From contig NZ_AP019632.1 in assembly GCF_007035645.1 (NCBI RefSeq), positions 2,728,001 through 2,792,000 of the forward strand: 64,000 nucleotides of DNA. Direction: 5' to 3'. Within the stretch, counting starts at the first letter, position 1; every line of letters begins with the position of its first letter. Below, piece after piece: positions 1 to 64,000 of this stretch. The notes under the pieces were generated by a model. The model did no database searches, was not told where the DNA came from, and was given only the letters and a program-made list of their open reading frames with translations. The stretch is from Enterobacter asburiae. Lineage in GTDB: Bacteria > Pseudomonadota > Gammaproteobacteria > Enterobacterales > Enterobacteriaceae. The position numbers were made by a program, and so were the translations under genes.

Positions 1-2
1 TG

Positions 3-308
3 ATTTTGCGCTCCTATGGCGTCGGCAACGCGCCGCAGAACGGCGAATTCCTGAAAGAGCTGCAGGAAGCCAGCGAGCGCGGAATTGTGGTCGTGAACCT
101 GACACAGTGTATGTCCGGAAAGGTCAACATGGGCGGCTATGCCACCGGTAACGCGCTGGCGCACGCCGGGGTGATCAGCGGCTTCGATATGACCGTTGAG
201 GCAACGCTGACTAAACTTCACTATTTACTGAGTCAGGATCTGGACATTCAGTCCATTCGCAGCGCGATGATGCAAAACCTGCGCGGCGAGCTGACCCCGG
301 ACGAATAA
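3..308 (+). CDS. ansA: L-asparaginase I, 3' part (window edge)
   Basis: This is the last ~101 residues of cytoplasmic type I L-asparaginase, which hydrolyses asparagine to aspartate and ammonia. The frame is open to the left edge of the window, so the N-terminal domain with the catalytic threonines is outside it. The visible part holds the C-terminal-domain segment LTQCMSGKVNMGGYATG and ends GELTPDE, as in enterobacterial AnsA (about 338 residues in E. coli). The stop is followed after 9 bases by pncA, whose Shine-Dalgarno overlaps the ansA stop region, so the two are probably co-transcribed. The linkage ansA-pncA is the same as in E. coli. The identification is firm; only the completeness of the gene cannot be judged here. 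Confidence 0.93.
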   Translation: MLRSYGVGNAPQNGEFLKELQEASERGIVVVNLTQCMSGKVNMGGYATGNALAHAGVISGFDMTVEATLTKLHYLLSQDLDIQSIRSAMMQNLRGELTPDE

Positions 309-317
309 GGAGTGCTC

Positions 318-959
318 ATGAAGCAACGCGCCCTGCTACTGGTCGATTTGCAAAATGATTTCTGCGCGGGCGGTGCGCTGGCCGTCGCCGAAGGCGACAG
401 CACCGTTGACGTGGCAAACACGCTGATTGACTGGTGCAAAGCCCGCGGTGAAGCGGTTGTCGCAAGCCAGGACTGGCACCCGGCGAACCACGGCAGCTTT
501 GCCAGCCAGCACAACGTTGAGCCGTTCACTCAGGGGGAACTCGACGGGCTGGCGCAAACCTTCTGGCCGGATCACTGCGTACAGCAGACGGAAGGCGCGG
601 AACTGCATCCGCTTCTGAATCAGAAAGTCATCGACGCGGTGTTCCATAAAGGTGAAAACCCGGCTATCGACAGCTATAGCGCGTTTTTTGATAACGGGCA
701 TCGCCAGAAAACGGCGCTGGACGCGTGGTTACGCCACCATGAAATCACGGAGCTGATCGTGCTGGGCCTGGCGACGGATTACTGCGTGAAGTTTACCGTG
801 CTGGACGCGCTCCAGTTAGGGTATACCGTCAACGTCATCACCGACGGCTGCCGCGGGGTGAACATTCACCCGCAGGACAGCGCTCAGGCGTTTATGGATA
901 TGGCTGCGGAAGGCGCAACGCTGTATACGCTCGAAGACTGGCTGGAAACGCAGGCGTAG
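318..959 (+). CDS. pncA: nicotinamidase / pyrazinamidase
   Basis: PncA deamidates nicotinamide to nicotinate in the NAD salvage pathway, in the cytoplasm. The protein of 213 residues belongs to the isochorismatase-like hydrolases. The early aspartate is in LLLVDLQNDFC, the metal-binding stretch in SQDWHPANHGSF, and the catalytic cysteine in LGLATDYCVKFT near residue 155. An in-frame GTG exists six bases earlier, but the ATG at 318 is preferred because AAGGAG at 307-312 sits five bases before it and homologous proteins begin just before RALLLVDLQ. It lies directly behind ansA, probably in one transcript. Length matches the E. coli protein. Confidence 0.96.
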   Translation: MKQRALLLVDLQNDFCAGGALAVAEGDSTVDVANTLIDWCKARGEAVVASQDWHPANHGSFASQHNVEPFTQGELDGLAQTFWPDHCVQQTEGAELHPLLNQKVIDAVFHKGENPAIDSYSAFFDNGHRQKTALDAWLRHHEITELIVLGLATDYCVKFTVLDALQLGYTVNVITDGCRGVNIHPQDSAQAFMDMAAEGATLYTLEDWLETQA

Positions 960-968
960 TCTTTTACG

Positions 969-989
969 CCCTCTCCCTGTGGGAGAGGG
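969..989. repeat. Box C-like intergenic palindrome
   Basis: A perfect inverted repeat, CCCTCTCCC-TGT-GGGAGAGGG, lies between the convergent ends of pncA and yeaC. This CCCTCTCCC/GGGAGAGGG palindrome is a common dispersed intergenic element in enterobacteria. A second copy with a TCAA loop lies at 50764-50787. It has no T-tract, so it is not a standard terminator, though it could form a hairpin at the end of either transcript. Confidence 0.6.
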
Positions 990-1004
990 TATCAACCTGC
1001 ACCG

Positions 1005-1283
1005 TTATTGCATTTTCATCGTCGCAATCGGCTTCGGCGTGATGCCAAAGTCTTCTTTCAGCTCGCGCTTGCTCTTCATGACCATCTGGCCTTTGGTGTC
1101 GATCGTCATGTGCTGCGCGTCGGTGTTATTGCGCGCCTGCCACAGCATCACCAGCTGCAAACTGTTCTCTTTTTGCTCCGGCGTCAGCGCAACGCCGTCG
1201 GGCCATTTTCCCAGTTCTACGGCGGTCACCAGACGCTGATAAATCTCCGGCGTCATGCCGCTAATCATGTCATCAATATTCAC
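1005..1283 (-). CDS. yeaC: YeaC, DUF1315 family protein
   Basis: A 92-residue cytoplasmic protein of the DUF1315 family, function unknown. It matches E. coli YeaC over its whole length, including the conserved segments VELGKWPDGVALTPEQK, LQLVMLWQARN and DTKGQMVMKSK. There is no signal peptide or membrane segment. The ATG at 1283 begins MNIDDMISGMTPE, equivalent to the E. coli start. It is followed in the same direction from msrB (41-base gap), so the two are probably one operon, as in E. coli. Confidence 0.9.
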   Translation of the reverse strand: MNIDDMISGMTPEIYQRLVTAVELGKWPDGVALTPEQKENSLQLVMLWQARNNTDAQHMTIDTKGQMVMKSKRELKEDFGITPKPIATMKMQ

Positions 1284-1324
1284 TCTCGCGCCCTTTCAAA
1301 GGAATAATTTGCTGAATCGTTTTT

Positions 1325-1738
1325 TCAACCCTTAATCTGGTCACCGTTTTCATCATCGGTGAAGCTCATTGAGGCTGAATTTACGCAGAAACGCTCGCCC
1401 GTAGGCTGGGGGCCATCCGGGAAGACGTGCCCAAGGTGCGCATCGCAGTTGCCGCAGCGAATTTCCGTACGCACCATGCCGTGCGACGAGTCGGTCAGGT
1501 AGCGGATGGCCTCATCGCTCACCGGCTCGTAGAAACTCGGCCAGCCGCAGCCAGAATCAAATTTCGTTTGTGAATTGAACAGAGGCGCATCGCAGACCAG
1601 GCAGTGGTAGACGCCGTCTCGCTTGTTGTGCAGTAAACGCCCGGTGAACGGCGGTTCCGTTCCGTGATTCTGCGTCACGTAAAACTGCATTTCTGTGAGG
1701 TTTTTTTTCAAATCGTCAGGGTTACGTTGGTTCGACAT
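1325..1738 (-). CDS. msrB: peptide methionine-R-sulfoxide reductase
   Basis: MsrB reduces the R epimer of methionine sulfoxide in oxidised proteins, using thioredoxin, in the cytoplasm. The 137 residues show both zinc-binding CxxC pairs (CLVC and CGNC), the signature [24 protein letters not shown], and the catalytic cysteine in RFCVNSASM near the C-terminus. The frame is open ten codons further upstream, but the internal ATG at 1738 ([14 protein letters not shown]) gives the family length and aligns with E. coli MsrB, so it is preferred. The ribosome site before it is weak (GAG about nine bases upstream). It is divergent from gapA and followed by yeaC. Confidence 0.94.
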
Positions 1739-1856
1739 ATGCTTACATCTCGCTGTAGAAACAGACATCTTTCAACCCGGATTCTAACAAAACATTAACA
1801 CCCTTGCGTGCACTTTTGATCTAAACTTATGTGTCGCGAATAAGCGGTCAGGCAAT

Positions 1857-1872
1857 TGTGATCACGTTCACA
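1857..1872. promoter_or_regulatory. CRP binding site, gapA upstream region
   Basis: TGTGATCACGTTCACA matches the CRP consensus TGTGA-N6-TCACA in both half-sites. It lies 207 bases before the gapA start, in the 340-base msrB-gapA gap, where E. coli carries several gapA promoters including a cAMP-CRP dependent one. It could also influence msrB on the other side. Confidence 0.7.
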
Positions 1873-2007
1873 TTTTTATCCTGCGAGGACTTTAAAATCC
1901 CGGCTCAGCCCCCATATGGGTGCAAGCTCAAAGGGAAAGTGAGGCGAGTCAGTCGCACAAACGTTAGTCACAGGATTGATTTGTCGCAATGATTGACACG
2001 ATTCCGC

Positions 2008-2035
2008 TTGACGCTGCGTAAGGTTTTTGTAATTT
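2008..2035 (+). promoter_or_regulatory. probable main gapA promoter
   Basis: TTGACG at 2008-2013 and TAATTT at 2030-2035 are spaced 16 bases apart, about 40 bases before the gapA start. The block around them is the most E. coli-like part of the gap and corresponds to the strong growth promoter of gapA. A second TTGACA lies at 1993-1998, with only a poor -10 at the right distance. The rest of the gap (1739-2007) holds the CRP site and no open frame that can be supported. Confidence 0.5.
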
Positions 2036-2066
2036 TACAGGCAACCTTTTATTCACTAACAAATAG

Positions 2067-3074
<1,008 letters not shown>

Positions 3075-3095
3075 GTTGAGATGAGTGTTTGATCC

Positions 3096-3122
3096 AAAAA
3101 GGCGACTTCGGTCGCCTTTTTT
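3096..3122 (+). terminator. gapA terminator
   Basis: The hairpin AAGGCGAC-TTCG-GTCGCCTT with a stable TTCG tetraloop is followed by a T-run, 22 bases after the gapA stop. yeaD begins 27 bases later, so some read-through into yeaD is possible. Confidence 0.85.
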
Positions 3123-3148
3123 ATTGTTTTTAGACAGAGGATTGCTTA

Positions 3149-4033
3149 ATGACTAATAAAATTTTTGCACTTCCGGTAGTCGAACAACTTACCCCTGTGC
3201 TCTCCCGCCGTCAGATTGACGGTGCTGATGTCATCGTCGTTGACCACCCACGCGTTAAAGCCTCCGTAGCGCTCAACGGCGCCCACCTGCTCTCCTGGAA
3301 ACCGGAAGGCGAAGCAGAAGGCTTATGGCTGAGCGATGCGACCTCCTTCAAAAAAGGGGCCGCAATCCGCGGTGGCGTACCGATCTGCTGGCCGTGGTTC
3401 GGCCCGTCCGCACAGCCGGGTTTGCCTTCTCACGGTTTCGCCCGCAACCAGCAGTGGACGCTGAAAGCGCATAACGAAGATGACAACGGCGCAGTGCTGA
3501 CCTTTGAGCTGCAGGCTAATGATGAAACCCGCGCCCTCTGGCCGCACGATTTCACCCTGTATGCCCGCTTCAAGCTGGGTAAAACCTGTGAAATCGAACT
3601 GGAAGCTCACGGCGAGTTCGAAACCACCTCTGCCCTGCACACCTATTTCAACGTGGGTGATATCAGCGCCGTGAAGGTGAGCGGCCTGGGCGATGTCTAT
3701 ATCGACAAAGTGGATAACGCGAAAGAAGGCAAACTGAGCGACGGCGTTCAGGCATTCCCTGACCGTACCGACCGCGTTTACCTGCACCCGGAAGCGTGCA
3801 GCGTGATCCACGACGGCGCCCTGAACCGCGGCATTGAAGTGGTCCATCATCATCACAGCGACGTGGTGGGCTGGAACCCGGGCCCTGCGCTGTCCGTAAG
3901 CATGGCCGATATGACGGATGATGGCTACAAAACGTTTGTCTGCGTGGAAACCGCTTGCGTGAGCAACCCGCAAAAAGCGAGTGAGGAAAAACCGTCTCGT
4001 TTAGGGCAGACGATTCGCATTGTTAAGCGATAA
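3149..4033 (+). CDS. yeaD: glucose-6-phosphate 1-epimerase YeaD
   Basis: YeaD belongs to the aldose-1-epimerase-like family and interconverts the alpha and beta anomers of hexose 6-phosphates in the cytoplasm. The 294 residues show the family segments GGVPICWPWFGP, LPSHGFAR (containing an active-site histidine), the HTYFNVGDI segment and the C-terminal block HSDVVGWNPGP. The ATG at 3149 is preceded by an AGAGGA ribosome site. It lies just behind gapA, a long-conserved pairing that fits a role in glycolytic flux. In E. coli yeaE follows; here yeaE is absent and the convergent mipA comes next. Confidence 0.94.
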   Translation: MTNKIFALPVVEQLTPVLSRRQIDGADVIVVDHPRVKASVALNGAHLLSWKPEGEAEGLWLSDATSFKKGAAIRGGVPICWPWFGPSAQPGLPSHGFARNQQWTLKAHNEDDNGAVLTFELQANDETRALWPHDFTLYARFKLGKTCEIELEAHGEFETTSALHTYFNVGDISAVKVSGLGDVYIDKVDNAKEGKLSDGVQAFPDRTDRVYLHPEACSVIHDGALNRGIEVVHHHHSDVVGWNPGPALSVSMADMTDDGYKTFVCVETACVSNPQKASEEKPSRLGQTIRIVKR

Positions 4034-4055
4034 ATTCACTGCACCACGCTAAAGC

Positions 4056-4080
4056 AAACGGGGCGCAAGCGCCCCGTTTT
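4056..4080. terminator. bidirectional terminator, yeaD/mipA
   Basis: The stem AACGGGGCG-CAA-GCGCCCCGTT with A's on the left and T's on the right serves both convergent genes. Confidence 0.8.
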
Positions 4081-4111
4081 AATGCAAAGATTGCACTGAA
4101 TTAATGCACAA

Positions 4112-4858
4112 TCAGAACTTGTAGCTCACGCCCACCGAGAAGATGCCTGCCCAGGACTTATCGACCATCGGGCTATCCTTCACTTCATCGCTCAGACGCT
4201 CATAGCGGCCGGTACCGTACACGCTCCAGTCGCCAAGGAAGTTGTAGCTCGCGGTCAGCTCCAGGTAAGGATCCCAGCCGTCATCTGCACTGTAGCTTTT
4301 CAGACCACTACGGCGGGACTCGTTTTTAGAGACGCCGTAGTAGTAGTCGTTGTAGTTCTCGCTGTTGTACTGCACACCGATACCCGGCGTCAGGGTGAGC
4401 CCACCGTTGGTGTAGCGGTACAACCACGCCAGATCCCAGATAAAGCCGTTGCTGTTATCCAGCGTGTCACCCGCCAGTGCCGTACGCAGGAAGCCATACT
4501 CGGTGTTATGTACATACGAGAGCCCGGCCATCATGGTGCTTTTACGCTTGTCGAGCTGGCGAAGCGCATGGCTGTCGCTGTCACCCGGCTTGAAGTGCGT
4601 TGGGTCGTAGTAGGCCATGATGGAGAGCTTATCGGCCTTATCGTTCCAGAGATAGTAGCCGCCGCCGAGCCCGCGGAACCAGACGTTGTCGCCTTCATAG
4701 GTGATAACGGGAACAGGATAAACATCACGGTCATACTGTTTATACGGGCTGTTAATGACGCCAACACCCGCGCCAACCGTCCACTGACTTTCCGCCTGTG
4801 CGGTGTTCACTGCGGTCGCGGCAAAGATGCCTAATGCCAGAAGTTTGAGTTTGGTCAC
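4112..4858 (-). CDS. mipA: MltA-interacting protein MipA (MipA/OmpV family)
   Basis: MipA is an outer-membrane-associated scaffold reported to bind lytic transglycosylase MltA and penicillin-binding protein 1B. The 248 residues equal the E. coli length. A Sec signal peptide (MTKLKLLALGIFAATAVNTAQA, cleaved after residue ~22) is followed by alternating aromatic and glycine-rich strands such as GGGYYLWNDKADK and ending VGVSYKF, a terminal-phenylalanine outer-membrane beta-barrel signature. It is monocistronic, convergent with yeaD and divergent from yeaG. The identification is firm; the barrel placement is inferred from the family. Confidence 0.93.
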   Translation of the reverse strand: MTKLKLLALGIFAATAVNTAQAESQWTVGAGVGVINSPYKQYDRDVYPVPVITYEGDNVWFRGLGGGYYLWNDKADKLSIMAYYDPTHFKPGDSDSHALRQLDKRKSTMMAGLSYVHNTEYGFLRTALAGDTLDNSNGFIWDLAWLYRYTNGGLTLTPGIGVQYNSENYNDYYYGVSKNESRRSGLKSYSADDGWDPYLELTASYNFLGDWSVYGTGRYERLSDEVKDSPMVDKSWAGIFSVGVSYKF

Positions 4859-5092
4859 AATCCATTCTTTCCTGTAGTCAAATAATCAGCGGATGAAGTG
4901 TAACCGCCATTCCCGTACATCCCAAAATTTTTTGCCTGCTAATCAGTCTGATTAACCCGTTATTTTTAACTTTTCAGATGACAACCCGCTTTCATTTATA
5001 TGACCACTGAATGAAAAACGTGCATTTGTCTTATAACGACAGTGGAAATTTTTGGATGAGTTATTGATATGTCATTGAAAGTAGATTTTCTG

Positions 5093-5115
5093 GGCATGCA
5101 AGTTTTGCAAATGCC
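5093..5115. other. imperfect dyad in the mipA-yeaG gap
   Basis: GGCAT and ATGCC flank an inner TGCAA/TTGCA pair with slightly offset centre. It lies about 60-80 bases upstream of the sigma-54 promoter, where an enhancer-binding protein might bind, but it does not match the NtrC consensus. The rest of the 431-base gap (4859-5289) is AT-rich and holds no gene that can be supported. Confidence 0.25.
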
Positions 5116-5175
5116 ATCTACGCTTTAATTTAAGAAGAGTTTTCCTGAACACCCTGCGGTTCTTAGCGTCTGACC

Positions 5176-5191
5176 TGGCACACAGGTTGCT
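5176..5191 (+). promoter_or_regulatory. sigma-54 promoter of yeaGH
   Basis: TGGCAC at 5176-5181 and TTGCT at 5187-5191 match the -24/-12 consensus TGGCAC-N5-TTGCW exactly, with GG and GC 12 bases apart. The start of transcription would be near 5202, giving an ~88-base leader before yeaG. E. coli yeaGH is known to be expressed from an NtrC-linked sigma-54 promoter under nitrogen starvation and also through RpoS. Confidence 0.85.
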
Positions 5192-5289
5192 GCTCTGGCA
5201 GTGAGGTGCGAGAGATTCTCTTCCGGGAGCCTCCACTACTCATACGAACGGCTCTTATCCTGTGCTAAAAAACGAAAGGACGGCATGCC

Positions 5290-7224
5290 ATGAATATATT
5301 CGATCACTATCGCCAGCGCTATGAAGCTGCCAAGGACGAAGAGTTCACACTGCAGGAGTTTCTTACCATCTGTCGGCAAGATCGCAGTGCCTATGCCAAT
5401 GCGGCAGAACGGCTATTAATGGCTATTGGTGAGCCAAACATGGTTGACACTGCCCTGGAGCCTCGGCTTTCCCGTCTCTTTTCGAATCGGGTGGTCGCCC
5501 GATATCCGGCGTTTGAAGAGTTCTATGGTATGGAAGATGCCATCGAACAGATTGTCTCCTATCTGAAGCATGCCGCTCAGGGTCTGGAAGAGAAGAAACA
5601 GATCCTCTATTTACTCGGCCCGGTGGGGGGCGGTAAATCCTCGCTGGCTGAACGCCTGAAGTCGCTGATGCAGCGCGTTCCTATTTATGTGCTGAGCGCC
5701 AACGGTGAACGCAGCCCGGTGAACGACCATCCGCTGTGCCTGTTCAATCCGCAGGAAGACGCGCAGATTCTGGATAAAGAGTATGGCATCCCGCGTCGCT
5801 ACCTCGGCACCATCATGTCGCCGTGGGCGGCAAAACGCCTGCACGAGTTTGGTGGCGACATCACCAAATTCCGCGTGGTGAAGGTCTGGCCGTCTATCCT
5901 TGAGCAGATCGCCATCGCCAAAACAGAACCCGGTGATGAGAACAACCAGGATATCTCGGCGCTGGTGGGTAAAGTCGATATCCGTAAGCTGGAAAACTTC
6001 GCGCAAAACGATCCGGATGCCTACGGTTACTCAGGCGCGCTGTGCCGTGCGAACCAGGGGATTATGGAATTCGTCGAGATGTTTAAAGCACCGATTAAAG
6101 TGCTGCATCCTCTGCTGACGGCGACCCAGGAAGGCAACTACAACGGGACGGAAGGTATCTCCGCCCTGCCGTTTAACGGGATTATTCTCGCCCACTCGAA
6201 CGAATCTGAATGGGTGACCTTCCGTAATAATAAAAACAATGAGGCCTTCCTTGACCGCGTGTACATCGTCAAGGTGCCTTATTGCCTGCGGATCTCCGAA
6301 GAGATCAAAATTTACGAGAAACTGCTTAACCACAGCGAGCTGGTGCACGCTCCTTGCGCACCCGGCACGCTGGAAACGCTGTCGCGCTTCTCCATCCTTT
6401 CGCGTCTGAAAGAGCCGGAAAACTCCAGCATCTATTCGAAAATGCGCGTCTATGACGGTGAAAGCCTGAAAGATACCGACCCGAAAGCGAAGTCGTATCA
6501 GGAATACCGCGACTATGCCGGGGTTGATGAGGGGATGAACGGTCTGTCCACGCGCTTCGCGTTTAAGATCCTCTCCCGCGTCTTTAACTTCGACCATGCG
6601 GAAGTGGCGGCCAACCCGGTTCATCTGTTCTACGTGCTGGAGCAGCAAATCGAACGCGAGCAGTTCCCGCAGGAGCAGGCTGAACGCTACCTTGAGTTCC
6701 TCAAAGGTTACCTGATCCCGAAATACGCCGAGTTCATTGGCAAAGAGATCCAGACGGCCTACCTGGAATCCTATTCAGAATACGGGCAGAACATTTTCGA
6801 CCGTTATGTCACCTATGCTGACTTCTGGATCCAGGATCAGGAGTACCGGGACCCGGATACCGGCCAGCTGTTTGACCGTGAATCCCTGAACGCGGAGCTG
6901 GAAAAAATCGAGAAGCCTGCCGGGATCAGCAACCCGAAAGACTTCCGTAACGAGATTGTCAACTTTGTCCTGCGCGCCAGAGCGCATAACAACGGGCGCA
7001 ATCCGAACTGGACCAGCTACGAGAAACTGCGCACGGTCATCGAGAAGAAAATGTTCTCCAATACCGAAGAGCTGCTGCCGGTGATCTCGTTTAACGCCAA
7101 AACCTCAACCGATGAGCAGAAAAAGCACGACGACTTTGTCGACCGTATGATGGAAAAAGGCTACACCCGCAAGCAGGTCCGTCTGCTCTGCGAATGGTAT
7201 CTGCGCGTGCGTAAATCGTCTTAA
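5290..7224 (+). CDS. yeaG: PrkA-family serine protein kinase YeaG
   Basis: YeaG is a cytoplasmic protein of the PrkA family, with an AAA+-like ATPase domain followed by a kinase-like C-terminal domain. It is linked to nitrogen starvation and stationary-phase survival in E. coli. The 644 residues match the E. coli length. The Walker A segment LLGPVGGGKSSLAERL lies at about residues 109-124. The central block FNGIILAHSNESEW and the C-terminal VRLLCEWYLRVRKSS are characteristic. The start has AAAGGA nine bases upstream. yeaH follows after 75 bases that hold a REP unit; the two are co-transcribed in relatives. A sigma-54 promoter precedes the gene. Confidence 0.96.
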   Translation: MNIFDHYRQRYEAAKDEEFTLQEFLTICRQDRSAYANAAERLLMAIGEPNMVDTALEPRLSRLFSNRVVARYPAFEEFYGMEDAIEQIVSYLKHAAQGLEEKKQILYLLGPVGGGKSSLAERLKSLMQRVPIYVLSANGERSPVNDHPLCLFNPQEDAQILDKEYGIPRRYLGTIMSPWAAKRLHEFGGDITKFRVVKVWPSILEQIAIAKTEPGDENNQDISALVGKVDIRKLENFAQNDPDAYGYSGALCRANQGIMEFVEMFKAPIKVLHPLLTATQEGNYNGTEGISALPFNGIILAHSNESEWVTFRNNKNNEAFLDRVYIVKVPYCLRISEEIKIYEKLLNHSELVHAPCAPGTLETLSRFSILSRLKEPENSSIYSKMRVYDGESLKDTDPKAKSYQEYRDYAGVDEGMNGLSTRFAFKILSRVFNFDHAEVAANPVHLFYVLEQQIEREQFPQEQAERYLEFLKGYLIPKYAEFIGKEIQTAYLESYSEYGQNIFDRYVTYADFWIQDQEYRDPDTGQLFDRESLNAELEKIEKPAGISNPKDFRNEIVNFVLRARAHNNGRNPNWTSYEKLRTVIEKKMFSNTEELLPVISFNAKTSTDEQKKHDDFVDRMMEKGYTRKQVRLLCEWYLRVRKSS

Positions 7225-7232
7225 AAACAAGT

Positions 7233-8583
<1,351 letters not shown>

Positions 8584-8588
8584 TCCAA

Positions 8589-8614
8589 CAGCCAGCGAAC
8601 CCGCTGGCTGTTTT
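8589..8614 (+). terminator. yeaH terminator
   Basis: The stem CAGCCAGCG-AACC-CGCTGGCTG followed by TTTT lies just after the yeaH stop. Confidence 0.8.
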
Positions 8615-8681
8615 CTTTCGACCCCGTTCATCCCATGCTAATGTAGCACCCTGCATACAGGATTATCACCGGGAAATCGTT

Positions 8682-9182
8682 ATGACTGACGACGTTATTG
8701 GGGCAGGAACCCACCAGCAGCTCATTACCTTACTCACCGAACAGGGCGCGCGGTTTCGCGTCATGGAGCACGAGGCGGTTGGGAAATGCGAAGCGGTAAG
8801 TGAAATTCGCGGAACCGATCTGCGGCAAGGCGCAAAAGCCCTGGTCTGCAAGGTGAAGGGAAACGGCGTAAAAAAACACGTTCTGGCGATCCTCGCCGCC
8901 GATCTGCAGGCCGACCTGAGCCAGCTTGCCAGCCATTTTGGCGGGCTGAAGGCCTCCCTCGCCAGCCCTGCCGAGGTCGATAGCCTGACCGCCTGCGTTT
9001 TCGGCGCGATCCCGCCCTTTAGCTTCCATCCTGATTTGGCGCTGGTTGCCGACCCGCTGCTGTTCGAGCGCTTTGACGAAATCGCCTTTAACGCCGGTTT
9101 ACTGGAGAAATCCGTGATTATGGATACCCAGGATTACCTTCGCATCGCCCGTCCTGAGCTTGTGAACTTCCATAAAGCGTAA
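8682..9182 (+). CDS. yeaK: YbaK/EbsC-type aminoacyl-tRNA deacylase YeaK
   Basis: YeaK is a trans-editing enzyme that hydrolyses mischarged aminoacyl-tRNAs in the cytoplasm. The 166 residues carry the YbaK-domain hallmarks: the QGAKALVCKVKGN segment with the catalytic-region lysine, LAILAADLQADLSQLA, and GAIPPFSFHPDL. Length and sequence match E. coli YeaK throughout. In E. coli yeaI and dgcJ lie between yeaH and yeaK; here the gap is only 98 bases and holds neither. Substrate specificity (seryl-tRNA in reports on relatives) is inferred from the family. Confidence 0.92.
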   Translation: MTDDVIGAGTHQQLITLLTEQGARFRVMEHEAVGKCEAVSEIRGTDLRQGAKALVCKVKGNGVKKHVLAILAADLQADLSQLASHFGGLKASLASPAEVDSLTACVFGAIPPFSFHPDLALVADPLLFERFDEIAFNAGLLEKSVIMDTQDYLRIARPELVNFHKA

Positions 9183-9203
9183 CCGTGATGGCTGGCGACC
9201 CTG

Positions 9204-9308
9204 TCAGCCTTTTCTTTCCAGAAACAGCACGGAGGCGACGAGAATAATGGCAATAGCAAAAAACGATGAGGAGATAATCAGCGTTTCAACAAACATGTGA
9301 TCGTTCAT
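9204..9308 (-). CDS. yoaI: YoaI, 34-residue membrane protein
   Basis: A very short gene on the minus strand between yeaK and yeaL. The 34 residues begin [15 protein letters not shown], run through one hydrophobic helix ([15 protein letters not shown]) and end ERKG. This matches E. coli YoaI almost residue for residue and at the same position and orientation. AGGGG lies 9 bases before the ATG. It is a single-pass inner-membrane small protein; its function is unknown. Conservation of start, length and location makes it a real gene. Confidence 0.88.
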
Positions 9309-9453
9309 GATGGCGACCCCTTTTGCGATATCTGCCTTCGTTTTAATCCGCGTAAATGACAAGGTTATGACAGCAATATAATCTTTTTAAAACTGTCCTC
9401 CGCCGCGTTTGCGCGTAAAGTAAGCAAGTTGATTATTTTGGCAAGGATTCCCT

Positions 9454-9900
9454 ATGTTTGACCCTACTCTGCTCATTCTTCTGGCACTCGCCGCGCTCGG
9501 CTTTGTCAGCCATAACACCACGGTCGCCATCTCGATTCTGGTGCTGATTATTGTTCGCGTGACCCCGTTAAATACCTTCTTCCCGTGGATAGAAAAACAG
9601 GGCCTTACCATCGGGATCATTATTTTAACCATCGGGGTAATGGCGCCTATCGCCAGCGGCACGCTTCCCGCCTCAACCCTGCTGCACTCGTTTGTAAACT
9701 GGAAATCGCTGGTGGCGATCGCGGTGGGGATTTTTGTTTCGTGGCTGGGCGGGCGCGGCGTTACGCTGATGAGCAGCCAGCCCTCGCTGGTGGCGGGTCT
9801 GCTGGTGGGCACCGTGCTGGGCGTGGCGCTCTTTCGCGGCGTTCCGGTGGGGCCGCTGATTGCGGCAGGCCTTGTCTCTCTGTTTATTGGGAAGTCGTAG
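9454..9900 (+). CDS. yeaL: YeaL, DUF441 membrane protein (UPF0756)
   Basis: A 148-residue inner-membrane protein with about four hydrophobic segments: [26 protein letters not shown] and the following helix; [15 protein letters not shown]; and a glycine-rich C-terminal pair ([29 protein letters not shown]). It matches E. coli YeaL. Function is unknown. Its last 17 bases overlap the 3' end of the convergent nimR gene, so the two transcripts must be antisense over at least that region. Confidence 0.9.
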
Positions 9901-10675
9901 TCAGGCTGGCCATATAACGCGCCGGCGTCTGGCCCAGTCCCTTTCTGAACATGGTGATAAACGCGGTGGTAGAGTCGTAGCCAAGTGTCTGTGCCACCTG
10001 CTGTACCGATTTCCCACCGATCAAATGCTGTAACGCCACGATCAGCTGCAGCTGGTGACGCCAGCGGCGAAAGCTTAAGCCGGTCTCTTTCACTACCAGC
10101 CGCGCCAGGTTGCGTTCGCTCATGGCAAAGTGGCTCGCCCACTGCGTCAGCGTCTGCCAGGCGGCGGGCTCTTCCGCCATTTTCTCGCTCATCAGCCGAA
10201 TTTTAGGATGGGGCGAGACGGGCAGCTGCAGATGCTCCTGACGCTGGAGCGGCAGCTCGTCAAACAGAACGTCTACCAGGCGCGACGTGGCCGCAAGAGA
10301 GAGTTGTTCACGCGATTTTTCCGCCAGGGATAAAATCAGCTCCCGCACCAGAGGGGAGATTTTCAGGGTGCAGCAGCGGTCGGGCAAGCTTGCCGCCCCC
10401 GGTTCAATGAACAAAAAGCAGAGCTGCGCGCCCGGGGTGGCCCTGTTGCTGTGCAGCATCTGGCCGGGGATCCAGACGGCGTACTGGGGCGGAACCATCA
10501 GCATGGCATTTTCCACTTCGCAGGTGATCGCGCCGCCGAGGGCCAGAATCAGCTGCCCCTTACGGTGATGATGCCGGGGAATATACTGTTCCTCCGCCAC
10601 CACGCGGATGCGAAATGCGACGGCCGCATCGTGCTGGCTATCGGGATCATAGCCGTCCAGTCCCAGACCAATCAT
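9884..10675 (-). CDS. nimR: AraC-family regulator NimR
   Basis: NimR represses the divergent nimT transporter gene in E. coli, where loss of NimR gives 2-nitroimidazole resistance. The 263 residues consist of an N-terminal cupin domain ([21 protein letters not shown]) at about 30-110 and a C-terminal double helix-turn-helix. The second helix-turn-helix is [21 protein letters not shown], followed by the family signature [12 protein letters not shown]. The start ATG at 10675 lies 99 bases from the nimT start; this gap must hold both promoters and the operator. The 3' end overlaps convergent yeaL by 17 bases. Confidence 0.9.
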
Positions 10676-10774
10676 CAGTTTGTCCGATTTTAGCGATAAA
10701 CTGTCATTTTAGCCTGATTTCAACCGCCGGGAAAATCGGTATTGTGTGCGCTCGCTTGAACGTATGAGAACATA

Positions 10775-11962
10775 ATGACTACTGCTATTCGCACCTCAGG
10801 AAAACACGGCGCGCTGTTGATTGCAGGCATCCTGATGATTGCCACTACGCTTCGCGTCACCTTTACCGGCGCAGCTCCGCTGCTCGACACTATTCGTCTT
10901 GATTATGGCTTAAGCACGGCGCAAACCGGTCTGCTGACCACCCTGCCCCTGCTGGCTTTCGCCCTTGTCTCACCCCTCGTCGCAGGCGTTGCCCGACGTA
11001 TCGGCATGGAGCGCAGCCTGTTTGTCGCCCTGCTGCTGATTTGCGCCGGGATTGCACTTCGCTCTCTGCCTTCCGCCGCGCTGCTTTTCATCGGAACCGC
11101 GGTCATCGGCTGCGGAATTGCGCTCGGGAACGTGCTGTTACCCGGATTAATTAAGCGTGACTTCCCGGGCCAGGTAGCCCGACTCACCGGGGCCTATTCC
11201 CTGACAATGGGCGTCTCGGCGGCGTTTGGCTCAGCGATGATTGTTCCCCTGGCGCAGGGTAGCGCGGGCTGGCATAGCGCGCTGCTGATGCTGATGGCGT
11301 TTCCGCTGGTCGCGCTGCTGCTCTGGCTGCCGCAGTGGCGCCAGAAACACGTTGCGACGGTAACGGGCGCTGGCGCGCTGCATAACCGCGCCATCTGGCG
11401 CTCGGCCCTCGCCTGGCAGGTCACGCTCTTTTTGGGGATTAACTCGCTGATTTACTACGTCATCATCGGCTGGCTGCCGGCGATATTGCTCAGCCACGGC
11501 TACAGCGAAGCGCAGGCCGGCTCGGTGCACGGACTGTTGCAGCTGGCCACGGCCGTGCCGGGGCTTGCCGTTCCGCTGATCCTCCACCGTCTGAAAGACC
11601 AGCGGGGGATCGCCGGCGCGGTGGCGCTGATGTGCGCGGTAAGCGCGGCGGGGCTATGGTTTATGCCTGACATGGCGGTGATGTGGACGCTGGTGTTTGG
11701 CTTTGGCTCTGGAGCAACGATGATCCTCGGCCTGACGTTCATCGGTCTGCGCGCCAGCTCCGCGCACCAGGCTGCGGCGCTGTCCGGCATGGCGCAGTCG
11801 ATTGGCTATCTGCTCGCCGCCTGCGGCCCTCCGCTGATGGGGAAAATTCACGATAGCGCGGGAAATTGGCAAATCCCGCTTCTGGGCTGCGCTCTGGCCG
11901 CCGTGATAATGGCACTCTGCGGCGTGCTTGCCGGGCGAGACCGGGAGATCGCGCCCCGTTAA
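10775..11962 (+). CDS. nimT: MFS exporter NimT (CynX/NimT family)
   Basis: NimT is an inner-membrane major-facilitator transporter of the cyanate-permease-like CynX/NimT family; in E. coli its derepression exports 2-nitroimidazole. The 395 residues form twelve predicted membrane helices. They carry the family N-terminal segment ATTLRVTFTGAAPLLDTI and a loop-2-type motif at AGVARRIGMERSLF. It is divergent from its regulator nimR, which explains its likely control. The natural substrate is unknown. Confidence 0.92.
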   Translation: MTTAIRTSGKHGALLIAGILMIATTLRVTFTGAAPLLDTIRLDYGLSTAQTGLLTTLPLLAFALVSPLVAGVARRIGMERSLFVALLLICAGIALRSLPSAALLFIGTAVIGCGIALGNVLLPGLIKRDFPGQVARLTGAYSLTMGVSAAFGSAMIVPLAQGSAGWHSALLMLMAFPLVALLLWLPQWRQKHVATVTGAGALHNRAIWRSALAWQVTLFLGINSLIYYVIIGWLPAILLSHGYSEAQAGSVHGLLQLATAVPGLAVPLILHRLKDQRGIAGAVALMCAVSAAGLWFMPDMAVMWTLVFGFGSGATMILGLTFIGLRASSAHQAAALSGMAQSIGYLLAACGPPLMGKIHDSAGNWQIPLLGCALAAVIMALCGVLAGRDREIAPR

Positions 11963-11969
11963 AGACTGT

Positions 11970-11993
11970 GGCAGACCATCGGGTCTGCCTTTT
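11970..11993 (+). terminator. nimT terminator
   Basis: GGCAGACC-ATCG-GGTCTGCC is followed by TTTT, immediately behind nimT and at the end of the convergent amidotransferase-like gene. Confidence 0.7.
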
Positions 11994-11994
11994 C

Positions 11995-12702
11995 CTACCC
12001 GCGAGCCGCGCGCAGCATCGCCTGCACCAGCACGACCGGACGGCCTTCCAGCGCGGCACGCTCATGCTGGAATAAGGTGATCACGAAGAACGGGTGCGTA
12101 ACCAGTTCTGCGGCGCGAATTTCCCCCTGTTCGTCCCAGCCCGTAACGTGCATGTCACCGCTTTCCAGCGCCTGTGCAAACGCCGGCGACACGCCATAGT
12201 TACAGTGATAGCCCTCTTCAATTTCCGGCTTGCCGTACGCTTTCGCGATCAGCGTATTTTTGCGCAGCTCAATGGCATCGGTTTTTTCCACCAGCGAGCA
12301 GGTCAGCGGCGCAATCACCATGGTGCCTTCGGTATCCGTCTCGGCATGTGCCGCATCGGCCCAGCCCAACACATTGCGGGCATACTCAATCAGCGCGTGC
12401 TGGAATCCGCCGCAGGTGCCCAGGAACGGTACGCCGTTTTCACGCGCGTAGCGCGCGGCGATAAAGGCGGCCTCGGTGTTTTTATAGGGGCTGGCAGGCA
12501 CCAGCCAGATGGCATCGTAGCCCACCAGATCTTCAGGGCTTGTCAGCTCCGTGGTGGCAAGCCAGTCGTAATCGGCGGTGAGGTCAAGGACTGCGGCGGC
12601 GTCGTCAATCGCCAGCGGGATCGCCTGATGCGCAATAACACTGGGATTGTAATCGCCAACCAGCGCAATGCGCAGCGTCGTTTTAACCGGGAGGTGTTCC
12701 AT
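11995..12702 (-). CDS. class I glutamine amidotransferase-like protein (CTP synthase C-terminal-like)
   Basis: A 235-residue cytoplasmic protein resembling the glutaminase half of CTP synthase as a stand-alone domain. The oxyanion and nucleophile region is GVPFLGTCGGFQHALIEY, with the candidate catalytic cysteine at about residue 96. The C-terminal region HPFFVITLFQHERAALEGRP resembles that of CTP synthase, but the usual HPE of active glutaminases reads QHE. The gene is not in E. coli K-12 at this place. A 12-bp inverted repeat covers its Shine-Dalgarno, so expression is probably controlled at translation. No synthase partner is encoded nearby; substrate and activity are unknown. Confidence 0.75.
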   Translation of the reverse strand: MEHLPVKTTLRIALVGDYNPSVIAHQAIPLAIDDAAAVLDLTADYDWLATTELTSPEDLVGYDAIWLVPASPYKNTEAAFIAARYARENGVPFLGTCGGFQHALIEYARNVLGWADAAHAETDTEGTMVIAPLTCSLVEKTDAIELRKNTLIAKAYGKPEIEEGYHCNYGVSPAFAQALESGDMHVTGWDEQGEIRAAELVTHPFFVITLFQHERAALEGRPVVLVQAMLRAARG

Positions 12703-12705
12703 GAA

Positions 12706-12748
12706 AGGTTCCTTATGCCAGAGTATTATCAGATAACATAAGGAACCT
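12706..12748 (-). promoter_or_regulatory. inverted repeat sequestering the ribosome-binding site
   Basis: AGGTTCCTTATG and CATAAGGAACCT form a perfect 12-bp inverted repeat with a 19-base loop, ending three bases before the start codon of the amidotransferase-like gene. In the mRNA the AAGGA Shine-Dalgarno lies inside the downstream arm, so the folded leader would hide it. There is no T-tract, which speaks for translational control or a DNA operator and against termination. Confidence 0.7.
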
Positions 12749-12803
12749 CAGACTACCGATCTTCTGCAATTATCACAATACCTTAAATTGGGAGGGTGGA
12801 ATT

Positions 12804-13148
12804 ATGATTCAATGCAAACGCGTATACGAGCAGGCTGGTCCGGACGACGGCTATCGGGTACTGGTGGACAAACTGTGGCCGCGCGGGGTTAAAAAGACGG
12901 ACCTCGCGTATGATGAATGGTGTAAAACGCTCACGCCCTCGAATGAATTACGCAAGGCCTTTCATAGCGAAACCATTGATTTCGCCGCCTTCAGTAAAGC
13001 CTATAGGGAAGAGCTGGCGCAGCATGCTGACGAGGGAATGCGTCTGGCGACGCTGGCGAACAGGCAGACCGTCACCCTGCTCTACGCTGCCAAAGACACG
13101 AAGCAAAATCACGCCCTGGTATTAGCCGACTGGCTGCGCCATCTCTGA
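12804..13148 (+). CDS. yeaO: YeaO, DUF488 family protein
   Basis: A 114-residue cytoplasmic protein of the DUF488 family, matching E. coli YeaO in length and sequence. Recognisable segments are IQCKRVYEQAGPDDGYRVLVDKLWPRGV, the LTPSNELRKAFHSE block and LLYAAKDTKQNHALVLADWL. AGGGTGG lies a few bases before the ATG. Function is unknown. It meets the convergent gene on the other strand with no base between the two stop codons. Confidence 0.9.
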   Translation: MIQCKRVYEQAGPDDGYRVLVDKLWPRGVKKTDLAYDEWCKTLTPSNELRKAFHSETIDFAAFSKAYREELAQHADEGMRLATLANRQTVTLLYAAKDTKQNHALVLADWLRHL

Positions 13149-13454
13149 TCAGCCGATCGCCAGCTCATTGAGGATTTGCGGCGCTTCATCGGGAGTGAGC
13201 GGCATCAGATGTTCGGCTCGGACAAAGGCAAAGCCGTGCTGATTGTCAAAGGCGTAAACATCGCCAGTCACCAGCCAAAGCGCGCGATCGGCGGTAGCGG
13301 GTAATTGCGTCATCACGCCGTTGACCGGGTTAACGAAACGCAGGCCAGGCTGACACAGGCCAAACAGCTCAACAGATTTACCAATATTTCGACGGCCTGA
13401 CGCCGTGCGGGCACCGATGATCATCGCCATGCTGCCCGGTTTAAGCTGAAACAT
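13149..13454 (-). CDS. hypothetical protein, 101 residues
   Basis: I do not recognise this gene. The 101 residues (starting MFQLKPGSMAMIIGARTASGRRNIGKSVEL) have no signal peptide or membrane segment. The N-terminal part, rich in glycine and short strands (GSMAMIIGARTASG, LRFVNPVNGVMTQL), would fit a small SH3-like beta-barrel, but this is only a guess. GAGAG lies about five bases before the ATG. The sequence keeps normal codon use and no stop over its length, and it fills the space between yeaO and yoaF exactly. Its 3' end abuts the yeaO stop codon. Confidence 0.65.
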   Translation of the reverse strand: MFQLKPGSMAMIIGARTASGRRNIGKSVELFGLCQPGLRFVNPVNGVMTQLPATADRALWLVTGDVYAFDNQHGFAFVRAEHLMPLTPDEAPQILNELAIG

Positions 13455-13534
13455 ACTTCTCTCACGGTAACGATAGCCAGGGACTGACTAAGAATAATCC
13501 TAAAGAGAAGTGTATCGCAGGCAATATACGTCTG

Positions 13535-13789
13535 TCACCTGGTGGGTTGCGGACGATCGCGACGGTAGAGCGTCCATTCATCAATCACTTCGCCCCCCGG
13601 TAGTTTGCACTCCGTGCGTACGCCCTGCGGGCTTTGAACCGGGATCTGTTCCCCGCCTTTCTCCAGGCAGTACACGGAGGCCGGGTTCGCCATACCGATA
13701 GCGTGCGGTGGTTTCGGGGCATCGGGTGGGGTTGTTTTCGCGGTGCAGGCAGCCAGGGGAAGCGCCAGCGCCAGAAGCAGAAATCTCAT
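13535..13789 (-). CDS. yoaF: YoaF, DUF333 lipoprotein
   Basis: An 84-residue predicted lipoprotein. The signal peptide MRFLLLALALPLAAC ends in the lipobox LAAC, with the lipidated cysteine at residue 15. The rest is a DUF333 domain, shown by IGMANPASVYCLEKGG and the segment TECKLPGGEVIDEWTLYRRD. This matches E. coli YoaF in length and position. The frame is open 28 codons upstream, but the ATG at 13789, with AAGGA about seven bases before it, gives a proper signal peptide and is preferred. Residue 16 is threonine, not aspartate, which predicts outer-membrane sorting. Function unknown. Confidence 0.9.
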   Translation of the reverse strand: MRFLLLALALPLAACTAKTTPPDAPKPPHAIGMANPASVYCLEKGGEQIPVQSPQGVRTECKLPGGEVIDEWTLYRRDRPQPTR

Positions 13790-13883
13790 CTCATTGATCC
13801 TTGTGACATCATGACAGTCTAAGGTTAACGGGTCATCGCCCCTTTCTCCATGATTTCTCCATTTTAACTGCACTTTTCAACAC

Positions 13884-13971
13884 TATAGTGTGGCATGTTC
13901 TCGATATGACCAGAGAACATCATTCCGTAATCAAGATGTCTTTGCCCCGGTCTCAACAACGGGGCTTTTTT
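13884..13971 (+). ncRNA. candidate small RNA upstream of dgcP
   Basis: In the yoaF-dgcP gap a TATAGT -10 box (13884-13889) is followed at once by an 8-bp hairpin, ATGTTCTC (13895-13902) and GAGAACAT (13913-13920). A linker of about 23 bases follows, then a rho-independent terminator: GCCCCG (13944-13949), CGGGGC (13960-13965) and six T's. No open frame lies between the promoter and the terminator. The layout (5' hairpin, single-stranded linker, GC-rich hairpin with U-tail) is that of an Hfq-dependent sRNA of about 75 bases starting near 13896. The -35 is poor. It matches no sRNA I remember. Confidence 0.5.
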
Positions 13972-14097
13972 CTCTGCTGCTGCCCTCTCCCTGCATATAT
14001 TAAATTTTTTATATTCATGTTTTACTATGCCTGAAGTCTAAAAATTCAGCATAACATGCAGATGCAGACGTCTTCTGCCTGGGAGTCATTCTACGTC

Positions 14098-15126
14098 ATG
14101 TCGGATATTATCCTTGCCCGTGTTTCAGAAACCCTCGCCACTGAACAATCTCTTGAAGGTCTCGTTCGCCAGCTGCTGGAGATGCTGGAGATTGTGACTG
14201 ACATGGAGTCGACTTACCTCACCAAGGTAGATATCGAAGCCCGACTGCAGCATATCCTCTACGCCCGCAACAGCAAGCAGATGACAATTCCTGAGGGGCT
14301 GAGCGTCCCATGGGAGGAAACACTGTGCAAGCGCGCGCTGGATAGCGACACCGTATTCAGCAACGACGTTCCCGAACGCTGGCCGGAGTGCGAGGCGGCG
14401 AAAGCGCTCGGCATTACGACCTACATGAGTATTCCTGTCCATCTTGCGGATGGTTCATTCTACGGAACGCTTTGTGCCACCAGCACGGCCAGAAAGCCGC
14501 TTAGCGAGCGCGGTGAACAGGTCCTGAAGTTATTCGCCGGTCTGATTGCCCAGTCCATTCAGAAAGAGTCGCTGGTAAACCAGCTTCGCGAAGCCAACGC
14601 AGCCCTCATCGCGTACTCTTACACGGATGCCCTTACCGGTTTACCCAACCGTCGCGCCATTTTTGAAGATTTGACCACGCTGTTTTCCCTGGCGCGTCAC
14701 CTTAAACGTAACACCGTCATCGCGTTCATCGATCTGGATGATTTCAAGCTGATTAACGATCGCTACGGCCACGAGGCTGGCGACCAGTTCCTGATTGAAG
14801 TGGGCAAGCGTCTGACGGAAGAAAAACAGCAGGACGATATCATTGGCCGGCTGGGCGGCGATGAGTTTCTGGTGGCGTCGTTGAGCACATCCCACAGCGA
14901 AGGAGATAACGCGCAGGTCACGCTGCTCAAAACGCGTCTCAGCGCCTGTATTGCCGGGGAATACTGGCTGGGTAACGTCAACCTCATTTACCCCGGAGCC
15001 AGCGTCGGCGTTATCGAAGTGGACCCTCAGATAACCGATCCGGACAGCGCATTACGCGACGCAGATGTCGCGATGTATCAGGATAAGAAAGGAAAAAGCA
15101 AAACACGCTTTCTCACTATCGATTAA
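14098..15126 (+). CDS. dgcP: diguanylate cyclase DgcP (GAF-GGDEF)
   Basis: DgcP makes cyclic-di-GMP from GTP. The 342 residues comprise an N-terminal GAF sensory domain (about 15-160) and a C-terminal GGDEF domain (about 175-342), with no membrane segment. The active-site motif RLGGDEF is intact at residues 253-257. No RxxD inhibitory I-site is present five residues before it, so product feedback is probably absent. The frame is open 14 codons further upstream, but the ATG at 14098 gives the E. coli YeaP start (MSDxIxARVS) and has GGGAG about 12 bases upstream. It lies downstream of the candidate sRNA and ahead of yoaK-yoaJ. Confidence 0.93.
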   Translation: MSDIILARVSETLATEQSLEGLVRQLLEMLEIVTDMESTYLTKVDIEARLQHILYARNSKQMTIPEGLSVPWEETLCKRALDSDTVFSNDVPERWPECEAAKALGITTYMSIPVHLADGSFYGTLCATSTARKPLSERGEQVLKLFAGLIAQSIQKESLVNQLREANAALIAYSYTDALTGLPNRRAIFEDLTTLFSLARHLKRNTVIAFIDLDDFKLINDRYGHEAGDQFLIEVGKRLTEEKQQDDIIGRLGGDEFLVASLSTSHSEGDNAQVTLLKTRLSACIAGEYWLGNVNLIYPGASVGVIEVDPQITDPDSALRDADVAMYQDKKGKSKTRFLTID

Positions 15127-15171
15127 CCCCGTACACTCTACGGCGTTACAAAAACCGAAACAGGTGATGAT

Positions 15172-15270
15172 ATGAGAATAGGGATCCTCTTCCCGGTCGT
15201 TATTTTTATAACGGCGGTGATTTTTTTAGCATGGTTTTTTGTCGGTGGTTACGCGGCGCCTGGGGCATAA
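15172..15270 (+). CDS. yoaK: YoaK, 32-residue membrane protein
   Basis: A 32-residue protein (MRIGILFPVVIFITAVIF... ending YAAPGA) with a single transmembrane helix. It is nearly identical to E. coli YoaK and in the same place behind dgcP. AGGTGAT lies about four bases before the ATG. Its stop codon is followed without a gap by the ATG of yoaJ, so the two are translationally coupled. Expression and membrane location of the E. coli protein have been shown; its role is unknown. Confidence 0.88.
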   Translation: MRIGILFPVVIFITAVIFLAWFFVGGYAAPGA

Positions 15271-15345
15271 ATGAGAAAAACGACCCTCGTTATGCTGATC
15301 GTTGCCATCGCGGCATTTGCCGGCACGCAGCTTGGCTGGTGGTAA
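15271..15345 (+). CDS. yoaJ: YoaJ, 24-residue membrane protein
   Basis: One of the shortest known enterobacterial proteins: 24 residues, MRKTTLVMLIVAIAAFAG ending TQLGWW. It has one hydrophobic helix and the conserved C-terminal GWW of E. coli YoaJ. It starts directly at the base after the yoaK stop (TAAATG) and has no separate ribosome site, which implies coupling to yoaK. A terminator follows 12 bases after the stop. Function unknown. Confidence 0.85.
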   Translation: MRKTTLVMLIVAIAAFAGTQLGWW

Positions 15346-15357
15346 ACGCCACTACGT

Positions 15358-15386
15358 AAAAAGGCCGCCATCTGGCAGCCTTTTTT
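15358..15386. terminator. terminator, yoaKJ / yeaQ
   Basis: AAAGGC-C-GCC / GGC-A-GCCTTT, with one internal mismatch, A's before and T's after, lies between convergent yoaJ and yeaQ and can serve both. Confidence 0.7.
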
Positions 15387-15400
15387 AACGCTTGTAAGCC

Positions 15401-15649
15401 TTAGCTTTTGATTTTTCTGTAGATAAACAGAACAACCAGCGCACCAATCACCGCGACAGCGAAACTGCCGAAGTTAAAGCCATCGACTTTGCCAAAACCG
15501 AACAGCGTACTGATCCAGCCGCCGACTACCGCGCCGATAATACCCAGTATTACGGTGACGATAAACCCACCGCCATCTTTGCCCGGCATGATCCACTTCG
15601 CCAGAATACCCGCAATAAGCCCAAAGATAATCCAGGATAAAATTCCCAT
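15401..15649 (-). CDS. yeaQ: YeaQ, GlsB/YeaQ/YmgE family membrane protein
   Basis: An 82-residue inner-membrane protein with three hydrophobic segments: ILSWIIFGLIAGILAKWIMPG, the glycine-zipper-like FIVTVILGIIGAVVGGWI, and FAVAVIGALVVLFIYRKI. It belongs to the transglycosylase-associated (GlsB) family and matches E. coli YeaQ in full. GGAAAG lies before the ATG. A perfect CRP site lies 79 bases upstream. The role is unknown; relatives respond to RpoS and envelope stress. Confidence 0.92.
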   Translation of the reverse strand: MGILSWIIFGLIAGILAKWIMPGKDGGGFIVTVILGIIGAVVGGWISTLFGFGKVDGFNFGSFAVAVIGALVVLFIYRKIKS

Positions 15650-15727
15650 AACTTTCCTCTCTGTATGGTTTTTGTCATTAAATCAACGACACAAAAAAGA
15701 ATAGCACAGGATTTCAGAAAGGAAATT

Positions 15728-15743
15728 TGTGATAAGCATCACA
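15728..15743. promoter_or_regulatory. CRP binding site
   Basis: TGTGATAAGCATCACA is a full-consensus CRP site, centred at 15735.5. It stands between yeaQ (minus strand, 79 bases away) and the candidate sRNA (plus strand) and could activate either. For a plus-strand start near 15797-15799 the centre lies at about -62, the class I position. Confidence 0.75.
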
Positions 15744-15798
15744 ATGAGAGAGTGCGCAATTATTCATCAACAAAAGGGTTCAGCCGCATAAACTGTGG

Positions 15799-15929
15799 GG
15801 TTGCATCTTTTGTTGAGAAAGATTATCTTTCTCAACACTGAATAGTTGAGCGTAACACTCAGGTATTCAGTACGACATTGCTCACATTGCTTCCAGTATT
15901 TCTTGCCCACTCCTGAGTGGGCTTTTTTT
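15799..15929 (+). ncRNA. candidate CRP-controlled small RNA
   Basis: The 284-base gap between yeaQ and the diguanylate cyclase holds no gene but has three well-formed plus-strand hairpins. They are an 11-bp perfect stem at 15811-15837 (TGTTGAGAAAG and its complement, loop ATTAT), a 7+5-bp stem at 15838-15870 (outer arms CTGAATA/TATTCAG), and a terminator at 15905-15929 (GCCCACT/AGTGGGC plus seven T's). The T-run points rightward, so the terminator does not serve the minus-strand cyclase gene. A CATAAA -10 candidate lies at 15787-15792 behind the CRP site. The start near 15799 is inferred. I know no sRNA with this sequence. Confidence 0.55.
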
Positions 15930-15933
15930 CTGT

Positions 15934-17406
15934 TCATACCCCAACAAACGCGTACCGGTTACGTCCTGCGCGTTTTGCCTGGTAGAGCGCCTGGTCAGCG
16001 GCAATAATGATATTCTGCTGGCTGCCCGCGATGTCGACCGCACGCGCGGTAGAGATCCCGACGCTTACCGTCACCCGCCCAAAGGGGCTAAAATCATGCG
16101 CGATTTGCAGGGAAAACACGTTGCGAATGATCGTCTGCGCCAGTCGAAGCGCCTCCTGAATATCCGTATCAGGCAATATCAGCGCAAACTCCTCTCCGCC
16201 GTAGCGCGCCACAATCTGATTATCACGGGTAAGACTCTCCCTGAGACTGTTTCCCAGCAGCGTCAGACACCGGTCCCCTTCCGGATGGCCGTAGTTATCG
16301 TTGTATTTTTTGAAGTAGTCCACGTCCACAATCAGTATCGAAATCGCTGCGTCATGTGCGGCACAAGTCGCGATTTCAGAGAGGATTCTTTCATCAAAAA
16401 TGCGACGGTTGTACAGCCCGGTCAACGCATCCTCGGAAGCGATAATCTTCAGCGCCTTATTATCTCTGGTTTTTCTGGATAAGTCGGAATACAGGAAGTA
16501 TGACGCGACGATAAGTATCGCAGTGAAAACGAAAATGAGCAGCGCCAGCTGAATAGCCTGCTTGCGCCACGGTGCGAGGGCTTCATCAATGCTGACGGCC
16601 ACGGTGGTCACCAGCCCGTAGCGTCGGTTTTTCTCATAGGCGTAAATGCGTTCGATTTTATCAAACCGCGAAACGGAACTGGCTATCCCGGTATTTTGTA
16701 CCTTTAGGTATTTCCTGAAGAGGGGTGAATCAGAAAAAATCGTGCCGACGTAGGTATTTTTAAAGGGGTGACGGACCAGCAGCACGCCGGATTGTGTCGT
16801 TAAGCCAATGACGCCCAGATGACCAATATTAATCTGCCCGTAAAGCGCGAGAAAATTCTCAATACCCAGCGTCACCACCACGACACCGTTAAATGCCCCG
16901 GTGTGGGTTTCAAGGCGACGACTAATGGTAATGACCCATTTGCCATTGGTTCTGCTTACCACGGGCTCACCAATAAAAATCTGCTGATTTTTATTTTCCT
17001 TGTGATAGATAAAAAATGACCTGTCCGATCCTTTGCGTGGGCCTGTAAAAGTTTCATGCAGCGCGGTAAAGATATCGCCCTGAGCGTCGTAAACAACCAC
17101 ATTATTAATCTGGGTAAGAAGATTATCCTGATTATTTATCATCCGCTGAATATTGGTCGCCTGTTGCGGCGTCATGCCATAAATTTCGATTATGTCGGAA
17201 ACGGTAGTAATTAACATTTCGCTTTGGCGCATGATTCCCTCGGTGTAGACATCAAGGGTATGGCTCAGGTTAGCAACGCTGGTATTAATTTGCTGAATTG
17301 ACTGCTGTCTGGACGTGGCAATTTGGACGGCAAGCGACAGCGAGATGATCAATGAGACAATGATGACGGTAATGGTTGTTGTGTAAAAAGTATTTTTCAC
17401 ATGCAC
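15934..17406 (-). CDS. membrane diguanylate cyclase (dCACHE-GGDEF)
   Basis: A sensor enzyme for cyclic-di-GMP synthesis in the inner membrane. One membrane helix near the N-terminus is followed by a ~250-residue periplasmic Cache-type domain, a second helix (ALLIFVFTAILIVASYFLY) and a cytoplasmic GGDEF domain. The active motif RYGGEEF is intact, with GGEEF near residue 403. The inhibitory I-site position reads RDNQ where RxxD is expected, so feedback control may be lost. The frame is open to a TTG at 17448 without a useful ribosome site; the GTG at 17406, with GGTGG eight bases before it, is more likely (490 residues). No E. coli K-12 gene occupies this place. Confidence 0.85.
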   Translation of the reverse strand: MHVKNTFYTTTITVIIVSLIISLSLAVQIATSRQQSIQQINTSVANLSHTLDVYTEGIMRQSEMLITTVSDIIEIYGMTPQQATNIQRMINNQDNLLTQINNVVVYDAQGDIFTALHETFTGPRKGSDRSFFIYHKENKNQQIFIGEPVVSRTNGKWVITISRRLETHTGAFNGVVVVTLGIENFLALYGQINIGHLGVIGLTTQSGVLLVRHPFKNTYVGTIFSDSPLFRKYLKVQNTGIASSVSRFDKIERIYAYEKNRRYGLVTTVAVSIDEALAPWRKQAIQLALLIFVFTAILIVASYFLYSDLSRKTRDNKALKIIASEDALTGLYNRRIFDERILSEIATCAAHDAAISILIVDVDYFKKYNDNYGHPEGDRCLTLLGNSLRESLTRDNQIVARYGGEEFALILPDTDIQEALRLAQTIIRNVFSLQIAHDFSPFGRVTVSVGISTARAVDIAGSQQNIIIAADQALYQAKRAGRNRYAFVGV

Positions 17407-17531
17407 GAGCTTTTCCACCTTATCACGCCTGACATCCCTGGCTGACAACTCTTGTCACTGTAACAAAGCTCGGGATAAGAGGAAAATGAATTGCACTTAA
17501 GCATACAACAGAAGCTCGTCTTTATTTCGTT

Positions 17532-19082
17532 TTACAAACTAACGGTCTCCCTGGGTTTAGATAAAATGACTTTAATAAAATCGATATAGGAGACGGGCTT
17601 ACCAAAATAATATCCCTGTAACAGGGTTATCTCATTACGGTTGAGATACTCCAGTTGCTCTTTTGTTTCTACGCCTTCAGCGACAATGCGCAAAGAGAGT
17701 TTTTTCGCCAGGTCAATGACGCAGTCCAGCAAGATGGTTGAGTCCTTTTCCTCTGAAACCCGGTTCACAAAGCTTTTATCAATTTTAATATAATCAATGG
17801 CCAGCGCATTAAGGCATGACAGCCCGGAATAACCCGTACCAAAATCATCCAGGGCAATAACAAAGCCGGCGTTATGCAGCATGTTAAGGTTCTCCACGAG
17901 GTGAGGATTATCGATCAGCGGTTCACGCTCGGTCACCTCGAGAACCAGTTTGACCTCTTTACCCTGAAACCCGTTCCCGAAGACGCGGCAGTCACCGATA
18001 AATGAAGGCGCATTAATATGCCTGGCGCTGATGTTCACCCCGATATGAAACCCGTCCGGTAGCTTAGGCAAAAGCGGCTTAAGCTGGGTCACCACTTTCG
18101 CCATCAATCCTTTAGTCAGCGGTATAATCAACCCGCTACGTTCGGCAATTGGAATAAAGACATCCGGCGGGATAAACCCTGACTTTGGATGCTTCCATCT
18201 TGCCAGGACCTCAACGCCGTACAGCCCGCCAGTATCGCCGTTCACGATCGGCTGGTAATAAGGCTCGATCTCCCCCTGCAAAATCGCTTTACGCAAATCG
18301 TCTTCAAATGAGGTGCTTTTCCCTTTGTATCGACGGATCAAAATGCCTACCGCCACCGATAGCGCGAGAATAAGCAGTATCAGGCTCCATCCCTGTTGCA
18401 AAAGCCGCGTCAGGCTAAAAAAGGCAGGAGGTTGCCAGGTCAGGCTAAAAGGAAATAGCGTTGACGCCGTAAGCGCCCCCGTCCAGGAGGCCGCTTTCCA
18501 GCCCCTCACATCGCCGTTGCGAACAAGCATGCTTTCGCCGACAACCAGCCCCAGATCCACGCTGTTCAATGCGCTTGCAATGACGTCCTGCAAATGCGCG
18601 TCACTGATGCTGACAATGACGCGCCCTCCCGCGATGGGCATCTGGAAGATAAGCACCGGAATGCCGTTCACCAGTCGATTGCCGGGTAACAGCATCAATT
18701 TTTCGGCAGGTAACGTCTCAGGATGAATAATCAACACGCCATTCCCGGGAAGGGAAGTACAGATGATTTTCCCCTGCAGCTCGATCATGATGGCGCGCAG
18801 ATGCGGTTTTAGCGCTGCCTCTGTCCCCAGCGCCAGCTGTCCGCTACTGGTACACCCTTCAGCCGCAACGCGCTTTGCCGCGCTGGCCGCACTGACTGCT
18901 TCAGCCAGAATGTTTTCTATTTTTTGGGTGCTGGCCGTGGCGGTATGACTATTACTCAGCTTCGCCATCTGCCATAGCTGCCAGTTAATAATCAAAATGC
19001 CGCTCAGAAAAAGAAACAGAGCGCTAAGAATAGGGATCATCACGTTGCGCACGATGTTTTCCTTAATAGAAAAAACAAGCAT
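17532..19082 (-). CDS. cyclic-di-GMP phosphodiesterase, CSS-EAL type
   Basis: A membrane phosphodiesterase that linearises cyclic-di-GMP. The 516 residues have an N-terminal helix, a periplasmic CSS-motif sensor domain (cysteine in GKIICTSLPG and an earlier one in EGCTSSG), a second helix (ILLILALSVAVGIL), and a cytoplasmic EAL domain from about 262. Catalytic residues are present: EVLARW with glutamate ~291, VNIS, LEVTE, the intact loop LDDFGTGYS at ~411-419, IKIDK, AEGVET and LQGYYF. The periplasmic cysteines suggest redox control through DsbA/DsbB, as described for E. coli Pde proteins of this class. It lies behind the cyclase gene's start and is divergent from another CSS-EAL gene. Confidence 0.88.
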   Translation of the reverse strand: MLVFSIKENIVRNVMIPILSALFLFLSGILIINWQLWQMAKLSNSHTATASTQKIENILAEAVSAASAAKRVAAEGCTSSGQLALGTEAALKPHLRAIMIELQGKIICTSLPGNGVLIIHPETLPAEKLMLLPGNRLVNGIPVLIFQMPIAGGRVIVSISDAHLQDVIASALNSVDLGLVVGESMLVRNGDVRGWKAASWTGALTASTLFPFSLTWQPPAFFSLTRLLQQGWSLILLILALSVAVGILIRRYKGKSTSFEDDLRKAILQGEIEPYYQPIVNGDTGGLYGVEVLARWKHPKSGFIPPDVFIPIAERSGLIIPLTKGLMAKVVTQLKPLLPKLPDGFHIGVNISARHINAPSFIGDCRVFGNGFQGKEVKLVLEVTEREPLIDNPHLVENLNMLHNAGFVIALDDFGTGYSGLSCLNALAIDYIKIDKSFVNRVSEEKDSTILLDCVIDLAKKLSLRIVAEGVETKEQLEYLNRNEITLLQGYYFGKPVSYIDFIKVILSKPRETVSL

Positions 19083-19287
19083 GGATGTTCTGGTAGAAGA
19101 GCCTGTGCTAACCCGGTATTGCTTATAACAATGAAAATAGCTTAGCTGAGAATTGTCTTAAAAAACTGATACTTTCGTATGAGTTCACCTGCCGGCATTT
19201 ACTCACATGACGTGACTATCAGGCTTGTTCCTTGCCCTGGCTGTGTTAAGATTTGTGAAATCAGGGAGCGGACTGGATAACTGGAAA

Positions 19288-20787
19288 ATGAAAAAGCTCA
19301 TTGCCGTTGCTATTGTTTCATCGCTTCTGGTCTTCCTGTCTCTTTATGCGGTCAATGCTGTAATCATTGGTCAGCAGAAGAGCAAACAGCGTGAAATATC
19401 CCGTACCCTTTTACATTATTCAGAAGACGTGTCCCAAAGCGTGGCGCTGGGTCTCAAAAGCATCACGACGCAGGGATGCGATAAAACCAGCCTCGATCGC
19501 TACAGACAAATTAAGCTTAATAATCTTTATTTTGCCGATATCGGCTTTATTGAGAAGGGAAAAATAGTCTGTACCGCTTTTTGGGGGAAACTCGCGACGC
19601 CCGTTGCACTTCCTGCAGAACTGCATAAAACGCCGAGGGGTTTTCTCCTGGCCCAGTTTTCGAGAAAAGACTTTTTCACGGGCAATGCGGCAATTCATAA
19701 TAATATTATTATCTTCACCTCCCGCTATGCTTACGATAAATTCACCCCGGTTACCGCAAGCTATTCGCTCAGTGCTACCACCAAAGACTTCGGCAGAGTC
19801 TTTTTTTCGGCCGCCACGGAGCTAAATCAGCAGAGCTGGCTGCATTCGACATTGTTTACCCTGACCCTGACACAGTGCAGCGCCTTCTGGGACCTGTGCG
19901 TCATCGTGAAGCATCACGACGCCGGGCTCGCCTCGTTACCTCCGTTTATCTTTGCGCTTCTCGCGGTCATTCTCTGTTTTATCTGGATTGCGATAACGTT
20001 ATTTATCTTCCGTATCTATGAAGACCGTTTTTCTCTGGAACGTACGCTGATAAAAGCCGTCCTCACGAATACCATCAGCGTTAACTATCAGCCCATTATT
20101 CGCATTCACGATCAAAAAATCGTGGGTGTAGAAGTTCTGTCGAGATGGCGCGACCAAAAACACGGGGACGTCTCTCCGGAGCTGTTTATCCCATTAATTA
20201 AGAAGATCGGTCTGTATAAAAAATATTACAGTAATATTATCGAAAAATCCCTTTCCGAAATTGCCCCTCTGGCGATAAAACACCAGCTGATAGTCTCAAT
20301 AAACGTTGGGCACAAGGAAATTGAAGATGGACAGTTCATTACCATTTTGCGTCGTGCGTGTTTTGCCAACCAACTTCCCCTTTCCCTGATGAAGGTCGAA
20401 CTCTCCGAAAAAGCCGTTTCCACGGCAGATATCCTTGAGGGATTCTGTCAGGAGCTGAAATCGCTCGGCGTTAAAATATCAATAGATGATTTTGGCGTGC
20501 AGAACTCGAACCTCGCCCGCCTTTCGCTGCTTGAATATGATGAAATCAAAATTGATAAGTCGCTGGTGGACGGCATCAGCGAGCATTATAAGCAAAACAT
20601 CTTTGCTATCTTCTGCGATGCCCTTGCAAGATTGAATAAAACGCTTGTTTTCGAGGGCGTGGAAAATGAAATTCAATATCGCTTTATTGCAAGCAGATAT
20701 CCCGATGCGCTAATTCAGGGATGGTATTTTTCTAAAGCACTCACCCGGAGCGAGCTGGCGAAGCGACTCACCGGGGTCGCACCGTAA
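19288..20787 (+). CDS. CSS-EAL protein with degenerate catalytic loop
   Basis: A second CSS-type EAL protein of 499 residues: helix (LIAVAIVSSLLVFLSLYAV), periplasmic domain with cysteines in TTQGC and GKIVCTAFWG, second helix, then an EAL domain from about 250. Many catalytic residues remain (EVLSRW with glutamate ~282, SINV, VELSE, IDDFG, IKIDKS, FEGVE, QGWYF). The loop-6 motif after DDFG reads VQNSN instead of TGYS, which in characterised EAL proteins weakens metal or substrate binding and dimer signalling. The protein may therefore be a sensor or a weak enzyme. The frame opens at TTG 19225 and GTG 19255; ATG 19288, just before the membrane helix, is preferred without a strong ribosome site. 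Confidence 0.82.
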   Translation: MKKLIAVAIVSSLLVFLSLYAVNAVIIGQQKSKQREISRTLLHYSEDVSQSVALGLKSITTQGCDKTSLDRYRQIKLNNLYFADIGFIEKGKIVCTAFWGKLATPVALPAELHKTPRGFLLAQFSRKDFFTGNAAIHNNIIIFTSRYAYDKFTPVTASYSLSATTKDFGRVFFSAATELNQQSWLHSTLFTLTLTQCSAFWDLCVIVKHHDAGLASLPPFIFALLAVILCFIWIAITLFIFRIYEDRFSLERTLIKAVLTNTISVNYQPIIRIHDQKIVGVEVLSRWRDQKHGDVSPELFIPLIKKIGLYKKYYSNIIEKSLSEIAPLAIKHQLIVSINVGHKEIEDGQFITILRRACFANQLPLSLMKVELSEKAVSTADILEGFCQELKSLGVKISIDDFGVQNSNLARLSLLEYDEIKIDKSLVDGISEHYKQNIFAIFCDALARLNKTLVFEGVENEIQYRFIASRYPDALIQGWYFSKALTRSELAKRLTGVAP

Positions 20788-20909
20788 CCCGAAGCCCGGC
20801 GTATCCGTTTTTTTTCGCTCCGACGTTTCCATTTTTTACGCAAAAACATATAGTCGTCACATTCAGACGGTAGATTACCCTGAAGCACACTCATATTTTG
20901 GTTAAAAAC

Positions 20910-21071
20910 GTGAAATTATCCTTACTATTCCCAGTGGTACTCTTTTGTCTGACCGTTATTTTCGCGCTGTTTATCGACGCCCCCGCTTCGCATATTCTGC
21001 GGAAAAAATGCATGTGGTCCGATAGCGTGATGCTGAGCTGTATCGCAAAGCATCAGCATAACGGTTTTTGA
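20910..21071 (+). CDS. possible 53-residue small membrane or secreted protein
   Basis: A GTG-initiated frame of 53 residues. It has a hydrophobic N-terminus (KLSLLFPVVLFCLTVIFALF), then a charged tail with two further cysteines (RKKCMWSDS, LSCIAKHQHNGF). It could be a membrane-anchored or exported peptide. No clear Shine-Dalgarno precedes it, and I know no family for it. The strand is the same as that of the EAL gene before it, from which it is separated by 122 bases. It is listed because its composition is protein-like and the gap is otherwise empty. Confidence 0.4.
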   Translation: MKLSLLFPVVLFCLTVIFALFIDAPASHILRKKCMWSDSVMLSCIAKHQHNGF

Positions 21072-21077
21072 AGCAGA

Positions 21078-21323
21078 CTATTCATTTCCCCACTGATTGA
21101 GGAAGTTCGCAATATCATCAACGCGACCCGCACGGATCCCGGCCTCAGTGGCCATCTCCTGCTGGGCTTCCTCGCTAATCTCCTCATTATTCGATAAACG
21201 GGTGAGCAGCAGCTGGAAATAATGTGCCAGAGCGTCGCGCTCTGACTCAGCGACCTGTTCAGCGGCTTCCGTCGCGTACTCATCGGCAATGTCATAATAT
21301 TTCAGTGGGATATCGTTGTTCAT
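21078..21323 (-). CDS. ymjA: YmjA, DUF2543 family protein
   Basis: An 81-residue acidic, helical cytoplasmic protein matching E. coli YmjA (DUF2543). The conserved parts are [18 protein letters not shown] at the start, [20 protein letters not shown] and the end [13 protein letters not shown]. The frame is open 12 codons upstream, but the ATG at 21323 is the family start. Function unknown. In E. coli K-12 this gene lies elsewhere on the chromosome, so its position next to icd is part of the rearrangement seen in this window. Confidence 0.82.
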
Positions 21324-21397
21324 AACTGTCTCGTCGCTAATCTTTACGGGTAAAGCCATCAGTATATCGGACGCCTTATCTCAACCAAAGCATTGCT

Positions 21398-21745
21398 TCA
21401 GATGAGTAACGCAAGCAGCGCTGCGAGAGCGGGCGCGGCCTGTACATACAAAATTTTTCGGCTGGCGGTGGCTGCGCCAAAGAGGCCGGCGATCAGCACG
21501 CAGGCCAGGAAGAAGATGGCCACCTGAATCCCCTTTTCCCCGAGCCAGAGGCTCCAGAGCAGACCAGCCGCCAGAAAACCGTTATACAGCCCCTGATTCG
21601 CGGCCAGCACGCGGGTCTCGCGCGCAAAATCAGGACGCAGATTAAAGGCCTTGTGCCCTGTTTTGGTATTCCACAGGAACATTTCCAGCACAAGAATATA
21701 AAGATGGATGAATGCAACGACAGCGATAAGGACGGTGGCTAACAT
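21398..21745 (-). CDS. DUF1304 family membrane protein
   Basis: A 115-residue inner-membrane protein with four hydrophobic segments: ATVLIAVVAFIHLYILVLEMF, the GLYNGFLAAGLLWSLWL region, IQVAIFFLACVLIAGLFGAAT, and VQAAPALAALLALLI. The conserved NQGLYNGFLA and the glutamate in VLEMFLW are marks of the DUF1304 family. Nine codons of open frame precede the ATG at 21745, which has GGGAG eight bases upstream and is preferred. Function unknown. It lies directly downstream of icd on the same strand (77 bases) and may receive icd read-through. Confidence 0.82.
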   Translation of the reverse strand: MLATVLIAVVAFIHLYILVLEMFLWNTKTGHKAFNLRPDFARETRVLAANQGLYNGFLAAGLLWSLWLGEKGIQVAIFFLACVLIAGLFGAATASRKILYVQAAPALAALLALLI

Positions 21746-21822
21746 CGTGTTGTCTCCCGCAGGCAGAGGCAAAAAAAACGGGAACCCTCAGGCCCCCGCT
21801 CTTGTTTAACCCAGAATCTGGA

Positions 21823-23073
21823 TTACATGTTCGCGATAATCGCGTCGCCAAACTCTGAGCATTTCAGCAGCTTAGCGCCTTCCATCAGACGTTCGAAATC
21901 GTAAGTTACGGTTTTCGCGTTGATCGCGCCTTCCATACCCTTAACGATCAGGTCTGCGGCTTCGAACCATTCCATATGACGCAACATCATCTCTGCGGAC
22001 AGGATGATAGAGCCTGGGTTCACTTTGTCCTGGCCCGCGTATTTAGGTGCAGTACCGTGGGTCGCTTCGAACAGGGCGCACTCGTCACCGATGTTCGCGC
22101 CAGGGGCGATACCGATACCGCCAACCTGAGCTGCCAGGGCGTCAGAGATGTAGTCACCGTTCAGGTTCATACAGGCAATCACGTCGTATTCTGCAGGACG
22201 CAACAGGATCTGCTGCAGGAACGCATCGGCGATCACATCTTTAATGATGATCTCTTTGCCGGTGTTCGGGTTCTTAATCTTCTGCCATGGGCCACCGTCG
22301 ATCAGCTCACCGCCGAACTCTTCTTTCGCCAACTGGTAACCCCAGTCTTTGAACGCGCCTTCGGTGAACTTCATGATGTTGCCTTTGTGAACCAGGGTCA
22401 CAGAGTCACGGTCGTTGGTGATCGCGTATTCGATGGCCGCACGCACCAGACGTTTAGTACCGTCTTCAGAGCATGGCTTGATGCCGATACCGCAATGCTC
22501 AGGGAAGCGAATTTTCTTCACGCCCATCTCTTCGCGCAGGAATTTAATCACTTTTTCTGCGTCAGCTGAGTCCGCTTTCCATTCGATACCCGCGTAGATG
22601 TCTTCTGAGTTTTCGCGGAAGATAACCATATCGGTCAGTTCAGGGTGCTTAACCGGGCTTGGGGTGCCCTGATAGTAACGAACCGGACGCAGACACACGT
22701 ACAGGTCCAGCTCCTGACGCAGTGCCACGTTCAGGGAACGGATACCGCCGCCAACTGGCGTCGTCAGTGGGCCTTTAATAGCAACGCGGTAGTCGCGGAT
22801 CAGGTCCAGCGTTTCTGCTGGCAGCCAGACGTCCTGGCCATAAACTTGAGTAGATTTCTCACCGGTGTAAATTTCCATCCAGGAAATTTTACGCTCGCCT
22901 TTGTAGGCTTTCTCAACAGCGGCATCAACCACTTTCAGCATCGCCGGGGTAACGTCTACACCGATACCGTCACCTTCGATGAACGGGATAATCGGATTGT
23001 GAGGAACGTTAATCTTGCCGTTTTGCAGGGTGATCTTTTTACCTTCCGCCGGAACAACTACTTTGCTTTCCAT
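21823..23073 (-). CDS. icd: isocitrate dehydrogenase (NADP)
   Basis: Icd oxidises isocitrate to 2-oxoglutarate in the TCA cycle, as a cytoplasmic homodimer. The 416 residues equal the E. coli length. The phosphorylation site used by AceK is the serine in [13 protein letters not shown] (about residue 113). The metal and substrate region [29 protein letters not shown] is a complete family signature. It is divergent from rluE with a 117-base gap. In E. coli K-12 prophage e14 is integrated in the icd 3' end; here that end ([10 protein letters not shown]) is uninterrupted and no phage genes follow. Confidence 0.97.
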
Positions 23074-23186
23074 TAACCTCTCCTTCGAGCGCTTCTGGTT
23101 GTTACTGATCTTATGTTAATAAATTGTAATGAGCCCTTCGATAGTACCTGATTGTCCTGCGCCATGAAAGGTCTTCGTTATTAGGC

Positions 23187-23192
23187 TATAAT
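23187..23192 (+). promoter_or_regulatory. -10 box overlapping the annotated rluE start
   Basis: A full-consensus TATAAT ends inside the ATG at 23191. If it is used, transcription would start near 23199, and translation of rluE would have to begin at the ATG at 23221 instead. The -35 region is poor. Confidence 0.4.
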
Positions 23193-23844
23193 GCGGCAAT
23201 TGATAACGCCTGAAAATACCATGAAGAAAACTTCTTTTACAAAACACCGGGTTGAGCGATTCAGCTCGCGACAAGCCGCCAGAAGACCGCAGGAAACCCA
23301 GCCGAAGCGGGTTATTTTGTTCAATAAACCCTACGATGTTTTGCCGCAGTTTACCGATGAAGCCGGGCGCAGCACGCTGAAGGACTACATTCCTGTTCAG
23401 GGTGTCTACGCGGCCGGGCGCCTGGACCGCGACAGCGAAGGCCTTCTGGTCTTAACCAACGACGGCGCGTTGCAGGCAAAGCTCACGCAGCCGGGCAAAC
23501 GCACCGGCAAAATTTACTTCGTCCAGGTGGAAGGCGAGCCGGATGACGCGACACTAGAAGCACTACGCAGCGGCGTGACGTTGAACGACGGCCCAACCCT
23601 GCCCGCAGGTATTGAACGCGTGAATGAGCCGGAGTGGCTGTGGCCGCGCAACCCGCCGATTCGCGAACGTAAATCCATTCCGACAAGCTGGCTCAAAATC
23701 ACCCTTTATGAAGGCCGCAACCGCCAGGTTCGCCGCATGACCGCACACGTCGGCTTCCCTACCCTGCGTCTCATTCGCTACGCCATGGGCAGCTACACCC
23801 TGGAAACGCTGGCAAACGGCGAATGGCGCGACGTCACCCCTTAA
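23191..23844 (+). CDS. rluE: 23S rRNA pseudouridine(2457) synthase RluE
   Basis: RluE isomerises uridine 2457 of 23S rRNA to pseudouridine. The 217 residues belong to the RsuA family without an S4 domain. The catalytic aspartate is in [19 protein letters not shown] near residue 80, and the C-terminal signature is [25 protein letters not shown]. The coordinates use the E. coli-like start MRQL; the internal ATG at 23221 ([10 protein letters not shown]) is a good alternative because a TATAAT box overlaps the first ATG. nudJ follows 9 bases after the stop, and rluE probably heads the rluE-nudJ-mnmA-hflD-purB run. Confidence 0.93.
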
Positions 23845-23853
23845 GGAGTCACT

Positions 23854-24327
23854 ATGTTTAAACCTCATGTCACGGTTGCCTGCGTGGTCCACGCCAGGGG
23901 TAAATTCCTTGTTGTTGAAGAGAGCATTAACGGCAAAGCGCTGTGGAACCAGCCTGCCGGACACCTTGAAGCCAATGAAACCCTGCTGCAGGCAGCAAAA
24001 CGCGAGCTGTGGGAAGAGACTGGCATTCACGCTGAGCCCCAGCACTTCATCCGTATGCACCAGTGGATCGCGCCGGATCACACCCCGTTTCTGCGCTTTT
24101 TATTCGCCGTTGAGCTTAGCGAAACGTGCGCCACAGAGCCGCAGGATGACGATATCGATCGCTGTCTGTGGGTCACTGCCGACGAGATCCTGAACGCGCC
24201 AAACCTGCGCTCGCCGCTGGTTGCGGAAAGCATTCGCTGCTGGCAATCAGACGCACGCCTGCCGCTGGACGTCATCGGCGCATTTAACTGGCCGTTTACA
24301 GAGGGTGTCAACGGTGGGGGGGCGTGA
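23854..24327 (+). CDS. nudJ: Nudix phosphatase NudJ
   Basis: NudJ hydrolyses the thiamine precursor HMP-PP and nucleoside di- and triphosphates. The 157 residues hold an intact Nudix box: [11 protein letters not shown] followed by the REL-EETGI part, with the metal-binding glutamates present, at about residues 37-59. AAGGAG precedes the ATG closely. It is probably part of the rluE-nudJ-mnmA operon; the 40-base gap to mnmA holds no terminator. Confidence 0.94.
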
Positions 24328-24367
24328 TAGAATACGCCGCCTTGAAGTTCAATGTCGTGAGTATTCC

Positions 24368-25480
24368 ATGTCAGATAACAGCCAGAAAAAAGTGATCGTC
24401 GGCATGTCCGGCGGTGTCGATTCCTCCGTTTCCGCCTACCTGTTACAGCAACAGGGCTATAAGGTGGAGGGCCTGTTCATGAAGAACTGGGAGGAAGATG
24501 ATGGCGAGGAATACTGCACCGCCGCTGCGGATCTCGCCGACGCGCAGGCCGTATGCGATAAGCTCGGCATTGAACTGCACACCGTTAACTTTGCCGCAGA
24601 ATACTGGGACAATGTTTTTGAACTGTTCCTGGAAGAGTACAAAGCGGGCCGCACGCCGAACCCGGATATTCTGTGCAACAAAGAGATCAAATTTAAGGCC
24701 TTCCTGGAATTCGCCGCGGAAGATCTGGGCGCTGACTACATCGCGACCGGTCACTACGTGCGTCGCGCAGACGTCAATGGCAAAAGCCAGCTGCTGCGCG
24801 GTCTGGACGGCAACAAAGATCAAAGCTACTTCCTCTATACGCTGAGCCACGAGCAAATCGCCCAGAGCCTGTTCCCGGTCGGCGAGCTGGAAAAGCCGCA
24901 GGTGCGTAAAATCGCCGAAGAGCTGGACCTGATCACCGCGAAGAAAAAAGACTCTACCGGCATTTGCTTCATCGGCGAGCGCAAATTCCGCGATTTCCTG
25001 GGACGTTACCTGCCTGCTCAGCCGGGTAAAATTGTCACCGTCGACGGGGAAGAGATTGGCCAGCATCAGGGGCTGATGTACCACACGCTCGGCCAGCGTA
25101 AAGGCCTGGGTATTGGCGGGACCAAAGAAGGTAGCGAAGATCCGTGGTATGTTGTCGACAAAGACGTCGAAAACAATATTCTGGTTGTTGCCCAGGGCCA
25201 CGATCATCCGCGTCTGATGTCCGTTGGCCTTATCGCGCAGCAGCTGCACTGGGTCGATCGTGAGCCGCTGAAAGGCACCCTGCGCTGCACGGTGAAAACA
25301 CGCTACCGTCAGACCGATATTCCTTGCACCATTACCGCGCTTGATGACGATCGTATTGACGTGCGTTTCGACGAGCCGGTCGCGGCCGTCACCCCGGGTC
25401 AGTCTGCTGTCTTCTACAGCGGCGAAATCTGTCTGGGCGGCGGGATCATTGAACAGCGCCTGCCGCTGCCTGCTGTTTAA
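24368..25480 (+). CDS. mnmA: tRNA-specific 2-thiouridylase MnmA
   Basis: MnmA transfers sulfur from the Tus relay to uridine 34 of tRNAs for Lys, Glu and Gln. The 370 residues start with the PP-loop [16 protein letters not shown]. The catalytic cysteines are in [12 protein letters not shown] (about 102) and [10 protein letters not shown] (about 200). The tRNA-binding and C-terminal beta-barrel parts follow ([27 protein letters not shown]). The frame runs 49 codons further upstream into nudJ without meaning; the ATG at 24368 is the family start. hflD follows after 27 bases, as in E. coli. Confidence 0.96.
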
Positions 25481-25507
25481 TACGATTGCACACATAAAGG
25501 AGACCGT

Positions 25508-27527
<2,020 letters not shown>

Positions 27528-27536
27528 CGCCCCTCT

Positions 27537-27560
27537 CCCCCTTTTCGCCCGAAAAGGGGG
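27537..27560 (+). terminator. hairpin behind purB
   Basis: CCCCCTTTTC-GCCC-GAAAAGGGGG is a perfect 10-bp stem nine bases after the purB stop. It lacks a clean T-run, so it may act as an mRNA 3'-end stabiliser or weak terminator separating purB from phoP. Confidence 0.55.
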
Positions 27561-27572
27561 ATGCTTTTCCCC

Positions 27573-27607
27573 GGTTTACTCAATGTTTATCCCCACAACA
27601 ACATAAT
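27573..27607 (+). promoter_or_regulatory. PhoP box and -10 of the phoPQ promoter
   Basis: GGTTTA-CTCAA-TGTTTA at 27573-27589 is an exact (T/G)GTTTA-N5-(T/G)GTTTA direct repeat. It is followed after 12 bases by CATAAT at 27602-27607, the canonical box-to--10 distance of PhoP-activated promoters. This predicts positive autoregulation of phoPQ at low magnesium, as in E. coli and Salmonella. Confidence 0.85.
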
Positions 27608-27647
27608 CAGCGTTAAACTATTCATACCAATTATTTAGGGAGAAGAG

Positions 27648-28322
27648 ATGATGCGCGTACTGGTTGTTGAGGATAACGCATTGCTACGCCATCACCTGAA
27701 GGTTCAGCTTCAGGAGATGGGACATCAGGTGGACGATGCTGAAGATGCAAAAGAAGCCGATTATTATCTCAATGAACACCTGCCGGATATCGCCATTGTC
27801 GATTTAGGGTTGCCTGACGAAGACGGCCTGTCGTTAATTCGCCGCTGGCGCAGCCACGATGTCTCCCTGCCGGTTCTGGTTCTGACCGCCCGTGAAGGCT
27901 GGCAGGATAAGGTCGAAGTGCTCAGCGCGGGTGCAGACGATTACGTCACCAAGCCGTTTCATATTGAAGAGGTGGCGGCGCGCATGCAGGCGCTGTTACG
28001 CCGCAACAGCGGGCTGGCTTCACAGGTTATTTCCATCCCGCCATTCCAGGTCGATCTCTCCCGCCGGGAATTAGCGATCAATGAGGAAGTGATTAAGCTC
28101 ACCGCCTTCGAATACACCATCATGGAAACGCTGATCCGTAACAATGGCAAAGTGGTGAGCAAAGATTCCTTAATGCTCCAGCTTTATCCTGATGCTGAAC
28201 TGCGCGAGAGCCATACCATTGACGTGCTGATGGGACGTTTACGTAAGAAAATTCAGGCGCAGTATCCGCAGGATGTGATTACCACCGTCCGTGGCCAGGG
28301 CTACCTGTTCGAATTACGCTAA
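27648..28322 (+). CDS. phoP: response regulator PhoP
   Basis: PhoP is the OmpR-type regulator that responds with PhoQ to low Mg2+, acid and cationic peptides. The 224 residues comprise a receiver domain, with acidic pocket VEDN, phosphoacceptor aspartate in IVDLGLPDE (about 52) and the lysine in VTKPFHIEE, and a winged-helix DNA-binding domain (residues ~125-224, ending [10 protein letters not shown]). Two ATG codons stand in a row; the first, with GGGAG about seven bases upstream, is used here as in Salmonella, and the second would give the 223-residue E. coli form. The stop codon abuts the phoQ start. Confidence 0.97.
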
Positions 28323-29786
28323 ATGAGAGGGATTTTACGCCACATTCTGCCCCTCTCGCTGCGGGTTCGTTTCTTACTGGCAACAGCCGCCGTCGTGCTG
28401 GTGCTGTCGCTCTCCTACGGCATGGTCGCCCTGGTGGGCTACAGCGTCAGCTTTGATAAAACAACCTTTCGGCTGTTGCGCGGCGAAAGCAATCTGTTTT
28501 ATACCCTGGCGAAGTGGGAAAACAACCGAATCACCGTCGAAATGCCGGAAAACCTCAACCAGCAGAGCCCAACGCTGGCCCTGATTTATAACGAAAAAGG
28601 TAAATTACTGTGGGCGCAGCGTGATATCCCCTGGCTGGTTAAAAGCATTCGTCCGGACTGGCTCAAAACCAACGGGTTTCATGAAATTGAAGCCGATCTC
28701 AACACCACCAGCTCGCTGATCCGTGAAGATCGCTCCCTGCAGCAAAAGCTGAACGAGATCCGCGCCGACAACGCCGAAACGGAGATGACGCACTCCGTCG
28801 CGATTAACCTCTATCCGGCGACGCTGAACATGCCGCAGCTGACCATTGTGGTGATCGACACCATTCCGGTCGAGCTGAAGCGTTCTTATATGGTCTGGAG
28901 CTGGTTCATCTACGTTCTGGCTGCGAATCTCCTGCTGGTGATCCCGCTGCTGTGGGTAGCGGCGTGGTGGAGCTTGCGCCCCATTGAATCACTGGCGAAA
29001 GAGGTTCGTGAGCTGGAAGAACATCATCGCGAGAAGCTGAACCCGGAAACCACCCGTGAGCTCACCAGCCTGGTGCGTAACCTCAACCGCCTGCTGAAAA
29101 GTGAACGCGAACGCTACGATAAATACCGTACCACCCTTACCGACCTGACCCACAGCCTGAAAACTCCGCTGGCCGTCATGCAAAGTACCCTGCGTTCAAT
29201 GCGCAGTTCGAAGCTGAGCGTCGATGATGCCGAGCCGGTGATGCTGGAGCAGATCAGCCGTATTTCACAGCAAATTGGCTATTACCTGCACCGCGCCAGC
29301 ATGCGTTCCGGCAGCGCGCTTCTGAGCCGCGAGCTGCACCCGGTAGCCCCGCTTCTGGATAACCTCACGTCCGCCCTCAACAAGGTGTATCAGCGTAAAG
29401 GGGTGAACATCAGCCTCGATATCTCGCCAGAGATAAGCTTTGTGGGTGAAAAAAATGACTTCATGGAAGTGATGGGTAACCTACTGGATAACGCCTGCAA
29501 ATACTGCCTGGAGTTCGTGGAAGTGTCAGCGCGTCAGACGGAAACCGAACTGCATATTATCGTTGAGGATGATGGCCCGGGGATCCCTCGAAATAAACGC
29601 GATGTGGTGTTCGATCGCGGTCAGCGCGCCGATACGCTACGTCCTGGCCAGGGCGTCGGGTTAGCCGTCGCTCGTGAGATTGTCGACCAGTACGACGGGA
29701 AAATCGAAACCAGCGAAAGTCTGCTGGGCGGCGCCAGAATGGAGGTTATTTTTGGCCGCCAGCAGCCCACATTGAACGATAGTTAA
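28323..29786 (+). CDS. phoQ: sensor kinase PhoQ
   Basis: PhoQ is the inner-membrane histidine kinase partner of PhoP. The 487 residues show helix 1 (~17-40), a periplasmic sensor domain (~41-193), helix 2 (~194-215), HAMP, the phosphoacceptor histidine 277 in [10 protein letters not shown], and an ATPase domain with N-box LLDNACKYC and G-boxes EDDGPGIP and [11 protein letters not shown]. The acidic patch that is EDDDDAE in E. coli (~148-154) reads ADNAETE here, with less negative charge. The start codon follows the phoP stop with no gap, so the pair is coupled. Confidence 0.97.
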
Positions 29787-29838
29787 CCCGTTATGTGAAA
29801 AATGCGAGGATCTCGCAGCCGGGGGGCTGAGCTTCCGT

Positions 29839-29844
29839 TATAAT
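29839..29844 (+). promoter_or_regulatory. probable -10 box of roxA
   Basis: A consensus TATAAT lies 35 bases before the roxA start in the 92-base phoQ-roxA gap. The -35 region is weak. Confidence 0.45.
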
Positions 29845-29878
29845 CCGAGTCAGTAAGAGCCTGCGGAATAAAAAAATT

Positions 29879-31000
29879 ATGGATTATCACTTAACGCTTA
29901 ACTGGCCCGAGTTTATTGAACGTTACTGGCAAAAACGCCCGGTGGTTCTGAAACGCGGATTCAGCAATTTTGTCGACCCTATCTCGCCTGACGAGCTGGC
30001 AGGTCTGGCCATGGAAAACGAAGTCGACAGCCGTCTGGTCAGCCACCAGGACGGGAAATGGCAGGTTAGCCACGGTCCTTTCGAAAGCTACGATCACCTC
30101 GGTGAAAACAACTGGTCGCTGCTGGTGCAGGCGGTCAACCACTGGCACGAGCCGACTGCCGCCTTAATGCGCCCGTTCCGCGCCCTGCCCGACTGGCGCA
30201 TGGACGATCTGATGATCTCCTTCTCCGTGCCGGGCGGCGGCGTAGGTCCACATCTTGACCAGTACGACGTGTTCATCATTCAGGGTACGGGCCGCCGCCG
30301 CTGGCGCGTGGGCGAAAAAGTCCCGATGAAGCAGCACTGCCCGCATCCTGACCTGCTTCAGGTTGACCCGTTTGAAGGGATTATCGATGAAGAGCTGGAG
30401 CCGGGTGATATTCTCTACATTCCGCCGGGATTCCCTCACGAAGGCTACTCCCTGGAAAACTCACTCAACTACTCCGTGGGGTTCCGCGCGCCAAGCGGCC
30501 GCGAGATGATCAGCGGATTTGCCGACTACGTTCTGCAACGCGAGCTGGGCAGCTATCGTTACAGCGACCCTGATGTGCCTGCACGCGAGCATCCGGCGGA
30601 TATTCTGCCAGAAGAACTCGATAAGCTGCGCGGCATGATGCTGGATCTGATCAACGAGCCGGAGCACTTCAAACAGTGGTTTGGTGAGTTTATCAGCCAG
30701 TCTCGTCATGAGCTGGACGTTGCGCCGCCGGAGCCACCTTATCAGGCTGACGAGATTTATGATGCGCTTCAGCAGGGCGACAAGCTGACGCGTCTGGGCG
30801 GGTTGCGCGTGCTGCGCATTGGTGAAGAGGTGTTCGTCAACGGCGAGAAGCTGGACTCTCCGCACCGTCCGGCGCTGGAAGCCATTGCCAGCCATCTGGT
30901 GCTGACTGCCGACACCTTTGGCGATGCGCTGGAAGATCCTTCCTTCCTCGCGATGCTCGCCGCGCTGGTCAACAGCGGGTACTGGTTCTTTGAGGACTAA
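29879..31000 (+). CDS. roxA: 50S ribosomal protein L16 arginine hydroxylase RoxA
   Basis: RoxA (YcfD) is a 2-oxoglutarate and Fe(II)-dependent oxygenase that hydroxylates an arginine of ribosomal protein L16. The 373 residues include a JmjC-type cupin core with metal ligands HxD in GPHLDQYDVF (about 125-127) and the distal histidine in PPGFPHEGYSLEN. A dimerisation and winged-helix C-terminal part ends NSGYWFFED. It matches E. coli RoxA throughout. A REP pair follows the stop. Confidence 0.95.
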   Translation: MDYHLTLNWPEFIERYWQKRPVVLKRGFSNFVDPISPDELAGLAMENEVDSRLVSHQDGKWQVSHGPFESYDHLGENNWSLLVQAVNHWHEPTAALMRPFRALPDWRMDDLMISFSVPGGGVGPHLDQYDVFIIQGTGRRRWRVGEKVPMKQHCPHPDLLQVDPFEGIIDEELEPGDILYIPPGFPHEGYSLENSLNYSVGFRAPSGREMISGFADYVLQRELGSYRYSDPDVPAREHPADILPEELDKLRGMMLDLINEPEHFKQWFGEFISQSRHELDVAPPEPPYQADEIYDALQQGDKLTRLGGLRVLRIGEEVFVNGEKLDSPHRPALEAIASHLVLTADTFGDALEDPSFLAMLAALVNSGYWFFED

Positions 31001-31012
31001 GTCGTGATATTT

Positions 31013-31088
31013 GCCGGGTGGCGGCTTCGCCTTACCCGGCCTACAAAAGCACGATCCCGTAGGCCCGGTAAGCGTAGCGCCACCGGGC
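31013..31088. repeat. REP pair (BIME) downstream of the RAYT gene
   Basis: Two inverted REP units face each other. The first, GCCGGGTGGCGG... ending CTAC, is at 31013-31044; the second, starting GTAGGCCCGG and ending CACCGGGC, is at 31059-31088. The GTAG heads and GC-rich imperfect palindromes are the features recognised by REP-associated tyrosine transposases. A nearly identical pair stands on the other side of the transposase gene. Confidence 0.85.
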
Positions 31089-31092
31089 GTTT

Positions 31093-31584
31093 TTATCTCC
31101 GCTCACCCGCCGCAAAATCCTCGATCTCTCCCGCCCAATCCACCGGATACAAGCCTTCCCGTACATCGCGATGAAACGTTGAATACGGCCAGTCGCTGAC
31201 CTTACTGACATAGCCATGTTTCACCGGATTGATGTAGACGTAATCCACATGCCGACGGTAGTCTTTTTCGTTACGGACTGTGTGCTCCCAGAAGCGTGGC
31301 TGCCAGATATGGCGCATGCCGATGTAGCGGCTGAATGTCTTTTTAATGTCGCGCCAGCGGGCCGAAAAGTCACTGTCGCCTTCCGGTAAGGTCCAGATAC
31401 AGTGCATATGTTCAGGAAGGATTACCCATGCGTTGATAGTAAATGGCTTTGCATGTTTAACTGTTGAGGTGGCAGCACGCAGGCTGTCGATATGACGGGT
31501 AAGCAAATCGCTTTGGCGGTTTTGCAGGTTGACGGTGAAGAACCAGGTTCCACCAGGGACGTAGTGGCGACGATAGTTTGACAT
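31093..31584 (-). CDS. REP-associated tyrosine transposase (RAYT)
   Basis: A 163-residue Y1-type HUH nuclease of the IS200/IS605-like RAYT family (TnpA-REP), which cleaves REP sequences at the GTAG head. The metal-binding HUH motif is in LPEHMHCIWTLPEGD (HMH) at about residues 58-60. The catalytic tyrosine region is VDYVYINPVKHGYV, as in family members that read HY-NPVKHG. Start ATG 31584 (MSNYRRHYVPGG) has AAGGAG nearby. It is placed symmetrically between two REP pairs in the roxA-pepT gap. The reading frame looks intact, so the nuclease may be active. Confidence 0.88.
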   Translation of the reverse strand: MSNYRRHYVPGGTWFFTVNLQNRQSDLLTRHIDSLRAATSTVKHAKPFTINAWVILPEHMHCIWTLPEGDSDFSARWRDIKKTFSRYIGMRHIWQPRFWEHTVRNEKDYRRHVDYVYINPVKHGYVSKVSDWPYSTFHRDVREGLYPVDWAGEIEDFAAGERR

Positions 31585-31602
31585 GGCGCTCCTTGCCTGA
31601 AT

Positions 31603-31673
31603 GCCGGGTGGCGGCTTCGCCTTACCCGGCCTACATTACGATCGTAGGCCCGGTAAGCGTAGCGCCACCGGGC
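31603..31673. repeat. REP pair (BIME) upstream of the RAYT gene
   Basis: REP units at 31603-31634 and 31644-31673 are in the same inverted arrangement and orientation as the pair at 31013-31088, with a shorter spacer. Together with the gene between them they form a REP-RAYT-REP unit. Confidence 0.85.
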
Positions 31674-31679
31674 TTTTTC

Positions 31680-32903
31680 TTACCGCTTCGCGGTCAACTC
31701 CGCTATCCCCACTATCACCTTCACCGCTTTTTCCATTCCTTCGAGCGTCACAAACTCATGCTTGCCATGGTAGTTGTAGCCACCGGTAAACAGGTTCGGG
31801 CACGGCAGCCCCATAAACGACAGCTGAGAACCGTCGGTGCCGCCGCGAATCGGCTTCAGCTGCGGTTCAATATCGCAGTCGCGCATCGCCTGCTGGGCGA
31901 TATCGAGAATATGCGGATGCGCCATCACCTTCTCGCGCATGTTGTAGTAGCTGTCTTCAATGATCAGCTCAATATAGCAATCAGGGTGTAACCCTTTACC
32001 GACCTTCTTGGCAATCTCCATCATCTTACGCTTGCGCGCCTCAAAGGCTTTGCGGTCGAAATCGCGGATGATGTAGTGCATCTGCGCGCTGTCCACGGTG
32101 CCTTTAATGCTGGTCAGGTGATAGAAACCTTCATACTCTTCGGTCTGTTCAGGGCTCTCTTCCGCCGGGACTTCTGCATGAATTCTGGACGCCAGCGACA
32201 GCGCGTTCACCATGACGCCTTTCGCCGAACCGGGATGGACGTTGTTGCCGACAATTTTGATCGTGACGGACGCGGCATTGAAGTTTTCATACTCCAGTTC
32301 ACCGACGCCGCCGCCGTCAACGGTATAGGCCCACTGCGCGTTAAAGGCTTCCACGTCGAAGTGCTTCGCGCCCTTGCCGACCTCTTCATCCGGCGTAAAG
32401 GCCACGCGGATATCCCCGTGCGGGATATTTTTGCCCTTCAGCACCGCCAGCGCCGTCATGATTTCCGCGATACCCGCCTTGTCATCCGCCCCCAGCAGCG
32501 TTTTACCGTCGGTGGTGATCAGCGTCTGGCCCAGCAGCTGGTGCAGCACGGGGAACATCACCGGCGAGAGCACCTCGTCGCCAATGCCCAGCGCAATATC
32601 GCCGCCGCGGTAATTTTCCACAATCTGCGGGTTCACATGTTTACCGCTAAAATCCGGAGAGGTGTCGACATGGGAGATAAAGCCAATCGCCGGAATATCA
32701 CCCTGGACATTCGCCGGCAGCGTTGCCATCACAGTGCCTTTTTCGCTTAACGTGACGTTGACCAGCCCCATGGCGTCAAGCTGCTCTTTAAGCAGGTTTA
32801 ATAACTTCCACTGGCCTTCGGTGCTCGGCACCTGGCGAACACCCGGTCTAGATTGGGTATCCAGCGAAACGTACTGTAAAAAACGCTCAAGTAATTTATC
32901 CAT
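31680..32903 (-). CDS. pepT: peptidase T (tripeptidase)
   Basis: PepT is a cytoplasmic zinc aminotripeptidase of the M20 family. The 407 residues show metal ligands in [11 protein letters not shown] (His, then Asp in VDT), LLGADDKAG, and the catalytic glutamate pair in [10 protein letters not shown]. The substrate region [18 protein letters not shown] and the last ligand region YHGKHEF follow. The frame is open 15 codons upstream; the ATG at 32903 with GAGGGTGA before it is the family start. It is divergent from potA. In E. coli and Salmonella it is induced anaerobically; I see no clear FNR box here. Confidence 0.96.
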
Positions 32904-33170
32904 GCAGTCACCCTCACTTTTCGTGACAACATTATCAGTAAGCATCAAAACGCAAATATTGCGTCAGGTCACTTTTATCCCGCAAACGAGAATATTTTCC
33001 GTTTATATGGTTATGCGTTAGTAAATGTAGCTTATGAATCAGTGACAAGGTTTGGCGTTCGCAGGGGATTGCCGTAGAATGTCCGCCCTCATTACGAGTC
33101 ACCAAGGTGGTTACACACAAACCCCGCTTCAGTCTGCTGCCTGAGGCGTCTATATGGGACAGCGCAAAAA

Positions 33171-34272
<1,102 letters not shown>

Positions 34273-34289
<17 letters not shown>

Positions 34290-35130
34290 ATTCCAGAATG
34301 TGGTGATTGCCACGATCGTCGGTTGGCTTGTGCTGTTTGTCTTTTTGCCCAACCTGATGATCGTTGCCACCAGCTTTCTGACCCGCGACGACGCTAGCTT
34401 CGTTTCGCTGGTCTTTACGCTGGACAACTACGCGCGCCTGCTCGATCCGCTCTATTTTGACGTGCTGCTGCACTCGCTCAACATGGCGCTGATTGCCACC
34501 CTTGCCTGTCTGGTGCTGGGGTATCCTTTCGCATGGTTCCTCGCGGGCCTGCCGCAAAAGGTGCGGCCCCTGCTGCTGTTTTTACTGATTGTTCCCTTCT
34601 GGACCAACTCGTTAATCCGCATCTACGGGCTGAAGATCTTCCTCAGCACTAAAGGCTATCTCAACGAGTTTCTGCTGTGGCTGGGAGTGATTGATACGCC
34701 GATCCGCATCATGTTTACCCCGAGCGCGGTGATTGTCGGCCTGGTCTATATCCTGCTGCCGTTTATGGTGATGCCGCTCTACTCCAGCATCGAGAAGCTG
34801 GATAAACCGCTGCTGGAGGCGGCAAAAGATCTGGGCGCTAACAAGCTGCAGACCTTCATCCGCATTATTATCCCGCTGACCATGCCGGGCATTATCGCGG
34901 GCTGTCTGCTGGTAATGCTCCCGGCGATGGGTTTGTTCTACGTGTCGGATCTGATGGGCGGCGCGAAAAACCTGCTGATCGGTAACGTGATCAAGAGCCA
35001 GTTTCTGAACATCCGCGACTGGCCGTTCGGGTCCGCGACCAGCATTACGCTGACGGTGATCATGGGCCTGATGCTGCTGGTCTACTGGCGCGCCTCACGC
35101 TTGCTGAATAAAAAGGTGGAATTCGAATGA
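34273..35130 (+). CDS. potB: spermidine/putrescine transporter permease PotB
   Basis: PotB is one of two inner-membrane channel subunits of the PotABCD system. The 285 residues form six predicted helices. The cytoplasmic EAA loop, which docks on PotA, is [27 protein letters not shown]. The ATG at 34273 ([11 protein letters not shown]) overlaps the potA end by 17 bases. The stop overlaps the potC start in ATGA, so synthesis is coupled. Confidence 0.96.
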
Positions 35131-35918
35131 TCGGTCGACTGCTTCGCGGCGGTTTTATGACCGCCATTTATGCCTGGCTCTATATCCCGATCGTTATTTT
35201 GATCGTGAACTCGTTTAACAGCTCACGCTTCGGGATTAACTGGCAGGGCTTTACCACCAGCTGGTACAGCCTGCTGATGAACAACGACAGCCTCCTGCAG
35301 GCCGCGCAGCACTCGCTGACGATGGCGATCTTCTCCGCCACCTTCGCGACGCTAATTGGCTCGCTCACCGCCGTGGCGCTGTACCGCTATCGCTTTCGCG
35401 GCAAACCGTTCGTCAGCGGCATGCTGTTTGTGGTGATGATGTCGCCGGACATCGTGATGGCCATTTCGCTGCTGGTGCTGTTTATGCTGCTGGGCGTACA
35501 GCTTGGCTTCTGGTCGCTGCTGTTCTCACATATCACCTTCTGCCTGCCGTTTGTGGTGGTGACCGTCTTCGCGCGCCTGAAAGGGTTTGACGTGCGCATG
35601 CTGGAGGCGGCGAAAGATTTGGGCGCCAGCGAGACGATCATCCTGCGCAAAATCATCCTGCCGCTGGCGATGCCCGCCGTGGCGGCCGGATGGCTACTTA
35701 GCTTCACCCTGTCGATGGATGACGTGGTCGTGTCCTCCTTCGTCACCGGTCCGAGCTATGAAATTCTGCCGTTGAAGATCTATTCAATGGTGAAAGTCGG
35801 CGTCTCACCGGAGGTGAACGCGCTGGCGACCATTCTGCTGGTGTTTTCGCTGGTTCTGGTGATCGCCAGCCAGGTTATTGCTCGTGATAAAACAAAATCT
35901 CAGGGGACAATGAAATGA
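35127..35918 (+). CDS. potC: spermidine/putrescine transporter permease PotC
   Basis: The second channel subunit, 263 residues, six helices. The EAA loop is [27 protein letters not shown]. It matches E. coli PotC over its length. Start and stop codons overlap those of potB and potD in ATGA arrangements, so the four pot genes form a tight operon. Confidence 0.96.
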
Positions 35919-36949
35919 AAAAAATGCTCGCCGCTGCGGCGCTGGTGCTTGGCATGGGTGCCGCGCACGCTGATGACAGCAAAACGCTCTACTTCTACAA
36001 CTGGACCGAGTACGTGCCGCCGGGCCTGCTGGAACAGTTCACGAAGGAGACGGGCATCAAGGTTATCTACTCGACCTACGAGTCGAATGAAACCATGTAC
36101 GCCAAGCTGAAAACCTACAAAGACGGCGCATACGATCTGGTCGTGCCTTCCACCTACTTTGTCGACAAAATGCGCAAAGAGGGCATGATTCAGAAGATCG
36201 ACAAAACGAAGCTAACCAATTTTGCAAACCTCGATCCAGAGATGCTCAACAAGCCGTTCGACCCCAATAACGACTACTCCATTCCGTACATCTGGGGAGC
36301 AACCGCTATCGGCGTGAACAGCGATGCCGTCGATCCGAAAACGGTGACAAGCTGGGCCGACCTGTGGAAACCAGAATACAAAGGGAGCCTGCTGTTAACC
36401 GACGACGCGCGTGAGGTGTTCCAGGTCGCGCTGCGCAAGCTGGGCTACTCGGGCAACACGACGGATCCCAAAGAGATTGAAGCGGCGTATAACGAGCTGA
36501 AAAAGCTGATGCCTAACGTGGCGGCGTTCAACTCTGATAACCCGGCAAACCCGTATATGGAAGGCGAAGTGAACCTGGGGATGGTGTGGAACGGCTCCGC
36601 GTATGTCGCCCGCCAGGCCGGTACGCCGCTTGAGGTGGTCTGGCCGAAAGAAGGGGGGATCTTCTGGATGGACAGCCTTGCGATCCCCGCCAACGCGAAA
36701 AACGTTGAAGGGGCGCATAAGCTGATTAACTTCCTGCTGCGCCCGGACGTGGCGAAACAGGTTGCCGAGACGATTGGCTACCCCACGCCAAACCTCGCCG
36801 CACGCAGGCTGCTGAAGCCTGAAGTGGCTAACGATAAATCGCTCTATCCGGATGCCGAAACCATCAGCAAAGGTGAATGGCAGAACGATGTCGGTGACGC
36901 CAGCCGCCTCTACGAAGAGTATTACCAGAAATTAAAAGCGGGCCGATAA
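35915..36949 (+). CDS. potD: spermidine/putrescine-binding protein PotD
   Basis: PotD is the periplasmic polyamine-binding protein. The 344 residues begin with a signal peptide ([19 protein letters not shown], cleaved after ~19). The binding-cleft segments [31 protein letters not shown], and the C-terminal lobe with [15 protein letters not shown] follow. It matches E. coli PotD. Its start overlaps the potC stop. The operon ends here with a 10-bp inverted repeat behind the stop. Confidence 0.96.
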
Positions 36950-36965
36950 ACGGTATCGCGTTCTT

Positions 36966-36991
36966 CCTCACGCCGTACGTGCGGCGTGAGG
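36966..36991. terminator. inverted repeat between potD and the EAL-HDOD gene
   Basis: CCTCACGCCG-TACGTG-CGGCGTGAGG, a perfect 10-bp stem between two convergent genes. There is no T-run on either side, so it may act as a stem-loop 3' end or a weak terminator for both. Confidence 0.5.
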
Positions 36992-36995
36992 AGGA

Positions 36996-38225
36996 TTAAC
37001 TGACCGCGTTCTCCCCAGCCCAGATCGTCGCCTTTCTCATCGCCTCAACCACATCCTCATCCGACAGACCCAGCGCCTCACGAACCCGGGTCGCCTCGTC
37101 CCACTGCTGCTGTTCATAGTATCGGCACAGGCTCACCATATCGGCTAACCGTCCCTCCTGGTGGCACAGCGCATTGCTCACGCTCTGCGGGACCGCAATT
37201 TGCTTCATCAACTCGGCCATCGGCAGCTCAAGGAGGGTATCGAGCAGAGAAAACAGGCCGCACATGAAGGCATTTTCAGCCAGCGTCGGTTCGTTCATCG
37301 TCTCTGCGATCAGTTCGCAGAACTTGCCGCGCATCATGCTCAGCGGGTAAAGCTCGCTGACGGTGTCATTGCCCGCACTGGCGAGGACCACGACGGCAAC
37401 AAACCGTCTCAGCTGGTTTTCCCCGAGGTATCTGAGGACTTCGCTCAGGGTTAACTTGCTGAAATTACAGGCACCGATATGTTTAAATGCGGTGTGCTTC
37501 ATGTAGCGCATAATCTTATAGGACAGCGTGAGATCGGTTTTAATCAACGACTCGACGATCCGAAAATCGGGTTTATTGCGTCCGACCTCCATTTGCAGCC
37601 GAAAAATCGCCAGCTGATTTTGCGATAGCCGTTTATATTTTATGACCTCCGGACGGCAGAAAAAATAGCCCTGAAACAGCGAGAATCCCTCTTCCCTGTA
37701 TTGGCTGAATTCCTCTTTAGTCTCAATTTTTTCAGCGAGATATTTAATATGCCCGGTTAAATGTTTACGCTCTTTCAGATACTGTTTAATTTGCGCTAAG
37801 GTATAATTCCTGACGTCAAACTTCAGTATTGAAATATAGGGTAAAAAAGCATCCCATTCTGGAGCAAGGGTGAAATCATCAAGCGCAAACTGATAACCAT
37901 CCGCACTCATCTCCCTGACGGCCTGCAACAGCTCCGCTCCCGGCACAGCATCTTCCAGGATCTCAATGACCACGCTTTCTTTATCCAGCGCTTCTCCACT
38001 GCGGTCTATGACCATTCGCGAAGGGAAATTAATAAACGACGTATGTGCCCCGGCGATGCGCTGGGACGGCACGCATAAAAACTGATCTGAGATCATCCTG
38101 GAGGTGGCATATTCCGCCGACACGTCCGGAAAACGGTTTGTCATCCCATCTCTGAAGAGCAGTTCATAGGCCACCGTCTTCATCTCAGGGTTAAAAATGG
38201 GTTGTCGCGCAATAAATCCGTACAT
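36996..38225 (-). CDS. EAL-HDOD signalling protein (YuxH type)
   Basis: A 409-residue cytoplasmic protein with an N-terminal EAL-like domain (1-~200) and a C-terminal HDOD domain (~210-380), the architecture of Bacillus YuxH. EAL landmarks are AYELLFRDG, INFPSRM, IEILED, ALDDF, LKFD and LFQGYFFCRP. The DDF motif lacks the following GTGYS loop and the ELL replaces EAL, so hydrolysis of cyclic-di-GMP is doubtful and a binding or adaptor role is likely. It lies where E. coli has ycfZ-ymfA, divergent from a chemoreceptor gene, which hints at motility control. Confidence 0.83.
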   Translation of the reverse strand: MYGFIARQPIFNPEMKTVAYELLFRDGMTNRFPDVSAEYATSRMISDQFLCVPSQRIAGAHTSFINFPSRMVIDRSGEALDKESVVIEILEDAVPGAELLQAVREMSADGYQFALDDFTLAPEWDAFLPYISILKFDVRNYTLAQIKQYLKERKHLTGHIKYLAEKIETKEEFSQYREEGFSLFQGYFFCRPEVIKYKRLSQNQLAIFRLQMEVGRNKPDFRIVESLIKTDLTLSYKIMRYMKHTAFKHIGACNFSKLTLSEVLRYLGENQLRRFVAVVVLASAGNDTVSELYPLSMMRGKFCELIAETMNEPTLAENAFMCGLFSLLDTLLELPMAELMKQIAVPQSVSNALCHQEGRLADMVSLCRYYEQQQWDEATRVREALGLSDEDVVEAMRKATIWAGENAVS

Positions 38226-38461
38226 ATCCCATCCTCCTCTACAACTTTATATTTATTAGCATCCTCTTTCTACACGACGATAACGAGCTTTATCGAGCAC
38301 TATTTTGATTGAATGCACAAAATAAAAGCATCCATACTAATTAACCGGATTTACAAATCAAAATTTAAATTAAATATCCCTGGCGCTCTACAGAAAGAGG
38401 AGAAAATATCCGATAAGGAATATGTGCCTGCCCGACATGCACGATATTACGGGAGATGAGA

Positions 38462-40393
38462 ATGAAAGACGCCGTGGTCCAAAGAAAAAAAATAAGAGTC
38501 AAGACGTTGATGCTATTGTCCATTTTCCTCACCGTAACGGTGGGCTTTACGGCAACGATCGGGTTTATGATGTGGCAGTGGATGGCACAGCAGGAGGTTC
38601 TGGCCAAAAAGCATATCCGCCAGATTGCCGAGGTGCAAGCGTTGCAGGTCAGTAAACAGCTGGATTCTGCCCTGACTGCCGCCCGGGATATGGGCAACAG
38701 CGCCCTGGCGCTGCGCGAGGCGGGCGTAACCGATCGCCAGAGCCTGAACCAGCTGCTCATCCACTACCTTTCGGCTCACCCGCAGTTTCTCTCCATGTCG
38801 ATGGCCTTTGAGCCTAACGCGTTCGACGATAAAGATGCCGTCTGGGCCGGTCAAAGCGGTGAAGATCCTGCCGGGCGCTACGCCCGCTACGTTGACCGGG
38901 ACGCCACCGGCAAACCGGCATTACACCTGCTGACGGACATCGAAACGCCCGGCAGCGGCGATTATTATCTGCTGCCGAAACAACGCCATAAAGATGTGAT
39001 CATCGAGCCCTATATCTATCCCTACAACGGCGTGGACGTGATGCTCACCTCGATTGCCGCCCCCATCATGCGTGACGGTCAGTTTCTGGGCTCGGTCACC
39101 TCTGACTTCTCTCTCGCCACGCTGCAGTCGACGATCGGCGCGATTAAACCGTGGAACGGCACGGGCTATGCCCTGCTCCTCTCAGCGGGTAATAACGTGG
39201 TGTCCAGCCCGGACCAGCGCGCGGCGGGCAAGCCTTACGCAGGTCAGATTGCCGGTCATGACGTCACCCGCATCAACGATCCGCTGCTGAAGGAGGACGT
39301 GTTCATCACCTGGCAGGACATCGCCGTCGGTAACAGCCAGACGCCGTGGAAACTTGCCATTATCACGCCGGTCAGCGAAGTGATGGCCGAAGCGCGCGCA
39401 TTTTTACTGAAAGCCATCATCATGATGCTGCTAAGCATCGTGGCGGTTAGCCTGGTCATGGCACAGATCTTCACCCGCAAAGTTGACCGTCCGGTTGGGG
39501 GCGAACCTTCGGAGGCCGCCGGGATCGCTCTGGCCGTTGCCCGGGGAGACCTGAACAACACCATCCCGGTGCGTTCCGGAGATACCCACAGCATTTTTTA
39601 CGCCCTGCACACCATGCAGATGCAGCTCAAGCGCATCGTCGACAATATCAGCGAAGCCAGCCACTCCGTGCACGGCGGCACCAGCGAAATTTCGGCGGGC
39701 AACCTTGACCTCGCCTCGCGAACCGAGGAACAGGCGGCTGCGATTGTTGAAACGGCAGCCAGCATGGAAGAGATTTCGGTCACGGTGAAGAATAACGCCG
39801 ACAACGCCCACAAGGCGACCACGCTGACCGATCGCGCCGCGAGCCTCGCCGGGCATGGCGAAACGCTGGTGAACGACGTGGTCGTGGTGATTGGGGAGAT
39901 TGATGAGAGCGCGCGTAAGATCGGCGAGATTAACAGCATTGTCGACGGCATCGCCTTCCAGACCAATATCCTGGCGCTGAATGCTGCCGTTGAAGCGGCA
40001 CGGGCAGGCGAACAGGGGCGCGGTTTCGCGGTAGTCGCAGGGGAAGTGCGCAATCTTGCCCAGCGAAGCGCTAACGCGGCAAAAGAGATCTCTCAGCTGA
40101 TTGCCGAGTCCTCAGGGCGCGTCAGCAAAGGCGTTGAGCTGGTCAATGAAACCGGCGTGATGATGAAACAGGTGATTGAAGCGGTATCGCATGTGCATCT
40201 GGTCATCAACGATATCGTTCAGGCGCTGGACGAGCAAAATCGCGGGATTAGCCAGGTCAGCACCGCCGTTAACCAGATGGACAGCACGACCCAGCAGAAC
40301 GCCTCGCTGGTTCAGCAGATCTCTGCGGCGGCGCTCTCGCTGGATGAGCAGGCTAAATCGCTCGAGAAGACGCTGGCGTTCTTCCATTCATAA
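38462..40393 (+). CDS. methyl-accepting chemotaxis protein (dCACHE)
   Basis: An inner-membrane chemoreceptor of 643 residues. A first helix (~13-40) is followed by a periplasmic double-Cache ligand domain ([29 protein letters not shown]), a second helix near 310-330, HAMP, and the signalling hairpin. The hairpin tip [37 protein letters not shown] is intact. It ends AFFHS, without the C-terminal NWETF-type pentapeptide that tethers CheR/CheB, so it depends on other receptors for adaptation. An ATG two codons earlier exists; 38462 is chosen because GGGAG lies six bases before it. The ligand is unknown. Confidence 0.9.
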
Positions 40394-40395
40394 AT

Positions 40396-40425
40396 AAAAA
40401 GGCACCCGCTGGACGGGTGCCTTTT
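40396..40425. terminator. bidirectional terminator, MCP/cobB
   Basis: AAAAGGCACCCG-CTGGA-CGGGTGCCTTTT lies between the convergent chemoreceptor and cobB genes, with A's and T's placed for both directions. Confidence 0.85.
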
Positions 40426-40438
40426 CACGCGATTGCCG

Positions 40439-41260
40439 TTACAGCCCTTTCAGCAGCTTGTCGACAAACTCCGGGACGACCGTGCTTGCCAGACCGTAGT
40501 GTTTCTCTTCAAACTCGCTGCCCACCTGGCTTGGCTCAAGATTGAGTTCTACCGTATGCGCACCGTGCAGGCGCGCTTCGTGGACAAACCCCGCCGCCGG
40601 ATAAACATGACCGGATGTGCCGATGGCGATAAACACGTCGGCCATCGCCAGCGCGCTGTAGATATCATCCATTCCCAGCGGCATTTCGCCGAACCAGACC
40701 ACGTGCGGACGCAGGCGCGACGGGAACTGGCAGCAGTGGCACTTATCCTCTGGCAGCACGTCCTCTTGCCAGTCCAGCACCTGACCGCTCCAGGCGCAGC
40801 GAACCTTGAGCAGCTCGCCGTGCATGTGGATGATGTTCTTGTTACCGGCCCGCTCGTGCAGGTTATCGATATTCTGCGTCACCAGCAGAAAACGATCGCC
40901 GAGCGCCTCTTCGAGCTTCGCCAGCGCCAGATGCGCCGCATTCGGCGCGACGTCAGGCTGCTGAAGCTGACGACGGCGGGCGTTGTAAAACGCCTGGACG
41001 AGATCCGGATCGCGGGCAAAGCCTTCCGGCGTGGCTACATCCTCCACGCGGTGCTCTTCCCACAGCCCGTCCGCCGCGCGGAAGGTTCGAATTCCTGACT
41101 CGGCGGAGATCCCCGCCCCGGTCAGCACCACCACTCTGGGTTTATCCATCGCTTCTGGCATTATTCTGTCTCTGAAAAAAATCCGCTGGCGCAAGCGCTC
41201 ACGCAAGCGGCGTTTGTTTTTGCGAAAACGGCTGAGTCGACCCTGGCGACGCGACAGCAT
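40439..41260 (-). CDS. cobB: NAD-dependent protein deacylase CobB
   Basis: CobB is the sirtuin that removes acetyl and succinyl groups from lysines, for example of acetyl-CoA synthetase. The 273 residues start with a basic arginine-rich leader ([22 protein letters not shown]), as in the long E. coli form. Then come the NAD-binding [14 protein letters not shown], catalytic [12 protein letters not shown] and IHMHGEL (histidine), a zinc site with CHCC, and the FGEMPLGMD segment. The shorter form would begin at the internal Met in MPEAMDKPR. nagK ends just upstream on the same strand, 14 bases away. Confidence 0.95.
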
Positions 41261-41274
41261 AGAAACCTCGTAAA

Positions 41275-42186
41275 CTAATCGGTGAGATGAAGGAATGCGG
41301 CTCCGCGCATGCCTCCTGCGTCCCCGTGTCGCGCGCGTTCAATACGCGGCACGCGGGCAACCGGCAATAAATGTCGGGGCAAACGCCCGGACAACCGTTC
41401 CGTAATCGCGGTAAAGTTTGACAGCCCTCCCCCAATCACCAGCAGATCCGGGTCGACGATGGTGAGAATATTTCCCAGACACACCGCCAGCAGATCCAGA
41501 TAACGCTCGACGTGCTCACGCGCCTGCGCATCCCCTTGCTCCCACAGGGTAATGATTTGAGGGGCCTCAAGTTTCTGATGATAGAAGTGTTCGTAAAGCC
41601 ATGCAAACCCGCGGCCGGAGAGGGTGTTCTCAATACAGCCGTGCTGGCCGCAGCCGCAGCGGGTCAGCGGGAAATCGCGCCCCACGACTTCCAGGGCATC
41701 CACCGGGAGACGGATATGACCAAACTCGCCGGTGATGTAGCTGCGCCCGGTGATTGGCTTCCCGTTGATCACAATTCCCCCGCCGACGCCGGTACCGAGG
41801 ATCAGCCCCATCACCAGCGGATACTGACGGAACTCTTCGTCCCAGGCTTCGGAGAGCGCAAAGCAGTTAGCATCATTGTCTAAACGCACGTCGCGTTCAA
41901 GGAGAGCAGAGAGATCGGCGCGGAGCGGTTTACCGCTGGCGGCAGGCACGTTGGCGGCATACAGCGTGCCGTCGTCGGTTTCGGGCATACCCGGAATGCC
42001 GATGCCGACGCTGCCTTTCACGCCAAAGCGTTCATCGGCCTGAGCCACCAGCGCGGCAATCGCGGTTAAAAATTCGCCGTAGCTTTCGCGCGGCGTGGGA
42101 ACGCGGGTTTCCCACTGCAGCCTGAGGTCTTTATCAAACACGCCGAGCGCAATCTTGGTGCCGCCAATATCAAATCCGTAATACAT
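41275..42186 (-). CDS. nagK: N-acetyl-D-glucosamine kinase
   Basis: NagK phosphorylates N-acetylglucosamine recovered from peptidoglycan turnover. The 303 residues are a ROK-family kinase with ATP-binding [14 protein letters not shown], catalytic [24 protein letters not shown] and the zinc-binding [10 protein letters not shown]. It is probably in one transcript with cobB downstream. Together with nagZ (57 kb) it belongs to the muropeptide recycling pathway. Length equals the E. coli enzyme. Confidence 0.96.
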
Positions 42187-42239
42187 AACGCATTCCTCTT
42201 TTAACCTGGCGGCCCGAAAGCCGCTAGATCATGACGTAA

Positions 42240-45428
<3,189 letters not shown>

Positions 45429-45633
45429 TTAAGCGTAAATGACTGAAACAGTAAGCTTTGGTAATCATTCTTCCGAAAAATTCAGATAAATCAGGGTGCT
45501 ATTGTCTGAATACTCACCTCACAACCTCCACCTTTTCCGAAAAACCACCGGATACAGACTGTTACCCATTACATCCCGGCTTCGTTTTACAACAATTGCT
45601 CGTTCGTTTATGGCAATAAGGTAGTGGCGAACA

Positions 45634-46707
45634 ATGAAGCAAAAAGCATTATGGATTAACCAGATAAAAGGGCTGTGTATCTGCCTGGTGGTTATCTATC
45701 ATTCGGTTATCACGTTTTATCCGCATCTGATCGGGCTGCAGCACCCGCTCTCCGGCCTTCTCGCCAAATGCTGGGTCTATTTTAACCTCTATCTCGCACC
45801 GTTTCGTATGCCGGTCTTCTTCTTTATCTCCGGCTATCTGATCCGTCGTTATATTGACGAAGTGGACTGGCGAACCAGTCTCGATAAACGGATCTGGAGC
45901 ATTGTCTGGGTCCTGGCGCTGTGGGGCGTTCTGCAATGGCAGGCGTTGACCCACCTGAACGCCTGGCTGGCGCCCGATCGTGAGCTTGCCACCGCGTCGA
46001 ACGCGGCCTACGCCGAGTCTCTCTCAGGATTTGTACGGGGTATGCTCACCGCCAGCACCAGCCTGTGGTATCTGTATGCCCTGGTGGTCTACTTCACGCT
46101 GTGTAAACTGCTGAGCCGCTGGAAGCTGCCGGTTCTGGGACTGCTGGCGCTGGCGAGCATCGCGATTAACTTCATGCCGCTGCCGTGGTGGGGGATGAAC
46201 AGCGTGGTCCGCAACATGATCTACTACAGCCTCGGGGCGTGGTATGGCGCAGCGCTGATGGCGTGGATGAAAAGCGTCAACCTGCGCCGCATCTGGCTGG
46301 CAACCGGCGCTTTCGCCGCCGTCTCCGTGGTGCTGTGGTTTGCTAACGTTCCGCTGCTGCTTTCATTGCTGTCGATTGTGCTGATCATGAAGCTGTTCTA
46401 CAGCCTTGAGCAGCGCTACGCCGTTCACCCGAACAATCTGCTGAACGTGATTGGCTCCAATACCATTGCGATTTATACCACCCACCGCATCCTGATTGAG
46501 GCCTTTAGCCTGTTCCTGATTGGCGAAATGAATGCCGCCTCGTGGCCGGTCTGGGCAGAGCTCACCCTGGTGCTGGTCTACCCGTTTGCCAGCCTGCTTA
46601 TCTGTACCCTTGCCGGGCTCGGAGTGCGTAAAATCTCCACCGCGCTGTTTGGGGACGTTTTCTTCTCTCCTCCGTCTACGCTAACCCTGTTACCTTCAAC
46701 GCGTTAA
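45634..46707 (+). CDS. ycfT: YcfT, acyltransferase-3-like membrane protein
   Basis: A 357-residue inner-membrane protein with about ten helices, of the acyltransferase-3 (OafA/OpgC-like) superfamily, matching E. coli YcfT in length and sequence. The N-terminal block LWINQIKGLCICLVVIYHSVITFYP holds the histidine typical of the family, in the position where OafA has the catalytic-region RGxA..H motif. The substrate is unknown. It stands between divergent lolC and mfd. Confidence 0.88.
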   Translation: MKQKALWINQIKGLCICLVVIYHSVITFYPHLIGLQHPLSGLLAKCWVYFNLYLAPFRMPVFFFISGYLIRRYIDEVDWRTSLDKRIWSIVWVLALWGVLQWQALTHLNAWLAPDRELATASNAAYAESLSGFVRGMLTASTSLWYLYALVVYFTLCKLLSRWKLPVLGLLALASIAINFMPLPWWGMNSVVRNMIYYSLGAWYGAALMAWMKSVNLRRIWLATGAFAAVSVVLWFANVPLLLSLLSIVLIMKLFYSLEQRYAVHPNNLLNVIGSNTIAIYTTHRILIEAFSLFLIGEMNAASWPVWAELTLVLVYPFASLLICTLAGLGVRKISTALFGDVFFSPPSTLTLLPSTR

Positions 46708-46856
46708 TGCCCTCTCCGCCCCCGTTTCGGGGGCGTTTAGCCCCGCCGTGCGGTTACGATTTGCTTATGTAAAACGATCGAGGATAATAAAGACATTGCG
46801 TATCAGTGATATGCCCCAATACTGTTGGTATATCCATAAGAGACTCTGACATAGCT

Positions 46857-49800
46857 ATGCCTGAACACTATCGTTATTCCTTGCCTGTCAAAGCGGGCGA
46901 CCAGCGCCAGCTGGGTGAACTCACGGGCGCGGCGTGCGCCACGCTGGTGGCGGAAATCGCCGAGCGTCATCCAGGCCCGGTGATTCTGGTTGCCCCGGAT
47001 ATGCAAAACGCCCTGCGCCTGCACGACGAAATTCGCCAGTTCACCGATAGCCTGGTGTTCAGCCTGGCCGACTGGGAGACGCTGCCGTATGACAGCTTCT
47101 CTCCGCATCAGGAGATCATCTCCTCGCGCCTGTCGACGCTCTATCAGCTGCCGACCATGCAGCGCGGCGTGCTGATTGTGCCGGTGAATACCCTGATGCA
47201 GCGCGTCTGTCCGCACAGCTATCTGCACGGTCACGCGCTGGTGATGAAAAAAGGCCAGCGTCTGTCCCGTGATGCCCTGCGCGCGCAGCTTGACGGTGCT
47301 GGCTATCGCCACGTCGACCAGGTGATGGAGCACGGGGAATACGCGACCCGCGGCGCGCTGCTCGACCTTTACCCGATGGGCAGCGACCAGCCGTATCGTC
47401 TGGATTTCTTTGATGATGAAATCGACAGCCTGCGCGTATTCGACGCCGACACGCAGCGCACGCTGGAGGAAGTCGAGTCGATCAATTTACTGCCCGCGCA
47501 TGAGTTCCCCACGGACAAAACCGCTATCGAGCTGTTCCGCAGCCAGTGGCGCGATAAGTTCGAGGTGAAGCGCGACGCGGAACATATTTATCAGCAGGTC
47601 AGTAAAGGCACGCTTCCAGCCGGGATCGAATACTGGCAGCCGCTGTTCTTCAACGAGCCGCTGCCTGCCCTGTTCAGCTACTTCCCGGCGAACACGCTGA
47701 TTGTCAACACCGGGGATATCGACGCCAGCGCCAGCCGCTTTGAAAGCGAAACCCGCGCCCGTTTTGAAAACCGTGGCGTTGACCCAATGCGTCCGCTGCT
47801 GCCGCCGGAAGCGCTGTGGCTGCGCACCGACGAGCTCAACGCCGAGCTGAAGCGATGGCCGCGCATACAGCTGAAAACCGATTCGCTTGCCGATAAGGCC
47901 GCCAATACCAACCTCGCCTTCCGGACGCTGCCGGACCTGGCCGTTCAGGCGCAGCAGAAATCCCCGCTGGATAATCTGCGCAAGTTCCTGGAGTCCTTCA
48001 CCGGCCCGGTGGTGTTCTCCGTTGAGAGTGAAGGCCGCCGCGAAGCGTTAGGTGAGCTGCTGGGACGCATTAAGGTGGCGCCGAAGCGCATCCTGCGTCT
48101 GAGCGAAGCGACCGGAAACGGTCGTTATCTGATGATTGGCGCCGCCGAGCACGGGTTCATCGACACGCTCAACAACCTGGCGCTGATTTGCGAAAGCGAC
48201 CTGCTGGGCGAGCGCGTCGCGCGCCGCCGTCAGGAAAGCCGTCGGACCATCAACCCGGACACGCTGATCCGTAACCTGGCCGAGCTGCATCCGGGCCAGC
48301 CGATTGTTCACCTGGAGCACGGCGTTGGGCGCTATCAGGGGATGACCACGCTGGAAGCGGGCGGCATCAAAGGTGAATACCTGATGCTCACCTACGCCAA
48401 CGACGCCAAACTGTATGTCCCGGTCTCCTCCCTACATCTGATCAGCCGCTACGCGGGCGGCGCCGAAGAAAATGCGCCGCTGCACAAGCTGGGCGGCGAT
48501 GCCTGGGCGCGCGCGCGCCAGAAGGCGGCGGAAAAAGTGCGCGACGTGGCGGCCGAGCTGCTGGATATCTACGCCCAGCGCGCGGCCAAACAGGGCTTCG
48601 CCTTTAAGCACGATAAAGAACAGTACCAGCTGTTCTGCGACAGCTTCCCGTTTGAAATCACGCCGGATCAGGCCCAGGCCATCAACGCCGTGCTGAGCGA
48701 CATGTGCCAGCCGCTGGCCATGGACCGCTTAGTCTGCGGCGACGTCGGCTTCGGCAAAACCGAAGTGGCGATGCGCGCCGCCTTCCTTGCGGTGGAAAAC
48801 AACAAGCAGGTGGCGGTGCTGGTGCCGACCACCCTGCTCGCTCAGCAGCACTTCGATAACTTCCGCGACCGTTTCGCCAACTGGCCGGTACGTATCGAGA
48901 TGCTCTCGCGTTTTCGCAGCACTAAAGAGCAGACGCAGATCCTCGAACAGGCCAGCGAAGGCAAAATCGATATTCTGATCGGCACCCACAAGCTGCTGCA
49001 AAGCGACGTGAAGTGGAAAGATCTGGGGCTGCTGATCGTCGACGAAGAGCACCGCTTCGGGGTGCGTCATAAAGAGCGAATCAAAGCGATGCGCGCCGAC
49101 GTCGATATCCTCACCCTGACCGCAACGCCAATCCCGCGAACCCTCAACATGGCGATGAGCGGCATGCGCGATCTGTCGATTATCGCCACGCCGCCGGCGC
49201 GCCGTCTGGCGGTGAAAACCTTTGTTCGCGAGTACGATAATCTGGTGGTGCGTGAGGCCATTCTGCGTGAAGTGCTGCGCGGAGGTCAGGTCTACTACCT
49301 CTACAATAACGTGGAAAACATCCAGAAAGCGGCGGACAGGCTGGCGGAGCTGGTGCCGGAAGCGCGCATCGCTATCGGTCACGGGCAGATGCGCGAGCGC
49401 GAGCTGGAGCGGGTAATGAACGACTTCCATCACCAGCGCTTTAACGTGCTGGTGTGTACCACCATCATTGAGACCGGGATCGACATTCCGACGGCAAACA
49501 CCATCATCATTGAGCGTGCGGATCACTTTGGCCTGGCGCAGCTTCACCAGCTGCGCGGCCGCGTCGGGCGTTCGCACCATCAGGCCTACGCCTGGCTGCT
49601 GACGCCGCATCCGAAAGCGATGACCACCGACGCGCAAAAGCGTCTGGAAGCCATCGCCTCGCTGGAAGACCTGGGCGCTGGCTTTGCGCTGGCGACGCAC
49701 GATCTCGAGATCCGCGGTGCCGGCGAACTGCTGGGTGAAGACCAGAGCGGCTCCATGGAAACCATCGGCTTCTCGCTCTATATGGAGCTGCTGGAAAACG

Positions 49801-50303
49801 CGGTTGATGCCCTGAAGGCCGGACGCGAGCCGTCGCTGGAAGATCTCACCAGCCAGCAGACCGAGGTCGAGCTGCGTATGCCTTCCCTGCTGCCGGACGA
49901 TTTTATTCCGGACGTGAATACCCGACTGTCGTTCTACAAGCGCATCGCCAGTGCGAAGAAGGAGAACGAGCTGGAAGAGATCAAGGTGGAGCTGATTGAC
50001 CGCTTTGGTCTGCTGCCCGATCCGGCGAGAAATTTGCTGGATATCGCGAGGCTGCGCCAGCAGGCGCAAAAGCTGGGGATCCGCAAGCTCGAAGGCAATG
50101 AAAAAGGCGGCGTGATTGAATTCGCCGAGAAGAATCACGTCAACCCGATGTGGCTGATCGGCCTGCTGCAAAAACAGCCGCAGCATTTCCGTCTGGATGG
50201 TCCAACCCGTCTGAAATTTACCCAGGAGCTGACGGAGCGCAAAACCCGTATGGACTGGGTGCGTAACTTTATGCGCCAGCTGGAAGAGAACGCGATCGCA
50301 TAA
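46857..50303 (+). CDS. mfd: transcription-repair coupling factor Mfd
   Basis: Mfd displaces RNA polymerase stalled at DNA damage and recruits UvrA. The 1148 residues equal E. coli Mfd: the UvrB-like N-terminal module (1-~340), the RNA polymerase-interacting domain (~475-545, VHLEHGVGRYQGMTTLEAGG), the translocase modules with Walker A VCGDVGFGKTEVAMRAAF (~620) and DEEH (~730), the RecG-like TRG motif region, and the C-terminal domain (to LEENAIA). The frame is open 17 codons upstream; the ATG at 46857 is the family start. A repeat-rich 652-base gap follows. Confidence 0.97.
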   Translation: MPEHYRYSLPVKAGDQRQLGELTGAACATLVAEIAERHPGPVILVAPDMQNALRLHDEIRQFTDSLVFSLADWETLPYDSFSPHQEIISSRLSTLYQLPTMQRGVLIVPVNTLMQRVCPHSYLHGHALVMKKGQRLSRDALRAQLDGAGYRHVDQVMEHGEYATRGALLDLYPMGSDQPYRLDFFDDEIDSLRVFDADTQRTLEEVESINLLPAHEFPTDKTAIELFRSQWRDKFEVKRDAEHIYQQVSKGTLPAGIEYWQPLFFNEPLPALFSYFPANTLIVNTGDIDASASRFESETRARFENRGVDPMRPLLPPEALWLRTDELNAELKRWPRIQLKTDSLADKAANTNLAFRTLPDLAVQAQQKSPLDNLRKFLESFTGPVVFSVESEGRREALGELLGRIKVAPKRILRLSEATGNGRYLMIGAAEHGFIDTLNNLALICESDLLGERVARRRQESRRTINPDTLIRNLAELHPGQPIVHLEHGVGRYQGMTTLEAGGIKGEYLMLTYANDAKLYVPVSSLHLISRYAGGAEENAPLHKLGGDAWARARQKAAEKVRDVAAELLDIYAQRAAKQGFAFKHDKEQYQLFCDSFPFEITPDQAQAINAVLSDMCQPLAMDRLVCGDVGFGKTEVAMRAAFLAVENNKQVAVLVPTTLLAQQHFDNFRDRFANWPVRIEMLSRFRSTKEQTQILEQASEGKIDILIGTHKLLQSDVKWKDLGLLIVDEEHRFGVRHKERIKAMRADVDILTLTATPIPRTLNMAMSGMRDLSIIATPPARRLAVKTFVREYDNLVVREAILREVLRGGQVYYLYNNVENIQKAADRLAELVPEARIAIGHGQMRERELERVMNDFHHQRFNVLVCTTIIETGIDIPTANTIIIERADHFGLAQLHQLRGRVGRSHHQAYAWLLTPHPKAMTTDAQKRLEAIASLEDLGAGFALATHDLEIRGAGELLGEDQSGSMETIGFSLYMELLENAVDALKAGREPSLEDLTSQQTEVELRMPSLLPDDFIPDVNTRLSFYKRIASAKKENELEEIKVELIDRFGLLPDPARNLLDIARLRQQAQKLGIRKLEGNEKGGVIEFAEKNHVNPMWLIGLLQKQPQHFRLDGPTRLKFTQELTERKTRMDWVRNFMRQLEENAIA

Positions 50304-50305
50304 CC

Positions 50306-50323
50306 TCCCTTCCCCCTGTTAGC
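50306..50323. repeat. 18-bp direct repeat, left copy
   Basis: TCCCTTCCCCCTGTTAGC stands three bases after the mfd stop codon and recurs without mismatch at 50817-50834. The two copies bracket a structured element and look like a target-site duplication or the product of recombination between repeats. Confidence 0.75.
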
Positions 50324-50816
50324 TGAGGAGTTTCATGTAGTTTATTAACCGGAAGCGATGAAAGTTGCTTCCGGGAATGAACAGCTTACAGCGACACCCT
50401 GGTCCGGCTGTAAATCGCTGAGGCGTTTCCTTGCAGGCCGGGGCGAAGCGCAGGGATGCGCCGAGAGGGCGGGCTTTACATGGTCGTTGCCTCCGCCCGT
50501 CCCCGATAAGCCGGAAGGAATAAGCCGAAGACAAAATTGCCGGGAGCAATTTTGGACAGCGCTTGCGCTGGCCCCGAAGGGGTGAGCCCCAGGGATGGGG
50601 CGAACAATCCGCGAAGCGGCGATTTACTGCCGGGAGCCCGGGTCACCAGGGTGGTGGCGATTGAGCCACCCTGGCACGTTCACCGGTTATGTCGTTAAAG
50701 AGTAGCAAGGAACATGAAGTGAACGGAATGACCACCAGAGCCGTATGTTCCCCCTCACCCCAACCCTCTCCCTCAAGGGAGAGAGGGTCGTCCGTTCAGG
50801 CATTATTTTATGGGGA
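50324..50816. mobile_element. hairpin-rich insert of unknown type in the mfd-ldtC gap
   Basis: A 493-base non-coding segment between 18-bp direct repeats. It contains many perfect stems: CCGGAAGC/GCTTCCGG (50349-50374), TTACAGC/GCTGTAA (50386-50413), CAAAATTGC/GCAATTTTG (50532-50554), CAGCGC/GCGCTG (50558-50571), CCAGGGTGG/CCACCCTGG (50646-50674) and GGAACAT/ATGTTCC (50709-50751). A box C palindrome lies at 50764-50787. Two short stems share an AGGGAT core (GCGC-AGGGAT-GCGC and CCCC-AGGGAT-GGGG). No protein-like frame or terminal inverted repeat is visible. It could be a non-autonomous mobile repeat or a structured RNA; I do not recognise the family. Confidence 0.5.
50764..50787. repeat. Box C-like palindrome, second copy
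   Basis: CCCTCTCCC-TCAA-GGGAGAGAGGG lies within the insert; the same core is at 969-989. It suggests that the insert is a mosaic of repeats. Confidence 0.55.
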
Positions 50817-50834
50817 TCCCTTCCCCCTGTTAGC
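50817..50834. repeat. 18-bp direct repeat, right copy
   Basis: TCCCTTCCCCCTGTTAGC, identical to 50306-50323. The sequence to its right leads into the ldtC upstream region and is free of the hairpin-rich material. Confidence 0.75.
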
Positions 50835-50955
50835 CCGGCGCTACGGGGGACAATTTACAAACTCTTTGCACTTCACCCGATCTTCCCGACACACCCATTC
50901 GCCATAATTATGTTTAACGCCTTACAAAACAATAACTTTATAATTTACATGGATT

Positions 50956-51927
50956 ATGGTGATGATGACCTCTTCGCGTTTTACTCGCTGGATGACCCTG
51001 TTGGCGCTGGCAGCCACCGTCGCGGTGGCGCTTCCCGCTCGGGCAAACACTTGGCCCCTTCCCCCTCACGGCAGCAAGGTGGTGGGTGAAAACCGCTTTC
51101 ATGTGGTTGAAAATAATGGTGGTTCACTGGAAGCGATTGCCAAAAAATATAACGTCGGTTTTCTGGCCCTGCTGCAGGCGAACCCCGGCGTCGACCCGTA
51201 CGTCCCGCGCGCGGGCAGCGTACTGACCATCCCGTTACAGACCATCCTGCCGGATGCCCCGCGCGAGGGGATGGTGATAAACCTGGCCGAGCTGCGTCTG
51301 TACTATTACCCGCCGGGTAAAAATGAAGTCACCGTCTACCCTATCGGTATTGGTCAGCTGGGCGGCGACACGCTGACGCCGACGATGGTCACCACCGTCT
51401 CGGATAAACGCGCGAATCCAACCTGGACCCCAACGGCGAACATTCGTGCCCGCTATAAGGCCCAGGGGATCGATCTTCCTGCCGTGGTGCCGGCTGGTCC
51501 GGATAACCCGATGGGGCACCACGCGATACGCCTCGCGGCATACGGCGGCGTCTACCTGCTGCACGGAACGAATGCGGACTTTGGCATCGGCATGCGCGTC
51601 AGCTCCGGCTGTATTCGTCTGCGCGATGACGATATCAAAACGCTGTTTAACGTCGTTACGCCGGGAACCAAAGTGAATATTATCAATACGCCGATTAAAG
51701 TTTCAGAGGAGCCCGGCGGCGTGCGGCTGGTTGAGATTCATCAGCCGTTATCGAAAAATATTGGCGACGATCCGCAGACGCTGCCCATTAACCTGAATGC
51801 CGCGATGGTAAGTTTCAAAACGAATGCGAATACCAACAGCGTGGTGATGGAACGTGCGATGGAAGCCCGGTCAGGCATGCCGACCGATGTCACCCGGCAT
51901 CACGGTGTCGTCCCGCAGTCGATGTAA
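50956..51927 (+). CDS. ldtC: L,D-transpeptidase LdtC
   Basis: LdtC (YcfS) attaches Braun lipoprotein to peptidoglycan, in the periplasm. The 323 residues include a signal peptide ending near ALPARA (about 27), a LysM-like domain (~45-90, NNGGSLEAIAKKYNVGFLALLQANPGVDPYVP), and the YkuD catalytic domain with HGTNADFGIGMRVSSGCIRLRD, where the cysteine of SSGCIR is the nucleophile. Two further ATGs lie within the first four codons, so the exact start is uncertain. It is behind mfd and convergent with bhsA. Confidence 0.93.
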   Translation: MVMMTSSRFTRWMTLLALAATVAVALPARANTWPLPPHGSKVVGENRFHVVENNGGSLEAIAKKYNVGFLALLQANPGVDPYVPRAGSVLTIPLQTILPDAPREGMVINLAELRLYYYPPGKNEVTVYPIGIGQLGGDTLTPTMVTTVSDKRANPTWTPTANIRARYKAQGIDLPAVVPAGPDNPMGHHAIRLAAYGGVYLLHGTNADFGIGMRVSSGCIRLRDDDIKTLFNVVTPGTKVNIINTPIKVSEEPGGVRLVEIHQPLSKNIGDDPQTLPINLNAAMVSFKTNANTNSVVMERAMEARSGMPTDVTRHHGVVPQSM

Positions 51928-51937
51928 ATCAGAAATA

Positions 51938-51968
51938 AAAAAACGCCCTGCTCAGCAGGGCGTTTTTT
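51938..51968. terminator. bidirectional terminator, ldtC/bhsA
   Basis: AAAACGCCCTG-CTCAG-CAGGGCGTTTT with A and T runs on either side, between convergent ldtC and bhsA. Confidence 0.85.
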
Positions 51969-52002
51969 ATTGCAGTGGCATAAATGAGGGTTCATGCACG
52001 GC

Positions 52003-52260
52003 TTATTTGTAGATGACAGCAGTGCCGTGCAGGGTGTTAGGACCGGTCACTGAGGTGATGCGGTAAGATTTTGCACCCATCTCTTGCGCTTTTTGCGCCA
52101 GCTGATCTTCCAGGGAACCCAGGTTAGTACCGGCAGACGCAGAGATTGTCCCGACTTTATGCTGGTCAGCAGGGGTGGATTGCACCTGTACAGCAGCAAA
52201 GCTTGCGAAAGAGAGTGAACTCAGGACAGCGGCAGCGATGAGAGTTTTTACGTTTTTCAT
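52003..52260 (-). CDS. bhsA: multiple stress resistance protein BhsA
   Basis: BhsA (YcfR) is a small outer-membrane or periplasmic protein that affects biofilm formation and copper permeability. The 85 residues comprise a signal peptide (MKNVKTLIAAAVLSSLSFASFA, cleaved after ~22) and a DUF1471 domain (KVGTISASAGTNLGSLEDQLAQKAQE, ITSVTGPNTLHGTAVIYK). Upstream open frame of 14 codons is ignored; ATG 52260 is the family start. It is divergent from comR, its copper-responsive repressor in E. coli. Confidence 0.94.
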   Translation of the reverse strand: MKNVKTLIAAAVLSSLSFASFAAVQVQSTPADQHKVGTISASAGTNLGSLEDQLAQKAQEMGAKSYRITSVTGPNTLHGTAVIYK

Positions 52261-52304
52261 GATGTTTACCTTTAGCAGATGAATTTGGAGGTCGTTAATC
52301 ATTT

Positions 52305-52379
52305 AGTTAACGATCGATAGGTAAATCATAAATGTGATCCAGGTCACGCGTCAACATAATTTTATAACGAGCGTTAACT
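52305..52379. promoter_or_regulatory. bhsA-comR control region with CRP site and inverted repeat
   Basis: TGTGA-TCCAGG-TCACG at 52333-52348 matches the CRP consensus at 9 of 10 positions, 73 bases before bhsA. AGTTAACG (52305-52312) and CGTTAACT (52372-52379) form an 8-bp inverted repeat around it. A TetR-type operator for ComR should lie in this gap; the GTTAAC-containing arms are the best candidate, but their spacing of 59 bases would need two dimers or looping. Confidence 0.5.
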
Positions 52380-52504
52380 TAATTTTAAAATTGTTATTTT
52401 TCATACATATATGATTAATTTATTTTTAAGCATTCAGCACTGGTGGCGGGTTGCGTTTATTTTTATAATGGTCATTCACCAAACCAACAGAGGACCAACG
52501 GCAA

Positions 52505-53140
52505 ATGACAACCGATGTCACGAGTTGTGCGAAGAAAAGCCGTGGCCGACCAAAAGTGTTTGACAGGGATGCAGCGCTTGATAAGGCCATGACTCTCTTC
52601 TGGCAACATGGGTATGAAGCAACCTCGCTTTCCGATCTGGTAGAAGCTACCGGAGCCAAAGCGCCGACGCTGTATGCCGAATTTACCAATAAAGAGGGGC
52701 TGTTCAGGGCTGTGCTGGACAGATACATTTCGCGCTTTGCGGCGAAACACGAAGCCCAGCTGTTCTGCGAAGAGAAAAGCGTTGAACAGGCACTTCGGGA
52801 CTATTTCACCGCCGTCGCGACCTGTTTCACCAGTAAAGAAACGCCTGCGGGCTGCTTTATGATTAACACCTCTGCCACCCTTGCGGCGTCCTCTAAAGAG
52901 ATTGCCAATACGGTGAAATCACGGCATGCCATGCAGGAGGAGACCCTCAGCGCATTTCTGGCTCAGCGCCAGCAGCGCGGTGAAATCCCCGCGCAATGCA
53001 ACCCTCAGCTGCTGGCGCAATACCTGAGCTGTATTTTGCAGGGGATGTCGATCAGCGCCCGCGAAGGGGCCACGCTGGAAAAACTGCAGCATATTAGCGA
53101 AACCACGCTGCGGCTGTGGCCTGAGCTACTGAAAATCTGA
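52505..53140 (+). CDS. comR: TetR-family copper-responsive repressor ComR
   Basis: ComR (YcfQ) represses bhsA and is relieved by copper in E. coli. The 211 residues contain an N-terminal TetR helix-turn-helix (RGRPKVFDRDAALDKAMTLFWQHGYEATSLSDLVEATGAKAPTLYAEF is the typical TetR block, residues ~13-61) and a C-terminal ligand domain with several cysteines (TCFTSKETPAGCFM, AQCN, LSCIL) that might bind metal. It is divergent from bhsA with a 244-base gap. A terminator for the convergent ycfJ follows. Confidence 0.91.
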   Translation: MTTDVTSCAKKSRGRPKVFDRDAALDKAMTLFWQHGYEATSLSDLVEATGAKAPTLYAEFTNKEGLFRAVLDRYISRFAAKHEAQLFCEEKSVEQALRDYFTAVATCFTSKETPAGCFMINTSATLAASSKEIANTVKSRHAMQEETLSAFLAQRQQRGEIPAQCNPQLLAQYLSCILQGMSISAREGATLEKLQHISETTLRLWPELLKI

Positions 53141-53142
53141 AG

Positions 53143-53180
53143 CAAAAAAAAAGCTCCTCAGCCTGAGCGCATGAGGAGCT
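53143..53180 (-). terminator. ycfJ terminator
   Basis: Read on the minus strand, AGCTCCTCA and TGAGGAGCT (53152-53180) form a 9-bp stem followed by a long T-run. It ends ycfJ and may also stop comR. Confidence 0.8.
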
Positions 53181-53200
53181 AAATTCAGAGAACATCTTTT

Positions 53201-53740
53201 TTACACTTTGTTATTCAGAACCAGCTGGCCGTTTCCATCCAGTGGAATTTGCGTGCCCGGGTCTTTATCCATGCGGATTTTGCCCTGCTGATCGCCAATT
53301 TTGTAGGTCACGTCATAGCCCAGCATTTTTTCCGACTTGTCATAGACGGTTTTGCAGCGTTGCTGAGTCGTGGTGTAGGTATCATTATCCTGCATCGCGC
53401 CCTGCACCTGGTTACCGGCATAGCCGCCACCCAGCGCGCCGACCACGGTCGCCACGTCTTTACCCCGGCCGCCGCCAAACTGGTGACCAATAACGCCACC
53501 CGCTACTGCACCCAGAACAGAACCGGCAATGCGGTTTTCATCCTGCACCGGACGACGGTGCGTCACGGAGACGTTACGGCACTCCTGACGAGGTGTTTTT
53601 ACGGTTTCTTTAATCGGTGTAGCAGAAACCACCTGTGCATACTGCGGGCCGCGATCTAATACGTTGAGACTGGCAACGGCAGCCACACCTAACGCAGCCG
53701 CGACGCCAATCCCTATACCCGCCAACATTGATTTATTCAC
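53201..53740 (-). CDS. ycfJ: YcfJ, glycine-zipper envelope protein
   Basis: A 179-residue envelope protein of the glycine zipper 2TM family. The N-terminus (MNKSMLAGIGIGVAAALGVAAVASL) is a signal anchor. A glycine zipper follows at about 90-120 (IAGSVLGAVAGGVIGHQFGGGRGKDVATVVGALGGGYAGNQ). The start is GTG at 53740 with GGAGGA seven bases before it, which gives the same length as E. coli YcfJ; the 20 open codons upstream are disregarded. Function unknown; overexpression phenotypes in relatives concern biofilm. Confidence 0.91.
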   Translation of the reverse strand: MNKSMLAGIGIGVAAALGVAAVASLNVLDRGPQYAQVVSATPIKETVKTPRQECRNVSVTHRRPVQDENRIAGSVLGAVAGGVIGHQFGGGRGKDVATVVGALGGGYAGNQVQGAMQDNDTYTTTQQRCKTVYDKSEKMLGYDVTYKIGDQQGKIRMDKDPGTQIPLDGNGQLVLNNKV

Positions 53741-53895
53741 GGGACTTCCTCCTTTGTTGCTATTGGTAACAATTTTGCAATGGAGGCACGGCTTCGCCAA
53801 TAAGATAAAGGATCAAAAAAGGGGCGTTGAGAGGGGATATATTGTATTTAGGAGAACTCTTAAGCAGTCAAACTGTGATCTACAGCATGAAATGC

Positions 53896-53927
53896 TAAAA
53901 ACTCCCTCCGGAGGGCCCGGAGGGAGT
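53896..53927 (-). terminator. ndh terminator
   Basis: Minus-strand ACTCCCTCCGG-GCCCT-CCGGAGGGAGT followed by TTTTT, just after the ndh stop. Confidence 0.85.
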
Positions 53928-53933
53928 GAAAGA

Positions 53934-55238
53934 TTAGTGCAGCTTCAGACGCGGACGGATCACGCGGTTGATTCTGCCCACCAGCATCATCAGCCCGGTT
54001 TTGAAGTAGCCGTGCAGCGCAATCTGGTGCATGCGGTACAGGGAGATATACACGAAGCGGGCAATGCGCCCTTCTACCATCATTGAGCCGCGCATCAGGT
54101 TGCCCATCAGGCTGCCGACGGTAGAGAAGTTTGACAGTGACACCAGTGAACCGTGGTCTTTGTAGACATAGGCTTTCATTGGCTTGCCTTTGTACTGCGC
54201 CAGAATATTGTGCAGCACCAGGCTTGCCATCTGGTGAGCGGCCTGCGCGCGCGGCGGCACGAATCCACCTTCAGGACGCGCGCAGGAGGCACAGTCACCG
54301 ATGGCAAAGATTTCAGGATCGCGCGTGGTTTGCAGCGTTGGCTCGGTTACCAGCTGGTTAATGCGGTTGGTTTCCAGACCGCCGATCTCTTTCATAAAGT
54401 CAGGCGCTTTGATACCAGCCGCCCAGACCATCAGATCCGCTTTGATATACTCGCCGTCTTTGGTGTGCAGGCCGCCTTCGTCGGCGCTGGTCACCATGGT
54501 CTGCGTCAGCACCCGCACGCCCAGTTTGGTGAGCTCATTGTGCGCCGCACCGGAAATACGCGGAGGCAGCGCAGGCAGGATACGTTCACCGGCTTCAACC
54601 AGCGTGACGTTCAGCGCTTCGTTAGTTAACCCTTTGTAACCGTAGCTGTGCAGCTGTTTCACCGCATTGTGCAGCTCCGCTGACAGCTCAACGCCCGTCG
54701 CGCCGCCGCCGACAATAGCGATATTCACCTTACCGTTCGCACCCATATTGCTGGTGTACTTCAGGAACAGGTTCAGCATTTCCTGATGGAAACGACGCGC
54801 CTGGTGCGGGTTATCGAGGAAGATACAGTGCTCTTTCACGCCCGGCGTGTTGAAGTCGTTGGAGGTACTGCCCAGCGCCATGACCAGCGTGTCGTACGGC
54901 AGTTTACGCTCGGGAACCAGCAGCTCCCCTTTTTCATCGCGCAGCTCTGCCAGGGTGATGGTTTTGCTTTCACGGTTGATGTCCACCACCGAGCCCAGCT
55001 GGAACTGGAAATGATGGTTGCGCGCGTGCGCCAGATAGCTGAGCGCGTCCACGCCCTCATCCAGAGAACCGGTCGCCACTTCGTGCAGCAGCGGTTTCCA
55101 CAGGTGGCTGTGGTTACGATCCACCAGCGTAATTTTGGCTTTTTTACCGCGACCCAGCTTCTTGCCCAGCTGTGTAGCCAGCTCCAGCCCGCCAGCACCA
55201 CCGCCTACAATCACTATCTTTTTCAATGGCGTAGTCAA
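53934..55238 (-). CDS. ndh: NADH:ubiquinone oxidoreductase II
   Basis: Ndh is the non-proton-pumping, membrane-associated NADH dehydrogenase of aerobic respiration. The 434 residues show the FAD-binding motif [18 protein letters not shown], the NADH-binding [17 protein letters not shown] (about 170-190), AIGDCASC and a C-terminal amphipathic, basic membrane-binding part ([15 protein letters not shown]). GGAGGT lies before the ATG. A perfect FNR site 136 bases upstream fits the known anaerobic repression of ndh. Confidence 0.97.
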
Positions 55239-55373
55239 CGTGACCTCCTCAAATTATTAACCAATTGTTAATTAAAAGTTATAAAAATAACCCTTAATTA
55301 ACAACAGGTTACAGCACTGAAACCATTCAGGTGCATTGAGAATACCACGTCAGGCGCATTGGTCATACCAAAA

Positions 55374-55387
55374 TTGATATGCATCAA
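55374..55387. promoter_or_regulatory. FNR site upstream of ndh
   Basis: TTGATATGCATCAA is a perfect match to TTGAT-N4-ATCAA. It lies 136-149 bases before ndh, in the ndh-ycfP gap. In E. coli FNR represses ndh anaerobically from upstream sites. Confidence 0.75.
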
Positions 55388-55426
55388 GTTTTGATGGCTT
55401 AAAAGTAGACAATTCTGGTCAAAAAG

Positions 55427-55457
55427 AAAGCCCGGTGCGCTTTCGCGGCCGGGCTTT
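55427..55457 (-). terminator. ycfP terminator
   Basis: Minus-strand AAAGCCCGG and CCGGGCTTT enclose a 13-base loop and are followed by a T-rich tract, 20 bases after the ycfP stop. Confidence 0.75.
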
Positions 55458-55476
55458 GATGCTTGCGGGTAATTGA

Positions 55477-56019
55477 TTAACCCAGCGTTTTAAACGCTTT
55501 GATACGCTGCAGATGCGGAGAGATGTTTTTGAACTTGTGGGTCTGTTCTTCGTCCCAGACGATCTCATAGTAATGATGCAGGAGCTCTGCTGCCCGATGG
55601 CTGTTGAGCGCTTCATCATTACGAGAAAGGATCACCAGACAACGGTCGCGGTTTTTCTCACGGAAGTTGCTCACGCACTTGGTCGCAATATCGACATACT
55701 CTTCCGGACGGTCAATTTTGCCTTCCATGTTCTCGTTCGGGAACAGGTTAGGATTGAACACCACCTGGCGAATGTCGCACAGGAAGCCAATCCGCTCCGC
55801 CCAGTAGCCGCCCAGCCCTACGCCGCAAATCAACGGGCGATCGTCGACGTTGAGCTGCAACATCTTGTCCACCTCTTTGAGCAGATGCTGCATATCATGC
55901 TTCGGATGACGCGTGCTGTAGCTGATCAACCGTACATCCGGATCGATAAACTGCAGCTGCAGCACCTTCTCATGATTGCCAGGACTGTTTGAGTCAAAAC
56001 CGTGTAAATAGATGATCAT
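55477..56019 (-). CDS. ycfP: YcfP, esterase-like protein (UPF0227)
   Basis: A 180-residue cytoplasmic protein with an alpha/beta-hydrolase-like fold, matching E. coli Ycf[18 protein letters not shown] and [17 protein letters not shown] show the oxyanion and nucleophile-elbow regions. The elbow reads GVGLGG, with glycine-leucine where an active esterase has serine, so catalysis through a serine is unlikely. Function unknown. It follows nagZ on the same strand (34 bases) in the thiK-nagZ-ycfP run. Confidence 0.9.
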
Positions 56020-56053
56020 CGTCTTCTCACCACGCTACGCCTTCCGGGAGGGT

Positions 56054-57895
<1,842 letters not shown>

Positions 57896-57915
<20 letters not shown>

Positions 57916-58543
57916 CTTTACCTGACCAGATAATTTCGCCTGTCTGAACCAGCATCAGCTGCATCTGCAGGGCTGGGGTATTCACGTTACCGGTGGCATT
58001 AGAGTAAAGCACATACTGCGCGCCAACGTTACGTGCAATGCCGATCGCCTTGCTGCGGGTACCGAGGCTATCCTGCGGCGACAGGCCCAGCTGCTGTTTG
58101 GCGACGGCGAGCTGCTGAGCCGAGACCAGCGTAAACTTGCCGTTGTTAGCCAGAGCATTACGCAGGGTTTCCGTGGCTTCACCCGCGTTCAGCGAACCGT
58201 TGGTACGGTTGTTCACGCTGTCGACCAGCAATACGCTGCCCGCCGTCACGCCCTGCGCCTGCAGCATTTTGCCTACCATCGGCTGCATCGCCCCGTTCCA
58301 GTCGTAATGGCGCACGCGCGGCGTGGGCTGTGACGTCTGGTCCGGATGTTCAATCGGACCTGGCTGCGCCGGAATAGACGGTACAGACGGCACGGTTGGC
58401 TGCTGCTGCGTTGGCGGTGTCGGCTGTTCAGTACCCGGTTTAGCCTCTTCCACAGGCGCAGGCTGTTCAGTTCGGGTCACACACCCTGCAAGAAACAGAG
58501 CGAAAGCTGTCACGAGCGCATAGCGGCTCAAATTTTTAATCAA
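57896..58543 (-). CDS. lpoB: LpoB, lipoprotein activator of PBP1b
   Basis: LpoB is an outer-membrane lipoprotein that stimulates penicillin-binding protein 1b from across the periplasm. The 215 residues have a lipoprotein signal peptide with lipobox LAGC (cysteine ~21), a long proline- and glutamine-rich unstructured linker (~25-80, with runs such as [20 protein letters not shown]), and the globular domain that docks on PBP1b ([15 protein letters not shown] onward). Residue after the cysteine is valine, consistent with outer-membrane sorting. ycfL lies upstream (10 bases) and thiK overlaps downstream. Confidence 0.95.
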
Positions 58544-58553
58544 GGTTCACCCC

Positions 58554-58928
58554 TCAGAGATAAAGATAAAGTCTCACCTTATGCGCACCCAGATAGTTGG
58601 CGCTGCCATAGAGCGTTACCGACGACCTGGCCGGAATGGTGACGCTGCGCGGCGCCTCCAGCGGATGCATTTCAAGACCTCTTACGTCATACCAGAAAAA
58701 ACGGTAGTGGACCGTCACCGGTTCATGTCTTTCATTAAAGAGCGTAGAGGAGGCAGATGAGTTGATTTCACTGATGGTCAACGCGGGCTGTTGCGCCGTG
58801 ATGCCCGCGGCAAGCACGGAAGATTCCATGACCAGCGTCTGTTCATCATTCACGGGGATCGCCGGACGCGAGCTGCACCCCACAATCATCATCGCCATTA
58901 CCAGCGCTGCAATACGCCCTTTCAGCAT
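58554..58928 (-). CDS. ycfL: YcfL, DUF1425 lipoprotein
   Basis: A 124-residue predicted outer-membrane lipoprotein. The signal peptide MLKGRIAALVMAMMIVGC ends with the lipobox IVGC (cysteine ~18). The conserved body IPVNDEQTLVMESSVLAAGI, VTVHYRFFWYDVRGLEMHP, SANYLGAHKVRLYLYL matches E. coli YcfL. The frame is open 29 codons upstream into hinT; ATG 58928 is chosen for the signal peptide. Function unknown; it is embedded with lpoB and hinT. Confidence 0.9.
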   Translation of the reverse strand: MLKGRIAALVMAMMIVGCSSRPAIPVNDEQTLVMESSVLAAGITAQQPALTISEINSSASSTLFNERHEPVTVHYRFFWYDVRGLEMHPLEAPRSVTIPARSSVTLYGSANYLGAHKVRLYLYL

Positions 58929-58929
58929 G

Positions 58930-59289
58930 TCAAAGACCTTTATGTGCCAGCATCGGCCCCAGAGGACGTCCACCCAGCAGATGCATATGAATATGATAAA
59001 CTTCCTGGCCACCATGGCGGTTGCAGTTCATGATCAGACGGTAACCGTCTTCTGCAATTCCTTCCTGTTCAGCGATTTTGGCAGCCACCGTCAGCATACG
59101 ACCTAACGCCACTTCATGCTCGGTTTTTACGTCGTTTACAGTCGGAATCAGAATATTGGGAATGATAAGGATGTGCGTCGGGGCCTGAGGGGAAATGTCC
59201 CGGAAAGCCGTCACCAGTTCATCCTGATAGACGATATCCGACGGGATTTCGCGGCGGATAATTTTACTGAAAATCGTTTCTTCAGCCAT
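58930..59289 (-). CDS. hinT: purine nucleoside phosphoramidase HinT
   Basis: HinT is a cytoplasmic HIT-family hydrolase of aminoacyl-adenylates and nucleoside phosphoramidates. The 119 residues contain the histidine triad [14 protein letters not shown] near the C-terminus, and [19 protein letters not shown] at the start. It heads hinT-ycfL-lpoB-thiK-nagZ-ycfP, spaced by very short gaps or overlaps. In E. coli fhuE stands between ptsG and hinT; here only 247 bases separate the genes and no fhuE remnant is seen. Confidence 0.95.
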
Positions 59290-59491
59290 GACCTTTTCCT
59301 TTTTTGTTTAATCTGGCGCAATGCGTCCGCTGTAAACACACTCCCGGGATCGGTGTGTGACACAATCCAAGAGTATGAGCGAGTTTCTCCTGTCCTTTCA
59401 ACCTCCTCCCTCGATTTCTTTCCTGAATGTTCATCAGCTGACTGAAGAGTGACCGCTCTCGCGTCTCAGTGGCGTTTTTTAAGACACAAAT

Positions 59492-59516
59492 AAAAAAGGC
59501 AGCCATTCGGCTGCCT
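59492..59516 (-). terminator. ptsG terminator
   Basis: Minus-strand AAGGCAGCC-GAAT-GGCTGCCTT followed by TTTT, 20 bases after the ptsG stop. Confidence 0.85.
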
Positions 59517-59536
59517 TAGTCTCCCCAGGTCACAAC

Positions 59537-60970
59537 TTAGTTGCTGCGGATGTACTCATCCATTTCGGTTTTCAGGTTATCGGATTTGGTACCGAAGATT
59601 GCCTGTACACCAGAACCTGCAACAACTACGCCCGCTGCGCCCAGTTTTTTCAGACCCGGCTGGTCTACTTTCGCCACGTCGGCAACGCTCACACGCAGAC
59701 GAGTGATGCACGCGTCCAGGTTAGTGATGTTCTCTTTACCGCCGAACGCTGCGACCAGTGCCGGAGCCATTTCGCTGGTAGCGCCAGCTTTGCTGTCTTC
59801 TGTCGCATCTTCACGACCCGGAGTTTTCAGGTCCAGTGCTTTAATCAGCACGCGGAAGATGGTGTAGTAAACAACGGCATAGCACGCACCCACGATTGGG
59901 AACAGCCACAGTTTGCTGCTGTTACCGGACAGAACGATGAAGTCGATCAGACCGTGAGAGAAGGACGTACCGTCACGCATACCCAGCAGGATACAGATTG
60001 GGAACGCCAGGCCCGCCAGAATCGCGTGGATAACGTACAGGATCGGCGCAACGAACATGAAGGAGAACTCGATCGGCTCGGTGATACCGGTCAGGAACGA
60101 GGTCAGCGCTGCGGAGATCATGATACCGCCCACTTTTGCACGGTTCTCTGGCTTAGCAGAGTGCCAGATAGCAATCGCAGCTGCTGGCAGACCGTACATT
60201 TTGAACAGGAAGCCACCAGACAGTTTACCTGCAGTTGGGTCGCCCGCCATGTAACGTGGGATATCGCCGTGGAATACCTGACCTGCTGCGTTGGTGAATT
60301 CACCAATCTGCATCTGGAATGGAACGTTCCAGATGTGGTGCAGACCGAATGGCACCAGGCAACGCTCGATGAAGCCGTAGATACCAAACGCCACAACCGG
60401 GTTCTGGTAAGCAGCCCACTGAGAGAAGGTCTGGATAGCAGAGCCGATTGGTGGCCAGATGAAGGACAGGATCACGCCAGTGAAAATCGCTGCCAGACCA
60501 GAGATGATCGGAACGAAACGCTTGCCCGCGAAGAAGCCCAGATACTCAGGCAGCTTGATGCGATAGAAGCGGTTAAACATATACGCTGCAATCGCACCGG
60601 AGATGATACCGCCCAGAACACCGGTGTCCGCCAGGTGTTTCGCGGCGATCTCTTCTGCCGGTAAATGCAGAACCAGCGGCGCAACCACAGCCATGGTTTT
60701 CACCATGATGCCGTAGGCAACCACTGCAGCCAGCGCAGAAACGCCGTCGTTATTGGTGAAGCCCAGAGCCACACCGATCGCGAAGATCAGTGGCATGTTA
60801 GCAAAGACAGAACCGCCTGCTTCGGCCATCACGTGGGACACTACGGCTGGCAGCCAGCTGAAGTTAGCAGAACCGACACCCAGCAGGATACCTGCGATAG
60901 GCAGTACGGATACTGGCAGCATCAGCGATTTACCGACCTTTTGCAGGTTAGCAAATGCATTCTTAAACAT
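59537..60970 (-). CDS. ptsG: glucose-specific PTS enzyme IIBC
   Basis: PtsG imports and phosphorylates glucose with Crr (IIA). The 477 residues consist of the membrane IIC domain (1-~390) and the cytoplasmic IIB domain (~400-477), with phosphorylated cysteine in [13 protein letters not shown] (about 421). [15 protein letters not shown] is the IIC sugar-binding signature. It equals E. coli PtsG in length. The 5' leader keeps the E. coli sequence around the ribosome site, and regulatory sites for Mlc and CRP lie upstream. Confidence 0.98.
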
Positions 60971-61010
60971 AATTGAGAGTGCTCCTGAGTATTTGTGCTT
61001 TTTTTTACGC
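60971..61010 (-). promoter_or_regulatory. ptsG leader with SgrS pairing region
   Basis: The mRNA leader just before the start codon reads ACTCAGGAGCACTCTC next to the ATG, the same as in E. coli, where it pairs with the sRNA SgrS under glucose-phosphate stress. The ribosome site AGGAG is within the paired part. That SgrS is encoded elsewhere in this genome is assumed. Confidence 0.65.
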
Positions 61011-61067
61011 TTTCACGCATTGGCCCGGGGGGAGTACCGTGCCGTGGACAGGACATCTAAGCGCCCT

Positions 61068-61123
61068 TTATTTATTACACAGAGTAAAATAATTCCCTCT
61101 GAGTTTGTTTGACGGCTATCACG
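61068..61123 (-). promoter_or_regulatory. ptsG promoter region: Mlc-type operator and CRP-like site
   Basis: A near-palindrome TTATTTATTAC-N3-AGTAAAATAA (61068-61092) matches the Mlc operator at the E. coli ptsG promoter. TTTGA-CGGCTA-TCACG (61108-61123) matches the CRP consensus at 8 of 10 positions. The remainder of the 298-base gap to tatD holds one hairpin, CACCGCC/GGCGGTG (61197-61218), of unknown use. Confidence 0.55.
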
Positions 61124-61268
61124 TTTCAGCTTAAGGCGGTCGAAAAACTTTCAGTTATTTACAAAAAGCATGTCCGGATGTGTCTAAATACACACTCACC
61201 GCCCCAAATGAGGCGGTGAACTTTACTCGCTTTACTTATTAATTACGAGCCTAAAAAAAACAGGTGTA

Positions 61269-62063
61269 TCAAACAGATTGCAGGCGGGCGGGGTCGATAT
61301 GGAACAGCGTGGAGAAGTTTTCCGTCGTCACGCGGGCCAGCTCATCGATGCTGACGCCCTTCAGTACGGCCATGTACTCAGCCACGTCTCTCGTCATAGC
61401 GGGCTGGTTCTCTTTACCGCGATGCGGTACCGGTGCCAGGTAAGGAGAATCCGTCTCCACCAGAATGCGATCGAGCGGAACATAACGCGCAGCATCACGC
61501 AGCTGCTCAGCGTTACGGAACGTCACGATCCCCGAAAACGAGATATAAAACCCCAAATCAAGCAGCTTCCCCGCCGTTTCTCTGTCTTCTGTGAAACAGT
61601 GTAGTACGCCACCGCAATCCGTCACGTTTTCTTCCCGGAGGATAGCCAGGGTATCCGCGCGCGCATCGCGGGTGTGGACGATAACCGGCTTATTCAGTTC
61701 CCGGCCAATGCGAATATGGTTGCGAAAGGACTCCTGCTGGCGCGGTTTGGTTTCCGGCGTGTAAAAATAGTCCAGACCGGTCTCGCCCATCGCTACCACG
61801 CCCTCTTCTGCTGCCAGTCGGCGCAGATCCTCAACGTCGTAGGCCTCGTCCTGATTCAGCGGGTGCACGCCGCAGGAGAACACCACGTTATCGCGAACGC
61901 CCACCAGCTCACGCATGGAGCGGTAGCCCGGCAGCGTCGTCGCCACCGCAAGACAGAATTTCACATCGCGGGCAGCGGCTTTTGCCAGCACGTCATCCAC
62001 GTTTTTATGCAGGGATTGATAATCCAGGCCATCAAGATGGCAGTGTGAGTCGACTAAAAACAT
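61269..62063 (-). CDS. ycfH: TatD-family metal-dependent hydrolase YcfH
   Basis: A 264-residue cytoplasmic metallohydrolase of the TatD DNase family, matching E. coli YcfH. The metal ligands are in the N-terminal DSHCHLDG, MGETGLDYF (glutamate), VIVHTRDAR and VLHCFTED (histidines), and LVETDSPYLAP (aspartate). Family members act as 3'-5' exonucleases or D-aminoacyl hydrolases; the substrate of YcfH is not established. It follows holB after 10 bases in the mltG-tmk-holB-ycfH run. Confidence 0.92.
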   Translation of the reverse strand: MFLVDSHCHLDGLDYQSLHKNVDDVLAKAAARDVKFCLAVATTLPGYRSMRELVGVRDNVVFSCGVHPLNQDEAYDVEDLRRLAAEEGVVAMGETGLDYFYTPETKPRQQESFRNHIRIGRELNKPVIVHTRDARADTLAILREENVTDCGGVLHCFTEDRETAGKLLDLGFYISFSGIVTFRNAEQLRDAARYVPLDRILVETDSPYLAPVPHRGKENQPAMTRDVAEYMAVLKGVSIDELARVTTENFSTLFHIDPARLQSV

Positions 62064-62073
62064 AATGTCTCTC

Positions 62074-63078
62074 TCAGAGATGGAAAACTGGCGGTGTGAC
62101 GCCGGGTTGCAGGTAATGTTCGATACGCAGTAACTGGTCGGTCAGTAAAAGCTCGCGATTAAGACCCGTTACGGTTAAAAGCTGTTCACGGCTCTGGCAG
62201 ATGTCATGGAGCATCGCGTGAAGAACCGTCCCTGAGAGCCGGTTCGCCAGCGTATTCACCAGCGGCAACGCGTCCGGGTTAGTCAGAAGCGTTGCACCTT
62301 GCTGGATTTTGAGCGCATCCAGCAGTAGGGAGGCCAGCCAGTGCAGACGATCAACGGCCCGATCGCTGTTAAGCGCAGGCAGTAAACTTAGCCAGTCCTG
62401 ACTGTTCAGTGAGACATCCAGGGCCCGGCAGAGCGTTTCTCGCTCTGACCAGACGTCAGGCTGCAGTAGTGCCAGCGCCGCCGCGGGCGCGCCGCTGCTC
62501 AGGCGCAAGGCGGACAGCGCGCTTTCAGGTGACGTTGTCACCTCTCGTTCAAGCCAGCTCAGCGCCCACGATTCCTGAGGTACTGCAAGGTGATGAAGAC
62601 GACAACGGCTGCGCAACGTCGCCAGTAATCGTCCCGGGTCACGACATGAGAGGAAAAACCACGTTTTAACCGGCGGCTCTTCCAGGGTTTTAAGCAGGGC
62701 GTTAGCCGCCGCCTCGGTAAGCAGCGTGGCGTCTTTAAGCCAGACCACTTTAGCGCCGCCCAGTCGCGCGTGTTCATACAATTTTTCACTGACTTCACGC
62801 ACGGCATCGATACCGAGCGCGCTTTTACCCTTCTCAGGCTCAAGGGTGTAGTAGTCAGGATGCGTCCCCGCCTGCATGAGCTGGCAGCCACGGCATTTAC
62901 CACAGCTCTTGTGCCCTTCCGGCTGCTGACACATCAGAAAACGGGTGATGGCATAAATCAACGCATCATCACCCATTCCTGGCAACGCCTGAATCAGTAA
63001 CGCATGATGCCCCCGACCCGCCTGATAGCTGCCGATCAGCTGTTCAAAGTGTGGGCGCAACCATGGATACCATTTCAT
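62074..63078 (-). CDS. holB: DNA polymerase III subunit delta'
   Basis: HolB is the delta' stator of the clamp loader. The 334 residues include the AAA+ fold with degenerate P-loop [15 protein letters not shown], the zinc module with CGKCRGC and the earlier cysteine [10 protein letters not shown] (about 50-65), [10 protein letters not shown], and the SRC motif in [11 protein letters not shown]. The frame is open 29 codons upstream; ATG 63078 overlaps the tmk stop by four bases (ATGA), which fixes the start. Confidence 0.96.
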
Positions 63079-63716
63079 GCCTGCTGCTCCTGCACCCACT
63101 GCGTAATGGTGTGCTGAATGTCGCGCGTAACGTCGTCCAGAGACTGCGTCGCATCGATGGTACAAATTGAGCTGTCCTGTGCGGCCAGCTCAAGATAGCG
63201 CGCACGGGTGCGGTTAAAGAAATCAAACGACTCTTGTTCAATGCGGTCCAGCTCGCCGCGCGCGCGGGCACGTTTGAGACCCACTTCCGGGGTCACATCC
63301 AGATAGAGCGTCAGGTCGGGGCGAAAATCACCCAGTACGGCATTACGTAGCGTTGCCAGCATTGTCTGGTCGATGCCGCGTCCTCCGCCCTGATACGCCT
63401 GAGTCGACAGATCGTGACGGTCGCCGATAACCCACTTGCCCTCGGCCAGGGCGGGTTTGATCACCGTCTCAACCAGCTGAACGCGCGCCGCGTAGAACAT
63501 CAGCACTTCGGCTTTGTCAGTGATAACTTCGTCGCCGACGGATTTGATATCCAGTACCAGGCTGCGCAGCTTTTCAGCCAGCTGCGTGCCGCCCGGCTCG
63601 CGGGTAAATACCATGTCCGCCACGCCAAGCGCTTTGAGCGTATCCACCACCACGTTGCGGGCAGTGGTTTTACCCGCCCCTTCGAGTCCCTCAATGACAA
63701 TGTATTTACTGCGCAT
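63075..63716 (-). CDS. tmk: thymidylate kinase
   Basis: Tmk phosphorylates dTMP to dTDP. The 213 residues contain the P-loop [18 protein letters not shown], the DRH region [20 protein letters not shown], and the lid segment [12 protein letters not shown] with arginines, as in E. coli type II thymidylate kinases. Its start overlaps the 3' end of mltG by 11 bases, and its stop overlaps holB. Confidence 0.97.
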
Positions 63717-64000
63717 TTTTTTCCTTAAGTGCCTTCAGATAGTCCTGAACAGAGCGATTGTGGCTGGCAAGGTTGGTGTTAAAGGTATGCCCCCCTTTTC
63801 CATCAGCCACAAAATAGAGATACGGTGTTTTAGCCGGATGCGCGGCGGCTTTGAGCGACGCCTCGCTCGGCGTGGCGATCGGGCCCGGCGGTAAACCGCT
63901 AATCACGTAGGTATTATACGCCGTTGGCGTCTCCAGATCTTTTCTTGAGATTTTGCCCGTGTAGCTCTCGCCCATGCCGTAAATAACGGTAGGGTCGGTT
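63706..64000 (-). CDS. mltG: endolytic transglycosylase MltG, 3' part (window edge)
   Basis: The last ~98 residues of MltG (YceG), an inner-membrane transglycosylase that cuts nascent glycan strands. The frame is open to the right edge of the window, so the membrane anchor and most of the catalytic domain are outside. Visible parts are the conserved [28 protein letters not shown] and [22 protein letters not shown], both family signatures. It leads the mltG-tmk-holB-ycfH cluster. Confidence 0.93.

Follow-up and report, generated by a model that had tools for sequence, protein, structure and literature searches.

The closest described systems are the RyhB RNAs of Salmonella, in which a second RyhB copy, RyhB-2 (also called RfrB or IsrE), accompanies the first. 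According to the accessible text of PMC8970401, the Salmonella RNAs are 96 nt (ryhB1) and 98 nt (ryhB2) long, and Fur boxes overlap both promoters, for which PMC2330248 is credited; the paralog is there given a sigma-S input, with sigma-S counteracting Fur at the Salmonella ryhB promoters. In the part of PMC2515195 that tabulates these genes, the entry for ryhB-2 (isrE) gives STM1273 and yeaQ as its two neighbours, with the orientation -> <- ->, while the relevant section of PMC3415461 places the orthologous ryhB between yhhX and yhhY. A start site has also been reported, in an excerpt available to us, for a ryhB-2 in Klebsiella pneumoniae. Of two reviews, as far as their accessible passages go, one describes RyhB-2 as specific to Salmonella and the other assigns RfrB to an island confined to S. 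enterica. No description of RyhB-2 in Enterobacter was found in the portion of the literature searched, in which subscription journals are mostly missing.

The window analysed here is a stretch of 64,000 nucleotides from Enterobacter asburiae, and a scan of its whole length with Rfam yields a single family above its cut-off, RyhB (RF00057), matched at 15866-15929 on the plus strand (70.5 bits against a cut-off of 55, E = 3.7e-11), including the ACGACATTGCTCACATTGCTTCC core. A sensitive rescan of 15600-16000 returned RyhB again, aligned over the full model (1-67). Four weak Rfam matches in the same interval, to mir-3173, Ysr49, toxic sRNA and suhB, all fell far below their cut-offs and were rejected. 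An earlier, sequence-only reading of this stretch had seen here an RNA that it did not recognise; that RNA scores as RyhB. Two RyhB matches are found in the whole genome (4.77 Mb, 2 contigs), the window copy and a stronger one (83.9 bits, locus L001) flanked by genes for a PRK10140 acetyltransferase and a PRK10206 oxidoreductase, which we take to be yhhY and yhhX, respectively. As the site of this stronger copy appears to be the classical one between yhhX and yhhY, the window copy is the second paralog, and it lies divergently beside yeaQ. We are highly confident that the window gene encodes a RyhB-2 (RfrB/IsrE-type) small RNA, paralogous to the first RyhB of this genome, for which Fur-type iron control is proposed and whose neighbouring CRP site is most likely that of yeaQ. 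The gene is predicted to cover 15837-15929 on the plus strand, with a start somewhere within about 15832-15837 and an end at the T-run, giving an RNA of about 93-98 nt.

The divergent neighbour, yeaQ, occupies 15401-15649 on the minus strand (NF007771, 161.5 bits against a cut-off of 129, the E. coli match being annotated yeaQ), and the intergenic region is bounded on the opposite side by a GGDEF-domain gene, also on the minus strand, that ends at 15934. The small RNA gene lies between the two on the plus strand. All the elements listed by the sequence-only reading are present at the positions it gave, including a CATAAA box at 15787-15792, and its proposal of an independent plus-strand small RNA gene, with a terminator of its own that does not serve the minus-strand neighbours, is borne out by the RyhB match and the terminator. 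It was likewise right that there is no open frame, since the ORF list contains none of at least 60 aa inside 15728-15929 on either strand. The cyclic-di-GMP neighbourhood that it mentioned finds no support as a clue to function, the relatives of the gene being found in quite different places. No minus-strand terminator is listed by the terminator scan in 15650-15934, and read-through RNA from the GGDEF gene would therefore be antisense to RyhB-2. A search of the plasmid collection with the region gave its best match, 94.7% over 341 bases, in a record of Enterobacter roggenkampii, and the same-genus genomes compared below appear to belong to Enterobacter in a broad sense. A 10.9 kb circular E. 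roggenkampii 'plasmid' (L068, NZ_CP045066.1) carries genes for an integrase and an IS903B transposase in addition to yeaQ, the small RNA stretch and diguanylate cyclases, and is perhaps an excised circle of the chromosomal region.

To follow the paralog among relatives, RyhB was searched for in 60 genomes (own genome included, 36 of them from the same genus) and matched in 44. Two copies are present in 32 of the 36 same-genus genomes, own included, and a single one in the remaining four under stricter filters, one of these four genomes being 79% complete. The second copy adjoins the 5' end of yeaQ in all 32 aligned rows (the window and 31 others), which are nearly invariant from the -35 element through the terminator, the DNA from the CRP site to the -35 varying freely. 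An exact-pattern scan of species genomes gave 76 named loci, 29 of them with yeaQ beside the gene; the invariance of GAATAGTTGAG, CTC and ACGACATTGCTCACATTGCTT among the 76 is by construction, as they were selected by exact pattern, and the 76 are not independent of the 32 same-genus loci because the two sets overlap. RyhB-2 at the yeaQ site was found in records named Enterobacter, Lelliottia, Leclercia, Silvania, Huaxiibacter, Pseudenterobacter, Intestinirhabdus, Citrobacter sedlakii, C. amalonaticus and others; the copies of Klebsiella, Raoultella, Kluyvera, Kosakonia, Proteus and others have no yeaQ in view. When 46 non-yeaQ loci were compared (L119 being left out), 14 had an alcohol dehydrogenase gene of the Klebsiella type just upstream and 32 had neither neighbour. 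The paralog is thus more widespread and more varied in position than the two reviews cited above say, which suggests that it is old and relocating. Two RyhB-2-type genes at different sites occur in Kosakonia sacchari (L120/L132), Kosakonia cowanii (L110/L138) and Phytobacter massiliensis (L104/L134), and several genomes of the family have three to four RyhB matches.

Upstream of the gene, conservation points to a promoter on the plus strand made of a -35 element TTGCAT (15801-15806; 3/6 to consensus), which is part of a conserved GGGTTG, and, 17 bp past it, a -10 element TATCTT (15824-15829; 4/6 to consensus). A sigma-70 promoter scan of 14800-16800 listed none, as so few consensus bases in the proposed TTGCAT-17-TATCTT fall under its threshold. 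The -10 is covered by a palindrome, TGTTGAGAAAGATTATCTTTCTCAACA (15811-15837), with arms of 11-12 bp around a 3-nt centre, resembling a Fur box. It agrees with the Fur consensus at 14-15 of 19 positions and, over both strands of the 64-kb window, is one of the two top places, tied with 20662; six places in the window have a perfect 11-bp palindrome whose loop does not exceed 4. Its aligned counterparts read ATGATAATGATTATC in Proteus and ATGATAAAGATTATC in several Kosakonia, both close to the Fur pattern. The sequence-only reading had correctly seen this palindrome and had taken it for an 11-bp hairpin of the RNA, but its arms are fully paired (12/12) in just 11 of the 76 named loci, and because their pairing is not kept across loci we regard it as an operator and not an RNA stem. 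As the operator lies upstream of the predicted start, the RNA would be about 93-98 nt long rather than the roughly 130 bases first proposed. A putative Fur operator lying over the promoter, as expected of RyhB, is recognizable and conserved, and the gene is most likely switched by Fur rather than by CRP. In the alignment, a number of relatives have an imperfect inverted repeat, CCACA-N5-TGTGG (15784-15798), immediately 5' of the -35.

The predicted RNA folds into a 5' stem-loop (8+5 bp, 15837-15871), a mostly open seed region and the stem of an intrinsic terminator (7 bp, 15905-15922, followed by seven T's to 15929), all on the plus strand. Folded from 15834, it has a z-score of -3.6, equalled by none of 200 shuffles. 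Covariation was examined in the window copy together with 55 of the 76 loci (56 sequences in all), after removal of 11 exact duplicates and 10 end-clipped loci. Changes on both sides were seen in 7 of 20 pairs, a number reached by 1/500 shuffles; none of 500 shuffles reached either the 97.7% of cells that are paired or the covariation score of 0.183 (mean of the shuffles, 0.083). For further pair types the count, 16, does not stand clearly above the control, 45/500 shuffles reaching it. Pairing is least regular at the innermost position of the terminator stem, which is unpaired in 15/56 sequences. Both the compensatory 5' pairs (columns 1-3 with 33-35) and the terminator fall outside the fixed letters of the search pattern, and the predicted 5' stem-loop and terminator are accordingly backed by covariation. 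Of the three stems for which a covariance search in relatives had been suggested, these two are supported, the second stem of the sequence-only reading being the 5' stem-loop of the RNA, and only the palindrome does not keep its pairing.

The CRP core TGTGATAAGCATCACA (TGTGA-N6-TCACA, 15728-15743) is an exact match and is assigned here to the promoter of yeaQ on the minus strand, for which a putative -10, TATTCT with TGC before it (15698-15703, minus strand), can be picked out by eye, is similar in the alignment and has an E. coli counterpart; the accessible text of PMC3946193 gives another prediction for E. coli yeaQ. The exact core occurs twice in the 64 kb, at 1857 and 15728, the other occurrence (1857-1872) reading TGTGATCACGTTCACA. 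In the 32 same-genus loci the core is exact in 25, has one mismatch in 6 and two mismatches in 1. The site lies 77-80 bp from the yeaQ start in all 29 named loci with yeaQ beside the small RNA, but its distance to the small RNA varies over a 60-bp range (83-143) in these same loci. Among the 47 RyhB-2 loci with no yeaQ in view (L110 and L145 having less than 130 bp of upstream sequence to judge), 45 are without a CRP match (at most 2 mismatches, within 230 bp), the other two being L119, where the yeaQ side is cut by the end of the locus, and L075, where the match is weak. The E. coli record examined has a CRP site, TGTGACAAGCATCACG, 79 bp from yeaQ, with yoaG beyond, and Rfam finds no RyhB in the 3.1 kb around that yeaQ site. 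According to the part of PMC3105977 available, yeaQ appears among the CRP targets newly listed by genomic SELEX of E. coli. The fixed distance to yeaQ, the varying distance to the small RNA, the absence at RyhB-2 loci lacking yeaQ, the E. coli record and the SELEX list together make it most likely, on the sequences compared, that the CRP site belongs to the divergent yeaQ. The site neither follows the small RNA everywhere nor keeps a fixed or helically phased distance from it, as would be expected if CRP activated the small RNA. The CRP site seen by the sequence-only reading is thus genuine, exact and conserved in the genus, but tracks yeaQ better than the RNA it was thought to control.

The presence of the site was also compared between yeaQ loci with and without the small RNA, using 30 loci from 93 genomes with a match and one E. 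coli record. All 8 loci carrying RyhB-2 have the CRP site, and of the 23 others 5 have any CRP match, at the homologous position in 3 (L065, L152 and L160), the other two being weak and of a kind present in 276/3100 shuffles. Of these 23 loci without a RyhB core, 20 (all but L173-L175) were scanned with Rfam, and none of them holds a RyhB. The CRP site therefore goes with one lineage of yeaQ loci, that mostly carrying RyhB-2.

This association (8/8 against 3/23 at the same position) favours joint control of RyhB-2 by CRP and Fur, in which CRP bound at about -101.5 would activate the small RNA besides or instead of yeaQ and carbon limitation would raise its level, a possibility that we find unlikely though not far-fetched. 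Among same-genus loci the core is exact in all but 7, which have 1-2 mismatches. In 23 of the 29 named loci its centre is placed, relative to the predicted start, at -72.5, -81.5 or between -101.5 and -105.5; class I CRP sites can work near such distances. Shared ancestry alone could, however, produce this spacing, and the remaining 6 of the 29 loci have the centre at -95.5, -96.5 or -132.5, whereas the distance to yeaQ is fixed in all 29. Against joint control stand also the scarcity of matches at RyhB-2 loci lacking yeaQ (2/47, one cut and one weak), the E. coli record, which keeps the site without RyhB, and the listing of yeaQ by genomic SELEX. A somewhat more speculative scenario, to which we give little credence, is that a ready-made cassette of about 130 bp, comprising the Fur promoter and RyhB, came to lie next to an already CRP-controlled yeaQ promoter in the Enterobacter-Citrobacter-Salmonella group, and that the CRP site now tunes the small RNA too. 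If so, carbon and iron signals would converge on RyhB-2 but not on the first RyhB, and the cassettes of other genera, placed at other sites, would be without CRP input. The variety of sites raises the question of why some RyhB-2 copies adjoin a CRP target.

We consider it very improbable that this RyhB copy is decaying or silent and lacks a function of its own: across 32 genomes hardly any variation is seen in the promoter, operator, seed or terminator, while the DNA just upstream varies, compensatory changes are present, and expression of the counterparts in K. pneumoniae and Salmonella is on record in the accessible literature. Hardly credible is the original proposal of a CRP-controlled RNA of unknown class and about 130 nt starting from CATAAA, as the strong fold from 15788 that speaks for it (z = -5.1, equalled by 0/200 shuffles) comes in part from the operator palindrome, the arms of which do not stay paired, RyhB is matched above its cut-off, and the CATAAA box, read as a -10, is found at that place in only 7/32 relatives, with the conserved TTGCAT-17-TATCTT promoter downstream of it under the Fur-box-like palindrome. 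A false lead, that of a new class of CRP-dependent small RNA, is thereby replaced by a firm annotation.

Two superoxide dismutase genes are present in the genome, and the one at L177 is of the iron type (420 bits against a cut-off of 348), that is, sodB. It starts GGAGAGAAGCAATGTCGTTCG, in which 11 nt over the start codon, AGCAATGTCGT, are exactly complementary to the RyhB-2 seed; the predicted seed is thus complementary to the sodB start region, as expected of a RyhB. An identical seed is found in the first RyhB copy of the genome, and both copies should therefore act on sodB. Crude duplex energies with the sodB leader lend little weight by themselves, since 10/500 mononucleotide shuffles do as well for RyhB-2 and 36/500 for the first RyhB. 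Loci of the sdhC/sdhD type were also located. By analogy with the RyhB family, from which the steps beyond the sequence are taken, Fe2+-Fur bound to the palindrome would block RNA polymerase at the promoter when iron is plentiful. Under iron starvation the RNA of about 93-98 nt would be made, would bind Hfq via its U-tail and would pair through GACAUUGCUCACAUUGCUUCC with mRNAs of iron-using proteins; this pairing would stop translation and spend the mRNA, so that iron would be spared.

Of the known systems, Spot 42 and CyaR share with the locus a CRP site upstream and nothing else, the Rfam match in the window being to RyhB alone and the CRP site tracking yeaQ. With E. coli RyhB and the first copy of its own genome the locus shares the seed core, the terminator plan and the complementarity to the sodB start, but it differs in locus and, when compared with its own first copy, in the sequence of the 5' stem-loop. 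The RNA and promoter are very similar to those of K. pneumoniae RyhB-2, which adjoins genes for a zinc-binding alcohol dehydrogenase and an SDR protein near fiu and not yeaQ; the K. pneumoniae locus compared is presumably the published ryhB-2 for which a start was reported. In a K. pneumoniae record (L067, 2501-2645 and 2599-2799), a 'hypothetical protein', WP_004151911.1, overlaps the RyhB-2 match on the opposite strand and is likely a spurious ORF. Salmonella RyhB-2 provides the closest parallel; no Salmonella-named locus is among the 76 exact-pattern loci. Salmonella RyhB-2 is likewise a second RyhB copy, on the same side of yeaQ and in the same direction relative to it, with a shared core and a diverged 5' part and, in the accessible descriptions, a Fur box over the promoter and a length of 98 nt. 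STM1273 occupies the other flank there and a GGDEF gene does so here, and in the window a CRP core lies between the small RNA and yeaQ, the Salmonella layout being taken here from the published table alone. The window locus is thus an ordinary RyhB-2, of which the family, the paralog and the location beside yeaQ were already known from Salmonella.
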